A DNA stretch of 64,000 nucleotides from Reticulascus tulasneorum (lineage: Eukaryota; Ascomycota; Sordariomycetes; Glomerellales; Reticulascaceae): contig LSAX01000002.1 of the NCBI GenBank assembly GCA_001557505.1, positions 2,356,001 to 2,420,000 of the forward strand, in the 5' to 3' direction. Shown in pieces: positions 1-64,000 of the stretch. The number at the start of each line of letters is the position of its first letter. The stretch's first letter is position 1. The notes under the pieces are model-generated. The model did not search any database, was not told the origin of the DNA, and worked only from the letters and a program-made list of their open reading frames with translations. A program made the translations under genes and the position numbers.

Positions 1-1
1 A

Positions 2-220
2 GACGAACGGCCTGAGTCCCAGCTTGAAGAGGATTCCGGATGGCCCAAGAACACTGTCGACCTGTCGCAAGTGTTGTTGCCGGCAGTCAACATGCCCCGT
101 TACGCACTGGTTCCTCGCAAAAGTGCTGTCTTTTTGCTCGGCGCCAGTTTCTCGGTGCTGATAGAGAGGATGCGGGTGGCCCAGTCGATCGCTTTCACCC
201 CACCTTGTTCGAAAGCTTGA
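2..220 (+). CDS. possible 3' end of an unidentified protein gene (partial)
   Basis: One frame is open from the left edge to a TGA at 218-220, giving 72 residues. Codon choice looks like that of the real genes in the window (GAC, GTC, CTC, CGC, TTC preferred). The peptide has an acidic start, then a stretch with LVPRKSAVFLLGAS and a possible short hydrophobic helix, and ends in PPCSKA. I do not recognise the family. If real, the gene lies mostly outside the window and is transcribed rightward, towards the Lon gene. The open length is only mildly improbable by chance (roughly 3 percent for 72 codons), so this is tentative. No polyadenylation signal decides it. Confidence 0.35.
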   Translation, partial: DERPESQLEEDSGWPKNTVDLSQVLLPAVNMPRYALVPRKSAVFLLGASFSVLIERMRVAQSIAFTPPCSKA

Positions 221-1499
221 CAAGAGCTGGGAAAAGCTTCCACGCAAACAGGGTGAAGATATCGCAAATGAGTGCACAAGTTCGTATGGTCGACCAGAAC
301 GTGGTACGGCGATTCGTCCGATGGGACTCAGAGGAGCCCTGCCGAAGTAGAAGTAGGTCCGCGAGCTCTTAAGGTGTGCAAGTCGGTGCCAGGCGGTAAC
401 GACCTTGAAGCGGCGGGTCTGTTGGTAGACCGGAATGGACAGGCGAGAGTGGCCAGCGGTGGGACAAGATGCTGCACTGTAATACTAGCACAATGGATCT
501 TGGGGTTCCAGTGATACCGCATGCGGCGGTGTTCGTGGTTGTCGAAGCTGTTCGGACAACTGCAGGATGACCAGGACAGGACCTCACGTACGGGATTCGG
601 CGATAGAGGAAGACAGAGGTGTCTCTTCTGGGGACCGATTCTGGCGACACTCCTTGTGTCTTTTTCTCGTCAGAGGGATGCTGGTCGGACTCGAAAGCTG
701 GTGAAGAAATTCGAGGGACACTTGGAGGCTTTCTTGGAGGAGTTGGATCGGTGGCTCCCCGTGGGTTTTTGTGCGTCTTGGTTGTCTTGGGCTACTGGGG
801 GGGGGCAATTGAGGTGTAGCTAGGGTGCTCCAGGGTCGACTTTTGTGAGGACAGGGCCTCAGGGAAGACCCCGGTCACGTCTTTAGAGTGGCTGCTAATC
901 AAGGGTAGAGGGCTATGCCATCAAGATCCCCTGCCTCTCTCCATAACGAGAATTCTCCGCGTGTCTGTGCGGTGTGGTGTCCTGTATGAATGGTGGATGC
1001 TCAATGCTCCTGTGCGAGATTACTGGGAAATGCAAGAGCAATCTGCAATAAGACACTTGCTGGGGAAATCGGGGCGAGCTTTGTTGGGATCAAGCAACAC
1101 TGGGCGTTGTCCCAAATTTGATTTGGGGGGGATGTGAAGGGAGGGATGGTGGTTCAGGTGGGAGTGCCCGTGCAGGGAGAGGGAGGGGGTGGGCGTTGTC
1201 TCGAGTGTCGGAGCCGGTAGCAGATGGCGGAATGGCAGGTTGGCAGGATGGCAGCGGGGTTTAACAAAAAAAAAATACACAGCGAGAGAGATGTATGTAC
1301 ATGCGTCCATCTACAGGGAGCGAGGTTCGTCCTGTATGTGTGGAGGGTATGGTATGTAGGCCCGGAGAAAGGTGGTAGCTCACAAGAGGTATAGACAACC
1401 GAATAGACAGACAGGCACAGACAAACGCACCACACAGACAGCGGGGAGTGGAGAGGAAGGGAAATGACAAGCACATGCACTTCAAGCTGCGAGTGGTTT

Positions 1500-1567
1500 G
1501 GGGTGGGTGTGTGTGGTGTGTGAGAGCGTGTGTGTGTATGAGTATGTGGGTGTGTGGTGTGTGAGTA
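1500..1567. repeat. GT-rich imperfect microsatellite
   Basis: Alternating TG/GT dinucleotides broken by GAG, TAT and GGG triplets run through this interval. It is simple sequence in non-coding DNA. No function is implied. Confidence 0.7.
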
Positions 1568-2122
1568 TGGCTAAGAAGTACCCTCCATCCCCCCCTGTCC
1601 AGGAATACCGGCTACTTCGAGGTGAGCTAGGTATCTGGGCGGATTAGCATGGTATGCATGTAAGGCCAAGGCGTAGACCGGATGCTGGTAGGGTAGATCC
1701 AGTACGTCCGTAGTTGACGTTGCGTGCGTGGGTGCGTTCGTGCGTTCATGGGTGTGAGTGACATAAGACACAGAGAGCGAGCGAACGTGAGAGCTCGAGA
1801 GCGTGTATTACTTTTTGTACCTGGGCTGCATACACAGTATGGGATCGGGGGTGTGAGCCGATGGCAGAGTCGAAAAGAAGGTTGTGGGATGTGGAGAGAA
1901 GCGAGCAGAGGGATCGGCCTGAACTCGTGCAGGAGGTGGTTTGAGGTGGCTGTTGTTAGACGAGAAGCTTGCCAAATCGGAAGCGTCTGGGTGTTGCGAG
2001 TTAATCGACGGGTTTACGATACATGGAGGACGCAGAGCAGCTAACAAAAACCTGACATCTCACCGCACAGGTACAGATTACTAAGTAGCGAGCTAATGGA
2101 CTTGTGTAAGCAAAGGCAGCTA

Positions 2123-2143
2123 GATCCAAGATCCAAGATCCAA
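2123..2143. repeat. three tandem copies of a 7-nt unit
   Basis: GATCCAA occurs three times head to tail with no mismatch and is followed by a further G. It is a small direct repeat in non-coding DNA. Confidence 0.9.
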
Positions 2144-2370
2144 GGTGACAGGAAGGGAGCGAGCGAGGCAAGTGTGAAGCGAGGCAGATGATGGGCGTCA
2201 AGAGATTGACGAAGGCGACCGGCGATTGGAGAGGGAAGCGGTGGCCGTTCGAGATCAACGCAGCGCAACGTGAGGAGGAGCGGGAAAAAGGGCAGAGAGG
2301 GCCAACCAATGCCACTAGCGTTTGGCGGATGATGCAAAGATGGCTTTTTTCCTACAGGGGTCCTCTTTTT

Positions 2371-2491
2371 GGGGGGGGGAGGAGGTGGAGGAGGAAGCAA
2401 GACTTCGGAGAGAGAGGGAGACAATGGGATGGATGGAGATGGGGGAGGGAGGAGGAGGAGGAGAGCGAAGAGGAGGAGGGGGAGGGGGGGG
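2371..2491 (+). repeat. G/GA-rich low-complexity tract
   Basis: The plus strand carries runs of 9, 5 and 8 G residues interspersed with GGA repeats. Four or more G-runs of three or longer lie close together, so the tract meets the usual pattern for G-quadruplex formation. Stop-free frames through it (Glu/Gly/Arg-rich) are a composition artefact. Confidence 0.75.
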
Positions 2492-2545
2492 TGTTGTTGT
2501 CATGGTTCAGAACTTGGGCGGGGGCCCCAGGGTGTGGGATGTTCG

Positions 2546-2960
2546 GGTACCTAGGTAAGGTAGGTGCGAGAGTTGACGATTGGGATGAGGATATGCGATA
2601 GATGCGCAGGGCTCCGTGGAGATGGGATGGAGAACTCCTCCAACGGATTGATTGACTGACCGACTACCTACCTAGATACCTACCTGCAAATGTACATACT
2701 AATAGTATGTGCGAGACTAAGAAATTCGGGCGGATTACACTAGGTCCGTCAGGTAGTTAGTCTCCCTGGGTAGGTACTGTACCTACTCCGTTGTAGGTAG
2801 GCCTCCCCGGGGGTCCCCCAGCGCTGGGTCCTTTAGGCTCTTCCAAGAACCCAAGTGACGCCGGGGCGACGCTTTTAGACCCCTTTACTAACTACCTGCC
2901 ACCCTGCATACACTGGCACGCCTGGCAGCCTATCCAGTAGGTAGGTACCTACCTACCTAC
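2546..2960. repeat. CCTA/TAGG tetramer clusters with a 20-bp palindrome
   Basis: Blocks of CTACCTACC and its complement GGTAGGTAG recur at about 2546-2566, 2663-2685, 2769-2800 and 2937-2960. Positions 2937-2956 form a perfect 20-bp palindrome centred on GGTACC. Such blocks are common in non-coding DNA of several Sordariomycetes. That is general knowledge and not something shown here. Confidence 0.85.
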
Positions 2961-3940
2961 GAATTACCCGCTACTTGGCTTCATGGAGATCCACAACCAC
3001 GTAGCAGGATGAACGCCAACTCGGACGGCCTAACCTTACTTAATCATGGACAAAAAGCCACTGCGTACGAACACACTGCACAGCATCTACTTGGGTATTT
3101 AGTGCGCGATGTCTGCATGGGACAATGCCATGAGGCATCGGGAATTGTTACGCAAAATGCGGCTTCCTCCCTACGAAAAGTAGCCAAGTCAAGGCACATG
3201 TAGGTACTATATATATACCAGTTTAGCTTACTATGGCATGTATGTAGTTCATACCCATTTTTTGTACGAATCCAGCGTACCGGCAGCACCACTCTAGGAC
3301 TAGGGACACCGAGCCCCGTTGCAGCCAGTATCCGCAGGACTAGACACCCCGATGCGCAGGGTGAACCTGGGGTCTCCAGGCGGGTATAATGCATGGCAGC
3401 TGTGCGTGCAGCGTGCATGCCATTATTCCAGGCCCTGTCTGCTGGGAACGCGCCCACGGCCTAGGTACCCAGTCAGTAGGTCTGCTTTTAGAAACCCCCC
3501 CCCCCACACACTGCAGCTGCCGTCGGTCTGTCGTCGGTGGCCAGGCCTAGTACCGCCCGATGCTACAGCATCTCTATCCGTAGATGGCGCCGGAAAAGAT
3601 TGTCTTGCCCTCGCAGCGCCCACCTACCTCTTTCTGTCCGCTGAGACATACCTACCTGCCTACTAGGTAGTAAATCCGTCCCCAAATATGCAGACGCGGG
3701 AGACGCTGCCTAGAAGGTTGAGGTACATATCCTGGGACACTGCAATACTACTGACCGGCCGACCAACCACAGGCCTCCCAGACCTCCTGAGGTTGGGGGA
3801 GAACACTCGAGGTAGTCGGCCCCATTAGGTAAGGAATTTATAACACGGTTTCTGGCTACAATTGCCTCAATCTAGACATACACTCACTGCCAGAACCCGA
3901 CTACCGGTGTACATCGGTGTCCATATTAATCTTGCCTCCC

Positions 3941-3964
3941 CACACACACACACACTCTCTCTCT
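3941..3964. repeat. compound (CA)n(CT)n microsatellite
   Basis: About seven CA units are followed directly by about five CT units. A similar compound tract, in the opposite orientation, lies at 36211-36239. Confidence 0.9.
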
Positions 3965-5732
3965 CGCAGCACGCACAATACACGTCACTGCGAAAGAGCT
4001 CGACAAAAGCTCATCCTGTCCTCAGGGACAGCTCCTCAAGGATGCCCCATTCACACGAACTTCCAAAACGCTGCACCTCATTTCTACCGCTCCTGGAGGA
4101 TACCAGGTCACCTACATCTGGGGGAGATGAAGGACAAGGGGGATTAGGGCGGCGGGATGGATTCCCATCAACCATTTCACCCGTCCTCGAAGGAGCCCCA
4201 CGTCATGCGGGAACGACCCAAGATAGTGAGCCATTTGGCAGGCGATTGTTGCGGCGTTGGAGGCAAGAAATCGGGGCCAGAAGCACGGTCGTCGCATTAG
4301 TGCCACCGACAAACTCCATATGGCAGGGCCTCTCCTGGTTTGCGGGTGGGTTTTGGCTTCAAACAGCCCGCTGGGAACTTGACGGGTAAACCCTTTGTGC
4401 TCGTTGACTCCCATTCGCACGCGTCCTGCTGCTAGTACCAAAGCTAACAACGAGAGTCCACTACCTGTCGAGCTACGACGACCACTTCTACTGCTACCAT
4501 CTTTACCCCTACTACTTCGTACTTAAATACTTTGTATCTGCGGTACGACACTAGCCACTAAAGTACTTTCTCACAGAGGCCAGGCCCAGGGTACTCCTAG
4601 TCCATCGCTCGCTCTCCTCCCACCCATCCACCCATGGATCGTGTCCCAGCTGCCCAGGTGGCTTGCTCGCTTCCTCGTGGTGGCTTGATGGGTTTGCTTC
4701 TTTTTCTTCCTGCCAATCCAGAGAGGGGCTTGCCCATACATATGTCAAAAGCCATAAAAAGAAAGAAAGAGGTCATGCCTCGGGCCAGGGCGATAGCAGC
4801 ACATGTCTTGCCTTTCGCAATCTTTTTCTTCACCGGCCGCCGGACATGGCGAAAGAAAAAGAAAAAGTCGGATTCAGTGGCATTTGCTTGCTTTTTTGTA
4901 TTTTATTATCTTTCTTCCTCAAACACGAAATCTCGCCCTTGTACCCCCTCAGAAATCCTTCGTACACTATTGCCAAAGTAGACAGGCGAAAAAGATTCCA
5001 TCAGTGCCCCCATGTTTTGCCTGGCCCAGTCCGCTTTCGTAAATATCACAGTTTCCCGAGGTGCGGCGGCGGGTATCCTTTTCTCATCAGTGGATCCAGC
5101 GCATAAATCGTACAAGAAGATCCCAAAGAGGCACTAGGAGCAAGGGAATCAGAACCGAGTTCGTCCTGCCTTGCAGGCCATGCAAGCCTCCGCTTCTGCT
5201 ACTGCCATTCTCTCGCACCTCCTTGGACAGTACGAGCGGGCGGCTGCTGCTGCTTGCTCCATGCATGCATGCGCAAGGCGTGGCATGGCATCTTTTTGTG
5301 CAAGAACCGGTATTTACACTGCTTGGCTATCGGCCAGCGAACAATTGGACTATTCCAGGTCCCTCGGTCCCCAATAAAATATATCAGTATCCTCATTCGA
5401 GGTTAGAGGGATTGCACGTTACTGGCAGCTTCCCCAACCGAAGGGTATATACATAGGAATAATGGACCTCCATATCTGTGGATGGGGTCTCGATTTCAAG
5501 GTCCGGGATCCTCCTTCTGTCGCATAAAGCCAAGGTAACTTGGGCAGATCCAAGCTTGCCATTCTGATCTGATCACGATTATCATGACGCTCTTCCGCTT
5601 CCCAGAGATCAGACGCAAGGGGGGGTGAAGGGGGAAATGCAACCCTTCATGGCCTCCCCATACTCCCACACCCCCCAAAAGCCACAAAAAAAAAGTCCAC
5701 CAACTGCTAACGAGAGCGAGATCGAGGGAATC

Positions 5733-5752
5733 AGCCCAGCCCAGCCCAGCCC
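5733..5752. repeat. four tandem copies of AGCCC
   Basis: Four perfect copies of a pentamer lie in non-coding DNA. No wider context was recognised. Confidence 0.9.
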
Positions 5753-8700
5753 ATGGCCAGGAGGAGGGATGGGTGGCCCATCGTTATCCAAGATGCGCTG
5801 ATGCAACAGTGTCATCCCGGAATTGCACTCTAACACATGGGTGCTAATATTACTTCCTACATCCAAAGAGCGCAACAAAATCCATTGAACCCTCTCTCCT
5901 GCCCCCTATTCATCCGCCCGCTCTCACCTTGCCCATCAAAGCCAAAACATGGGGTCAGAAATCAGCTATCCGCAATCCGCAACTCGAGGCGCGTCAGCCA
6001 TCTCCCCAGTCGAGCAAGCACGCGGGATGAGTGTACCCCATCCAATAACTTACTAGATGTCGTCGTGTGTTCCCTGCGCTTGCAGATGCACACCTATATG
6101 TGCCTGCCAACCCTATAACGCCCATACCGTCCTGGTTCGGTTTGAACACCGGCTACTGGTTCCCAAAGTAAAATACTTACCAAGATACCTTGGGCCATGT
6201 TCATGCTTAGTTTGATGAGTTATTGCTGTCATAGTGGCCCGTATTATGCCGTACCGCGCCAATCCTCCACATTGATATCCGCATTACTCATCCCAAACGA
6301 CGAGAGAATCATGCTAATCAATAGGCAAATCAAGAAAAGTCGTACCAAGTAAGAGACTCCTTGACAAAGTTGCCGCCATCTATGCTTGCCCCTCGTGCCC
6401 GGAAACTCTGGCACTTTAGGAATAATGCCATGTGTCCTTCGAGTGTCTCCCCCCCCCCCCCTCAGGAATGGAATCCCATGTGGAATGTTCCGGGATGCTG
6501 TCTCTGCATGGAGCACCATGTCTTTTCTTTCTCTGTGCCCTTTACCCTTTGGCTTATTGTGTCTTAGTTCTTCTTTGCCCGCCCTTCGATATGATCGACC
6601 TCGAACCCTCTTTTTTTTTTTTTCCCCTGCTGGTGTGGGTTCTATTCTCAGCCATTCCTTCCCCCCGTCGCGGTCGTCCCATCTTTGTGTGAGACGAGTA
6701 TGATTACCATGCAATGCCAATCGAAGAGGTAGAATACCCGCACGCGAACGTCGCTCAGAGGACTCCTGATCATCCGACCGCCGCAAGGCTCCCCGACCAC
6801 GCATCACCGGAAGGCAAAACAATTCCCCGCTTAAAAGGTATTTTTATAGCGTCGAGCTAAGCTAAGCTGCCTTCCAGCGCTGTTCCCTGCGGATTGGCAT
6901 TCGAGAAACGAGTACGTAGCCGTTCTCAATGCCAGCCTCTACGTAGCCTGTCTTGGTCTGTATCTATGTCTCGAACGGCTGAAGTCAAGTCATATGGTGG
7001 TGGATCCCTGCGGACCCTGCCTCTGTGTCACCAAGCTTCGTGGTTATTATTCCGCCGCCGAATGTCTCTGTCGCACATGTTCTAGTTGAAAGTTGAGCTC
7101 GGCTTGGGGGCGTGCAGTTGCTAACGCCCGTACGACCGGAAGCTGGCAACCCCAGGGGCACAGCACTCACACAGGCTTCAACTACCCCGTGTGGTGCTGG
7201 TTGTGGAGCTGCATATCCCACCTGAATCCTAAAACTGTTTGGACCGATTCGTACGGTGCAGACGGGTCGGGCCCTGGTGCTGCGGTGATTAGGCTTGACC
7301 AGGAAAGTATGCTCACGCCACTTTTCATCTTGCAAATGCCAGACGTGAGAATGCGGTCACCAGCCGGGCGGGAGTCGAGACTGGCTACGGGGCCACAGAC
7401 CCATTCGATGTAGCTGGTCGATAAGCTTAGGTAGGTAGCACAGAAGCCCCCAGCTCTGCTTCCGTAGATCCGACCTGACGTTCGGCCGTCGGCTGACATC
7501 TGAACCAGCGGTGGTATCACGGACTGTATGACCGGGCGCCACAGGAACTTCACCTACCCTGGTCCCGGCAGACATGCTTCCATGCTGGGTCGCCTTTTCG
7601 TCTGATCATGGGTTGGCAACCCCCCTCCTCCTGCAAGTAGTCCGAACCAGCATTTGGATCCATCCACTTGCTGTCGAGAAAAGTACCTCGCCTCGGCTCA
7701 AGAGCCGTTGAAGCAGGCGCCACAGATAAAAAAAGATAAAAATAAGGTCTTCCACTTGCAGGTTCGGCATGCGGAAGACAATCCACCTAGGATGGGGGGG
7801 CCTTTTCGGTCATCTTACCTGAGACAGTCACGACGATTGACTTCAGATCAAATGAGCACTGTCATCCGAACTCCCTTAGCCCTGTATGATCTGCTGGGGG
7901 GGTCTATGAGTCCACCTTCCGCCCTCTGTAAAACATCATCAAAATCGTCCGAGGTGATTGAAGTTTAATTGCTCTGATCTCCACCGGTACCACGAGGTCT
8001 CAATGCATGAGATTCTGGCATGTGCGGATATACCATGCAAGCAGCTTCCGTGGCTAGCTCCGTGTCACTGAGGGCCGGTGTACGTTTGTCGACAGTTCTC
8101 TACTACTTCGTACGCACAAGTTCCCATGCTCGAGTTACAGGGTTCGCGCACTACTTGGTACTGGGAGCTTGCCTATCCATCCGTACACCTCCTTCCTAGC
8201 TAAGCCAATTGACAGTCAGAGATGACTCTCCATGGCTTGTTGATGTTCCGCTTCCACATGCATAGTGCCTAACACAAGCACATGCTGGAGCAGGGAAATG
8301 GGCAGCGTCTGTTTGTCTTTCCAGCCTGCTCATTTTAACATGCTTGGAATATGGCAGTCGGGTTGTTCTGCCCACTCCTTAGGTTGATTGCTGCCGGAGG
8401 AAAAAACTGTCAAGCAAGTACGGACTAATCTATACAGACTAGACAATCCCGCCCTCACCTGAAGGGTCGTATCCCAGCAGAATTAGGTCCCTCGACAGCT
8501 ATGAAATGGCCAGCCTCCTCGCAAGTTACCCTGGCACCGAGCCAGCAAGCTACTTGTGATCGCCGAACTGAATCTGATAGACACGGGTAGTAGGTAGCAT
8601 TTGGGCGCCTCTTCTAGGGGTCAATCGCAGGCCATCTTTGGTTATCTCCGTCACATTCTGCTCCTCCAGATCGTGATGCCGTTGCGCCCCTATTTCTCGA

Positions 8701-11700
8701 TTGTCATTCGATCATCATGTCTATCCCGCAATTCCGTCTTTGGTTGGTAAATCCTCGCACTGTAAATTTCCCGTCCTATCTATCTATCAGTCGCCCAACG
8801 GCGGCGATCTTTACGGAGCCCTCCAAAATGATGGAGATCGAGCCATCCCTGTCTCATGGGCTGCATCAGGAAGAATCTAGCTCCTATCCAACACTCCGTG
8901 GCGTTGTTGCCCGGTAGCGTGGCAGGCGACCCCAACTTGGTGCGTTAGCAAGTTGGCAAGTTCGCACCTCGAGCACTAGTGTCATGTCATGCCTGTAATA
9001 AATCCAGCAAAATCCGGCGCCATGACCCAGGTTCACAACCTGCAATGCGACAAGTTCGGCTGTCTGTATTGAGGGAATCGTACATAAATATGTACGTTCG
9101 TACTGCGCGTTGGAAAGCTTTCCTTGGAGGCTGGGAACCCTGTCCGACTTTACCAGGTTCTGTGGGATGGGGGTGAGTGGCCATGGCGTAGCTACGTACC
9201 CAGACAGTCTCGGACCCTGCCCTGGAACATCTGGGATGCCTTCATTGCAACGTTGTGAAAGCCCAAAGAAATGCGGGCATCGAAACCTGGTAGGCCGGCA
9301 GGGCTTGCCTTGATGGATTAATTGTCGCAATATGACGCAGGGGACAGACATTCTCTGGGCCCGCGGAGGGGCTCCATTGCACGTTGAAAAATAAATCTAC
9401 CCACCATCTCTGATGCAGCCGAGTGGGCAAGGACATCTATCATGACCATTCCTGAACTCGGGCGGAGACTTTTGTTCCTGTCTGTCCTTCCGGCCGCCGA
9501 CAGTCCTCCGGGCCCATTTTGGTGCTGATCGATCCAGGCTCCCTTGCCAAATAACAGTGGGCGAACGCCCCTCGTCTGTCAAGTAAATATCCGTTGAGAA
9601 TATTGGCTGACACATCCAAAAAGCAGGGGAGGCTCCTGTGGACGTCGTTGAAGTCCCCCAGCCGCCCAGTCCCCCTCCCCCTCCCCGTGGCACCGAGCTA
9701 GAGTCAGAGAAGAGCAGGTTGCGACTGAGTTGAGCTGTTCTTCGGAGATATTTAGTCGGTACGGTAAATTGTGTCTGCCCACCTCCGTCTCATTTCAGTC
9801 CAGCGCGCGGTGGCAGGAAGCACGGACAAAAAGGCAATGTGTTGCTATCAAGGTCAGTGTATTGGACAGATTACGCGATATGTGCAAATTACCGCTACTC
9901 GCTGCAGCTGAGCAGAGAGTTGAGCGTGTCGAGTGGCTTTGCCTTGCCTTAAACTCGACAAGCCTTCCTTGCCTTGCCCTAAGTACCGAGCAACCGACCG
10001 ACATGCTAGACTGCATAGGTCCAAGCTGAGGCTCTCCACGAAGAAGAAAGGCATGGGGCCAGGCCAGGTCCTGTCCTGTCGCAGGGAATGCCATGCCCAC
10101 TTCCATGACATAATGCCGCCCATCTCCTACAAAACCTGCCGTACTACCTACCTACAGAATAGAGGAGCGAGATGGTGGCAACAAGAACCAACGACTCATG
10201 CACCAGCGCACTGCATTCTCATGGTCCAATTAGGGTAGTCACCGGGGACTACCTTCAGTAGGTTAGTGCCTGGGTCGTTAGCTAAGGTGTCACGCTAGGC
10301 TCCTAATTAAGCTTGGTGACGAAGTACGAGGACCTGTGTCTTCCATGATGGCGTGACGTTGAAAGTATTCGTACCTGCATCTGTAGAAACCCCAGGTGCA
10401 GAGCATCCGGAGGCGTGAGTAAAGCTTCGCATCATTTAGCTCTCAACCACTCGATTCACGATAAACACACAAAAAAAACCCCCCACCATGCCTTACACTT
10501 ACAGGCTTTGCACAAACCCGGCGCATATCATGGGAATTGAAAGGGTGTCTGCCCGTCCACACCTCCCAAAAAGGAAAGAAAGGTGTCATCCCATCATTTT
10601 TCTCTGAAAGGCATATCTCCAACCGGTCCGACCGAAGCATTACGAGTCAGAGAGTTGAGGATCGCCGTCCAGGTTCCTCAAACAGCGCCAACCACCAGAG
10701 TCGCATCACGGACGAACTGTTCGATCGGGACACGAACCTGGAGACTGCCCCTTAGGCCATTATCCGCGCAAGAGCCCAATGCCGAGCTTGGGCGACACGT
10801 ACTCCCCTCCCGCTGTAACTCTGTGTGAAGCGTACAAGTAGATACATAAGGCAATGCGCGATTTCGGCCACCTGGCGAGAATGGAGATGGCAATCACAAA
10901 GTGCACATACATCTATCTGTATGTACTCGCATCTACGAGGAGATTGCGACTTCCCGCATTCAGCATGACACAGACGACGCCAGGACCTGTCGCATCCAGC
11001 CCACGGCCGTGAACATCGCCTGTTGGGATGAGCTGCTATTCTCCGAAATCTCATGATCGATAATGCGTGAACTATTGGGGAGCTAGTTCCCTGTAGATAA
11101 TCCACGCCCGTTGGGGCTCAGACACAGGGCTTGGATGGGCTTGTCGATGATTCTCAGCAAGATGACATCCTGCCAGTCGACCTGTCACCTTTTGCGTCCA
11201 CGCTTGACACAGCACCAGTGTCTGAACACGGCCAGTTTCGACCAGTTCTCTCCGTAGAGCCCTTGAAATGCAACTGCAAGACACCGCAAATGGACGCCCG
11301 CCTCACAATGAACGGTTGGCCACCACCACCGCCGCCACCTGGGCCACTACATTCCCGATGCGACATCTCCCATTCGTCATACCCATTTCATGCCTTACCT
11401 TCCAAGTGTTCTTTTCCAGTTCTTCGGGGAGAAGCAATGGACTGTCCGGCCCTGTCACCGCTTGCCCCCGGCAGCGCTCATGACCTTGTGAAAAGGGAGA
11501 ACGACGCATGACAACGACTAATTTCGCTGGCTCGGGACTATCTCCCTTCTACACGGGCCCTATTGTGGTCCTCGTCACCAGGAACCATGCCGATGCACGC
11601 GATCAGGCAAGGCGTCATCTCAGTAACTTTCATGCGAGGTGCTAGCGTAGCCAGCCGGAGAATTTAAGGGATCGCTAGGCCTGTAAGAACCTGGACGATC

Positions 11701-14700
11701 ATGCCAAAATTTGCGACCTCGTCGAACATCTGCCCGTTCGTGGCGCGTAGGTATCCATCACCAGTTCGCCAGACCGGCTGCGAGATTATGTGTCTTGAGC
11801 GGCCTGAATCCGAAATGCCTCTCCTAGCATGCCTTTTTGCGCGGGGGGGCGTGAGTCTTCAACGGCCCAATCCTTTCCATCGAAAGGCCCGAGCTCGCTA
11901 TCCCCAACAACCAGCGATCGTCGAGCTGCAAAAGTGATCTCGCCGCGACTGCACCATAGAGCTACCGAAAAGAGGCGCTCGCTAACGATTAACGGATCCA
12001 GCCCACTGGGAACATCTGCTTCATGTGCAGGTGCTCGTGCTGCAGATCGCTCAAGGTACCCGTCGGAAGGGGTCCTGTTTGAGAGCGATACAGGGCCGGG
12101 TATAAAAAGGAACTCGAGAAATCCGAGGCGGCTTGCTGCTGGGGAACCGCTCCCAGTGGTCAGAAGAACGGGGTAAAAAGTCAGAGTTGCACGCCCCCCT
12201 ACCCTATGCTCCAGACATCCTGGAGACGCAACGAAGCTCGGACAACAAGATGGGACGAAATTTAAATTGACAATGGCCATACCGGCCAGGGTCCACCTGT
12301 TCCTGGTACCGAAAGTGCCCTGTGGGTTGAGCCGATCGTCATGCTTGCTTTTTCTTGCAGCGGCATCGTCACTCCCGGGCCTATATCTGATTTCTCCCTG
12401 TCAATATTGAAAAGACTGCCCTTGAACCTTGGCCCGACTGCCAAAGTGCTGCCCCCAAGGGGGGGGCCAAGCTTGCAACACCATCATCGGAGCTCACGCG
12501 GGAGTAGGCATAATGTGCCGCTTCAATGATAGGGCTAAGATGCGCAGGACTGGGATGGGGATGTGCGATCATCAAACTCTGATGCGTCGCTTGCTAGACA
12601 CATCAGCCGGGGCTGTCAAGGATTCCCAAGAACATCTGGCACAATGGTGGTACGACCCAGATTACGATTGGCATCCGCACCAGTGACGACGCCGCTGTGG
12701 ACACACGACAACCGCTCTTGTAAATGTCCGGTGAGCATGTCATAAATGCATGATCTCTATCACATCGGAGAAAAAGTACTTTGCCCACAGAGAGCCCGAG
12801 GGCAACCAAAAGGACAATAGTGTGTGCCTAACGCTTAGGGTTGGTTGTAATCTCGTGTCAGAAACTCTGCAAATTTGACGCAAAGACCCTCCGGTAAGCT
12901 GCTTCCCGGTAGCGGTCGTTACGAGGGCCCGTGATAGCTTCGCCGGCATTTACCACTCAATCTCACGCTGGGCTCGAGGCCATTCCTTTCGCTCGTTAGC
13001 CTCATTCGGAAGGAAACCAACATTGGCCTGCTAACAACCATGTTGACGTCAACCTCCTGTCGAGCCCTCCCACCAAAGAGTCGTCACTGCGTGTCATCAC
13101 TTCTCTAGCTGGCCTGGCCCCGCACTCTAGGTGGCGTTTCTCCAACTCGACTCCAACTCCATCTAACTTTATCCCGCCCTTCGGCAGAACTAAGCTCCCC
13201 CCGCGGTTTGTCATCTAATGTTTAATATATCAATATATCAGACAGTAGCGCTACCACACTCCGAGCGGCGCTGGATTGATGGGATTTGGAATTTTTAACA
13301 GCGCCTCATATGTCTCCATATCAACGGGCAGGAGTGACGCGGCCCAATACCAGGCTATTGGAAATATAGCCCGACTTAATGTCGGTTCAACGCCGTGGCA
13401 ACTTCTTCCAGGCGAGAGTGCGGTCCCCGAGAAGCTGTCGACGCAACCCAACGGACCGCCGCCCACCTGCAGTTAATAAACCCTCTCTCCGTGCTTATCA
13501 TTCCAGCCGTCTTGAATGTTTGTGATTAAAATACTCTTACCCCACTAGGAGCCCTGAGCCGGAACTCCGTCGTTATGAACGAGTCAACTGGGAGTCGCCG
13601 CTGTCACAACATCTACAGCGGCATGGTCGACCCGGGCCAAAGTCGTCGCAATACCTTTTATCCACGAATCCTACATATTGAGGAGTAGCAGTTCCAGCCA
13701 GTTATTCGCGGCTACGTGGCAAATACGCTGAGACATGTGGTGATTCGAGATGTAGACGGTTGGTTTCCTTTGGACATCCCTAGTCGAGTGATGTCGAATC
13801 TCATCGATGTGCACGCAGCAACGACGCGCAGAGTTTGAGTTTCCTTGGTGCAAAAGCATCCTCGTAATGTCTAATTGGAAAATATACTGGTATCGAGCTA
13901 GCCAACTGCAAGGCTATGTGTTGTCTCGCTCGTTGAACTGTCGTTTGCCGTTGGAGTTTGGCAAGCACGGCGGTTGCCGGAGGTAAGGATTGATAAGGAT
14001 TAGCTCGAGACTAGTGACGAGCTATTCCCACGCGATCAATGAGGCGTTCGGAGATCTTCCATCAAGACGGCGGCTCAGCCCTCCCTTCTAGAGCCACTAA
14101 AGACTACGAGTCCCTCTAGCCGAAGTCTAAACAGCCACTCTGCCCAGGACAAGGGCTGCTTGACGTGCTCTGGCGGATACTAGCAGCTGAGCTTGAGAGG
14201 CTTCATTTCACGATGCCAAGTCAGCAATCAAGCTTGCTCGGGCACTGATTGTCTGAGCGAGCGACTATTGAGGGCTAAAGTAAATTCGGACTCGAGCCTC
14301 CAACGGGGCTACCTAATGACTCACAAGCTAAGGCCAGGCGGTGATGAGCTCTGGTTCCTGGGAACCTCAATGATCACCGCGTAACAGTTTCAATAGCTCA
14401 TATAGGGAGCGTCGGTGGTCTAGCCAACGGCCTTCTCCCTTCTTCTTTGCTGGGAAGAACCCCAGTGCAGTTGCCTAGTAGAAGATAGTAGATGGGAGTA
14501 TGTCTAGTAACCGAATCTTTGAACATCCACTCCACATAGGCGAAATGAACAAGTAACTCCCAGGCGCGAAGTGGAAAGGCAGCTCTCGACGGGAGAACGC
14601 TATTGAGGTTTGCGGCCTTTCCTCGGACAGTGAGCGACCGCCATAGTTTGTCCTCGTCTCTGCAGGACCATGCTGAGCTCCGGCTAGAGACTCCTCGCGT

Positions 14701-15840
14701 CTTGTCTCGAAGTGGGTTTGCACCACTCGAGATTGCCTGACTACCACAACGATATCGTAGCGTATAGTGCCACGGCAGTCATCGCCGTTGGGAAGGCAAG
14801 CTAGGAGCCAAAAGTCTCCGTAGCACATGCCTATCCTCCGTGGAACAGATTGTCGGGGCCTCGCTTATCGTTGAAGTCGATCCCGGTCCAACCTGTGCAA
14901 TTACCTGTTGTGAAAATGGGGAAACCTGGGCAGCGGGCATCCGGATTGATCTCTTCTGGCGTCCATACTTCTTGGTATTGGCTTCGCAAGATCGCTCGCT
15001 GTCAGATACCCGTCATTGGATGCCTCCCTGTCAAACTGGCCAAGATAACGTCGATGCAGCAGGTACTTTGGCGCTGTGGAAGGGGGATACGGTGAGCATC
15101 TATGTGGCTCCCCGCGAGTTGCCACGGGAGGCAGCCAGCGCCCCAAGACCCAAGTAAGGTCTCGGAGCAAGCATCTGACCGCAAAATGCATTCAGGGATC
15201 TGTGGGCCAGAGATCTGTGTACGACGCTCCCAGGAGAATGGCATCTGGAACCGAAAGACGAGCATATGGGATTCCTTGCTCTTGCCCATCGCGCGATGCG
15301 GCCGCTTTCGAGAGCCAGCCGATTCCGTGCTTACCTCAACGCCAGCCGGGGATGGCTAGGGTACCGCAGTTTATTGTGAAACGGGAACGCGGAGAGCTGG
15401 GTGGCAGCCTGCCGTACGCGGGTGACAAAATCTCCCTCGCTTCCTCCGGCGCTGCAGTACCACCGTGGCACAGAGATCTCGCTGGGGAATTAGACGAACA
15501 GCCACTTTATCTGGGACGAAGAAGATGGCGGCGATGCTGCACCTGGGATGGGCGGGTCACTACCTGGCACAAAGCAACGTGGGATCACGGGAAGGTTGAT
15601 TCAGTTACGGCGCAGCGGTAGGCTGTGAATCCAGAGTTGTATGTTTCAGAATTATGCCATGGGACAATACATACACAAAGGTGGTTTGTCTAGCAAGTAA
15701 GACTATCACCGCACGTCACTCGCCGTGAGACTCCAACTCCCAAATAGCCGAACTGTCCATCGTAGCATCCTTACACACACTATAAACCGCGACCAGGGGC
15801 ATGAGGTATCTCTTGTCACAACTAGTATAGCGGACACTTC

Positions 15841-18800
15841 TTAGAGCCGGCTCTCAATGGGAGCATAATCCTCTGCGCCAGGCCATTGGGAGTCTGGCCA
15901 GATGAGTCGGATGGCTTCCCAGACATGACTATAGTGAGACGGGCGTTAGTTACACGGAACAAACATGCTAGGACAAGAAGAAGGCATAGAAGTGGCGGGA
16001 CGTAGATGCACAGCAATGAATCCGAAGGCGAAATGGCGCTTACCTGACATGGAAAATCTCCAGGCCATCCTTGACCTCCTGCGGTAGATCTTTCACATCC
16101 TTCCGATTCTGCGCGGGCAGTAGGACAGTCTTGACACCAGCTCGAAGAGCACCGATAAGCTTCTCCTTGATGCCCCCGACAGCGGTAACTCTACCACGTA
16201 ATGAGATTTCGCCCTGTGATCCCGTATACTGTGTCAGCGCATCTAGACTTTGCGAGCAGATGAGAGTGTAGGGAGAAACATACCGTCATAGCCATTGTTG
16301 GTGGGACATTCTTCCCGGAGAACAGCGAGATCAATGCAATGGCTTGCGCCATACCGCTGCTGGGACCGTCCTTCGGGATCGCACCTGAGGGACAATGTAC
16401 GTGGATGCTGCGCTCCTTCATGATGTTTGTGGACGGGTCTGCCGTAAGACCCAGCTGGAAAGCATGCGCCTTGACCCAGGAGAGAGCAACCTCAACGCTC
16501 TCCTTTAACACGTCTCCCAGCATCCCGGTGAGTTGCACGCTGCCGTTGCCTGGCATGTCGGCAACCTCGATGAATAGGATGCTGCCGTTACCGCCGGTGC
16601 TGTAAGCCACAAGACCCGTTACTATACCAGGGCGACTCGTCTTCTCCGCAATCTCCTCTTCGAACTTTTCGATGCCGAGAATGTCTTCGACGTCGTCCAC
16701 TGTCAGCTGTGGTCTGTACGTCTCCAGCTGGCCACCGTCCTTGGCCTCTGCAAATTCAACCGCCTTTGCACGACAGACGGAGCCGATTTCTCGCTCCAAA
16801 TTGCGTACCCCTGACTCACGAGTGTACGACTCGATAATCTTGGACACGACCTCCTGATTAAACCCAATCTGATCCTCTGCGAGCCCGTTGACACGGATTT
16901 GCTTTGGCACCAAGTGCTGCATTGCGATATGACGTTTCTCGAGCGTCGTGTACCCTGGCAGATAAATAGTCTCCATGCGGTCCAACAGCGCTGGTGGAAT
17001 GGGATCCAGGCTGTTGGCAGTCGCAATGAACACGACCTTGCTCAGGTCGATGGGCATCCCGATGTAGTGATCTGTAAATGTGTTGTTCTGCTCGGGGTCG
17101 AGGACTTCCAGCATGGCGGCAGACGGGTCTCCATGCAAGTTGGACATCCCAAGCTTGTCGATTTCGTCCAACAGAAACACAGGATTCGCCACGCCCACCT
17201 TCCTCAAGCCTTGGACGATAAGCCCGGGCATCGCGGCAACATAGGTTCTTCGATGGCCCCGAATCTCTGCTTCGTCCCGGACGCCTCCTAGCGAGATTCT
17301 GTGGAACTTCCTGCCCAGGGCTGTGGCCACGGACTTCGCCAAGCTCGTCTTGCCTACGCCAGGAGGCCCAACGAGTAGCATGATCGGGGATTTGTCCACC
17401 ATCCGCCTGGTCTTGAGGAGTTCAATCTTGGTACTGCTGATTCTTGCCCTCTCTTCATGATCTGCGGCGTCCGGGGCTCCCTGGTCAGGTATTGAGTCTG
17501 GGTTTGGGTCTACAGCGACTAGTTCTCCTTCAACTTGCTTGATCTGGGCGTCAACCTCATCATTGATGGTTTGCTTCAGTCTCAAAACAGCAAGGTACTC
17601 AACTAGCCGCTTCTTCACCTTGTCCAGACCATAGTGGTCGTCATCAAGCTGCTTCCGCGCTCGGCTGAGGGTATCGGGCCCTAATCGATCATCGGTCATT
17701 GCTGACCAGGGTATTTCTGACAGGACCTCAAGCCACGTTCTCGTGACCTGATATTCTTGGTTGCCTGGCGTCATTTTCTTCAACCTTCGCATCTCCCTGT
17801 CTGCGACCTTTGCAGCGTCTGGTGTCAACTTGGCCAGATCAAGCTTCCTCCTCAGCTCCTCCAACTCGTTGGGCTCTTGGTCCTCATCCTGATTTCCGCC
17901 CCTGGAGCCATCTGGGTTAGACGGAAAGAAGCCTGCAGGAATGGGCATTCCATTTGGTCCGGTCGGCCGTCGGTTAGACCTATCGTTCAGCTTATCCAAA
18001 AACTGAGCTGGCACACTCGTGAATGTTGTGATTTTGAAGTTGTTTTTTATCCCCCCAACCTGGCGGTCCAGTAGCTCGATAACCTTCGCGAGGCGTACCT
18101 TGACGTCCAACGATGCCAGAACCTCCAACTTTTCCTCATACGAAGACTCGACTATATTCGCCATAAAGTCCGCGAGTGACCCGGCGTCCTTAAGCTCCTT
18201 CTTCATTATAAACATGTCAAGGCGCCTTGTAAGTAGCGGCGATAGACCGGCATTCTCGGACGAACGCGGCAGAAGAGCTGATATTCTGAGAATGGTGACT
18301 AGCTCTCGGGATCGGAGCTTAAGGAGCGAGAAGAGCTCTTGGAGCTGTGGATCTTGTACGGAAACTTTGGAGCGGGATCAGCGAGTGCCAACGCCTAGAA
18401 ACATTGGTGATTCTGCTTACCTTCATCGCGGAAGTACTTAACTATTGCCTCGAAGTGGGGACGATCCTGTGTGACCTTCTCGATCCGCACTCTCGCAATG
18501 CCTTCTACCCGGAGGGCAAACTCAGCGGTCCCACGCCCTTCGATGCCGGTTATCCTTGCAGCCACGCCATAGTTATAAAGATCCGACTTATTCGCACGAG
18601 CCGGGTTCACGTCTCGAATTAGAGACTCGTCCACCGGCTCTCCATTCTGGATAAGAAGGCGCCCATCGGGACCGACAAAGGGGGAGGATATCGGCACGCA
18701 GGCAATCGGAATCGAGTCGATCCGCTCGTTGGGGCCCTTGGAGGCTGCTCTTGTGTATACGCTCGCGAGGATCGCTGGGATATCGGGTCGGTTGGCGGAG

Positions 18801-18889
18801 ACGGCAATGCGCTGGACTACGCCGGGGAGGAGAACTGTGCCTCTGGCGAGTGGGATCACGGGCAGAGTGATCGTTTGGGATCGCGCCAT
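15841..18889 (-). CDS. peroxisomal Lon protease (LonP2/Pln type)
   Basis: ATP-dependent serine protease for quality control in the peroxisomal matrix. Four exons, read leftward: 18889-18421, 18352-16284, 16213-16044, 15928-15841; introns of 68, 70 and 115 nt. The exons sum to 2796 nt, giving 931 residues. Visible domains are an N-terminal substrate-binding LAN region (from [10 protein letters not shown]), a coiled linker, Walker A GPPGVGKT near residue 485, Walker [10 protein letters not shown] near 549, and the Lon protease domain. The catalytic Ser lies in KDGPSSGMA (about 821) and the Lys in VGGIKEKL (about 862), the spacing expected for the Ser-Lys dyad. The last three residues are SRL, a type 1 peroxisomal targeting signal. 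There is no mitochondrial presequence, which separates it from PIM1. It is divergent from RPA2 across 683 bp. Family and location are well supported by homology; activity is inferred. Confidence 0.96.
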
Positions 18890-19572
18890 GGGACAGAGGA
18901 AACAGTACGTAGGATAGAATTAGCAAGTCCAAACTAGGGTTATGTAGAGTAAGGCAATCCAACAGGTTGGTGATGGGGGGATTCGGATTAGATAAAGGAA
19001 AAATACATGTGGAGGTGATGATAACCTTCTGGGCGACGGGCTGATGTGAGAGGCTAGTGGATCATGCCCAAGAGTGGTCATGATAGCCTCTCTGCCGAGG
19101 CTAATTGTCAGCCACCACTCGGCGTTTCACGGTCTAGACCTTGCCTGCGGGAATTCTACGAACTCCAGAACTTTCTAATAGAAAGGTCTAGATCCAAGTG
19201 CAATTGATGTCCTATGAGAACCTCCAAAACAATGCGCCTCTAGGTATGTAGATCTTTTATTCTTTTTGTAGTCATGCTTCTATGTATGTGAAAAGAGCTG
19301 TCGTAACTGTAGGTGCCATGAGCCCTTCACGAGCGCCGTCGGTAGCTACGGGTCAGACTTTAGTGGATAGGACTCCACTAAATCAGCATCAAGTTAGTAG
19401 CTCCAAGTCTCAGGTCCTAAATCTTAGTCATCAAACTCGCCAAAGTACTGGACGGGTCTATTTCGGGGACCGCGGGGCAAAATCAATTAAGTCGCGTCAA
19501 CTCTGTAAGAAACGCGTCTCCTTCCAAACCCACCTTCACAAACAACGTCCAACCCTCAACCCGATCTCCATC
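18890..19572. promoter_or_regulatory. divergent promoter region between Lon and RPA2
   Basis: The 683 bp between two opposed start codons must hold both promoters. Visible elements are a CT-rich stretch just before the RPA2 ATG and an MluI cell-cycle box at 19512-19517. No long ORF is present. Confidence 0.7.
19512..19517. promoter_or_regulatory. MluI cell-cycle box (MCB) upstream of RPA2
   Basis: A perfect ACGCGT sits 55 bp before the RPA2 start codon. A related GCGTC half-site lies about 20 bp further upstream, near 19493. In yeasts the MBF complex binds MCB boxes and drives G1/S expression of DNA-replication genes, including RPA subunits. The site is seen directly; its use here is inferred. 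Confidence 0.55.
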
Positions 19573-20601
19573 ATGAGTATGTAGCCCCTGATACTGCCCT
19601 GTCTTTCAACTCAGCTAATGCCGCAAAGCATCATACGGTGCCCAGACGAAAACAAGCTACGGTGCACAGGGCGGTGACGATGCTGGCGGGTTCGTCTATG
19701 GAGGCGGTTCGCAGCAGGGCAGCCAAGGTGGCGGCGGTGGAAAGGTAAACATAGACCGTGCCTTCACTGTTCGCTCATTCAGCTGATAAGAAGGCATTGC
19801 AGGCTTATAGTGACGAATCACTAAGACCTGTTACGATCAAACAAATCATTGAGGCGGACGAGGCATACCCAGGCGCAGAGTTCCGCATCGACGGTGTAAC
19901 AGTGACCCAAGTAAGCCCCCTCACAGCTCACTCTTCCTCGTTTGCGAGCGACTCCCTTCCGACCGCGACTAACAAGCGACAAGGTCTCCTTTGTCGGCCA
20001 AATCCGTGCTATAACCCCGCAGCCTACAAATATAACGTTCAAACTCGACGACGGCACCGGCGTAATCGAAGTCAAGAAATGGGTTGACACCGACAAGAAG
20101 GATGATGAGGACGGCGCCATGGAGCTTGACCAGTACGTCCGCGTCTGGGGCCGTCTCAAGTCCTTCAATAACAAACGACACGTCGGCGCTCACTTCATGC
20201 GCCCCGTAACCGACTTCAACGAGGTCAACTACCACCTGCTCGAGGCTACCTCCGTGCACCTATACTTTAGCAAGGGCCCGCTGAGCGCTGATGGAGGTGC
20301 GAATGGGGCAGGTGGCGGGGACAGCATGTTTGTGGATGGGTACGGTGGCGGCGCGAAGACAGGTGCCGGAACAGGCAGCGGCCCGCCGAGCAAGCTAGCG
20401 AGCTGTGGGCCACAGGCGCAGAAGATGTATAACTTTCTCCATAACGCGCCCGGGGGCAATGAGGGCGTACACTTGAATCTCATTGCGAGCGGCGCGGGAA
20501 TGACTGTGAGGGATGTACTGGCTGGGGCAGACGAGTTGCTCAGCCAAGGCCTGATCTACCCGACGATTGATGACGAGACGTGGGCTATCCTGGACTACTG
20601 A
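19573..20601 (+). CDS. RFA2: replication protein A 32-kDa subunit (RPA2)
   Basis: Middle subunit of the single-strand DNA-binding RPA heterotrimer, nuclear, used in replication, repair and recombination. Four coding exons: 19573-19576, 19629-19744, 19803-19910, 19984-20601; introns of 52, 58 and 73 nt. The total is 846 nt, giving 281 residues. The first coding exon contributes only ATG plus one base; the join restores a Gly/Ser/Tyr-rich N-terminus, the usual phosphorylated tail of RPA2. Then comes RPVTIKQI, the conserved lead into the OB fold, with FVGQIRAI and YVRVWGRLK inside it. The C-terminal winged helix ends with DDETWAILDY. Length and domain order match the family. It is convergent with the acetyltransferase gene to the right. 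An MCB box lies just upstream. Confidence 0.96.
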
Positions 20602-21023
20602 GGGGAGATTCGATAGGAGGCACACGTTTTGAAAGCTGCATTGTCACAGTGTGATGATACGTTTAGTAATGAGCTACTTGAGGGATGGGACACCAGTGTA
20701 TGATTGGACGGCTGGGTCAGGTCTAATGAATGACTAAAGCTAGATTCGGGGCGGTTAAATACACCAAAACAAACCCACACCGCTGCAAGTAAAGACAGTG
20801 AGTTGCTGCTGAATATCAAGAACAAGACTTGATAGCAAAAGCGGGTAAAGCACAAAAAGCAAAATCAGGAAGTCCTATCTGGGGAAAGGGGGTGAGTGAG
20901 GGAGTGCAGTCGAAGCGAATTGTTAAAAACGGGGGGAACGAAGGGACAGGAGATAAACCTTCTTAGGAACATCGAACAGACAGAAGGGGGAGCCCCGCGG
21001 CTGCCCGACTGGCTAGGCTCTCT
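20602..21023. other. convergent 3' region between RPA2 and the GNAT gene
   Basis: The 422 bp between two stop codons should hold both 3' UTRs. I see no gene, repeat or conserved structure in it. Confidence 0.7.
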
Positions 21024-22041
21024 TCAAACCAACATCCCCTCCTTTAGCATGCTAACGACTTTGGCACACGGGGCAGAGTAAGCAATCTTCCGGAGCAGCT
21101 GGGGCTCACGGACCATGATGGACAGCGAGACGGGAGTGCGTCCACGCTTGAGGAAGATGTCCTTCTTGACTTCGAAGCCGAACTTTTTATAGTAGGCTGT
21201 GTTGGTCGGGGAGCTCGACTCAAGGTAAACGGGGCGGTTCTCGGCGTCAGCCTGGCGGGAGGGGGTTCCGTTAGTAGGTTGGAATCCTCTCGGTGCTGAG
21301 ACGGTATGTTTGAGAAAACAACTGGTGGACAGTGACGTCCAATGTCCAGAGGCGGGGTGGGAGAGACGGCAGAGTCAGCATACCTTGTCGATCATATCCT
21401 CGATGAGCTTCCTCGCATATCCCTTGCCTCGAGCGTTGGGCTTTGTCCCAATGTAGACGAGATAGTAGCAGTTCGCATCTCGCTCGCCCATGACTTCCAG
21501 CTTGGTATGGTGGAGGAGTGGGAGAAGCTCATCGTAGTATCGCTTCTTTCCCTCCGACGAAAGCTGGTAGTAGAGTCTCCACATACCGCTCCGAAGTACC
21601 GTCCACCAATCATCCATATCCTTCCCGGGCGGCAGCCTATTCCGTGGGGTGATAGTCAGCCATCACATCACAGAAAGGAGGCGGTCGTTCATTCGTCGGG
21701 GGGGGGGGGGGGGGGGGGGGGGGATCAACTCACCAGAGAGCAACAGCGTCATGGTCAGGACCGATGGTGGTGACGATCCCACTGTAACAGTGAGCAGCCA
21801 CAATGTAGGTCATGATATCGACGTGCAGCTTCCACTTGTACTCGGCCGAATACTCCGACATGTCGTCGACATCGAGGAGGTACTGGCTAAGATCATCAGC
21901 AGCAAAGGAATGAGCCAGGGACAGGCCGGCCTCCTTCAACTCCGCGATGCCAATGACACGGACGGTATCCTCCCACTTCGAGGGCACGAGGGAACGTCTT
22001 CTCAACTCGACAAACGTGACACTACTGCTTACGTGCTCCAT
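21024..22041 (-). CDS. GNAT-family N-acetyltransferase
   Basis: Acetyl-CoA-dependent acetyltransferase of unknown substrate, probably soluble. Three exons, read leftward: 22041-21734, 21636-21384, 21251-21024; introns of 97 and 132 nt. The total is 789 nt, giving 262 residues. The acetyl-CoA loop is GTKPNARGKGYARKL (R-G-K-G core). It is followed by the usual beta-5 segment PVYLESSSP and by NTAYYKKFGF, the typical GNAT C-terminal signature. The N-terminal half (YKWKLHVDIMTYIVAAHC, then VALWLPPGKDMDDW across the first junction) matches a group of fungal GNAT proteins whose substrate is not known to me. The ATG at 22041 has a good fungal context (AACATGG). The first intron contains a run of 26 C on the coding strand. 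No drug-resistance role is claimed. Confidence 0.9.
21698..21723 (+). repeat. homopolymer of 26 G inside an intron
   Basis: Twenty-six consecutive G residues lie on the plus strand, so the transcript of the minus-strand GNAT gene carries a C run. It starts about 10 nt after the donor of the first intron. The length may be approximate because sequencers miscount such runs. Confidence 0.85.
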
Positions 22042-23738
22042 GTTGGGCCAGCGGATTCACTCAATCAATTTGGGACCTACATAGGCACCATTCCGTTTCA
22101 GCACACAGGTCCGGGGCGGCAGGCTGGCACTCACTTGATATATTCTGTATACTATCACCCGTATGGACTCGAGAGAGTTGCGTTCTCGAGACGGGCATAA
22201 ATCTGGACGGGTGGCGTAGGCAATTGAGGCTTATGCGAAGGTCAACCGACATCAATAATGCTTTGACTGGGGTTCCTTTTGTTGATAGGGGCTTTCGAGT
22301 GGATGAGACTCAGACGGGATGGGACGATGAGAACGTCACTATTTGGGAACTGGTAGAGATGGGGTTGGCAAAATGAAGACTTTTGTGTGTGACAGCTGTG
22401 TTGGAATGGTTCAGTAGCAGACTAGCAACGAAGGGCAATTTTGTCCTTGTACAGAGACTGCCCCCAGTATCTTGGGGCTTTGGGTAACTCGTGGAGAGTC
22501 CTAAAGTCTGGGCTTTTTGGTAGCTAAACACCGAGATGATTGCAAGCTTTCCAGGTTTGGATGGGGGAGAGAAGGGTGGGGGGAAGGGAGGAGAGGAGAA
22601 GTGAAGGGATTTATGTAGCCGGAGTACAAGGCAGAACCCCGTGTGTAATGGTTGGTCGAGGACGTGAGACAAGGTTGATTGGCAACGAAGGAAGTTTTGC
22701 GTGGGATGAACTGCATGACGCTGGATTAGGGAAGATAGTCAACTCGAGAGCCGCAGGCTACATAGCAGTCCCACTGCAAGCTCTCGGTGGGAAGACCGGC
22801 ACCGGGAGAAGAGGGGATGGGGGCATGGGCATGGAGGGAGTTGTCATGGAATCATTTTGGAATCGTTCCGGTGAACGTGGAGAGGCGCCCAACCTGGCCC
22901 ATTAGGCTTCTCGGAATCCATTCTGGGCTTCGGTAAAGCTCGTGGGCCCAGTCAATTGGGCACGGAAGTCCATGAATCTGCATAAGGTTCGCTAGGTTGA
23001 CGCTTGCCACCGACCGGTCCTTGGAGCCATGGGATGTACGATGCAGAAGGTGAGGGATCCGGACTTGAGGAATCATGAAGTGGTAAGGATGCGGCTACGC
23101 TTTCCAACAGTGGTTAGCGAGCTCGAAACCGCATATGCCAAGGGGATTGCACGCCTATCAGCTGCATCGAATTGACACGCTTCTGGCAGTGAGCTGCAGC
23201 AGAGGCCGGCTTCCAGCAAATCCAATCCTCCCAACACGCCGCTGCATGCACAACAGTCAGGTGATGGGGCTTTATTAGTGAGGGCACCCGAACCAAGGCG
23301 GCTCTCTGCCAGCCAAGTACCAGATAAGAGCCCGGTAACTCACAAGCAACAACTTAGAGATAGCGCTTGGGTGATTGTGTGATAAGTGTGTATGGTGCTA
23401 CGTTCATGAGGCGTGGGGTGTCATCCAGCCCCGAGTTATTCTCAATGTTACTTATGTCACTAACGGCTTTCAACTCCCTCCATGTATGACTTACGAAGGC
23501 GCCGCAACTTATTTCCGAGCCCGAGAATCGAAATGATCAATCGCAATTTAAAGTGATATAAGTGGTCTCTGAACTAAGCCAGCGGCTCTCAACATACGCC
23601 TCAGCTCGACAAGGTGAAAGTGGATATCTATGCAGGTCAACCGGCAGCAAATTGCGGTCGTGGAAGAAGCCATGAAACTCCGTCTAGTATGGTACCCAGT
23701 CCAAGGTTTCTCGCCCCAATCAGGCGACAGAGTCCTAT
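22042..23738. other. intergenic region between the GNAT and IDI genes
   Basis: About 1.7 kb holds the promoter of the GNAT gene and the 3' end of the isomerase gene. On the GNAT coding strand there is a strong CT-rich tract (plus-strand purines at about 22558-22607), a typical fungal core-promoter feature. A GTGAGT donor-like site near 22128 might mark a leader intron, but I could not find an acceptor that keeps a frame. No other gene is visible. Confidence 0.6.
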
Positions 23739-24651
<913 letters not shown>

Positions 24652-25485
24652 GATTGAACTGGGCAATTGGCGTGATAGAGAAGGGCGGGAGAGAAGGTGC
24701 GAACTCGATTGATAGTCCCTGGAGAAAGTCAGGAGCTTCTTGGAGTATTTATCCTGCCGGACAATGGACCAGGTATTTGATTGCGTTTTGTTGAAATTTC
24801 CCACGAACCCTCCTCTCCCCGCGCTGGCTCTCCCCCCCATTAGTATTAGGCCCCCCTGCCACAGGCGGCCCAAACTGGACGGTGCTAGCGTCCCCCCTGG
24901 TAAAGCGGGGCGTAGCGCACGGTTCAGCATTGTAGCTCCCGGTGCTCAAGGGACACACACCGATAAACAGAAAGCAGAGGAGCTCGGTGGCCAAAGAACG
25001 GTCGCGAGTTCAATTATTCTTCCGATTTTCGGTGAGCATCCAGACACCGTCCCAATCGGGAAGATTCGCACGAGAGATGAGCCATCTTATTCGTGGGGCA
25101 TGGATCCGAGTACAACGGACGTCCGACCGGGTCCATGTCGAATTCGGGAAACAAAAACACAAAAAGAATTGTAAACAGTCACTCTCTGTCAAATGCAATA
25201 CTTTCGATTGGCATGTAATTGAAACCCCTTTCCCCAGATATTAATTTATCACCTTTGGGCATGCACACACGGCTTTCTCCACCCCCAGGTCTGGCTGACT
25301 CAAGATGTTCTCCTTGCGAAAATGCTATATTAGGTTAGGGTGTGTATCTGTATGTGAGATCTTATTGGCAAATAATGAAGCGAAAATGCATCCCATGACT
25401 ACCTGATTCCAATGACGAAACGCCGTGTTCATATGCCTCATCGCCCGGAATGTGCAAGCAAATCATCATCGTCGTCCATCTCTCC
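24652..25485. promoter_or_regulatory. IDI1 promoter and MATE 3' region
   Basis: 834 bp separate the isomerase start and the transporter stop. A C-rich block lies at about 24808-24860. I looked for a sterol-regulatory element resembling ATCACCCCAC and did not find a convincing one. Confidence 0.55.
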
Positions 25486-27516
25486 TCAACCAGCTGCGTT
25501 CCTGATCTCCGCCTCCTTCGCAGCGTTGTTCCAGTCCGTGCTATAGATAAACACATATTCGATAAGGGAAACCCTAGGAGAGATTAGCACAACGAATTCA
25601 GCACGGCGACCACTGCCAACTCACAAAACAAGCCCAACAGTCACTCCCAACCACAGACCCTCGAGCTTCCAGCCAAGCCCGAAGGCGGTGCCGAATGATA
25701 TGGGCAGCGCTATGAGATAGTATACGAGTAAATTGGCATACCCGCCAACAGACGGCCGGCCAATAGCCCTCAGGAGCCCGTGGGCCCCAGCGCAAAGTCC
25801 GTCAAACACCTGCATCACGGCGCAGAGTGGTAAGACCTTCGAAACGATATCGATGACTTCCGGATCATTCGTGAAGAGCATCGGAAGTTGGAATCGGAGT
25901 CCCGCCAACACAGCAAAGTTGAAGAAGCCGACCAAGCTGCATGCAGCGACCGCCTAATAAAACACCGTCAGCGGACTCGACTGTTACGGAGATGGGATGA
26001 AACATACCACTCGGGCAGTCGTCTTTGCCGGCCCTACCAATCCGGCTCCGATCAAGTTAGCAATCCTTGTCGAAGCCGCGATTGACACCGGGAACGGAAT
26101 TTGATACATAATCGCTATCAACGTCACCAGCACGCTCTGTGCGGCTAGATACTCTGCCCCGAAACGGGTCGAGCACAGCGTCAGGATCTCAAACGCAAGA
26201 TACTCTGCCTCGATCATGACCATTCCCGGCAGCGCCAGCCGCATCATCACGCCCCAGTTGCTCCAAGCCCGTTTGCTGAAACCACCCCAGCATTGGTATC
26301 CATTGATGAACCGGACATAGAGGAACAGCAGGAGCGGGAGGAGATTCTGCGTAAAGACGACAGCGATCGGCGCCCCAATGAAGCCCCAGCCCAAATGCCA
26401 AACAAGAAGCCAGTTGACAAAGATGTTGATTGGTGCCGCGATGAGGAGAACCCATGTCGTGGCTTGGAAGAGGCCCTGGGCTTGCACGAAGCGCTTGCCG
26501 CATTCAAAGAGAACGAATGCCGGGCCGCCGGCAATGAGGACTCGGAGGTACTGACCCGCCAGTTCGGCGGACCTCTGCTCCGGGATGATTGCGGCCAATA
26601 TAGCTCCACAGTTGTACCACAGGATAGCGAGAGGTACGAATATGATGAGGAGGAAGTATATCATCCGCTGTAGCTGCAGACCGACCAAATGTCGATGCCC
26701 GGAACCGTATGCCTGAGCACACAGCGTATCCAAGCTTGTCGCGAGGCCCTGGAATGGGGCATAGCATGTGATTGTGGCCGTCATCACGCTCAACGATACA
26801 GCGCCGAGTTCCTCCTTGCCAATTCTCCCAACTGCAAACACAGCGGTGACGTTGATTGAGTACTGTAGCATAAACGTGATTATCAGCGGGACCGCATAAA
26901 CGGTAATCGTCTTCGCCTCCCTCTGCCATGTCGTGCGAAGTGTGCCCGCCGCAACAGCCGCCTCCCACTGGTCGTTGAGGTGCTCATGCCCATCCTCAGG
27001 CATGCCTCCACCCAATAGAGGTGTTTCCTCATCAGGTCGTCGGACCACAATATGTGACGCCTCCTCGTCTTCTGGTCGGGGCACTTTGGTGCTGAAGAAG
27101 ACCTTGTACACACGTCTCCAGATCGGCTGCTTCTCCGTGGCGGAATGCTTCGGTGGCAAGACGTGATTGTCACGGAGAAGACTTCGCTCCGCATCTCGGG
27201 ATTGCTTCCTCTCAACGCGGGTGAGAAAGGGACTATCCTCCGATACTCTGGGATTCATTATCGGACGAGAAGCCCCAAACGCGACCCCGCTAGGCCGCCG
27301 ATAGAGGGTCGGCCCGGGGCTGCCTCCTGATGACTCAGAGCTCGCATCGACAGCATCGTCTACTGTGTCGTCCTCCCAGTCTGAGCAATTTGCTAGATCT
27401 CTCGCTAACACTTCTTCCGCGATTGGTGTTCCCGAGCGGAATGATGAAGCCAGTTGCGACACAAAGTCTCGGCTTGATGAAGCCTTGACAGGAATATCAT
27501 GGGCTCCGTCACCCAT
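25486..27516 (-). CDS. MATE-family multidrug/toxin extrusion transporter
   Basis: Membrane antiporter of the MATE (MatE) superfamily, likely cation-coupled efflux; substrate unknown. Three exons, read leftward: 27516-26008, 25953-25625, 25573-25486; introns of 54 and about 51 nt. The total is 1926 nt, giving 641 residues. An acidic, Ser-rich cytosolic N-terminus of about 200 residues precedes around 12 hydrophobic segments, from TVYAVPLIITFMLQYS onward. The N-terminal part contains EETPLLG, which fits the acidic dileucine sorting motif. MATE hallmarks include GRIGKEELGAVSLS, LCAQAYGSG and the matching second-half segment TRIANLIGAG. The short last exon encodes the final transmembrane end and a charged tail. 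It resembles fungal MATE proteins such as yeast YDR338C by general architecture. Family assignment is strong; function is inferred. Confidence 0.93.
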
Positions 27517-28473
27517 GCTGGGCGGTTATCAACCGGTTATCAACCGAAACCAACTTAATCAAGTGATGCTTTCGTTCTCCCCACACCAGTGGGGGGTTTC
27601 GGTGCAGAAGCGATATTCAAAGTCAACACATTCAAGAGAAAGCCTGGAGGTAGTGAAGCAGCAACTTCTCAAGACCCAAATAAGATGGTTGGAAGAGGAT
27701 GTAAAATACCAAGAAAGCTCCACAAGAGTTAACGCCAAGCCAGGGGCCATCCACTTCAGCATCGGGTATCGGCTACATAAATTATATCGCTATCACCGGA
27801 AAGATTGGCGGCAACAAAGCAAACGGTTGGGAGATAATTAGATAGAGCCAGCCAAAAATGACTAAGTACGGATGTCAACCTACGCCTTAGTCTCATGTGG
27901 TCACTCTGGTGGTCATATGTTACCCACAATATAGCCAGTTATCTTAGCGTAACGCAAGGCCGATAGGCGGTCTAGCAAAATTTGCTGCCACTTTTGAGTC
28001 ACTGGCCGATCAATTCAGAGTACTACGTAGTAGATGTCGGCGCCAGGATGCATGTCTAATAAGTTCTGTATTGTGTTTACTGATCCTCCGCCAACCACCA
28101 CTCCGTCCGTCATGCGATCAGTCAGCCGGCCGTCTGCGCCGAACAAGACATATTCCGCCATTGTCTTTGCTGTGCTAATTATGTCTTGGCTCGACCCCAG
28201 ACATCCAGTCCCGCATCTTCATCCCCAACACTCTTCGAAGGGAGTATTACGGCATCACTACATGATCGACAAGTGTCGACGCTCTTGTCTAATCTCAGCA
28301 ACGATATTTGTGCATTCAAAATTTCGAGACTTGAAAACAGGAACATGGTGATATTGGTCCGTCTATGGTTGCAGAATCTTTTGGATGCAATCCCCATGCG
28401 ACTTGAATTACTATACAGTGTATCACTTCCGACCCAGAACCACGATCCCACTCCTTCGAAATCGCAAACTAGT
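27517..28473. other. intergenic region between MATE start and RPN1 stop
   Basis: 957 bp hold the transporter promoter and the RPN1 3' end. The only structure I see is the perfect palindrome TACTACGTAGTA at 28021-28032. No gene is supported. Confidence 0.6.
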
Positions 28474-31333
28474 CTATTTGCCAGCTTCCCACTCCGGATT
28501 CTAGGTAAGGTTAGTTAGTCAACAGGCATAGCATGAAAGCTACCAGGATATCATACCTTCTTCAAAATGACCAATCCTTCCAGAGTGCTGTTCAGGCTGA
28601 TGTACTCCTCATCTTCCAGCTCGGCCCGCTCGCCGTATGCCAAAACTACGGGTGTGCTCTGCGTCTGCCATCCGGTGATGGTCTTTGGCCGACCTGCTTG
28701 GCCAACAACATCAACCGCCTGGCCAACACGAACATTCACCTTGAGAGGCTTGAGGTTTTCGTCCAGTGTGACGAGGAAGCGAGGGTGCATAGCCGTGACG
28801 AGGAAATAGAGCAGGTAGTGGGAGTTTGAGGTGATGAACTGCTTTGCGTCGATCATGGCTACCAGGACTGCAAGGAGGCCAGCGGTCGACACTCGAGAAA
28901 GGACTTGTCGGTCGGTGTGGAACGGATTAACCGAAAGGGTTCCCTTGCCCATGTGTAGCAAGCCTTGTGCGATGCGGACCATGAACAAGGCCTCTTGATC
29001 TCGATGGTAGAAGCCTGCCAACTGTCTCAGCAACTGAGCAAGTCTGGCGTTGTTTGTGCCTGCACCGAGGAGACCCATCGCAAAAATTGCGTTAATAGCA
29101 ACGTCGGGATCATTATCGTGACTGTATCGTGACAAGGTGTCGTAAACCTTCATCTGCGGGTTGCTAGGACTTATAAGGCCCATGGCCAGGGGTACTGCCC
29201 TTCGAATGTTTGGCTCGCCGTAATGCATGAGGTGGCCAAATTGACGAAGCACCATCTCTTGGCCAACCTCCTCACCCATTGAGACGAGCGCAATGCCAAT
29301 AACCGCGTAAGCTTGCAGAAGTTCGTCTCCCTTCTTCTCCTCGGGATCTTCCATGTGCTCGTTGCAAATGTGCAGAAGTTCCTGGATCTTCAACACGGCA
29401 CCGGTGCCAGCCCAGGCACAGATCTCGGCCAAGATCCCGGTAGGCTTCGCCATGGGGTGATCGACAGCCTTGAGAGTCTCCAGGATCACATCCACGTCCT
29501 CTTGCCGACCGAAAAACAATAGGCCGAGACCGAGTGCTAGGAATCGTGTCCACTTATCCGTCAACTGCGACTTTCGATCATCGTCCAGCAACGTGGTAAC
29601 AATAGCTTCGCTGACTTCTGGGTGACCAGAGCCGACATAGATCAGACCACAAGACAACGCAGCCATTGCTGAAATCTGCATATCCTGGGAGGAGTCGGTG
29701 ATAATGGGCAACAACATCTCCAACAGCTCTTCTTTGTTCGATCCGGCGTAAGATAGACCGAGACCCATGATGCAAGCAGTCCTGACGAGCGGATTTTTGT
29801 GATTCAGCTTGTCCGTATCTCCAAGCAAAGCCATGGCAGGCTCCGAGTCTATCCGCACTCCAGAGTTCATGATGCCGATGGCAAGCATAGCGCCCGCTGA
29901 GATCTCCGGCTCGATTGCGTAGGTGTATTTGTCGATCTTGTCCAGCCCATTCTCTATATCCCAGAGTAGAAGGGTGCCCATAGACGCCACTGTCGACATC
30001 ATACCATCACCCTTGGTCTTCCAGACCCAGCTCTCCTTGTCTTGCTCAACAAGCATCATCTTGTCGTTGCCGAAACCTGCATTGACGAAGGCGTTTACGA
30101 ATGCAGCAGCCAAGTTGTGTCTTGCAGAGTCGAGATTGGTCATGCCGGCCACGCGACTGCTCTCCAGGTGACTCTTATAGATGTCCTCCGTGGTCTTGGG
30201 GTCGAGGATGTTGAGTTCTTTGCCCAAAGATTTGAAGTGCTCCGATAACTTCAGGTTGGAGAGGCAGTCAGATATCTCTTGTTCCTCTTCCGACTCCGCC
30301 GGAAGATCTAGCACGATCCGTTGCCGAGCCACCAGAAACGCAAGTTGCTTTTTCAGTGCAGGGTCTTTCGCCTTCTCGAAGTCGGCCTTGATCAGATCGA
30401 TATCATTTAACCGAATGGCGATAACCATAGCTTGCGTAAACTGCTTGTATGCGATGTAGATATCATGAGCGGTCTTGAGGAACCCCTCGTTATCCGGATA
30501 CGTGAGCAAGTTTACCATGCTAACCATGTAGAGACACACTCGAGCGTATGTCTCCTGGTCAACAAAGTTCGGGAGCTGATCGATGATCTCGAGCTCGCTC
30601 ATCAAATCCACGGCATCGGCCTCTGCATTACTCTTCAGGAAAAGTGGGACGAGCACCAAAGCCAGATCGACAAGGTCCTTGGTCGGTTCGTCGGCATTTA
30701 TCCTCTTGCCATAGACTTCTCCTATCTCGAGTGCCAAGTGGCGTGTGTATTCATGACCCCAAGAGCCGATGTCTGATGTAGGGGCGAGAAGTCGAAACTT
30801 GAGGGTGTCTTGTCGATCTTCGTCCGAGTAGGTCATGCCAATCACGGATAGGACGTCAGCAAGAGAGGTTCTGTTGTCGCCTTCCGGCCATTCGTCATAC
30901 AATCTCGTCATCGTCTCGTAGTGCGGTCTTAGGAATTTGAGCGGCTTTGGGACAGCGGTCATCGAGGATGTCGAGGTCTTGATGAAGTTCTTCATCGCTT
31001 CCATGGCTGGCTTGTAGAGTGAGGCGTCCGACTCCTACGTTTATCAGTAAGCGGGTCTCGGCGGATAACAGCCCAGATTCAATGCATACCGTAAGCCGTT
31101 CGACAAGCATATCCAGCTCATTCTTCAGCTGTTGGTCCTCGTCGCTCAGCTCCTCCGCCGCTGCCATCAAGTTAGCCATCAAATCCTGCCCCAAGAGTGA
31201 CAAGTTCCATACAGTCGACGATTTTCTCGTCTTCCTTCTTCCCGTTGACTACGGGCTTATCTTTCTTGGGGTCATCAACGGCTTTGCCCTTGCCCTTGTC
31301 CCCGGAAGTGGGAGTCTCGCTGTCCGGCGCCAT
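28474..31333 (-). CDS. RPN1: 26S proteasome regulatory subunit RPN1
   Basis: Largest non-ATPase base subunit of the 19S regulatory particle; it docks ubiquitin receptors and Ubp6. Four exons, read leftward: 31333-31213, 31160-31090, 31034-28557, 28500-28474; introns of 52, 55 and 56 nt. The total is 2697 nt, giving 898 residues. The N-terminus is a Lys/Asp/Glu-rich disordered segment. Then comes ELSDEDQQLKNELDMLVERL, characteristic of RPN1, and FIKTSTSSMTAVPKPLKFLR. The middle contains proteasome/cyclosome repeats such as AMLAIGIMNSG and ACIMGLGLSYAG. The last exon encodes only eight residues and the stop, restoring the conserved LEGLVILKKNPEW ending. Without it the frame would stop one residue into the intron. 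Divergent from RIO2 across 483 bp. Confidence 0.97.
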
Positions 31334-31816
31334 CTTGAACCAAACGAGTGGTCTTGCTCAAATGTCGAAAGAACAGACCAGCGGAAATTTTCGTTGATGG
31401 AAAACGGAGCAAATGTAGAAAACGTCGAGTGAAGTGATTGTTGCCGTCTATGTGAAGAATGAGAGACTCGTAGCTTTCTTGTGGTGGATCGATAGAGCGT
31501 GGATGGAAGATGATGGAGGAGCTTTGTAAAGCTCAAGCCATCCGCAACAATTGGAGCTGCCGGGTTGACGCGAGCCTTGCCGCCTGGCCTGGTCAGCTCC
31601 ATCCAAACAAGGCTTGATCACGTGAGTACCCACACCCGGATATTAGCCGTCACTTATCTTATCGATAAGAAATTGTCTTTGTATCGACCGACCATCCCAC
31701 CATGATAGATCAGAACTTTTTTTTGACGTGGGGTCAGTTTCGAGGACAAGCTCTCGACCCAAAACACTCCTGTTCTCTTGTCTTGACAAAGAGCCACACT
31801 ACTGAGCATCGCCATC
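31334..31816. promoter_or_regulatory. bidirectional promoter between RPN1 and RIO2
   Basis: The 483 bp separate two opposed start codons. A cluster of GATA sites lies at 31663-31679: CTTATC overlapping the perfect palindrome CTTATCGATAAG (31668-31679). I did not find a PACE-type proteasome element. Confidence 0.65.
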
Positions 31817-33138
31817 ATGAAGTTGGACACCAAGGCAATGCGCCACCTCGCTTCAGAGGACTGGCGCGTTCTCACAGCTGTAAGATCATTTCAGCACCCT
31901 CCATGCCATCATACTGGTCGCTAACACGAATCTAGGTAGAGCAGGGCAGCAAGAACCACGAGCTCGTCCCGACACCCCTTATAGAGAAATTATCGCGCCT
32001 ACGAGGTGGCTCAAACGGCGTACAAAGAAGCATATCTGCCCTCGCCAAAGTCGGTCTTATAGCAAAGGTCAAAGAAGCAAAGTATGACGGGTACCGATTG
32101 ACCTACGGCGGCTTGGATTATCTCGCTCTGCACACATACAGCTCGCGCAAGGAAGTCTACAGCGTGGGCAGCCGGATAGGTGTTGGGAAGGAGAGCGATA
32201 TAACTATGGTGGCAGACGAGAAAGGCGTGCAGCGGGTACTGAAGATCCATCGGCTAGGACGGATATCGTTTCGGACAGTCAAATCGAATCGGGACTACCT
32301 TAAAAACCGCGCTGCAGGATCTTGGATGTATCTTTCGAGGCTATCAGCGATGAGAGAGTATGCATTCATGAAAGTGCTGGACGAGGAAGGCTTCCCAGTG
32401 CCCAAGCCATTGTCGCAATCTCGGCATACGATTTTAATGTCCTTCATCGATTCCTACCCATTGCGGCAGATTTCATCCGTCCCAGATCCAGCGAGCCTGT
32501 ATGCCGAATTGATTGGTCTCATCCTAAGGCTGGCAAAGCACGGTCTAATCCATGGTGATTACAACGAATTCAATATCCTCATCAAGGAGGAGAAGCCTAC
32601 CGCTACGGCGGATGAGACCCCAATTGCAGATCGGCAAGAAGCAGTGACCTTGGTCCCAATCATAATTGACTTTCCTCAGATGGTATCAATGGACCACCAG
32701 AATGCAGAGATGTACTTTGACAGAGATGTCAACTGCATCAAGCGTTATTTCGAACGCCGCTTCCACTTTGTCGGCACGACGCCGGGACCATTCTTTAAAG
32801 ATGCAAAGAAGACGGTTGGCAGAGATGGGGCAAGAAGGTTGGATGCTGCAGTTGAGGCCTCTGGGTTCACGAAGAAGATGGCCAAGGACTTGGAGAAGGC
32901 TATTAGGGAGCAAGCAGCTTCGGGGAATGTGGATGTAGATGGTGAGTATAACGATCAGGAGAGCGACGACGCCGATGATAGTTCGGATGATGAAGGTCAG
33001 GAGATTGAACAGCAAGATGAGGAACCTCTACATGTTGGCGAAAGAACCAGCGTCGAAGACAAAGCGCAGGAAGGGCAAGAAAAACAACAAATAGATACCC
33101 TAGGTATACCAAAACTGACGATAGCTGATGAGACGTAG
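31817..33138 (+). CDS. RIO2: RIO2 atypical protein kinase/ATPase
   Basis: Atypical kinase that binds pre-40S particles and is needed for late cytoplasmic 18S rRNA maturation. Two exons: 31817-31879 and 31936-33138; the 56-nt intron ends in a CTAAC branch point and TCTAG. The total is 1266 nt, giving 421 residues. The N-terminal winged-helix domain (MKLDTKAMRHLASEDWRVL) is typical of RIO2 and absent from RIO1. The P-loop equivalent is GVGKESDIT. The catalytic loop is LIHGDYNEFNIL with the active Asp, and the metal-binding loop is IIIDFPQMVS. The C-terminus is a long acidic tail with many Asp/Glu/Ser, as in other RIO2 proteins. All key residues are present. Confidence 0.97.
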
Positions 33139-33751
33139 AGTATTTACTAAACGCTCAATATAATGGATGTGCCCATGCAAAGCGTTGAATTGATAACACT
33201 GCCTTGGTTCATAGGAGCAGGAAAATGTCTGCCATCTTCTAGACGGCTACATCCCACACCGCCAAAATTATTGCCATCCTGTCAATCAATAAGTAGGCAT
33301 TGTAGGTCAAAACGAAGGGTTGGGATCCAGTTCCATTTCTGGTGCGATGCTTAGGGATACCACCATTGCACGCAAGACATCATCGGTAGGTCAAAAACGC
33401 GCTGAACTCACAAGCCTTGAAGCAAGGTCGTCTCTCGAGGAGGCTGCGATGGCTGCACGAGTAACTGCAAAGCACGATGTATGGGTATGCAGCACATTAT
33501 GATGACAACAGGCCTTCCTGACTACCTGATCTTTGTAAACTGCTAAAGTACAAGAGAGAGGTATGAAAGATAGCCACGTAGGCACAATGCATCAAGACTA
33601 CCAGCTATCTCAGAGCATAAAATGTTCCGTGATTAAACCATACTGTCATGATTGCAACACAGAACTCTCAATGATCCTGCGCACAAGGCAAAGAATGTGT
33701 TCTGCCAAGAAACAACGATGATGTACCTCCTCCCCTTAATGATGACTGCCT
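33139..33751. other. convergent 3' region between RIO2 and the RRM gene
   Basis: The 613 bp between two stop codons hold 3' UTRs. I see no further gene or repeat. Confidence 0.65.
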
Positions 33752-35746
33752 TCACTTCTCCTCCTTCTTGACCGACGGAGACGATGGGGTGCTCGCAACT
33801 GCCACATTCAATTCCGCGTGGATCGTTACACCTTCGTCGCTAGCCTCGGAGGAAGAGGGGGTAGCGACAGTGGCCTCCGGTGTGGGTCTGAAGGTACAAA
33901 GTTAGTGAAAGGAAGAGTCCCAGTGGTGACGTCTGCCAGCATACTGCTGATTGGGGTTTCCAGCATATCCTTCAGACTTCGTCATCTGACCGAATCGGTT
34001 CAAGCCATTGCGAGTGGCATAGACGCTACATTGTATAAGCATGCCAGACTACCAGCAGGTGGAACTCTTTGAGCTTACTTGGGTGAGGGTTGAAGAGTCC
34101 GGCCTGTCTTCCAGGCAGGCTGATGGTACATGTTGGGTTGAAGGCCAACTAGAGGAGTACCATAAGCACCGATATTGTACTCGTTGGTTCGGAACTGACG
34201 ACGCTCAGCTGTGATACGCTTGAGTTCCTTCTGAGCTGGAGTGTCAGCATATCGGATGTTCATGAGAAGACCCTCATCTCCAATGCCCAAGCCATTGTAC
34301 TTCTTAATGACATCGTCGCAGATATCACGGTTCTCGAAGCTACACCACACGTCAGAATGAACATCTCAGGAATAATGATAAAAACAACTCACCGAGCAAA
34401 GCCAACACCGCGGCTGTTGCCCATGCTGTCGCGAAGAATCTTGCTGGACATGATGGTGTATCCCATGAAGATTGCGCTAAGCTCCTATCGTAGTTCGTTA
34501 GATATTATGACTCAAATGAATGATTATATGGTCACGACTTACAACCTCGGTGAGACTCTTGGGCAAATTGGAGATATACAAGTTTGTGGAGCCATCATCC
34601 CCTTCAGCCTTGAGACGAGAATTGAAAGACTCCTATATATATACATTAGAGGGTTAGAAGCACGTTGCGACAGTCTACTACTTACTCGAGCGAATCCGAC
34701 CTCGTAGCCAAGGCGGTGAAATCCTCTGATGCACATTTCCGAATCACGAACATCGTAGAACTTGGCAAACCCAAATCTGTAACATGTTAGTTGAGTTCGG
34801 ATCTGTCGTAGACAACATACCCCTTGCAAGCACCGGTAGAGGTATCAATTATAGCTTTGGAAGTTTCGACCTCTCCAAAGCGAGCAGCGAACTTGTAAAG
34901 AAGCTCGTCATCAGTAGTGGGATGCAGGCCGCGGATATAGACGTTTCGATTGCCAGGGATGCGGTTCTCAAGACTCTGGTCAAGACTCTTCATCTGAGCT
35001 GATGGGGTGAAGACTGCGGGAACGGCTTTCGGAACAGCAGGCTCCTGCTTGAGAATCTCATCCAGGTTGCGGTCGACGGGAATGCTGATGACGGGGTGTT
35101 TGTTGTTGGGGTCCGCGAGCATGTGAGCGAGACCAATCTGCTGAGGAGATGGAGTCGTGTAGGTAGAGCGATCGACAACCGCAACGCGAGGACCGTTTTC
35201 ATGCTTGGCTATTCCGTTGTAGAAAGGAGTCGCAGGGGTGGACTCGGTGGTGGAGTAAGATCCACGGCGATTCTCGAGACCAGGGACATCGTTGTGTCCA
35301 CGGTTAGTGCGATCCTGGAGAGTACCAGCACGACCAGGGGTGAATGGCATCATTGGGTAAGGAACATAGGGTGCAAACTGTCCGGGAGCAGTAAGATAGG
35401 GGCCTCCATGAGCAAACCCATTCTGGCCCATATGGTCCATTCCAATTGCATGTCCAGTAGTTGAAACAGGAGTCAGAACAAACTGCCCATCCTGAGAAAG
35501 CATGTACGCGGGACCGGGGGCCATCTGACCCATTCCGTTGCCGTTGTGCGGCATACCGGCGCTTGGAAGAGTCATGGACTGGAACTGATTCATGACGTTA
35601 CTGAGACTGACATCAGGAGCGGCAATATGACCCATGTGCTCAGAGTACTGAGGAGCATGAGCTCCAGAAGAATGATGGGGACCGGCCCCCATGTAGGCAA
35701 CGGGATGTTTGCCATCCATGTTGTGGTGATGATAAGACATGGTCAT
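33752..35746 (-). CDS. RBMS/MSSP-like RNA-binding protein with two RRMs
   Basis: Probable single-strand RNA-binding regulator. Seven exons, read leftward: 35746-34821, 34776-34686, 34632-34543, 34484-34393, 34339-34079, 34025-33945, 33887-33752; introns of 44 to 58 nt. The total is 1677 nt, giving 558 residues, and every phase closes. The N-terminal 265 residues are Met/His/Gly/Pro-rich and disordered. RRM1 starts near residue 268 (NVYIRGLHP as RNP2, CKGFGFAKF as RNP1 across a splice site). RRM2 starts near 356 (NLYISNLP; SRGVGFARF across a splice site). The paired RNP motifs and their close spacing resemble human RBMS proteins and related fungal proteins. The tail is rich in Ser/Thr/Pro and ends KKEEK. 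Target RNAs are unknown. A large leader intron is suspected upstream. Confidence 0.9.
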
Positions 35747-35757
35747 GTTGTTCTACC

Positions 35758-36639
35758 TAAAGACCGGATTGTCAGCCATATCGCTAATCGACGAACAAAT
35801 GGTAAGGAGAGTGAGGTCGCCCGAATCATGGACTTCAATGTAATGTGTGAATGTATTCTATCCAATTCTTGGACGATCGGTTTCTAGAGAAGTGGCAAGA
35901 GTGGTAGCACGCAGCATTGATTACTGAAAAGACCTCAAGGAGTACGATTGATGGGTCTAATTGTGCTCTCCGCTGCCAAGCTGAGGAGGGCAGAGGGGAT
36001 GGGGATGGATCGTTACGGGTTGATATTCGGACTCACTTTGGTGACAACACGAATTGGATCCGAGACAGCTAGAATTGACGGCGAGGAACAGTTGAATCTG
36101 TTCAATAATTGGTTTAGTAGTCGTTACACACAGAATGAATGTGTGGATTTGCTCGTGAAGGATGAATTTGGATGATGCTGTGATGGGCAGTGATGGAGAT
36201 GCTTTGGATGGAGAGAGAGAGAGTGTGTGTGTGTGTGTGAGGGGACGGTGGAAAGAACTTCGAAGCAGGAGTCTCCTGAGATAGTAGTAACGGTGAACTT
36301 CGGGATTGTAACCTTGGGCACAAGGGTCCGTAAATGCGAGAGCAAAGTGAAGTGGTTTTCAGGTGGAGATATGTACAGACCTTGCAGATGAAGTTGGACT
36401 CCGTAGCAGATTTGTACGAGTGACTCGATGTCAACAATGGCAAATGTTGTTACCAAAGTCTCTGAGATGAAGCGAGTGATCAGTAAAAAAGATAGAACAA
36501 GCTACCGAGCAATTGAGTCAAAGAGACTGTGGGAAGAGGGGATCTTGGAATGGGAGGTGGTGATGCTGTGTCTAGAAAAGAAGAACGGACGAAGCAGAGT
36601 CGAGGGGAGGCTAGATAACTGGCGAATTCGGTAGCTTAC
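35758..36639 (-). other. putative 5'-leader intron of the RRM gene
   Basis: On the gene's strand a strong donor GTAAGC starts at 36639. A CTGAC branch point followed by TTTAG ends at 35758-35757, only about 10 nt before the start codon. This would be an intron of about 880 nt, far longer than the coding introns, and it would contain the CA/CT microsatellite at 36211-36239. It is inferred from splice signals only, with no transcript evidence. Confidence 0.35.
36211..36239. repeat. compound (GA)n(GT)n microsatellite
   Basis: About six GA units run directly into about eight GT units. On the minus strand this reads CA then CT, the same type of compound tract as at 3941-3964. Confidence 0.9.
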
Positions 36640-39600
36640 CTAAGTCTGCTTGTATCTGTATATAATGGAAGTCGCGAGAGGCTGACCAATGCAATGAGGA
36701 AGGAGACTAATGGCATGCGGTGAGTTGTGCAAAGGTAGACGTCGGGACGAGTCCTTCTTGCAGGATAGTGGCGATGTTTGCGGTTTCGGCAAATGCTGGA
36801 GGAAGAGCAAGCTCGAGAGAAGGAGAGGGAAGAGACCAAGAACCCAGGGAACTGGGAATTGGATTCTGCGCAACTGTCCTCACGCTAGAAGCCTGCAGAC
36901 TTCTTGCCTTTCGTGGCGGTTGCCCCTTTGCTTGTGAATCCTGCCTGGTGGTTGGGCTAATACGACACGCTCCTTCTTGTTCGGTGAACAGGATCTTCTA
37001 CAATTCGCAAGCACTCTGCGACTCCGCGAGCACAAATCAATGAAGTCGACCAAGGAAGCCAATGGCAATGGAATAATCTTTCACTCGCAGCCTTCCACTT
37101 CGGTCTTGCTCGCAGGAACATGGATCGATGGACTGCTGGTCATATCCTTTCCACACCTCGTCCTTCCCAATGATGGAATGTCGACTTCTCCCAATCGGCC
37201 TTATATTCTTTCTGGAAGGGTGGGCTCTTTCTCTTCAAGACTGTAGCTGAGAGCTTCGAAATGCCATTGGCTGACGATATGTGGTAGATGCCTGCCCGCG
37301 GCGATAATGATTTTCGGCGTCAATGTCTCTCATGACGATGCTAGTCCTTTCCGGATATGAAGGCAGGATAGAGGGTCGGGGTCTTATAGACAATCAGAAC
37401 TTTCGTCTGTGGATTGCTTTCCCTAAGTATCTGCTGGGTTGATGATGGCCGCTGACGCCTTTCAGCCTTCTCAGGTTTGCCAGATGGCGTCTGGGTCGTC
37501 TTTTGCTCCGATAGCCCCTTGCCGAGAGACTAAGGCTGCAAGTATCCAAACGACAGGAGCCGATGCAACCACTATGCACAACAAACTGCCCGGACGAAGA
37601 TAAGAATACCAGCCAACCACTGATTTCGATGGAAGATCAGACTAGTAAGCTTTATTCACAAGTCCGTCGTTCCGCTCGGCCAGAGGAACGCATCTGGAAA
37701 GTATGATGGGTAGATGGTTGGTTTTATGGAATTCAAGTCCAGCCGCCTGTGGCTCTCAAACGGTAGCAATATGTTGGCCATGTGTAGCCCGATCCACTGT
37801 CTCTCATCTGTAAAGCTGCCTCTCCTGGTTCTAAGGCAGGGTTGGCCTGGTGCCGGCCGCGTGGGCTGGACGGAGGTCTTCCAACCGAGACTTCAACGTT
37901 GGCGCCATGCAAGATGGGGATGATCCCCAAGGCTGTGGCGTCTCTCCAATCTCTAAACAGAACAAGGGGCTAAGAGGCTTAGGACAAGCACTTGCTGTCG
38001 GCAGCCTCGAGCCTCGAGATGTGTTCGATGGAATACAGGGTGGGTGTAGGGTTGGACAACTCCTCTGACTGGGCAGGACTCTACCGAGTTCCAGGGATCA
38101 AGGATGACATCCTTGCATCCCATCGTTTGGCCTAAGCCCGACCATTTGTTCGAGATTGATTGTTCGAGCTGAACTCTCCGAGCTTAGTGTGGGCATTGTT
38201 GGTTTTCATTCTGGAAGAGCTTTGGCGGATGTAAGAGACTGGACCCACGATGACCTGCTGTCGTTAAGTGAAGGCAACGTTCCTCGGGCAGTTGCCATGA
38301 GGTTATGACACCTCTTCCCACGACGCTTTTGGCGGGCGTGGCTTGTGTAGCACCCGCCTCGAGAGCTTGAATCGCCTGCAACCTAAATTTGGTGGGTCCA
38401 TCTAGAAGCTTGGTGGAACGCTAGCAAGTATTAACGCCCCATGAGATCTTCGGGAGATGATCAGATCATACCAAGCATCAAGTTTGATGTGTCTCAAGGT
38501 GTGATGTAAGATGTATCGTGTTTGCATGAATGATTGGGCACGATCTCCAGGGAGAAGCATGTCCCAGGCTATCGATGGCGTGAGCGAAATCGGGTAGACA
38601 AACTTGAACAAGCCACAAAAAAATCGAGAGCATGGTTATAGGCCTGGAAAGGTGTCAGAGGGCTCGGGTTCGTGAGACAGTCCACCATCCTTGTCCAGCT
38701 TGCATCTCTCCAAGGTAGAAAGGGAAGTCATGGAAGTAGGCGGAAAATTACAAGCAGGCTGGTCCCTGTCTACAGGTTGTGAGAAAAGAAAGTTACGGAA
38801 TGGGGGTTGGCTGGTACTGGATGGCGGATAACATGCCGTGGGAAGTATCTAATTCACGCAAGACAATGGCCGAGTGATCCTTGTCATTCAGAAAACAAGC
38901 TTAACTTAGTGTCATCGTTTCTATGTGCTCGCGATATTTAATCCCTTACCGTGGAGAAGCTCTGGTTCATGTGAAGTTACAAAAGAGTTTGAGGCTGAAT
39001 CTAATCGAGAACAATCCCCGAACTCCACTATTCTGAATTGTTCAGCTTTTTGCACCCTGGATATCAATAGGAGTTCCGGAGGTCTGTGCCTGGGTGGGTT
39101 ATCCCTACCTAGTAGTTTGCCCATGGGGACTTGGAGCATCAGCCGATTGCTCGTGCGTCAACCACAGGGTTCCGACGAAAACGAATATACCGCATGCCTC
39201 CAGTCCGGACTTTCTGTTCCTTTCTTTTCCGCGCTAGAACGGGACGGGGCAGCCACAAACATCAAGCGGAAGCACCAATGACAAACCGAATGCCCGAGAT
39301 GGCGGGTTGCCCTGGGTTTAGCAAACTGATCCACCATTGGGCAGAAGGCCAGGTTTCGTGGCAACGGTGTCTCGCGCAGGTGGCTAAGAAAAATATCGGA
39401 AATGAGCGGTTGAGATAGATCTAGATGACCGATTCCCCGGTCCGGGAAATATGGGTCGCGAGCAAACGCATCTCGCGAGAGCAAAACACGAAAACTACGC
39501 CTCCGGGAAAGGACCATGGCGGTGTGGGTGGGGGGTCCATGACATTTGGCTGGCTGAGGTGAGGATAACTCCGGATGTGTCTATGAGCGTGATTGGAGAG

Positions 39601-40507
39601 AATGGTTGCTGGTCGATGGAGGCAAGAATGGCGGTTTGCTAAGTTTCCGTTTTGTGGCTGGCCGTGACCTGTTGTTGCCAATGATCCAGCCACCTGGTCA
39701 TTGGGTGACTCAGAATTAGAACCAGGTCACTAGGTAGATAGCATGTCTTGGGGCGAGGCATAGCTATTAGTACCGAACAATTCTTCTACTATATAGTAGG
39801 CAGGTTGTAATGGGAAGCATTCGACTCCGTATTTCTAAAGGAGAGTATCAACGTATATATTGGCGGTCGTACGCTGTTGTAATAACTAGGAGCATGTTCC
39901 GCGGACCCCCCCTCCTCTTGCAGCCCGCCCATCGTTACACAGATAATCGTGGCTTTTGTCCGGCAAAGGCAACTCGACTCCCCGTGAGAGCAGGCAAATG
40001 TTTCGCAAGCCCGCCCTGTTTAGGCTTGGCACAGCCAGGGAAGCGTGGGATGAAGTATCTGTCACATATGACATCTCACATTCCGGTCTAAAAGCCGCCT
40101 CCATCCCGACTAGAGTCTCAGAATAGTCGGTTACAGCAAACATGCGCCAGTCCGCTGCTCGCCATCGGCCAGATAGCCAGCCTGCTGCTCGTTCAGAAAG
40201 CGATCTATCCCATGGGAACATACAATACGCAGCGGGGTGCACCAGAGTGCAGTCGAAAAAGGAGGTAAGATACTCAATCAAGTCTATAGTGCAATTGCGA
40301 GAATGACTCATTACAGAGAGGTGTATGTATGCCGTTGAACCAAATTATCTTACCGTGGTTCCAGCCGGACACTCGAAATGGCATCTGAGAAAGACCTCCG
40401 AGATGATGCTGATATGCGTGGATATCCCATTCTTACTCCGACACTACCCATCCATCATGCACCCAGTGAGGCCAAACACCCAAAACAGCATATTCTGCTT
40501 ACCGCCA
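36640..40507. other. intergenic region upstream of the RRM gene, 3' of CPR
   Basis: About 3.9 kb has no reading frame I can support; the longest is about 140 codons and unlike any family. It should contain the RRM gene promoter and leader and the CPR 3' UTR. A perfect 14-bp palindrome, CTACTATATAGTAG, lies at 39786-39799. Long upstream regions are common for fungal regulatory genes, but a non-coding RNA is possible. Confidence 0.5.
39786..39799. repeat. perfect 14-bp palindrome
   Basis: CTACTATATAGTAG reads identically on both strands. Together with TACTACGTAGTA at 28021-28032 it belongs to a group of TACTAC/GTAGTA palindromes in the non-coding parts of the window. Confidence 0.85.
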
Positions 40508-42761
40508 TTACGACCAGACGTCCTCCTATGAACCGTTAGCGCGTTTGCTCAGTGAACATACAAGGATCTTCCCGACCAGATCCAGATCTGCAGTTGGCGG
40601 GGAAGCATCCGATAGGACTAGCATTTATGAGGGGAAAACCACGTACCTGGTATTGATTTGCTGCCCTCATGTTCTTGACAATCTCTTCTGCCTTGGCCTC
40701 GGAGATGCCACGTTGCTCGGCCAGAATTTGGGCCAAGATAGCATTAACCTCACGAGCCATGTTGGCTGCATCACCACAAACGTAGAAGTATGCCTTCTTC
40801 TCGAGAAGGTCGTTGATCTCCTTGGCTCGCTCCTTTAGCCGATGCTGAACATAGACCTTCTTCGGTCCATCTCGTGAGAATGCGGTGACGAGCTCGAACT
40901 TGTCACCGAGCACCTTCTTGCTGGCCTGCATGGTGTTAGTGCCTGTGCCACCCCATAAGGGTCTACTAGTATTACGTACCTCCCATTCAGACTTGTACAT
41001 GAAGTCCTCTTTTTGTTTTCTGCATCCGAAAAAGAGTAATGTTCGGCCAACATCCGCTCCCTCTTCTGCCTGCCTCACTCTCTCCTGCACGAATGCTCGG
41101 AAAGGTGCCACGCCGGTTCCAGGCCCTATCAAGATAATTGGCTTCGACGGGTCTGATGGAAGCTTGAAGTTCGAGTGGCGGACATGCACCGGGACATGGA
41201 TGCCATCGTACTTGTTTCTCGGTCCAGTAATCTCGTATGTTTGACCGAAAGGCGTCGGGTTGGGTTCGCCATTCTGCTTTTGCTTCAGAGCGAAAAGGTA
41301 GTTGGTGGCAACACCGCGGAACGGGTCGTCCCGTCCTGGGATCATTTGAGATTCAACCACGGCGGTAATCGAAATCTTTTTCGGTTGTACCAAGGATGAG
41401 GATGAGATGGAGTAGTACCGGGGTTGCAGCTTGGTCAGTCCCTCAATGAAAGCGGAGAAAGGAATGTTGGTCCATTTCGATCCGCTGCTGACTGAATCCA
41501 GAAAACGGCTGGTATTGTAGAAGTGTGTGCTGGTTTTCTCATGGAAGATATCCTTGTCACCACCAAGTCTTGTCATCTCTGCTTTAACAGCTTCGGTCGG
41601 AGCGAATGCAGCAAGAGTAGCCACGAATTGACGAGATACAGGAGCGCAAATCTCCAGATGATATCGAACGATGGCATCATATGTTGTCGGGGTAGGGAAC
41701 GGGACCTTGGCGGTAGGCTCGAGCGCCTTGACACTGACGACGGTATGCCGCTTCTCCTTGAGCCCAATGAGATCTAGGAACCGGTCTACCTCATCGCCGG
41801 GGTTCGTGGGCCATATTGCGACGTGGTCGCCGGTTTGGTACGAGAGATTTGATCCACTGACGTCAATCTCCATATGCAGACAGTTCCTGTCTTTGACACT
41901 GTATAGCTCTTTGGATTCGGCGATTGGCGCGATATACGGGTTGTGCGCGTTGAAGGGACCTTTCGCTCTGCCCTCGAGGTGCATTTTATTCGGCTCGCCC
42001 AAGTAGACATCTGAGGAGTCGGGAGTAAGACCTTCTCTTTCTACGATGCCGAAGTTAGGCTCGTACACAGCCTCGCGCTCCTCCAGCCCCATCTTCTTTG
42101 CGAGAGCAGCCCACATGGGGTCCTTCCAGGCCAGGAAATCTTCTTCCATGGTGCCGGCTCCATCATCTCCCTCTCCAGCATCGCCAATGCGATGTGCGCC
42201 AAGCTTGGTGAGCGCCTTGTCCACATTGCGGACCATGGAGTTGTAGTGCTCGTACGTGTTGTTGCCGAGGCCGAAGGTGACGTAGTTGAGGTTTCCAAGA
42301 GCCGGTTCGCTGCTTTCCGAGAACGTGACATCGTCGCCGATGACGAACTCATAGAACTCGACCGCGTTATCGGTTGGCTCACCTTCGCCATACGTGGCGA
42401 GAATGAACATGACAACCTTGTCACTAGGAACGGCGTCTAGGTTCTCGAAGTCATAGTCCTCGAGATCGGCAACCATTGTCTCCAAACCGAACCTACTTTT
42501 ACCTTCTTTTGCTAATCTGGAGGCATAATCCTCAGCTGTACCTGTCTGGGAGCCGTAGAAAATCATGCAGTTCTTCCCTGACTCCTCCATCTTCTCTATC
42601 AGGTTTCTCGTCTTGCCTGCCTTGGCTCCATTGGCATTGGCGAACGCATTCGCGTACGGATCCTTGACTACGCCCCAGTATTTTCCCTTGGTGAAGTATG
42701 CCAGTGTTCCCAAGAGGATGACCGAGAGGACAACGATGTCCAGCGTATCTAGTTCTGCCAT
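40508..42761 (-). CDS. CPR1: NADPH-cytochrome P450 reductase
   Basis: ER-anchored diflavin reductase that passes electrons from NADPH to cytochrome P450s, squalene epoxidase and other partners. Three exons, read leftward: 42761-40980, 40925-40647, 40525-40508. The total is 2079 nt, giving 692 residues, the usual fungal length. The N-terminal anchor is IVVLSVILLGTLAYF. The FMN domain has YGSQTGTAEDYA and ATYGEGEPTDNA. The FAD domain has RYYSISSSS and GVATNYL. The NADPH domain has GPGTGVAPFRAF and FFGCR. The last exon is only 18 nt and encodes EDVWS, whose Trp stacks on the FAD in this family. The first intron (40926-40979) is 54 nt, in frame and free of stops, so a naive frame merges it. Removing it restores KSEWE-ASKKVLGD-FELVTAFSR. 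Confidence 0.96.
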
Positions 42762-45700
42762 TGTAATGGTTTTGCGGCCTTGCAGAGGCTCCTAGACGGA
42801 CTTCGTGATAATGAATCGTACGATACCCCTCCGATTTCTGACAGTGTTTCCTCCGGTAAAAGGAACGGTCCCTAGTCGCCGACCGCCCGTGAAATTGTGC
42901 GTACGAGAATGTGAATATATCTCGAGGATGATGCGCAAATCGACTCGAGCCGGAATTCGGAGAAACGAAGGAGAATTGGGGAAAGCGGAATTCCTGCAAT
43001 GGTGTTCCCACCTGTGAGATTAGCACACGACGCCTTCGATTTGGTGGAGCGAGTGCGCCAAAAAGAGCAGCGGCCGACGCGTCTTCTTACCCTCTTGAAA
43101 GTTTCTACAGGCCTCCAACAGCAATGACTATATGTAGGGTATAACACTACGTGTGCGTGCTCAAAGGTCTTGTTGGCGTTGGGCAGGTAAGAAAAAAAGT
43201 AGGAAACGGAAGCGGAACACGTTACGCCTTAGAGTTGCGAAATTTGGGAGATTTCCGCTTGTTCATTTCCTGAGGCCCCAGTCAGTAAGGAGGGTTCGCG
43301 GGTAATTTTCTCTCTCCGCCGGCGGATCTTTTGTTATCCGACTGCGTGAGACTTCCCCGAGGATCTTATCGGAAGAAACTTGATCACCTACCTAACTTAC
43401 ATAACTTAAGTCATATGCATAAGTACATACTGTACATGCCCAAAGGCAAAATCATTTGGAGTGGGACCCCCACTGCAACCCGGCTACCCTGCAAGTGGAT
43501 TCGGGGCGATCCCGACGATGGAAGCTTAACCATTACCTCAAGTGACGGGTCACTGACAGTTCGACTTGTTTCATAAGAGATGAATTGACAGTAGTTGTTT
43601 GAACTTGATCTCTCTTTCAAGAGAAAATGGTCTTTAATTAAAGATCGTCGATCTTCCTGTAGGACCTTGCCTCCGTATGCCTACGGATAACAGCAGCAAC
43701 AACTGCCGACGATGCTGAGAAGCCAGCCGCATTCGGAGTCCGATATGCAATGGAGCAACCTCCGCTGTTGGTGGCAATTTTATCGGGGGGGTCTGGGCTC
43801 TACTTTCATGGTCGGTGCATAGGATCTTTCGTAGCCCGATATCTGGAGCACTTGCTTTTGGTTTTGTTGATGACAGCACCAGCCACGCAACTCGCGTCAT
43901 CCAGTTGCGGGCACGCATACTACCATCTCAAGTTGCCTATTCGACGACGAATAATCGACTGCTTGTGAAGCCGTTGGAGGTTACCTAACAGCTGGTTTCG
44001 TCGAGAAAATCATATTGGCCAAAAGGGCGGATCTGGAGCATTGCCGATTATCGGTTGCTCATACGAGATCTGTCATTGAGTAATTTGATCCCAAGGACTA
44101 CCATAGCTCCCACGCCTGTGCGGAAACCGCTGTGTGGGAGCGTCCCACGGTTTTGGATGCAATCACATGGACTCGGGTGATAGATTCAAGCCTCGAATGC
44201 GAACCTCGGTATCATTTTGCACTGTTTGAAAGTTGGGAACCGACACGGCTTAGCAACCGCGTACTTGGGAAACCAGTAATAGCATCCAAATGTCCTCCAG
44301 CCGAGTGAACTTGGACGATTGTACAACATATCATGCATTCTGCCTCAGACCCTGCGTAGGCGCATCCTTTGGTTTGGACAACTGCATCATTAATCGTGAC
44401 TGAGTTGCTAGCCGGAAACGCCGCCTATTATTCATGTACTTTGCTCATCAATGGCTAGCACATTCCAGTCACGCACCACGAGAGGCATCTTTACCCAAGA
44501 TACCATGGCAAGTCCTAGGAGGTTATTTGTGCCTACCTAGGGGGGCTATGGTTGCCGGACGGAACCCAATATGCGGTCACCGCATTTTGAGAATGCGGCT
44601 AGGGAAGACAGCTTTGGTGCTAGGGCGTCTTCAGGAATGCATCCCTACCTTACGTCCGTACACGATTCCGTTCATGTTCATTTGAAGGTACCGTAGTAGC
44701 AAGTGTATAGCATGACGCCGATACATGCAGTCATCGGGAGTAATAAGTAGGCCTGCGGCGGTAATCTGTACTCCTGGCAGATCTACGGGTACCCAAAAAG
44801 GGGAGGCTGGCCACCAGTGAAGACCACTCACGATGTTATGTCTCCCAGCTTACAGATGCCTATTGATATACGCGTTCGCTTGGTCAGGTGCTTGTCTCAA
44901 GCACCGAACCATGTCCTGTCAAGGAATGCAACCAGCGCCATTGGCCCAGCACATGACCTCTGCATTCCATCCATCACACCCATCCCCCATTCCCAAAAGA
45001 TGTTAAGCGCTATCAATCTCCATCTAGTCAAGACCTGTGGGGGATCTCAGCCCAATTATCTCGCAGACCACGGTGGTGTCGACAGAACGAAAGCGACTGA
45101 TAAGGTCTCTCTGTCCCTTGAGCATTCATCAGGTTCACACCTATCGCATTACCGCGATTTACTGGCCCATGGCAAGCATACATCCGCCTAGGCGTGCTCC
45201 TTTGAGGTGCCAACTCAGCAACTACGCAAGAACCGAAAGAGAGAATTGAGGTGGAGGATTCTGCGAATTAATTACCTAGCTGTTGGCGATGCATTCTCGA
45301 CTATAGATTCACAATAGAGATGTTTATTGAACAGACCCTTACCCGGATACCCACATCGAACTGATGCACATCGGGGCTCCTGTCGCCGCTTGGAAATGCC
45401 CCATCAACGAGGTCTTCACCAGGCCCACGCGCGGCCAATTATCCCCCAACCTACCCCCCTACTCCGTACATTATTGCCATCCACACCTCCTCCCACTGAT
45501 CAGGTCGTGCAGGGGTAGTTTTAAAGGAACCGTCTCTGCCAAGTTGCCCCTCTCTGGCGTGGCTAGCGGCGCGTTGATAGGCCGTTGCCCTTGCAGATGG
45601 CCCATGCCCGCTGCATGGGGAAGCCAAAAATTGTGATTGAGACAAAAGCGAACTCAATGCTCCAGTGTGGACTTGCGATCACAACGCATCATTCATCAGT

Positions 45701-45821
45701 CTACCGCCGGCTTGCCATCCATCCCACACCTCCTCTCATTGACTCCTTCGCTGGTGTTTGGTGACGGTACAGCACATCTCGAATGTGGTAGTACGGACAT
45801 GGGACTTGGCCGAACCCCAAA
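42762..45821. other. divergent intergenic region between CPR1 and Tao3
   Basis: About 3.1 kb lie between two opposed 5' ends. No frame longer than 124 codons is present and none resembles a family. An AG-terminated leader splice site may lie near 43010 on the CPR strand (TCACAG before GTGGG). A hairpin-forming inverted repeat lies at 44106-44141 and a TACTCCGTAC oligomer at 45470-45479. No tRNA or 5S rRNA was recognised. Confidence 0.5.
44106..44141. repeat. inverted repeat able to form a hairpin
   Basis: GCTCCCAC at 44106-44113 pairs perfectly with GTGGGAGC at 44134-44141. An inner GCGG/CCGC stem closes an AAA loop at 44124-44126. The two stems are separated by an asymmetric internal loop. 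Confidence 0.6.
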
Positions 45822-48800
45822 ATGGGTCAGTATAAGTCTTCTTTTTCTGGCGCTCCACCACAGCCCAACGGCTTGCTGCTGTCCCCTCACGCTTGCCAGA
45901 CACGCATCTGTGCACCTCAAAACGTTTCGCGCGCCTAGGCCTCGTCCTTATTTGTAGCTTTGTTTCACAAGAGAGGGGAATTACTTTGCAATCCAGACGT
46001 ACTCCAACTCTTTACTGACCAGTTTCTGCAATTAGCTCCGTCCCAGACGCTGCCCGACCATCTGCAGGATCCGCTGAAGTTCTCACCGCGGTCCGTCACT
46101 AGACTCGACGAAGAAGACGAAGAAGACATCGATTGGGACCGGACACTGAGGCCGGCTGCTTTCGACCCCCCAGCCTTTAGATCAGTCCCTCACTCTCGCG
46201 AATCCTCCCTCGAGAAAGTTTCCTTACCGCCGTCGACTCTGATCTCTCCTCGACTGCACACATCACAGTCGCGATCTACACTAGGCAGTGTTCTCGAGCG
46301 ATCTGTGGACCCCAAGAGCGCGTCCTACGGCCACCATCGTCAGACATCTATTGTCCATGGCATTCAGCATTCTAGAAATGGGAGTCTTGCTAGCTCATCT
46401 TCGAGCCCCCTCAGCCCGCAGATGATAGCTGCAGCAGGTGTTGGGCTGTCAGCCGATCGTCCGGAAATGCATGCTATGGCACGGTTGGAAGCCGACACAC
46501 CCCTCAACTCTCGACCACCTACCGCACTGTCTGGCACTACAGTGACATCAGGTCCTCATGTTCCGGAAAGAACATCATCGGCGACGGACAATTCTCCCTA
46601 TCCGACCACGCAGCGAAAGCTAGAACGGATGCATAGCAAGTCAAGGCGCGACCACGCGCACCATCCCTCTCACTCGTCGAGGCATCACAAGGACGAGCAG
46701 AAAACTGTTGGAGAATATGCACTCCACGTGCTGTTTACATCGGTTCGTCTAGTAATCCCACCAGACTCGACCCGCATGCTAACCGCTCGCAGTTCATCGC
46801 CCAGGCCGAGGACAAGCTCAACGAGTGCATCACGGTTCCCTTTGATCCTGAACCCCAAGTGGAGCAAATATGTGGTCCAGGGGTGGATCCAGCATTCGAC
46901 CAGAGCATTACGGCGCTGGGGCACATCGCGCGACCAAAGCCAAAACCGTTGATAGATTCTATGATGCTCTGGAGAAAGAGCAAGAGCGATGCGGCCAACG
47001 ATGCCCGGAGCCAACTTCAACAGTCCAAGAGTAATTTCCCCGGACCACTCCAGCGCAGGAACACGGAGCCTCTGCAGCCATTGTCAGCTGGCAGTACGAT
47101 GGAGAATGGTTTAGGCAGCCCTCAGTCATCTCTCGCAGCCAAGCAGGAGTTCGTTGCCCATGCTGAGCGCCGTTCCACCGTGTCAATATATATACTTTGT
47201 CGGGTTTTGCTAGAGGTTATTAGCCAGACCACTCTCAACTTTCTGACGCCGGAAATGGAGGAAAAGCTGGAGGGAATCATTTTCGGGCAATTGAAGATCG
47301 CAGATGCCGAACAGCTTATGGTTTCGCCTCTCAAATTGTCCAACTGGAATCTATTCTCCCAACTTCTTGGAGTCATGAGCGAGATCAATTTCAGAGGCGT
47401 GACGGACAGATTTTTGAGCGACCTGGAACGTTCCGTCCAGGAGCTCGTCGTCAAGAGCCCGACATCGTCCGCAGGCCGCGACGCAGAGGGCAAGATGGAG
47501 CTGGTTCTTGGCGGAATGAAGCATTTGAAAATAGGAATTACTCCCGCAGAGTCATGGGAGCAATCCTGCGACTTCCTGATTTCTCTTGGACGCCTCTTTC
47601 ACAGGTCACATGGGCAGAAAGTCAAGACTGCATTCTGCCAGGTTCTGGACGTTCTTCTGCTTCCTATCGCTGCCAATGCAACCAACCACGATTTCACTCA
47701 TCCTAAGTGGGGAGAAGTCCTCGGCGCCATAGGCCCCAGACTCGCCCAAATGTTCATCAAGCCAAGGCATTGGGGCTTTGCCTTTCCCCTGACGTCCACC
47801 ATGCTGTGCGTGTCCACACCAGAAACCTTCGGCTCTCAGTGGGTTCAGCTTATCCTACCGCTGCAGGCAAAGATCAAGGACCGCTATACTCGGCCGGTGT
47901 GTCTCCAGGTGATATCAAGACTGCTCTGGACATATCTGTACCGTACAAACGACAGCCCTGCCAATGCGACAAGGAAATTTGACGAAGTTATGAAACTGGT
48001 GCTTCCGCCAGCGAAGCGCAGTCTCGTCGCGGCGGATACCGCGGTCGCTGAACCTTTGCTCCAGATCATCAGAATCATAGGATACAAGTACCCGGAATAC
48101 TGCCTCAAAAATGTCGTCTTTCCTTTGATCAATGCCGAGCTGTTTATGTCTGCCAGGGAGCTGAAGGTAGAGCAGCTGGATCCTGATCGAATTGTCATAG
48201 GAATCAGAGCATTCCTCGCCATTATGGCTGATCTGGAAAGAGGAGACCACGGACGGCCGCCTTTTCCAGTATCCTACCCGCCTCCCACCGCGCATGACCG
48301 CATGCCGACTTCACCAGTCATTACCTCGCCCCATAGTACTCCATTGGCTAGTCCTGTTTTGCCTTCTGGCGAGGAGCAGGAGCTGTCCAGACCGGTCTTG
48401 ACTAGCATCCTAAGTGATTCAGCACGAGAGTATTATCTAAGGTTCTGCGAGATTCTGGGGAAAATAACAATCATCTGCGACAACACATTTGGAGGACAGG
48501 CAGCATTGGATGAAAAGTTTAACAGTCCTGGGCCAAAAACACCCATTTCGGATACTTTCAATTTTTCGCGGCGTGATGATCATCAGAATCCGTCGGACCA
48601 AAAGCAGGCATTCTACGAACTATTACACGTTGCTGTACAGGCTCTTCCTCGCTGTCTTTCTGCAGACATACCGTTTAATCCCTTGATTAATCTTCTGTGT
48701 ACGGGGACAGCTCATGTGCAGTCGAACATCGCTGAGTCGTCGGCTCTGTCGCTCAAAGCTATTGCTCGACAATCCCATGCGCAGCAGGTCACCATGGGTT

Positions 48801-51800
48801 TTGCTCGTTTCATCTTTAACTTTGATGACCGGTACTCCACCATGTCTGACGGCGGCATGTTAGGCCATGCGCATATTGAGAATACTCTTCGGCTCTATGT
48901 TGAGCTACTCCAGATTTGGATCGAAGAGATCAGACAGAAGACGAGAGACGCGTCTACAGAACAACCCGAAGGTGGCGACAAGCGGGGGGTGAAACTTGAT
49001 CTATCGGGTATCTGGGCCGAAGTTGACCAGGCCGAAGCTCACGGCCTGTTTTTCTTATGCTCACAATCTCGCAGAGTGCGATCCTTTGCCATTACAGTGT
49101 TGCGTCTCATTACTGAGTTTGACAAAGCCCTGGGCAAGAAAATAAGCCAAGACAAGGACAACTTGAGGGTCATTGATATTCTGGAGAATGACTCCATGCA
49201 AGTGATGAACTTCAAAGACGAGCACCTCTCTGTCGGCGAACGAGCTCGATTAACGCAACGAGGAATACAGAACAGCAATAAGGAAGGCGCCCTTGTGGAG
49301 CTGTGTACGAGCGAAGTGTCTTATGACACGACGCTTTGGTTCAAGCTTTTTCCAAACCTCATGCGCATTGCATTTGACAAATGCCCCTTCACGGTTACAA
49401 TTGGTCGGGACCTAATATGCAACAGGATACTACAGATGTACAAAGCAATTGTACTTCTCTCGGAGCCGTCCAGAGGTCTCTATTATGGATCTGACCCAGG
49501 AAGTGCCCGCTTTGCAGGCCGAACACCAACAACGCAACCCGAGATACTAGTAGAGCAGTGGAAGTTGTATCTTATATTTGCTTGTACAACCCTAGCAGAC
49601 ACAGGTAGCCAGTTGACGAATGCCTCCCAAGGAGCACAACATAGCAGGAAAACCTCGAAGCCAAACTCAGCCGACAAGATTGTTTCGGCAAGAACACTGT
49701 TCAAATACTTGATACCTCTACTATCTGTTTCTTCCGCATCTGTCAGAGACGCGGTCGTACTTGCGATGGGCTCAATCAACATCCACATTTACCGCACATT
49801 GTTGGAAGAATTAGTAGGCCAAGTGACTCGTTGCAATGACGAGGCTCGGGCTCGGATACATCAACGAACGAACAGCAATCCCCGTCGTAACCGAAAAATG
49901 GATCTTCTTAGGACCGAGATCACGCACGTGTATAGGCTGACATCTGATTTTCTGAAAGAGCCGGACGTGTATCAGGATGACTGGATCCTCACAAACCTCG
50001 TTACATACACCAGGGATCTTAAACTGTTTCTGATGGATGGCGAAGTGCAGATGGACTGGGAATTTCAAAAATTGCGTCGTCATTACTGTGGTCTGATGGA
50101 GGAGCTTTTTGAAGGGATCAACAGGACTAAGGACCCCTCCAGGTGGATGACCTTTGAGTCGAGAAAATCTGCCTTTTCCCTCATGGAAGACTGGTGCGGG
50201 TTCTCTCCAAACCAAAATCAGATTCGAGCGAGGGAAGACTCGATGCGGCAATCGCTCATTGATCAGCAGACACTCGGTGAACGAGGGACAGTGACGGCGG
50301 CCATGGAGCATGAGAAGCGAAATCTCCGAACTGCAGCCCTTAGCGCGATGGCTGCTCTCTGCGGTGGACCGATAAGCATTAACACGGAGAGTGGCGTGAC
50401 ACTGCAGTTCGACATTCGCAGAATGCTGGCTTGGGTCGAAGCCATCTTCAACTCTGACAGTGCCCGAATGAACGTCATCGGCCGCCGCGCGTTACAAAAC
50501 TTGATTGTGCACAATCAAGAATACCCGTATCTCTTAGACCACTGTATCGCTCGCTGTTACTTGTCCGATATCCCGAAAGTACTTGAAAGCTACTTTGCCG
50601 TGGTGACGCAAGTTCTCCTGGAGCACCTCGACTATCCTTCTCCATTCTGGAAGCTTCTCGGGCTCTGTCTCTTTACTCTCGGCAATGACCAGAGTGAGAT
50701 CAGATCCAAATCCGCAAAGGTTCTCAGGGCCCTTGAGGAGAGACAGCAGCCGACTCGAACCTCGAAGATACAAGACTATGATATTAGCATTTCTGACAAG
50801 ACCAAGGCTGTCTATAAACTGGCTCAATTTGAAATCTCCAAACGGCTATCGAAGCAACACACTGAACTGGCGTTCCACATTTTCTCCGAATTCACGCTAT
50901 ACTTCAAAGATCTTCAGCCTGCTTCTCAGCGAAATGTCGTTGCCGTAATCCTGCCTTGGATCCAGTCAATAGAGCTGAAGGTGGATCCCAATGGCGGCCC
51001 AATCGCCGAGTCCTATGTCATTCTCGCAAATCTCCTGGAGATTACCATCAAATCCAGCGGCGCCCTGCATAACGAAGTGCAAGCTCTGTGGCAGGCTCTC
51101 GCGACTGGTCCGCATCCAGGCAATGTACGGCTCATCCTCGACTTTATTATCTCGCTCTGCCTGGAGCGCCGGGAACAAAACTTTGTGGCTTATGCCAAAC
51201 AGATCGTTGTCTTCCTCTCAAGCACCAACAGTACACCTGGAATAAAAGTCGTTGAATTTCTACTGATGCAAATCACCCCCAAGGCTATGGTGCCAAATGA
51301 GAAGAGGGAGGCAATACCACCCCCACCTGATATCAGCCAGCTCCCATATTGCGCAGATCTGGCAGAAGCACTTCCCATCGGCACGAAACAGGCAGGCTTC
51401 TCATTGGGCCAGCTGTCTCTTATTCTTTTGGTAGATCTGATGGTCTCGCCAGTTCACTTGACTCCTGACAACGTGCCGGTTCTTCTTCAGGTGGTCACAG
51501 TTCTATGGGATCACTACACGCCTCTTGTTGAGGAACAAGCTCACGAGATGCTTGTGCATCTCATCCATGAGCTTGTCATCTCCCAGCTGGATGAGCACAC
51601 CCCACTGGCCGCTAAGAAGTCCATCGAGGATTTGATAGATTTAATTCGTCGACACGACCGATCTGTGGTTTGGGAGTATGGGGACAGCAACGGCAAATCC
51701 GATGACCACGACAACAAGGTTCCCACAAGCATGGAGTATCTTACCTCTGAGATCGTGAAGACGTTCGAGATGACATACCCAGGCATCAAAGACCAGTGGA

Positions 51801-53761
51801 GCCGGCTCTCACTCACTTGGGCAACCTCGTGTCCCGTTAGACACCTTGCCTGCCGGTCTTTCCAGATATTCAGATGTGTTTTGACATCGTTGGATCAGTT
51901 TATGCTCGGCGATATGCTTGCACGTCTGTCTAACACTATCGCCGACGAGGACTCGGAAATCCAGACATTCTCGATGGAGATTCTGACGACTCTGAAAACC
52001 TTGATTGTCAAACTTGATGCTGATAAGCTGCTCACCTTTCCTCAGTTGTTCTGGACAACATGTGCTTGTCTCGAGTCTATCAACGAGCGAGAGTTTCGGG
52101 AAGCTCTCGATATGCTGAACGAATTTCTCGGCAAAGTTGACTTGAGGTCACCGAGTGTTCGCCGATTATTGTCTGATGGGCAACCATCGCGATGGGACGG
52201 GGTCTTTGAGGGTCTCCAACCCTTACTTCATAAGGGCCTAAGGTCCTCAATATGTATGGAGCCAACTCTGAGCATCATCGACAAACTGGTTCAGTTGCCG
52301 AGCGATAATCTCGTGGGAGATGACAGTCGCTTGTTCTTCGCCATCTTGGCTAACTTCCCACGTTTGCTGCATGAGATGGAGCAAAAGATCCCCAACAGCA
52401 AAACGCTCCAAGCTGCCGAGACCCTTTCCGCAGTTGCCGAAGAACAAGGATATGGAAACATTGCGGAAGTCCTCGAGGACTATTTGTCCTTCAAATATCG
52501 CAACAGTAGGGACTTCTTGATACAGCTTTTCGGGGCTCTACAAGTCCACTTCCTTCCAAAGCTTGACTTTCAGATGGTCACATTCTTAATGGGCATGCTC
52601 ACGAACTCGATATCTTGGGTCAAAGTTAAAACAATGAGCCTTCTCTGTGTCGTCATTCCAGAAATTGACATGAGGAAGCCCGAGCTCGCCGGCCATGGAT
52701 CTGATCTTATCTCGCCGCTGTTGAGGCTCCTTCAATCTGATTATTGCATGGAGGCATTGGAGGTCCTTGACAACATCATGACAATGTCGGGCAGTGCTAT
52801 GGACAAACAGCATCTTAGAATGAGCATGACTCGGTCTACTTCAAAGACTATACGGAAAGAGTATGAGCGAACTCAAAGCTTGTTTGGCATCCCCGAATCA
52901 TCCGGGTGGGCCATACCAGTACCCGCGAAAAGGACCGACTCGACTCGCGCCAATATCCACGCCGCGTTCTATATGTGCCAAAGTGCAGAAGGCATCCTCA
53001 CAGATGCCACTCCAACGCCCGAGGTTGAGTTCCACACGGAAGACTTTCCATATAACTACTTCCAGCTACCCGATAGAACCGAGACCATGATGTCGGATGA
53101 GGCTCGTGGCGATGGAAATTTGGGCGACCTCGTCAACAAACTAGACAGCCTCGATGACTTCTTTGATGATCCTGGGAACAGCCCGCCAAGTGAGGGACGT
53201 TCATCTAGGACTATCACTGAGTTCTCACCAGATTCATATGAATCTGGCGCGCAGCTGTATGACGAACAAATCTTGCCCATCCTACACCAAGCCTCAAACA
53301 ACACAACGTTCCAAAATGGGTTTACTGACAGGCCGTCGGCAATGTCAAGGGAGCCAAGTTCCAATACTATGAATCCTGGCGCTTTTAGCATTCCCGCAGC
53401 TTCACGGCCGGGACTGCACTCGCGATCCATTACATCTCCCTCTGCGCCAGCATCATATCATCCGCAAATTAGCGAGTTTACCTCGGATGACGAATATACG
53501 GAAGATGTTTTCTCTGATGCAGATGACGAGCGGCCCAACACCGGCCACGGCGACAGCTCGTTCTTCCTCGAAAACATGATCAAACCTCTGGCGCAGAGTA
53601 CGAGGTCTGGGATGCGCCGGTTGACAGGAGGACGAACTCGAGAAGGGGATCGACAGCGTGAGATATTCCGTGCTGAGCGAGCGGCACCGTCACAGCCAGT
53701 GCCAAAGCTACCGATGAACTTATTTGCTCCCAAGGTGCCACCTCAGAGCGATATGCTCTGA
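45822..53761 (+). CDS. TAO3: cell morphogenesis scaffold Tao3/Pag1 (Furry family)
   Basis: Giant HEAT/Armadillo-like scaffold of the RAM/MOR pathway that supports NDR kinase (Cbk1/COT-1) signalling for polarity, hyphal growth and septation. Proposed exons: 45822-45825, 45958-46742, 46793-53761. They total 7758 nt, giving 2585 residues, a normal fungal length. The 50-nt second intron has a textbook GCTAAC branch point. Removing it restores EYALHVLFTSFIAQAEDKLN and then DPAFDQSITALGHIARPKPK, the Furry N-terminal signature. The remaining 2300 residues form one open frame of helical repeats with a Ser/Pro-rich tail. The 5' end is the weak point: the frame is open back to a TTTGTAG acceptor at 45957. 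The best start is an ATG in good context whose exon ends one base later with GTCAGT, a non-ideal donor. Confidence 0.93.
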
Positions 53762-54307
53762 GTAGGGGGTCGGGGGATTTGCAGATCAGAACTGCGTCTT
53801 TAATTCCTGATATTACTTGTAATCGATGACTCAAGATTGGCGGGGTTTGTCCAAATGTGACACAGGATAGGGCACTTATTGCAGATATAGTTATGGACAT
53901 TGGACATGGAACCCATGGAGTGTGTAGATGGGCTTGAATGTAATCTTATGAATGAATGGCTTATGGCAAATGGGGGTTGTGCGTTTCGCAGATACCGAAT
54001 ATCATTATTCATGATAAGTAACGACTTTCCCCTCGTCCTTCAGTCTTTCACAATACATATCCTCTCTATCTTGTCTATATGTAAGAGAGCTTTCCCTCCC
54101 CAAGCTTTCTTGTGTAATTCAGGTGAGGGGGAGGCCGTTATCGATAAAGCAAATAGCTTGCCATAAATTCCGCTAAGCCCAAAGCAGGATTGCGGGGAGG
54201 CGGTGGGGGATGGCAATAACTTTTATTTCTTAAGAGGCTTCAAGATGTAATTGAAAGATGCTGCACCTGCATGTGAGAATTGGACATAATCCTCTCAAGC
54301 ACCAAAA
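53762..54307. promoter_or_regulatory. Tao3 3' region and URB1 promoter
   Basis: 546 bp separate two co-directional genes. An upstream out-of-frame ATG lies at 54258, 50 nt before the URB1 start. I see no PAC or RRPE ribosome-biogenesis element that I would trust. Confidence 0.55.
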
Positions 54308-57300
54308 ATGCCTAAACGACACTCCCACGGCCCAGATGGCCAAACACCCTTCAGAAAAAGGCAAAAGGTTGTCCATGAAGCGCCTACCTCGGAAGAAGTC
54401 CACACAGCTCGGCAGCTTCGACAGCTGCTCACGTTCGACCAAGATGTGCGCCGCGCACGGCATGGTAAGCGAATATGAGCCCATTTGGGAAGCGCAGCTA
54501 GCTTACAGACTCAATACAGGACTGCAGTCTTTCAAAGTCTTTCTCGATGGCCTTGGTACAGCCGACGAGGGCCGCAGAGAACGACTAGACCTTCTCACCG
54601 AGTATCTGGAGGCAGCGACACCGAGAGACACGAGCAGCGATGCGGTCTATCTTACGGACATAATGGATATGTGGGTATATGCTTCCGATGTCAGCAATGA
54701 CAGCATTCTTTCAGCCGTACCGGCTGTTCTAGCTCTTTTGGTGCAAACCATATCGAGCTCCATGGACCTCCTGCCACACGCATTGGGGATTTGCCAAACT
54801 CTCTTGCGAGAACGGCAGCAAAAGCTCATATCCAAGAATCTCTCGGCCTCCAAAGGAAGCGGATTCATCATATCTCCAACATTGAGACTGCTCAGAGAGA
54901 TGGTGTGTCTCGATGGTGGTGTGCTTGCAAAGCGGGTGTTTCGAGCCCGAGACTTCACTTTGGCCAGCCTGGCTCGGAACTTAGAGATCAAGCATGGTAC
55001 TGAAGGAGTTGAGGATGTGACGAAGCCTTCAGTGCGAACAAATTCGATCAGATTGTTGTTGAGTTTTCTTAAGTACCTCAACTCCGACGGAAAAAAGGAA
55101 CTTTTAATGCAGAAAGAGGTGTTCTCACACTTGACCTTTCTCATTAAGGATGATCCGCCTTATCTACTCTTGGAGATGTTTGAGATTCTGAAAAAACACG
55201 TCTTGGTAGACGACAAACTCCCTCGCGAGGTCAAATTCAGGACCTTCAACACCAAGACCCTGGACCGACTTGCCGCTCTGTACAACTACAGGCACGACGT
55301 AGAAGGAGACGGGAAACCTTCGGTGAAAGATTCTGTGCACGGATTCCTAATGCATACTTGCACCACTCCAGGAGCCGGCATTCTATACTCGGGGACTGGC
55401 TTGTACCCAAGGGACCTTGAACAAGAGAATCTGCAGTACAGAAAGAGCGGGGATGACTCTGGTCTGGAGCATATCGCCTGGATGGATAAGTTCAAGGATG
55501 AGCTACCTGTTTCGAACTTTGTTCTGTCGGAGTTCATCCAAAAGTTGCGACCTTGGTCCAGTATGAAACACAGTGAGCTGCTTGTGGCCATCTTCGCGGC
55601 GGCCCCTGAACTACTGGCAAGCTACTTCTTGAATAACAAATCATTCTCGTTCGAGCCAAAGCTGTCAATGACGTGGCTTGGATATGCAGCATTCCTCTTC
55701 AACACCATACAATTGCCCATACCGGCATATTTTGGACACAAATCAACTTACGCAAAAGTCCCTCCCCCAACATCCATCACGCTTGACAACATCATACCAT
55801 TACCACTAAAGCAAAAGGACCTCGTCAGGTGTCTAAGCTACAAGTCCAACCTCGTTTCCTTCTTTGCGATCCGAATTCTTGTTCTGGCAATACAGAAGTT
55901 AGAAAAAGCACTTCGAATGCACAAGGAGGCCGCTCAAGAAGGAAATCGGACGCTCTGGGATAACGCGGCACGAAGGTTAGTTGACGAGTTTTGTCAAAGA
56001 ATACCGGATATGAAGGAGGTGATTAAATGCTATAAATCGACATCAGACGACAGCGTTCTCCAAAGAGAGGCAGCAAGTAGTCTTTTACAGCTGTACTACG
56101 GCGTCGTTCCCCAACTGGCTCTTATGGCAAATTTCGACGTGTCACCTTTCCTCGTAAGTGCGCTTGGTCGACTTCAGAAACAGAGAGAAGACCCCAAGGA
56201 CCAAGCTCTTAGTTTGATGGAGTTGGAGAACTTGCTCGTCATAGCGGGCTTCTCACCGGGAATGAGATGGTTTGCCAAGGCTGACGGCTTGCTTACATCT
56301 CCTTTCATTGCCTTGCTAAGGGTCATGGATAGAGCACCCGAAGGGGTCTCTTTGTCAAGACTCGAGGAGGTGCTAAACTCTATTGCGTTGCAAAACCAAC
56401 TGATCCTGAAAAGCACAGGATTGGCGCCTCTGTATGAGGTCACTCGAAAATTGGCGCAATCCGATCCAGGCATCGATTTGGAACCTGTGTGGGCTTTCCT
56501 CGACAACTGCGTGAATCGGTGTGCCAGTTCACCCCTGAAGTATTTAGATCTCCTGCAACAGCTCGCCGAAGAATTGCCCGCCGAGCGCGGGATAAAAGAA
56601 GTTGATGGAGCTTCTGTTAGCTTGATCATTCTTACTATGACGGAACAGCTACCCTTCGTTGCTGGAGCAGGGGCAGCTGAAGACAACCGGCACACATTTG
56701 CCAGATTTATATCCATATTTATCACTTTTGCACGAGAATCGGATGAGGATGGGCAGGTTTTAGACATGGTCGCCAAGAACATGAATCGGTCGTACAGCAC
56801 GGAACCGGATATGTCTACGATAGACTCACACGACCCCGTCGGCATCTTTCTTGCCGGTACCGTGAAGCGGCAACAGAGCAGTAAGGCCTCCGAGGCAGCG
56901 GGTGCCGATGGAGTTGATGCCTCAGAAATACCGCGGCCGAGCCTGCATGAAATCAATGACACCGTTCTTGAGGATATGCTTAACGTACCGTTTTCGTCCG
57001 AAAGAGACAATGCGGCGTTACTCAAATGGAGCTCCAAGGAAGTGGATGATCTCGTCGAAGAGGGGCACGCGGCTGCTCTAATACGTTTACTATTGTCGGA
57101 GCATTTTAGTATTCGCCAAGAAGCCCTTACAAACATCTTGAAGATGGCAGCTAAAATTCGCGAGTCCTCATATGAAGAGAAGGACCAAATATGGCTACTA
57201 CTTTCGGAGCTAGCGGAATCATCAAGAGGACAGGTCACTCATGGCCCTGTACCATCTGCACTTGTGGCGTTCGCCATCCACAGTCTGGAAGTGCTTAGGA

Positions 57301-57797
57301 ATCCGACACATTGTCTGTATCCGAAAGTGAACAGCTTCCTCACTCGTGGGCCTGTCTGGGCATCTGACAAACTTCCACTCGCTCACGATATTTTCCACGG
57401 CGAGCCATCTGATGATGACAAGTACTACGCCGAGCTCAGCTGGCTGCTATCCTACCTTCTTGATGCCCTCCGCACCACGGCAGATCTTTCGACGTTCCAT
57501 ACCAAGAAATGGTTCGAGAAGATCTTCGCCCTTGCAGGTAATCCGTATCTTCGAGCAAATCTGAGAAACCGAATACTGAAGATATTGTACCGGGCTACCT
57601 GCATTGAAGGAGGAAGCACCACCCTGGTCACAAGATTCGGGATTATGAGCTGGCTGGAGACCCAAAAAGCTGGCTGTGAGAGCATTGAAGATGAGGCCGT
57701 GTATAAAGCTCTAATGAGGCGTGTGTGGATCACTTGCGACCAGAAGAGGGTTGCTGAGTGGAGCAAGCACAGCATACCGGATTCTCTGGTCTCCTGA
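54308..57797 (+). CDS. URB1: 60S ribosome assembly factor URB1/Npa1
   Basis: Nucleolar scaffold of the earliest pre-60S particles, part of the Npa1 complex acting on 27S rRNA. Two exons: 54308-54464 and 54520-57797; the intron is 55 nt. The total is 3435 nt, giving 1144 residues. The first exon opens with a basic, nuclear-type stretch (MPKRHSHG, then FRKRQKVV) and QLRQLLTFDQDVRRARHG, which joins to LQSFKVFLDGL. The N-terminal URB1 domain (about residues 55-390) and the C-terminal domain with SSKEVDDLVEEGHAAALIRL are recognisable, with helical repeats between. I prefer the ATG at 54308 over an upstream ATG at 54258. The latter reaches the second exon only by reading through the intron in the wrong upstream frame. 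Convincing by family length and motifs. Confidence 0.92.
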
Positions 57798-59707
57798 TTA
57801 AATAGCTTTCGATAAAGGAGAGTGTGCCCCGAAGCAAAGCATCAAGCTCAGGACAAGGCATCTTACATCAGAGGCATCATCCTCTCGCATAGCTGTGTTT
57901 TCGTTTCGCCCGCTTGTTTAGTTACACGACCCGCTCAAAGCGTTGACTTGGGGATTCCTTGAGCCCAGCGGGGTATTCCAGCATTCTGGAGATTCGTTGG
58001 CTTGGACATCGTCATGATCTTGCCACCCTAGGGTGAAGATGCCGTACTACCCTGGTCGGGGGCGCCGTGGCATGAGGGCTTCAACACACGGGAGCCTCAG
58101 CTCTGAGAGCAGGGCGATGGAGTTTGCGGTGCCCACTCCAGGAGAATAGAGCGGACCCAGACAGACAAATGGGAGTTGCTCTGGGGTGTATTTGAGTATC
58201 TACCGTGGGTATGAGTTTGGGACGCATAATGAGGCGAGATATCACGGACATATGAAGGAAATGTATGTGTGAGTGTCAGTGCCTACCCCTTTATAATACT
58301 CGAAATGCACGAAAGTTTCTGGTCACACTTTTGTTTGCCTGGACAAGCCCAGGAGATTAGGTGGCTAGAAACACGACATGACAGACACAACTTTCCCAAT
58401 TTCCGTTTGAGACCCTTGAATTGCCAACCACGGCCAGCTGCAGGGCAATAATAGCTTTGGCCTCCGCTCCGGAAGTTGGCCTGAGGGAGCGTGCAAGACA
58501 TGACATGACAGGTAGCAAAGTATGGAGACGAGGGGTTTATCTCGATTTGTTGTACACGTGCAACTCTCAACACACACAGCGATGACTACTTGCCCGTTAG
58601 GGTAGGGATATTCAGGCCTGCTACGCATCGGGCACTTGGAGAAGCCAAGGCATTGCGCGATGGAGGTTGCCGAGAGGGATGTTCCAGCCAAGCAGCCAAA
58701 CAACCCTACAATTTTACGACACACGGGAGAGGGTTGGTTGTGAATGCGGACCGGGTTGGGAGCCTGAGTATCGTAGCCGAGAGCACCGGGGTTGTCCAAA
58801 GGGGGAGCCATAGCTTGAGAAAGGTACCCGTGACCTATTCAAGGCAGCATACAGCCTAGCTATAATTGCAAGGCACCGCTAGAACTGCCCGTCCCTAGGT
58901 ATGCTTCCACTGCATGCCGGTGCCTTAACTCGGTGGCTTGTCCCTCTCTGGGGCGTATACTTATGGCAACCTACAGCGGTCATTCAGCAGTGCAGTGACC
59001 ACCTATTTGGCCCTGTGACCGTGCCTCGCCATGCGGCTAGGTACAATTTGTAGGGGTATCCATTCAGCAGCATACTGGTAAGAGAGGTACTTTACCATCA
59101 AGTAGAATGGCCGGCCAGCCAGCCCGCGCCCCCCCTGCCTGCCTTCCATATTATTGCTTGCTTGACCCCCCCTGGTTCACCTTTCACCTCAAGGTTTTTG
59201 GGAAAGCACCGTCCGATCAATCGGTGCAGTGCAGTGCAGTGTTGTCTCGTCTCCAACAAAAACCTCCCTTTGACCTCTTATTCGTACTCAAAACTTGATC
59301 CGACGTTCACCACTCGCATTCCTGTCCCCTCATCATACCACTTCCACCGCGCAGTATCTTATCATCTCCGCAACCCAAAAATTCCTTATCGATATTCCCA
59401 TCTCATCTCCATTGTTCCCCGTCAACAACTGTCAGGCAGTGCGACTGGTGCCTGACTACATACATCCAGTACCTTCTCTCGACTCGCCCGACCATCACCT
59501 TTTCCCATACGACCTACCTCGACCTCGACTCTTTGCCTGCCTCATCTCACACCTTCACCTTCGTCACCCTCTCTTGGCGCTCCAACTTCCCCGCAATCAA
59601 TCTTCGTGCTCGGCCTGCCTCGATTGCTACCTGCGCATGCGAGTCTTGTCGTCGGTGCAAATCCTCTAGCCACAGCCTTCAGATGCGCCTTGCATCCTCT
59701 CTCTATT
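57798..59707 (+). promoter_or_regulatory. promoter and pyrimidine-rich leader of the 4E-T-like gene
   Basis: About 1.9 kb separate URB1 from the next start codon. From about 59240 to 59700 the plus strand is strongly CT-rich, as in many fungal promoters and leaders. Three perfect tandem copies of GTGCA lie at 59224-59238. Two short ORFs precede the main start (59637-59669 and 59683-59796). The part from 57798 to about 59200 shows no gene. Confidence 0.6.
59637..59669 (+). other. upstream ORF 1 of the 4E-T-like gene
   Basis: ATG through TAG encodes ten residues, ending 38 nt before the main ATG. It matters only if transcription starts upstream of it, which the CT-rich leader suggests but does not prove. 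Confidence 0.4.
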
Positions 59708-59796
59708 ATGGCCGTCCGTTACTCTGCAGAAGTCCTCCTTCATTTACGAGAGTCGCCGTTATGTACCAAGCCAAGCAACCTTCCGGCACCAGATGA
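59683..59796 (+). other. upstream ORF 2 overlapping the main start
   Basis: A 37-codon frame begins 25 nt before the main ATG, in a different frame, and ends inside the first coding exon. Its start context is weak (C at -3), so leaky scanning to the main ATG (A at -3, G at +4) would be expected. Confidence 0.4.
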
Positions 59797-62191
59797 GTGG
59801 ATGGGGTAAGAACACAACAACAGCAAGAAGAAAACAAAGGGGAACAGGACACACATTCTAACAGTCCCCAACAGGCCGCTCCCAGAGAATCCCCGAACCG
59901 CGAACAAGCCCACCACAGACAGACGTACCCAAGACAACCCCTTACTGGACTCGACAAACCGGCGCCCTGGCTTAGAATCCAGGCATGTATCGCGCAACAG
60001 TGCAAGTACGTTTAATTTTTGTGATTGACCCCTTGAAGGCCTGTGCCGGTTACTGACTCCGTCATTTTTTTTCAAAGACCCTGAAGATATAATTCTTGGT
60101 CCTCCAAGAACTGCATTTGCGTCGGCCACACTTCGAAACACCAACACCGCCAAGGCCTACGAGAATGAGAAGGGGATTAAGGATCCGGATCCTCGGAACC
60201 GTTTCGACTTCCGCAATCGGAATGGCGAAGCAGAAGGGACTGACCGAATTCAAAACCCGAGAGCGAATGCTTTCCGCCGCCGCGGCGACGCCGATCAAGA
60301 CACTGAGGGCTGGAGCACGGTGAAGCCTCGCAAGAGCTTTGGGCATGAAGGTGCTGAGCGCTTCCATGGTCGAATGGGTGGAGGCGGTGTCGACAGATTT
60401 CCCAACGATCGGAGACCTCGAGAGAAAGAAGAACGTGAGGCTCCTAGGGACCGACGAACATTTGATACCTTCAACAAGGAAAAGGAGAGTGAGGAGCCCG
60501 AAGTTCGCCCACGGAATGGCCTCAACAGGGGTAAATCCGAGCCATGGTATAAAGGTGAAGAAGAGCATCCTCCTCCCATGACGGCACGTGAGCGCATCGA
60601 CCGAGCGAAGAGCTGGAGAGACAGGGACAAGGAAGCTGAGACATCCGAGCCGAGGGCCAACGAGAGAACCAGCGAGAGAGCCAACGAGAGAACCAACGAG
60701 AGACAATATGAGCGTCGATGGGACAGGGACCAGGGCCGTCGGGTCGAGAAAGAGCCCGAATGGTTTGACGAACCTGCCGAGGACAAGGCTAGCGGTCACA
60801 CTGAAGAAGATTTCAAGAAGTTCATGGAGAGTATGAAGGCTAGCCGAAATGTTCCTTCTCACGATGATAAGGCTGCAGCTATTAGTGCAGCAGAAGCTGC
60901 GATTGAAGCTGCAAGGCCAGCAGTCGTGTCGGCCCCAGCTCTCGAAGCCGGCCCCGACAAGTTCTTCATGGCCTTTGCATCCAATTCTGGTCTGGATGTC
61001 GGAGGCTCTTCGGCTCCAGATGCGAAAAAGGATACGTCAAACAAAGGGAAGTCAGGAGCAAAGTCGTCTCGATTCACCTCCTTCTTCCACACGCCACAGG
61101 AGGATATTGGTAGGCGCCTACAGACAGAGCCTCCCACACCTCTAGCCGGTCCTCCTCCACCGAATGGCAACGGTATGAGCCCACCACCGGACGCGGGTGA
61201 GAAGGAGGCTTTCCAAGCCCTGCTCATGAAGCTTCAGCGCCAGACATTCCAGACAAACCCGACACCACCAGCTCCTCAGGCGTTCCAGCAGCCTCCACCG
61301 CCACAAGATGCACCGATGAAGAACGCAATTATATCCCCAGAACCATATCACCAATATGGGGCCGAACGACGGGATGATCCACGCATGCGACACCCGCAAC
61401 CACCGATGCATGAGATACTGGCTCCTCGTCCAATGATGCCGGCTCAGCCACCCCAACTTCGCCAGGATCAACTGCTTCAAGAGCTTGTAGGCCAGCGACA
61501 CCACGCTCCCAGCCAGGGTTCTGGGAGAATCGAGTCGAATCCAGGTCGCAATACCAGTAACACTGAGTTTTTGATGAACCTAATGAGAGCCGCGCCAGAA
61601 CCACCTCGTGCGGAGCAGCTACATATGCGTATGCCTCAGCCACAGAGGACTGCGCAGATCCCCCATCCCCAGGAGCGTGAGCCCGAGTTCCCTCGAGAGG
61701 CTAGAGGATCTCAACGTCAAATGCGCTCGCAACCGCCACCCGGTTTCATGGACGAGCCAATGTACCATCCCGAACAAGACCACGGTCCTCAGCCTACTCA
61801 GATCCTTCGTCGCCCACCACCACCGCCAGGTTTGGATCAGATGAACCCCAACTGGATGCCGGGTGGAGGGCCGATCCCCCCTCAACGATCTATGATTCCA
61901 CCTCCCGGCCTAGCAGGTGGACCAAACCGTAACATGCCAATGCCAGGCATGTTCCCTCCAAACTTCCCACCAGGCGGCTTCCCTCCTCCCGATAGCATGG
62001 TCGGGCCACCACGCAACATGCAACCTCCACCAGGCTTCTTTGGCGGTCCTCCACCGCCGGGTTTCATCCCACCACCTGGAATGGGTGGGTATCAGGGCCT
62101 TCCCGGTCCGGATAGTCACGGCTTCGGCTCTCCCTTTGATGGGCGTGGAATGCCCCCTCCCGGTGCAGCTCAAGCGTTCAGGAGACAGTAA
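59708..62191 (+). CDS. 4E-T-like eIF4E-binding protein (probable translational repressor)
   Basis: Probable fungal counterpart of 4E-T (EIF4ENIF1), which binds cap-binding eIF4E and links mRNAs to repression and decay in P-bodies. Three exons: 59708-59805, 59875-60005, 60078-62191; introns of 69 and 72 nt. The total is 2343 nt, giving 780 residues. Residues 5-11 (YSAEVLL) match the canonical eIF4E-binding motif Y-x4-L-hydrophobic. It is followed by ESPLCTKPSNLPAPDEWMG. Later segments line up in order with 4E-T-type features: GWSTVKPRKSFG (about 154), EPEWF (about 302), PDKFFMAFA (about 369) and SRFTSFFHTPQED (about 407). The last 250 residues are Pro/Met/Gly-rich and disordered. Tandem NER-type repeats lie near residues 270-285. 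The motif is seen directly; the orthology is my inference from motif order. Confidence 0.85.
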
Positions 62192-62990
62192 TATTCTTAA
62201 TATTTTGGAGGCGTGTCAGCGCCACCAGCAATGAGATTGCAAAAACCCAGCTTCTCAGCTACCAAACGAGTGTGATTAAGTTCGTGAATACCGGAGCGCG
62301 GCAGGGCGCAACCTCCAGTGTCTATGCCCACAATGTCGGTTTACCATCTACAGCTTTTGCCCCTTACTTCAAAAGCCTTCGCCTTCGCTGCCAGAGTCTC
62401 GGATATTGCTTTCATCAAGCAGTATCATGGATGTATCTTGGCATGCATGGTCGGATTCACCATATTCCCTCTCCCCCCTTTTTTTTTGGTCCACCCACCT
62501 TTAAGGGAATACAAAGCTCAAGATTGGCACGGGGGAGGACTTCCATAATACACTGGTGGAGGGAGGAAAAAAGCACAAAACACAGGGCGAAGTTGGTTGA
62601 CGATGCACGGAGGAAATCAGGAGGCCGGTCTACCATAGACATGAATGAAATGAAATGGATGTCTTGTTTCCTCGCTTCCAACAAACACTGTTCCTTACCC
62701 CTTGTCAAATACGTGATACGATGCTCCATTTTCTAAAAGCAACACGTGTCTACAACGCGATGCCATCAAGGCGAAGAAGCCTGGTTTCCAGAAGGAGCGG
62801 TATATTTGCCGTGGTGGTGTCCTAGCTGAAATAAGAAACAAGCATCAGGTTCCAGCCCTTTCCTCCATGCAAAACACAGTGAGCGAGTATGTTCGCTAGA
62901 TCCAGCCTACTACAACGCCACGCTCGCGAACGCCATTTTAACCAAGTCCGCTATTACAGCCGCAGCCCCTTTCCTGCACAGGTTTGTCAA
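62192..62990. other. convergent 3' region between the 4E-T-like gene and SEC1
   Basis: 799 bp separate two stop codons and should contain both 3' UTRs. A short poly-T run lies near 62478-62487. No further gene is supported. Confidence 0.65.
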
Positions 62991-64000
62991 TTACGACTTC
63001 TTCATGCCCAAGAAGTTCCGCCGCTTTTTCTCCTTCTCTAACTTGTGCGGCTTGTCTCCCGAAGGAGCTGGATAGTCCCCGCCATTGCTGGCTATTACGG
63101 GCTGGGGGTTGAGCGCCATATTCCCCATCTGCGCCGTCGGGGGCACCGGGCGACTGGGTAGCCCGCCTGGCGGGGGATTTCGCCGGCCGGGGTTGGCCGC
63201 ACCAAGGGGCATTCTCTGTTGAGGGGGACCAGGGGGACCAGGAGCACGGCCTGCTGGAACGACCGGGGGGGCGGGACGCTCGAAGATGTGGTCTGGCGCT
63301 CTGGGCTTGGGGCGTTCCATCGGGAGATCAAGGCGGCGCTTGTCGACGCTCAGGTCGCCGACCTGGCGAACGAAGAGCTGGGGAGTGATCATGTGGCTGG
63401 TGGCGAGGAAGATATCCTTGCCGTTGCGGGCCGAGACCTCGTAGCACGTCCTGCTTTCGCTGTATGTGGCGCCGCCAGCCATGAAGACGATGAAGCGCTG
63501 ACGGTTCTCTGGCGGTCGTCGGCCAGCAGTAGCCCAGCCCGGTCTGCCGGCGCGGAGTGAGGTGCCCTGGGACGCGAGAAGATCCTCGTTGGGGTCTGTT
63601 GGTGGCTTCACGTAGGGGAAGGTCGTTTGGTCGAGGGTGCCCTTGCTCAGTTCTTCAAGCATATCCTTCATGGCCGGCTCGAAGCGGGACAGGGCGTATT
63701 CCTCGCTCAGCTGCGCGTTCTTCACGTTTTTAGGGAATAGGGGTAGGGGTGGTGGTCTGGTCTCCTTGAGACCATGGACCGGCCGTGCGCCGAGGAGCTC
63801 CAGATTAGTTATTATTTCGGCGTCTTGTGCTGGTAGTGCCGAATGGGCCAGCAGTCGGTTGATATCCTCCAGGATAACACCGTCCCGGTATAGGATATAC
63901 ATTGCGACGAGTCGTAACCGATCGGGGGGGACAATTGCCTCGTCGTCTAGTAGACTGGCAACTTGCTCTAAAATATTTTTTGGCTTCCTGAAGTCTTCAT
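62991..64000 (-). CDS. SEC1: Sec1-family exocytosis protein, C-terminal part (partial)
   Basis: SM protein that binds the exocytic SNARE complex at the plasma membrane and promotes fusion of secretory vesicles. Only the last 336 codons lie in the window. The frame is open to the right edge, so the ATG near 63902 is internal and the start is outside. The domain-3 end is clear: PPDRLRLVAMYILYRDGV, then ITNLELLGARP and the conserved YVKPP and RFIVFMAGGATYSE segments. ILLxT-type strands follow (DIFLATSHMITPQLFV). The last 110 or so residues form a Pro/Arg-rich extension ending in a strongly basic KEKKRRNFLGMKKS. In yeast Sec1 a basic C-terminal tail contributes to SNARE-complex binding, so a similar role is plausible here. 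Confidence 0.9.
   Translation of the reverse strand, partial: EDFRKPKNILEQVASLLDDEAIVPPDRLRLVAMYILYRDGVILEDINRLLAHSALPAQDAEIITNLELLGARPVHGLKETRPPPLPLFPKNVKNAQLSEEYALSRFEPAMKDMLEELSKGTLDQTTFPYVKPPTDPNEDLLASQGTSLRAGRPGWATAGRRPPENRQRFIVFMAGGATYSESRTCYEVSARNGKDIFLATSHMITPQLFVRQVGDLSVDKRRLDLPMERPKPRAPDHIFERPAPPVVPAGRAPGPPGPPQQRMPLGAANPGRRNPPPGGLPSRPVPPTAQMGNMALNPQPVIASNGGDYPAPSGDKPHKLEKEKKRRNFLGMKKS

Follow-up and report, generated by a model that had tools for sequence, protein, structure and literature searches.

Identification of a putative Eap1 gene

The 64,000-nucleotide window (the whole stretch of DNA analysed) carries, at 59708..62191 on the forward strand, a three-exon gene whose 780-residue product, judged from its sequence, is most likely the filamentous-fungal (Sordariomycete) form of Eap1, an eIF4E-binding scaffold. 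The product is probably also a remote homologue of animal 4E-T, a relationship that is supported though unproven. The protein matched the Pfam family PF20566 (“Eap1, eIF4E-associated protein”) with an E-value of 3.8e-275 and 916.1 bits (cut-off 28), over profile positions 1-751 of 751 and protein residues 13-773, and was the only PF20566 match in the 42.8-Mb genome. It is an ordinary member of an already known family, and the grouping of these fungal proteins with Eap1 had already been made by the Pfam curators. The original prediction had labelled the protein “4E-T-like”, which captured a collinear resemblance and overlooked the catalogued membership in PF20566; Eap1 is the better label, because the protein already falls in a curated, named family.

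Homologues numbered 347 at E<=1e-3, and all motif counts given below refer to the 120 of these that were listed, every one of which carries PF20566 in its precomputed domains. The closest among the matches listed were from Colletotrichum (P0001-P0007, 62-66% identity), and the named records among them are mostly called hypothetical or uncharacterized; the present assignment offers a likely role for this protein. The fungal profile was built from the window protein and the 98 of 120 listed homologues with RYx4L near the N-terminus; six of the 22 left outside were Colletotrichum sequences with QY for RY. The protein is long and, from its composition, probably disordered. A Pfam AROS match (0.084) fell under the AROS cut-off and was rejected.

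Gene model and N-terminal eIF4E-binding motif

The gene consists of the following parts:

59708..59805, forward strand: exon 1, coding part, 98 nt, from the start codon to MG
59806..59874, forward strand: intron 1, GTAAGA...CAG, with an in-frame stop if retained
59875..60005, forward strand: exon 2, 131 nt, both junctions flanked by conserved residues
60006..60077, forward strand: intron 2, GTACGT...AAG
60078..62191, forward strand: exon 3, 2114 nt, stop codon at 62189-62191

Translation of the three exons gave a coding sequence of 2343 nt (780 aa and the stop) with an uninterrupted frame to 62191, GT/AG borders at both introns and the frame kept across both joins, which reproduced the coordinates, exon lengths, splice borders, frame, stop and length originally predicted. 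The start codon has A at -3 and G at +4; upstream of it the frame is open back to an in-frame stop at 59453, with no further in-frame ATG between. Exon 1 can be joined solely by splicing, because retention of intron 1 places a stop codon immediately behind MG. The N-terminus of the homologues (MA.RY....L..LR.SPLC.kP..LPPaEEWMG) is the same as here and reaches over the first exon junction, and the three-exon model appears to be correct. Two ATG frames were also observed in the leader, a uORF of 10 codons (59637-59669) and one of 37 codons (59683-59796) that overlaps the start codon; both could damp translation if the transcript begins upstream of them.

The segments of the protein considered in this work were:

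59720..59740, forward strand: YSAEVLL, residues 5-11, candidate canonical eIF4E-binding motif (from sequence and homologue conservation)
59780..59805, forward strand: LPAPDEWMG, residues 25-33, candidate non-canonical eIF4E contact, conserved as LPPaEEWMG
60086..60118, forward strand: DIILGPPRTAF, residues 80-90, like DVVLSPQRRSF of 4E-T (block test, chain and alignments)
60308..60352, forward strand: GWSTVKPRKSFGHEG (also GWSTVKPRKSFG.EGAERF), residues 154-168, top-scoring conserved block of the family
60752..60823, forward strand: EPEW ... HTEEDFKKF, residues 302-325, proposed bipartite Dhh1/DDX6-binding site (from motif conservation)
60953..60967, forward strand: PDKFF, residues 369-373, conserved in the family and originally proposed as counterpart of 4E-T motif II
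61067..61105, forward strand: SRFTSFFHTPQED, residues 407-419, like SRFSRWF and the following STPHEE of 4E-T and like SRFSSFF of yeast Eap1
61472..61495, forward strand: LLQELVGQ, residues 542-549, like ILQELLG of 4E-T and a member of the 4E-T chains
61733..62083, forward strand: six PPG[FLM] motifs, residues 629-745, candidate Smy2-type GYF ligands (from motif count and the published ligand rule)

YSAEVLL, predicted at residue 5 as an instance of Y-x4-L-hydrophobic, was recovered in the spliced translation; the PF20566 match leaves it out because that match begins at residue 13. Of 10000 shuffles of this protein, 11 showed the pattern within the first 25 residues and 485 showed it anywhere. 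Conservation among the homologous sequences is stronger evidence than these shuffle statistics: Y-x4-L precedes an S-x-LC block in 107 of 120 listed homologues, followed by L, I, V, M or F in 100 of them and by T, R, K or Y in 7. In the homologue alignment the flanks of the motif are conserved and its four inner residues are variable, the pattern expected of a linear motif. Together with the PF20566 match, this conservation supports the class originally proposed, that of an eIF4E-binding protein.

The motif was not shown in 13 of 120 listed homologues: ten metagenome or JGI models (P0014, P0017, P0023, P0034, P0036, P0066, P0081, P0084, P0089 and P0116) and three NCBI-named records (P0008, P0086 and P0117), the last of which still has the S-x-LC block further in. 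The warning that gene models missing exon 1 lose the motif therefore holds for this minority. Exon 1 might be unused and YSAEVLL a chance reading of leader sequence, as the two ATGs ahead of the start, one with a frame overlapping it, and the 13 homologue models that miss the segment would allow; this is very improbable, however, given that 107 of 120 homologues share the N-terminus and its conserved flanks.

The last codon of LPAPDEWMG is split over intron 1, and the segment may form a second contact with eIF4E. A PDB search with the N-terminal 40 residues returned zero matches. With the full protein, just two weak matches (LlaGI/LlaBIII, E 0.52 and 0.65) were obtained and rejected.

Conserved segments of the protein

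PEW was present in all 120 listed homologues (EPEW in 92), PEW-x(8,22)-[HN][STA]xxDFxx[FWLYM] in 100, DKFF in 110, SRFxx[FWLY]F in 110 and PPG[FLIMV] in 120, with a median of 5 of the last per protein. All five tested marks were present in 89 of 120 and stood in order in 88 of those. As genome-wide evidence EPEW was discarded, its codon pattern occurring at chance frequency (109 sites vs. 105 for the backwards control). The block at 60308-60352 had no significant 4E-T counterpart in the block test and may be a fungus-specific docking site.

Comparison with yeast Eap1

Six proteins (4 named Saccharomyces) made up the Eap1 set, found with a lengthened yeast Eap1 query whose letters were checked against PDB chain 6fc1_B (6fc1 and 6fc2 being the PDB entries for yeast Eap1). 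The Eap1 profile used five of the six, and the block and chain tests P0241 only. PF20566 scored above its cut-off on four of the six (P0241 with E 5.4e-7, P0242, P0243 and P0246), marginally so on yeast Eap1 P0241 (29.5 bits, cut-off 28), with P0244 under the cut-off and P0245 unmatched. The Sordariomycete profile reached E 5.0 on five yeast Eap1 sequences, equal to reversed and shuffled controls; the Eap1 profile gave nothing at E<=1e-3 on the fungal set, and the best BLASTP E-value of homologue P0001 against P0241 was 0.023. The link to yeast Eap1, and hence the name, thus appears to rest on Pfam's broader model, with a marginal yeast match.

In the block test on P0241, 10 of 20 blocks had p<0.05 vs. 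2 of 20 on its reverse, several of the ten being proline-rich and two (254 and 30) out of order. The clearest pairs were GHTEEDFKKFMESMK vs. GHSIADFEDWKAKMK and KSSRFTSFF vs. SSSRFSSFF, both at the floor of 2000 shuffles. The chain score on P0241 was reached by 0 of 300 shuffles and 1 of 300 block permutations (0 of 60 and 3 of 60 at looser settings).

Yeast Eap1 and the window protein share, in the same order, GH[ST]..DF..[FW]...MK, SRF[ST]SFF and PPPPG[FL], and PPG[FLIMV] occurs at four places in P0241. They differ in the position of the eIF4E motif (residue 109 in yeast vs. 5 here) and in its last place, Tyr in the yeast YSMNELY and Leu in YSAEVLL. PEW is absent from P0241 but present here, and the place of the FWRL contact described for yeast Eap1 in part of the text of PMC8558276 is taken here by the short LP..EW segment.

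Comparison with animal 4E-T

Animal 4E-T (EIF4ENIF1) links cap-bound eIF4E with the repression and decapping machinery. It was represented by 120 listed animal proteins, the named ones tetrapods; the 4E-T profile was built from the 61 of these longer than 930 aa, and the null-tested block and chain runs used two sequences, P0121 and P0201 (for P0154 a chain was computed with no null). Like the window protein, 4E-T carries collinearly Y-x4-L-hydrophobic, EPEWF, SRFxx[FW]F with TP[HQ]E[ED], and LQEL[LV]G, and the flank of its N-terminal motif is alignable up to DVVLSPQRRSF. In contrast, the window protein has six PPG-hydrophobic motifs vs. one in P0121, DFxxF where 4E-T has IEL/FDD, no PF10477 match and no WFG. 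The last characterizes the LSM14-binding C-terminus in 4E-T (PDB chain 6f9w, the LSM14-binding segment, matches P0121 970-1002) and was found in 1 of 120 listed fungal homologues.

The profile search against the 4E-T family that had been proposed as a check gave two answers. The Pfam 4E-T model PF10477 had zero matches to the protein at E<=10 and zero in the whole genome, the controls there being silent too. The protein's own family profile, with filters off, found 46 of the 120 listed 4E-T proteins at E<=10, 14 of them at E<=1e-3, the best (E 1e-5, P0201 residues 134-374) with an alignment that covers EPEW and SRF. At E<=10 the reversed 4E-T set gave 3 matches, the best with E 1.1, and each of five locally shuffled sets gave 8-10, the best with E 0.021; neither control had any at E<=1e-3. 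The reciprocal search of the fungal proteins with the 4E-T profile gave a best E of 0.13, and BLASTP against 4E-T a best E of 0.10 with the window protein and 2.6 with yeast Eap1. The Eap1 profile reached 2.2 on 4E-T and scored at least as well on the controls, with 1.1 on reversed and 0.06 on shuffled sets.

Chains of ungapped matches scored 29.5 on P0121, a value that none of 300 local shuffles and none of 300 block permutations attained, and 29.5 on P0201 too, where one local shuffle of 300 and no block permutation of 300 attained it. Reversed sequences scored 12.4 and 10.9, and six long window frames at most 17.1. At looser settings the P0121 chain agreed (0 of 60 and 0 of 60 nulls). The two chains, of eight and nine links, have five links in common. 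Segment by segment, hhalign gave P-values of 6.2e-4 for the N-terminus (90 columns), 5.6e-4 for PEW, 0.0042 for SRF and 0.037 for QEL (reversed segments 0.47, 0.31, 0.14 and 0.36 respectively). Its probabilities were low (28, 30, 8 and 1% for the same segments, 5% for the N-terminal 440 residues), and over the whole length a probability of 41% went with a single match of 25 columns, located at SRF.

Blocks with p<0.05 numbered 7 of 20 on P0121 (Fisher 3.8e-6), 3 of 20 on P0201 (1.0e-3) and 1 of 20 on the reversed sequence (0.22). The remaining 13 and 17 blocks failed, and one of the seven passes on P0121 broke the order (block 222 at 456). Three blocks were significant on both sequences: the N-terminal motif (p 0.003 and 0.0005), PEW (0.0025 and 0.0015; the IEL/FDD of the cup homology domain, CHD, is replaced by DFxxF here) and SRF/TPQED. 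The SRF block landed on STPHEE behind SRFSRWF and not on SRFSRWF itself in the block and chain tests, whereas hhalign and hmmsearch aligned SRFTSFF at 407 to SRFSRWF of 4E-T motif III. DIILGPPRTAF (p 0.037 on P0121, 0.58 on P0201) was part of the P0121 chain and of the hmmsearch and hhalign alignments. The LPAPDEWMG, PDKFF, NTEFLMNLMR and LQEL blocks had no significance on 4E-T: for LPAPDEWMG p was 0.99 on one of the P0121/P0201 pair and 0.67 on the other, for the 15-residue block around LLQELVGQ alone 0.25 and 0.63, and for PDKFF against motif II with its FDF 0.99 and 0.96, the alignment there being only loose.

In the part of PMC5291280 that lists them, the human 4E-T elements are motif I (131-161), CHD (208-245), motif II (291-316) and motif III (331-346). 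PEW falls in the CHD and SRF in motif III; motif I is without a clear counterpart and motif II without support. The original statement that EPEWF, PDKFF and SRF follow one another as in 4E-T is thus borne out for EPEWF and SRF and not for PDKFF.

Homology or convergence

Homology, with the protein as a fungal relative by descent and perhaps an orthologue of 4E-T, has slightly better than even chances; both would descend, with their common array of docking sites, from a single opisthokont ancestor gene. The search with the family profile recovers 4E-T (best 1e-5) with nothing at 1e-3 in reversed or shuffled sets, the chain scores stand above their nulls on both P0121 and P0201, the hhalign segment P-values lie far under the reversed ones, the block test is significant by Fisher on both sequences, and PEW and SRF fall within the CHD and motif III. 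Against it are the absence of PF10477, the low hhalign probabilities, the non-significant reciprocal and BLASTP searches, the failure of most blocks and the mere five links common to the two chains; moreover, all the proteins compared are rich in R/D and P, the common pieces are short, and the listed 4E-T hits used here include no invertebrate sequence.

Somewhat short of an even chance is convergence, in which an unrelated fungal scaffold gained the same linear motifs (for eIF4E, DDX6 and GYF) because it works with the same partners. The motifs are all short, EPEW codons turn up in the genome about as often as chance predicts and, according to the portion of PMC12249416 on this site, GIGYF uses PEW as well. 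Order matters, however, since 0 of 300 block permutations reach the chain score on either 4E-T, and DIILGPPRTAF, SRFxxFF and LQELVG, segments without a partner known to us, are common too. The PEW-type DDX6 site shared with GIGYF1/2 and Smy2 might also suggest a protein of GIGYF/Smy2 type, which is hardly credible: these proteins carry a GYF domain, whereas the Pfam scan found none in the window protein, which has candidate GYF ligands instead, and the GYF domains of the genome lie elsewhere, at two loci (C2:4141994 and C12:2361028).

Proposed mechanism

We consider it quite probable that the protein is a Sordariomycete Eap1 scaffold joining eIF4E, Dhh1 and a GYF adaptor. The sequence establishes the gene model, the family, the motif conservation and the genome's two GYF-domain and three eIF4E loci; every binding step and translational effect is our inference.

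The N-terminus (YSAEVLL, then the LP..EW segment) would bind eIF4E on the surface used by eIF4G, as suggested by the Y-x4-L motif and the yeast precedent, and this grip would control initiation on bound mRNAs, most likely repressing it. The IF4E profile gave five matches at three places in the genome (L004-L008; C15 and C17), so the partner may be eIF4E2/4EHP-like, instead of or besides eIF4E. Caf20/p20 (PF17052) was unmatched in the genome at E<=10, the control genomes being equally silent.

The PEW and DFxxF site would recruit Dhh1 (DDX6), and through Dhh1 repression or decapping factors, as suggested by the PEW motif, whose Trp occupies the W pocket in 4E-T and GIGYF. The acidic residues ahead of the DF pair may matter for NOT1 compatibility. 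The C-terminal PPG-hydrophobic motifs would dock a Smy2-kind GYF adaptor, as suggested by the six PPG[FLM] motifs and the GYF-domain loci in the same genome. Yeast Smy2 binds Eap1 within the SESA complex, in support of which stands the account in PMC9352352 of Syh1, a protein related to Smy2. The passages of PMC12249416 on these contacts give PPG-hydrophobic as the GYF-domain ligand and describe the PEW Trp of 4E-T and GIGYF as entering the W pocket of DDX6/Me31B, with IEL or FDx4F coming after it.

Yeast studies disagree on Eap1 as a repressor. In the relevant passages of PMC3468468, Y109 and L114 of yeast Eap1 are needed for eIF4E binding, Dhh1 is found alongside Eap1 in complex surveys, and Eap1 speeds up decapping of Vts1 targets; Vts1-mediated decay needs Eap1, with Dhh1 described there as not involved. 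Eap1 is a Syh1-associated repressor by the description in PMC9352352, within whose consulted sections EAP1 deletion left a Syh1-dependent no-go decay reporter unchanged and Eap1 was absent from the affinity purification. According to extracts of the review PMC7139794, yeast Eap1 does not inhibit cap-dependent translation and can even act in favour of certain mRNAs, and Dhh1 helps ATG1/ATG13 translation.

Relation to the published view of Eap1 and 4E-T

In the portions of the literature covered, 4E-T is described as metazoan-specific, Eap1 as confined to Saccharomycotina and the two as “not homologs”; yeast p20 and Eap1 are called lineage-specific in a section of PMC8558276. Because papers treat Eap1 and 4E-T as unrelated, a protein with the marks of both is the interesting part. 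Among the matches listed, open-licence titles and abstract openings held no description of a Pezizomycotina Eap1 and no equation of Eap1 with 4E-T. Within the searched text of the N. crassa study PMC10512220 the sole mention of Eap1 sits in a reference title, and the corresponding text of PMC8244596 mentions yeast Eap1 in the introduction and references.

The filamentous-ascomycete form has the N-terminal eIF4E motif, PEW, SRF and candidate GYF ligands all present together. We regard as evenly balanced the proposal that Eap1 of yeast and 4E-T of animals are a single protein of ancient opisthokont origin, with the filamentous-ascomycete form as a revealing intermediate. If this were true, the “metazoan-specific” 4E-T, the Saccharomycotina-confined Eap1 and “not homologs” would all be wrong. 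A conserved filamentous-fungal protein with the marks of both opens the relationship to testing and would provide simple haploid organisms in which to model how 4E-T works.

Neighbouring genes

Two neighbouring genes were recognized in the window:

54258-57797, forward strand: Urb1/Npa1 ribosome-biogenesis protein (PF11707 8.9e-107, PF16201 1.1e-64)
62991-63998, reverse strand: C-terminal part of a Sec1-family protein (PF00995 1.5e-28 on 62991-63902), whose frame leaves the window edge

The Pleurostoma homologue P0009 of the window protein bears the name “Ribosome biogenesis protein Urb1”, perhaps carried over from the neighbouring gene.
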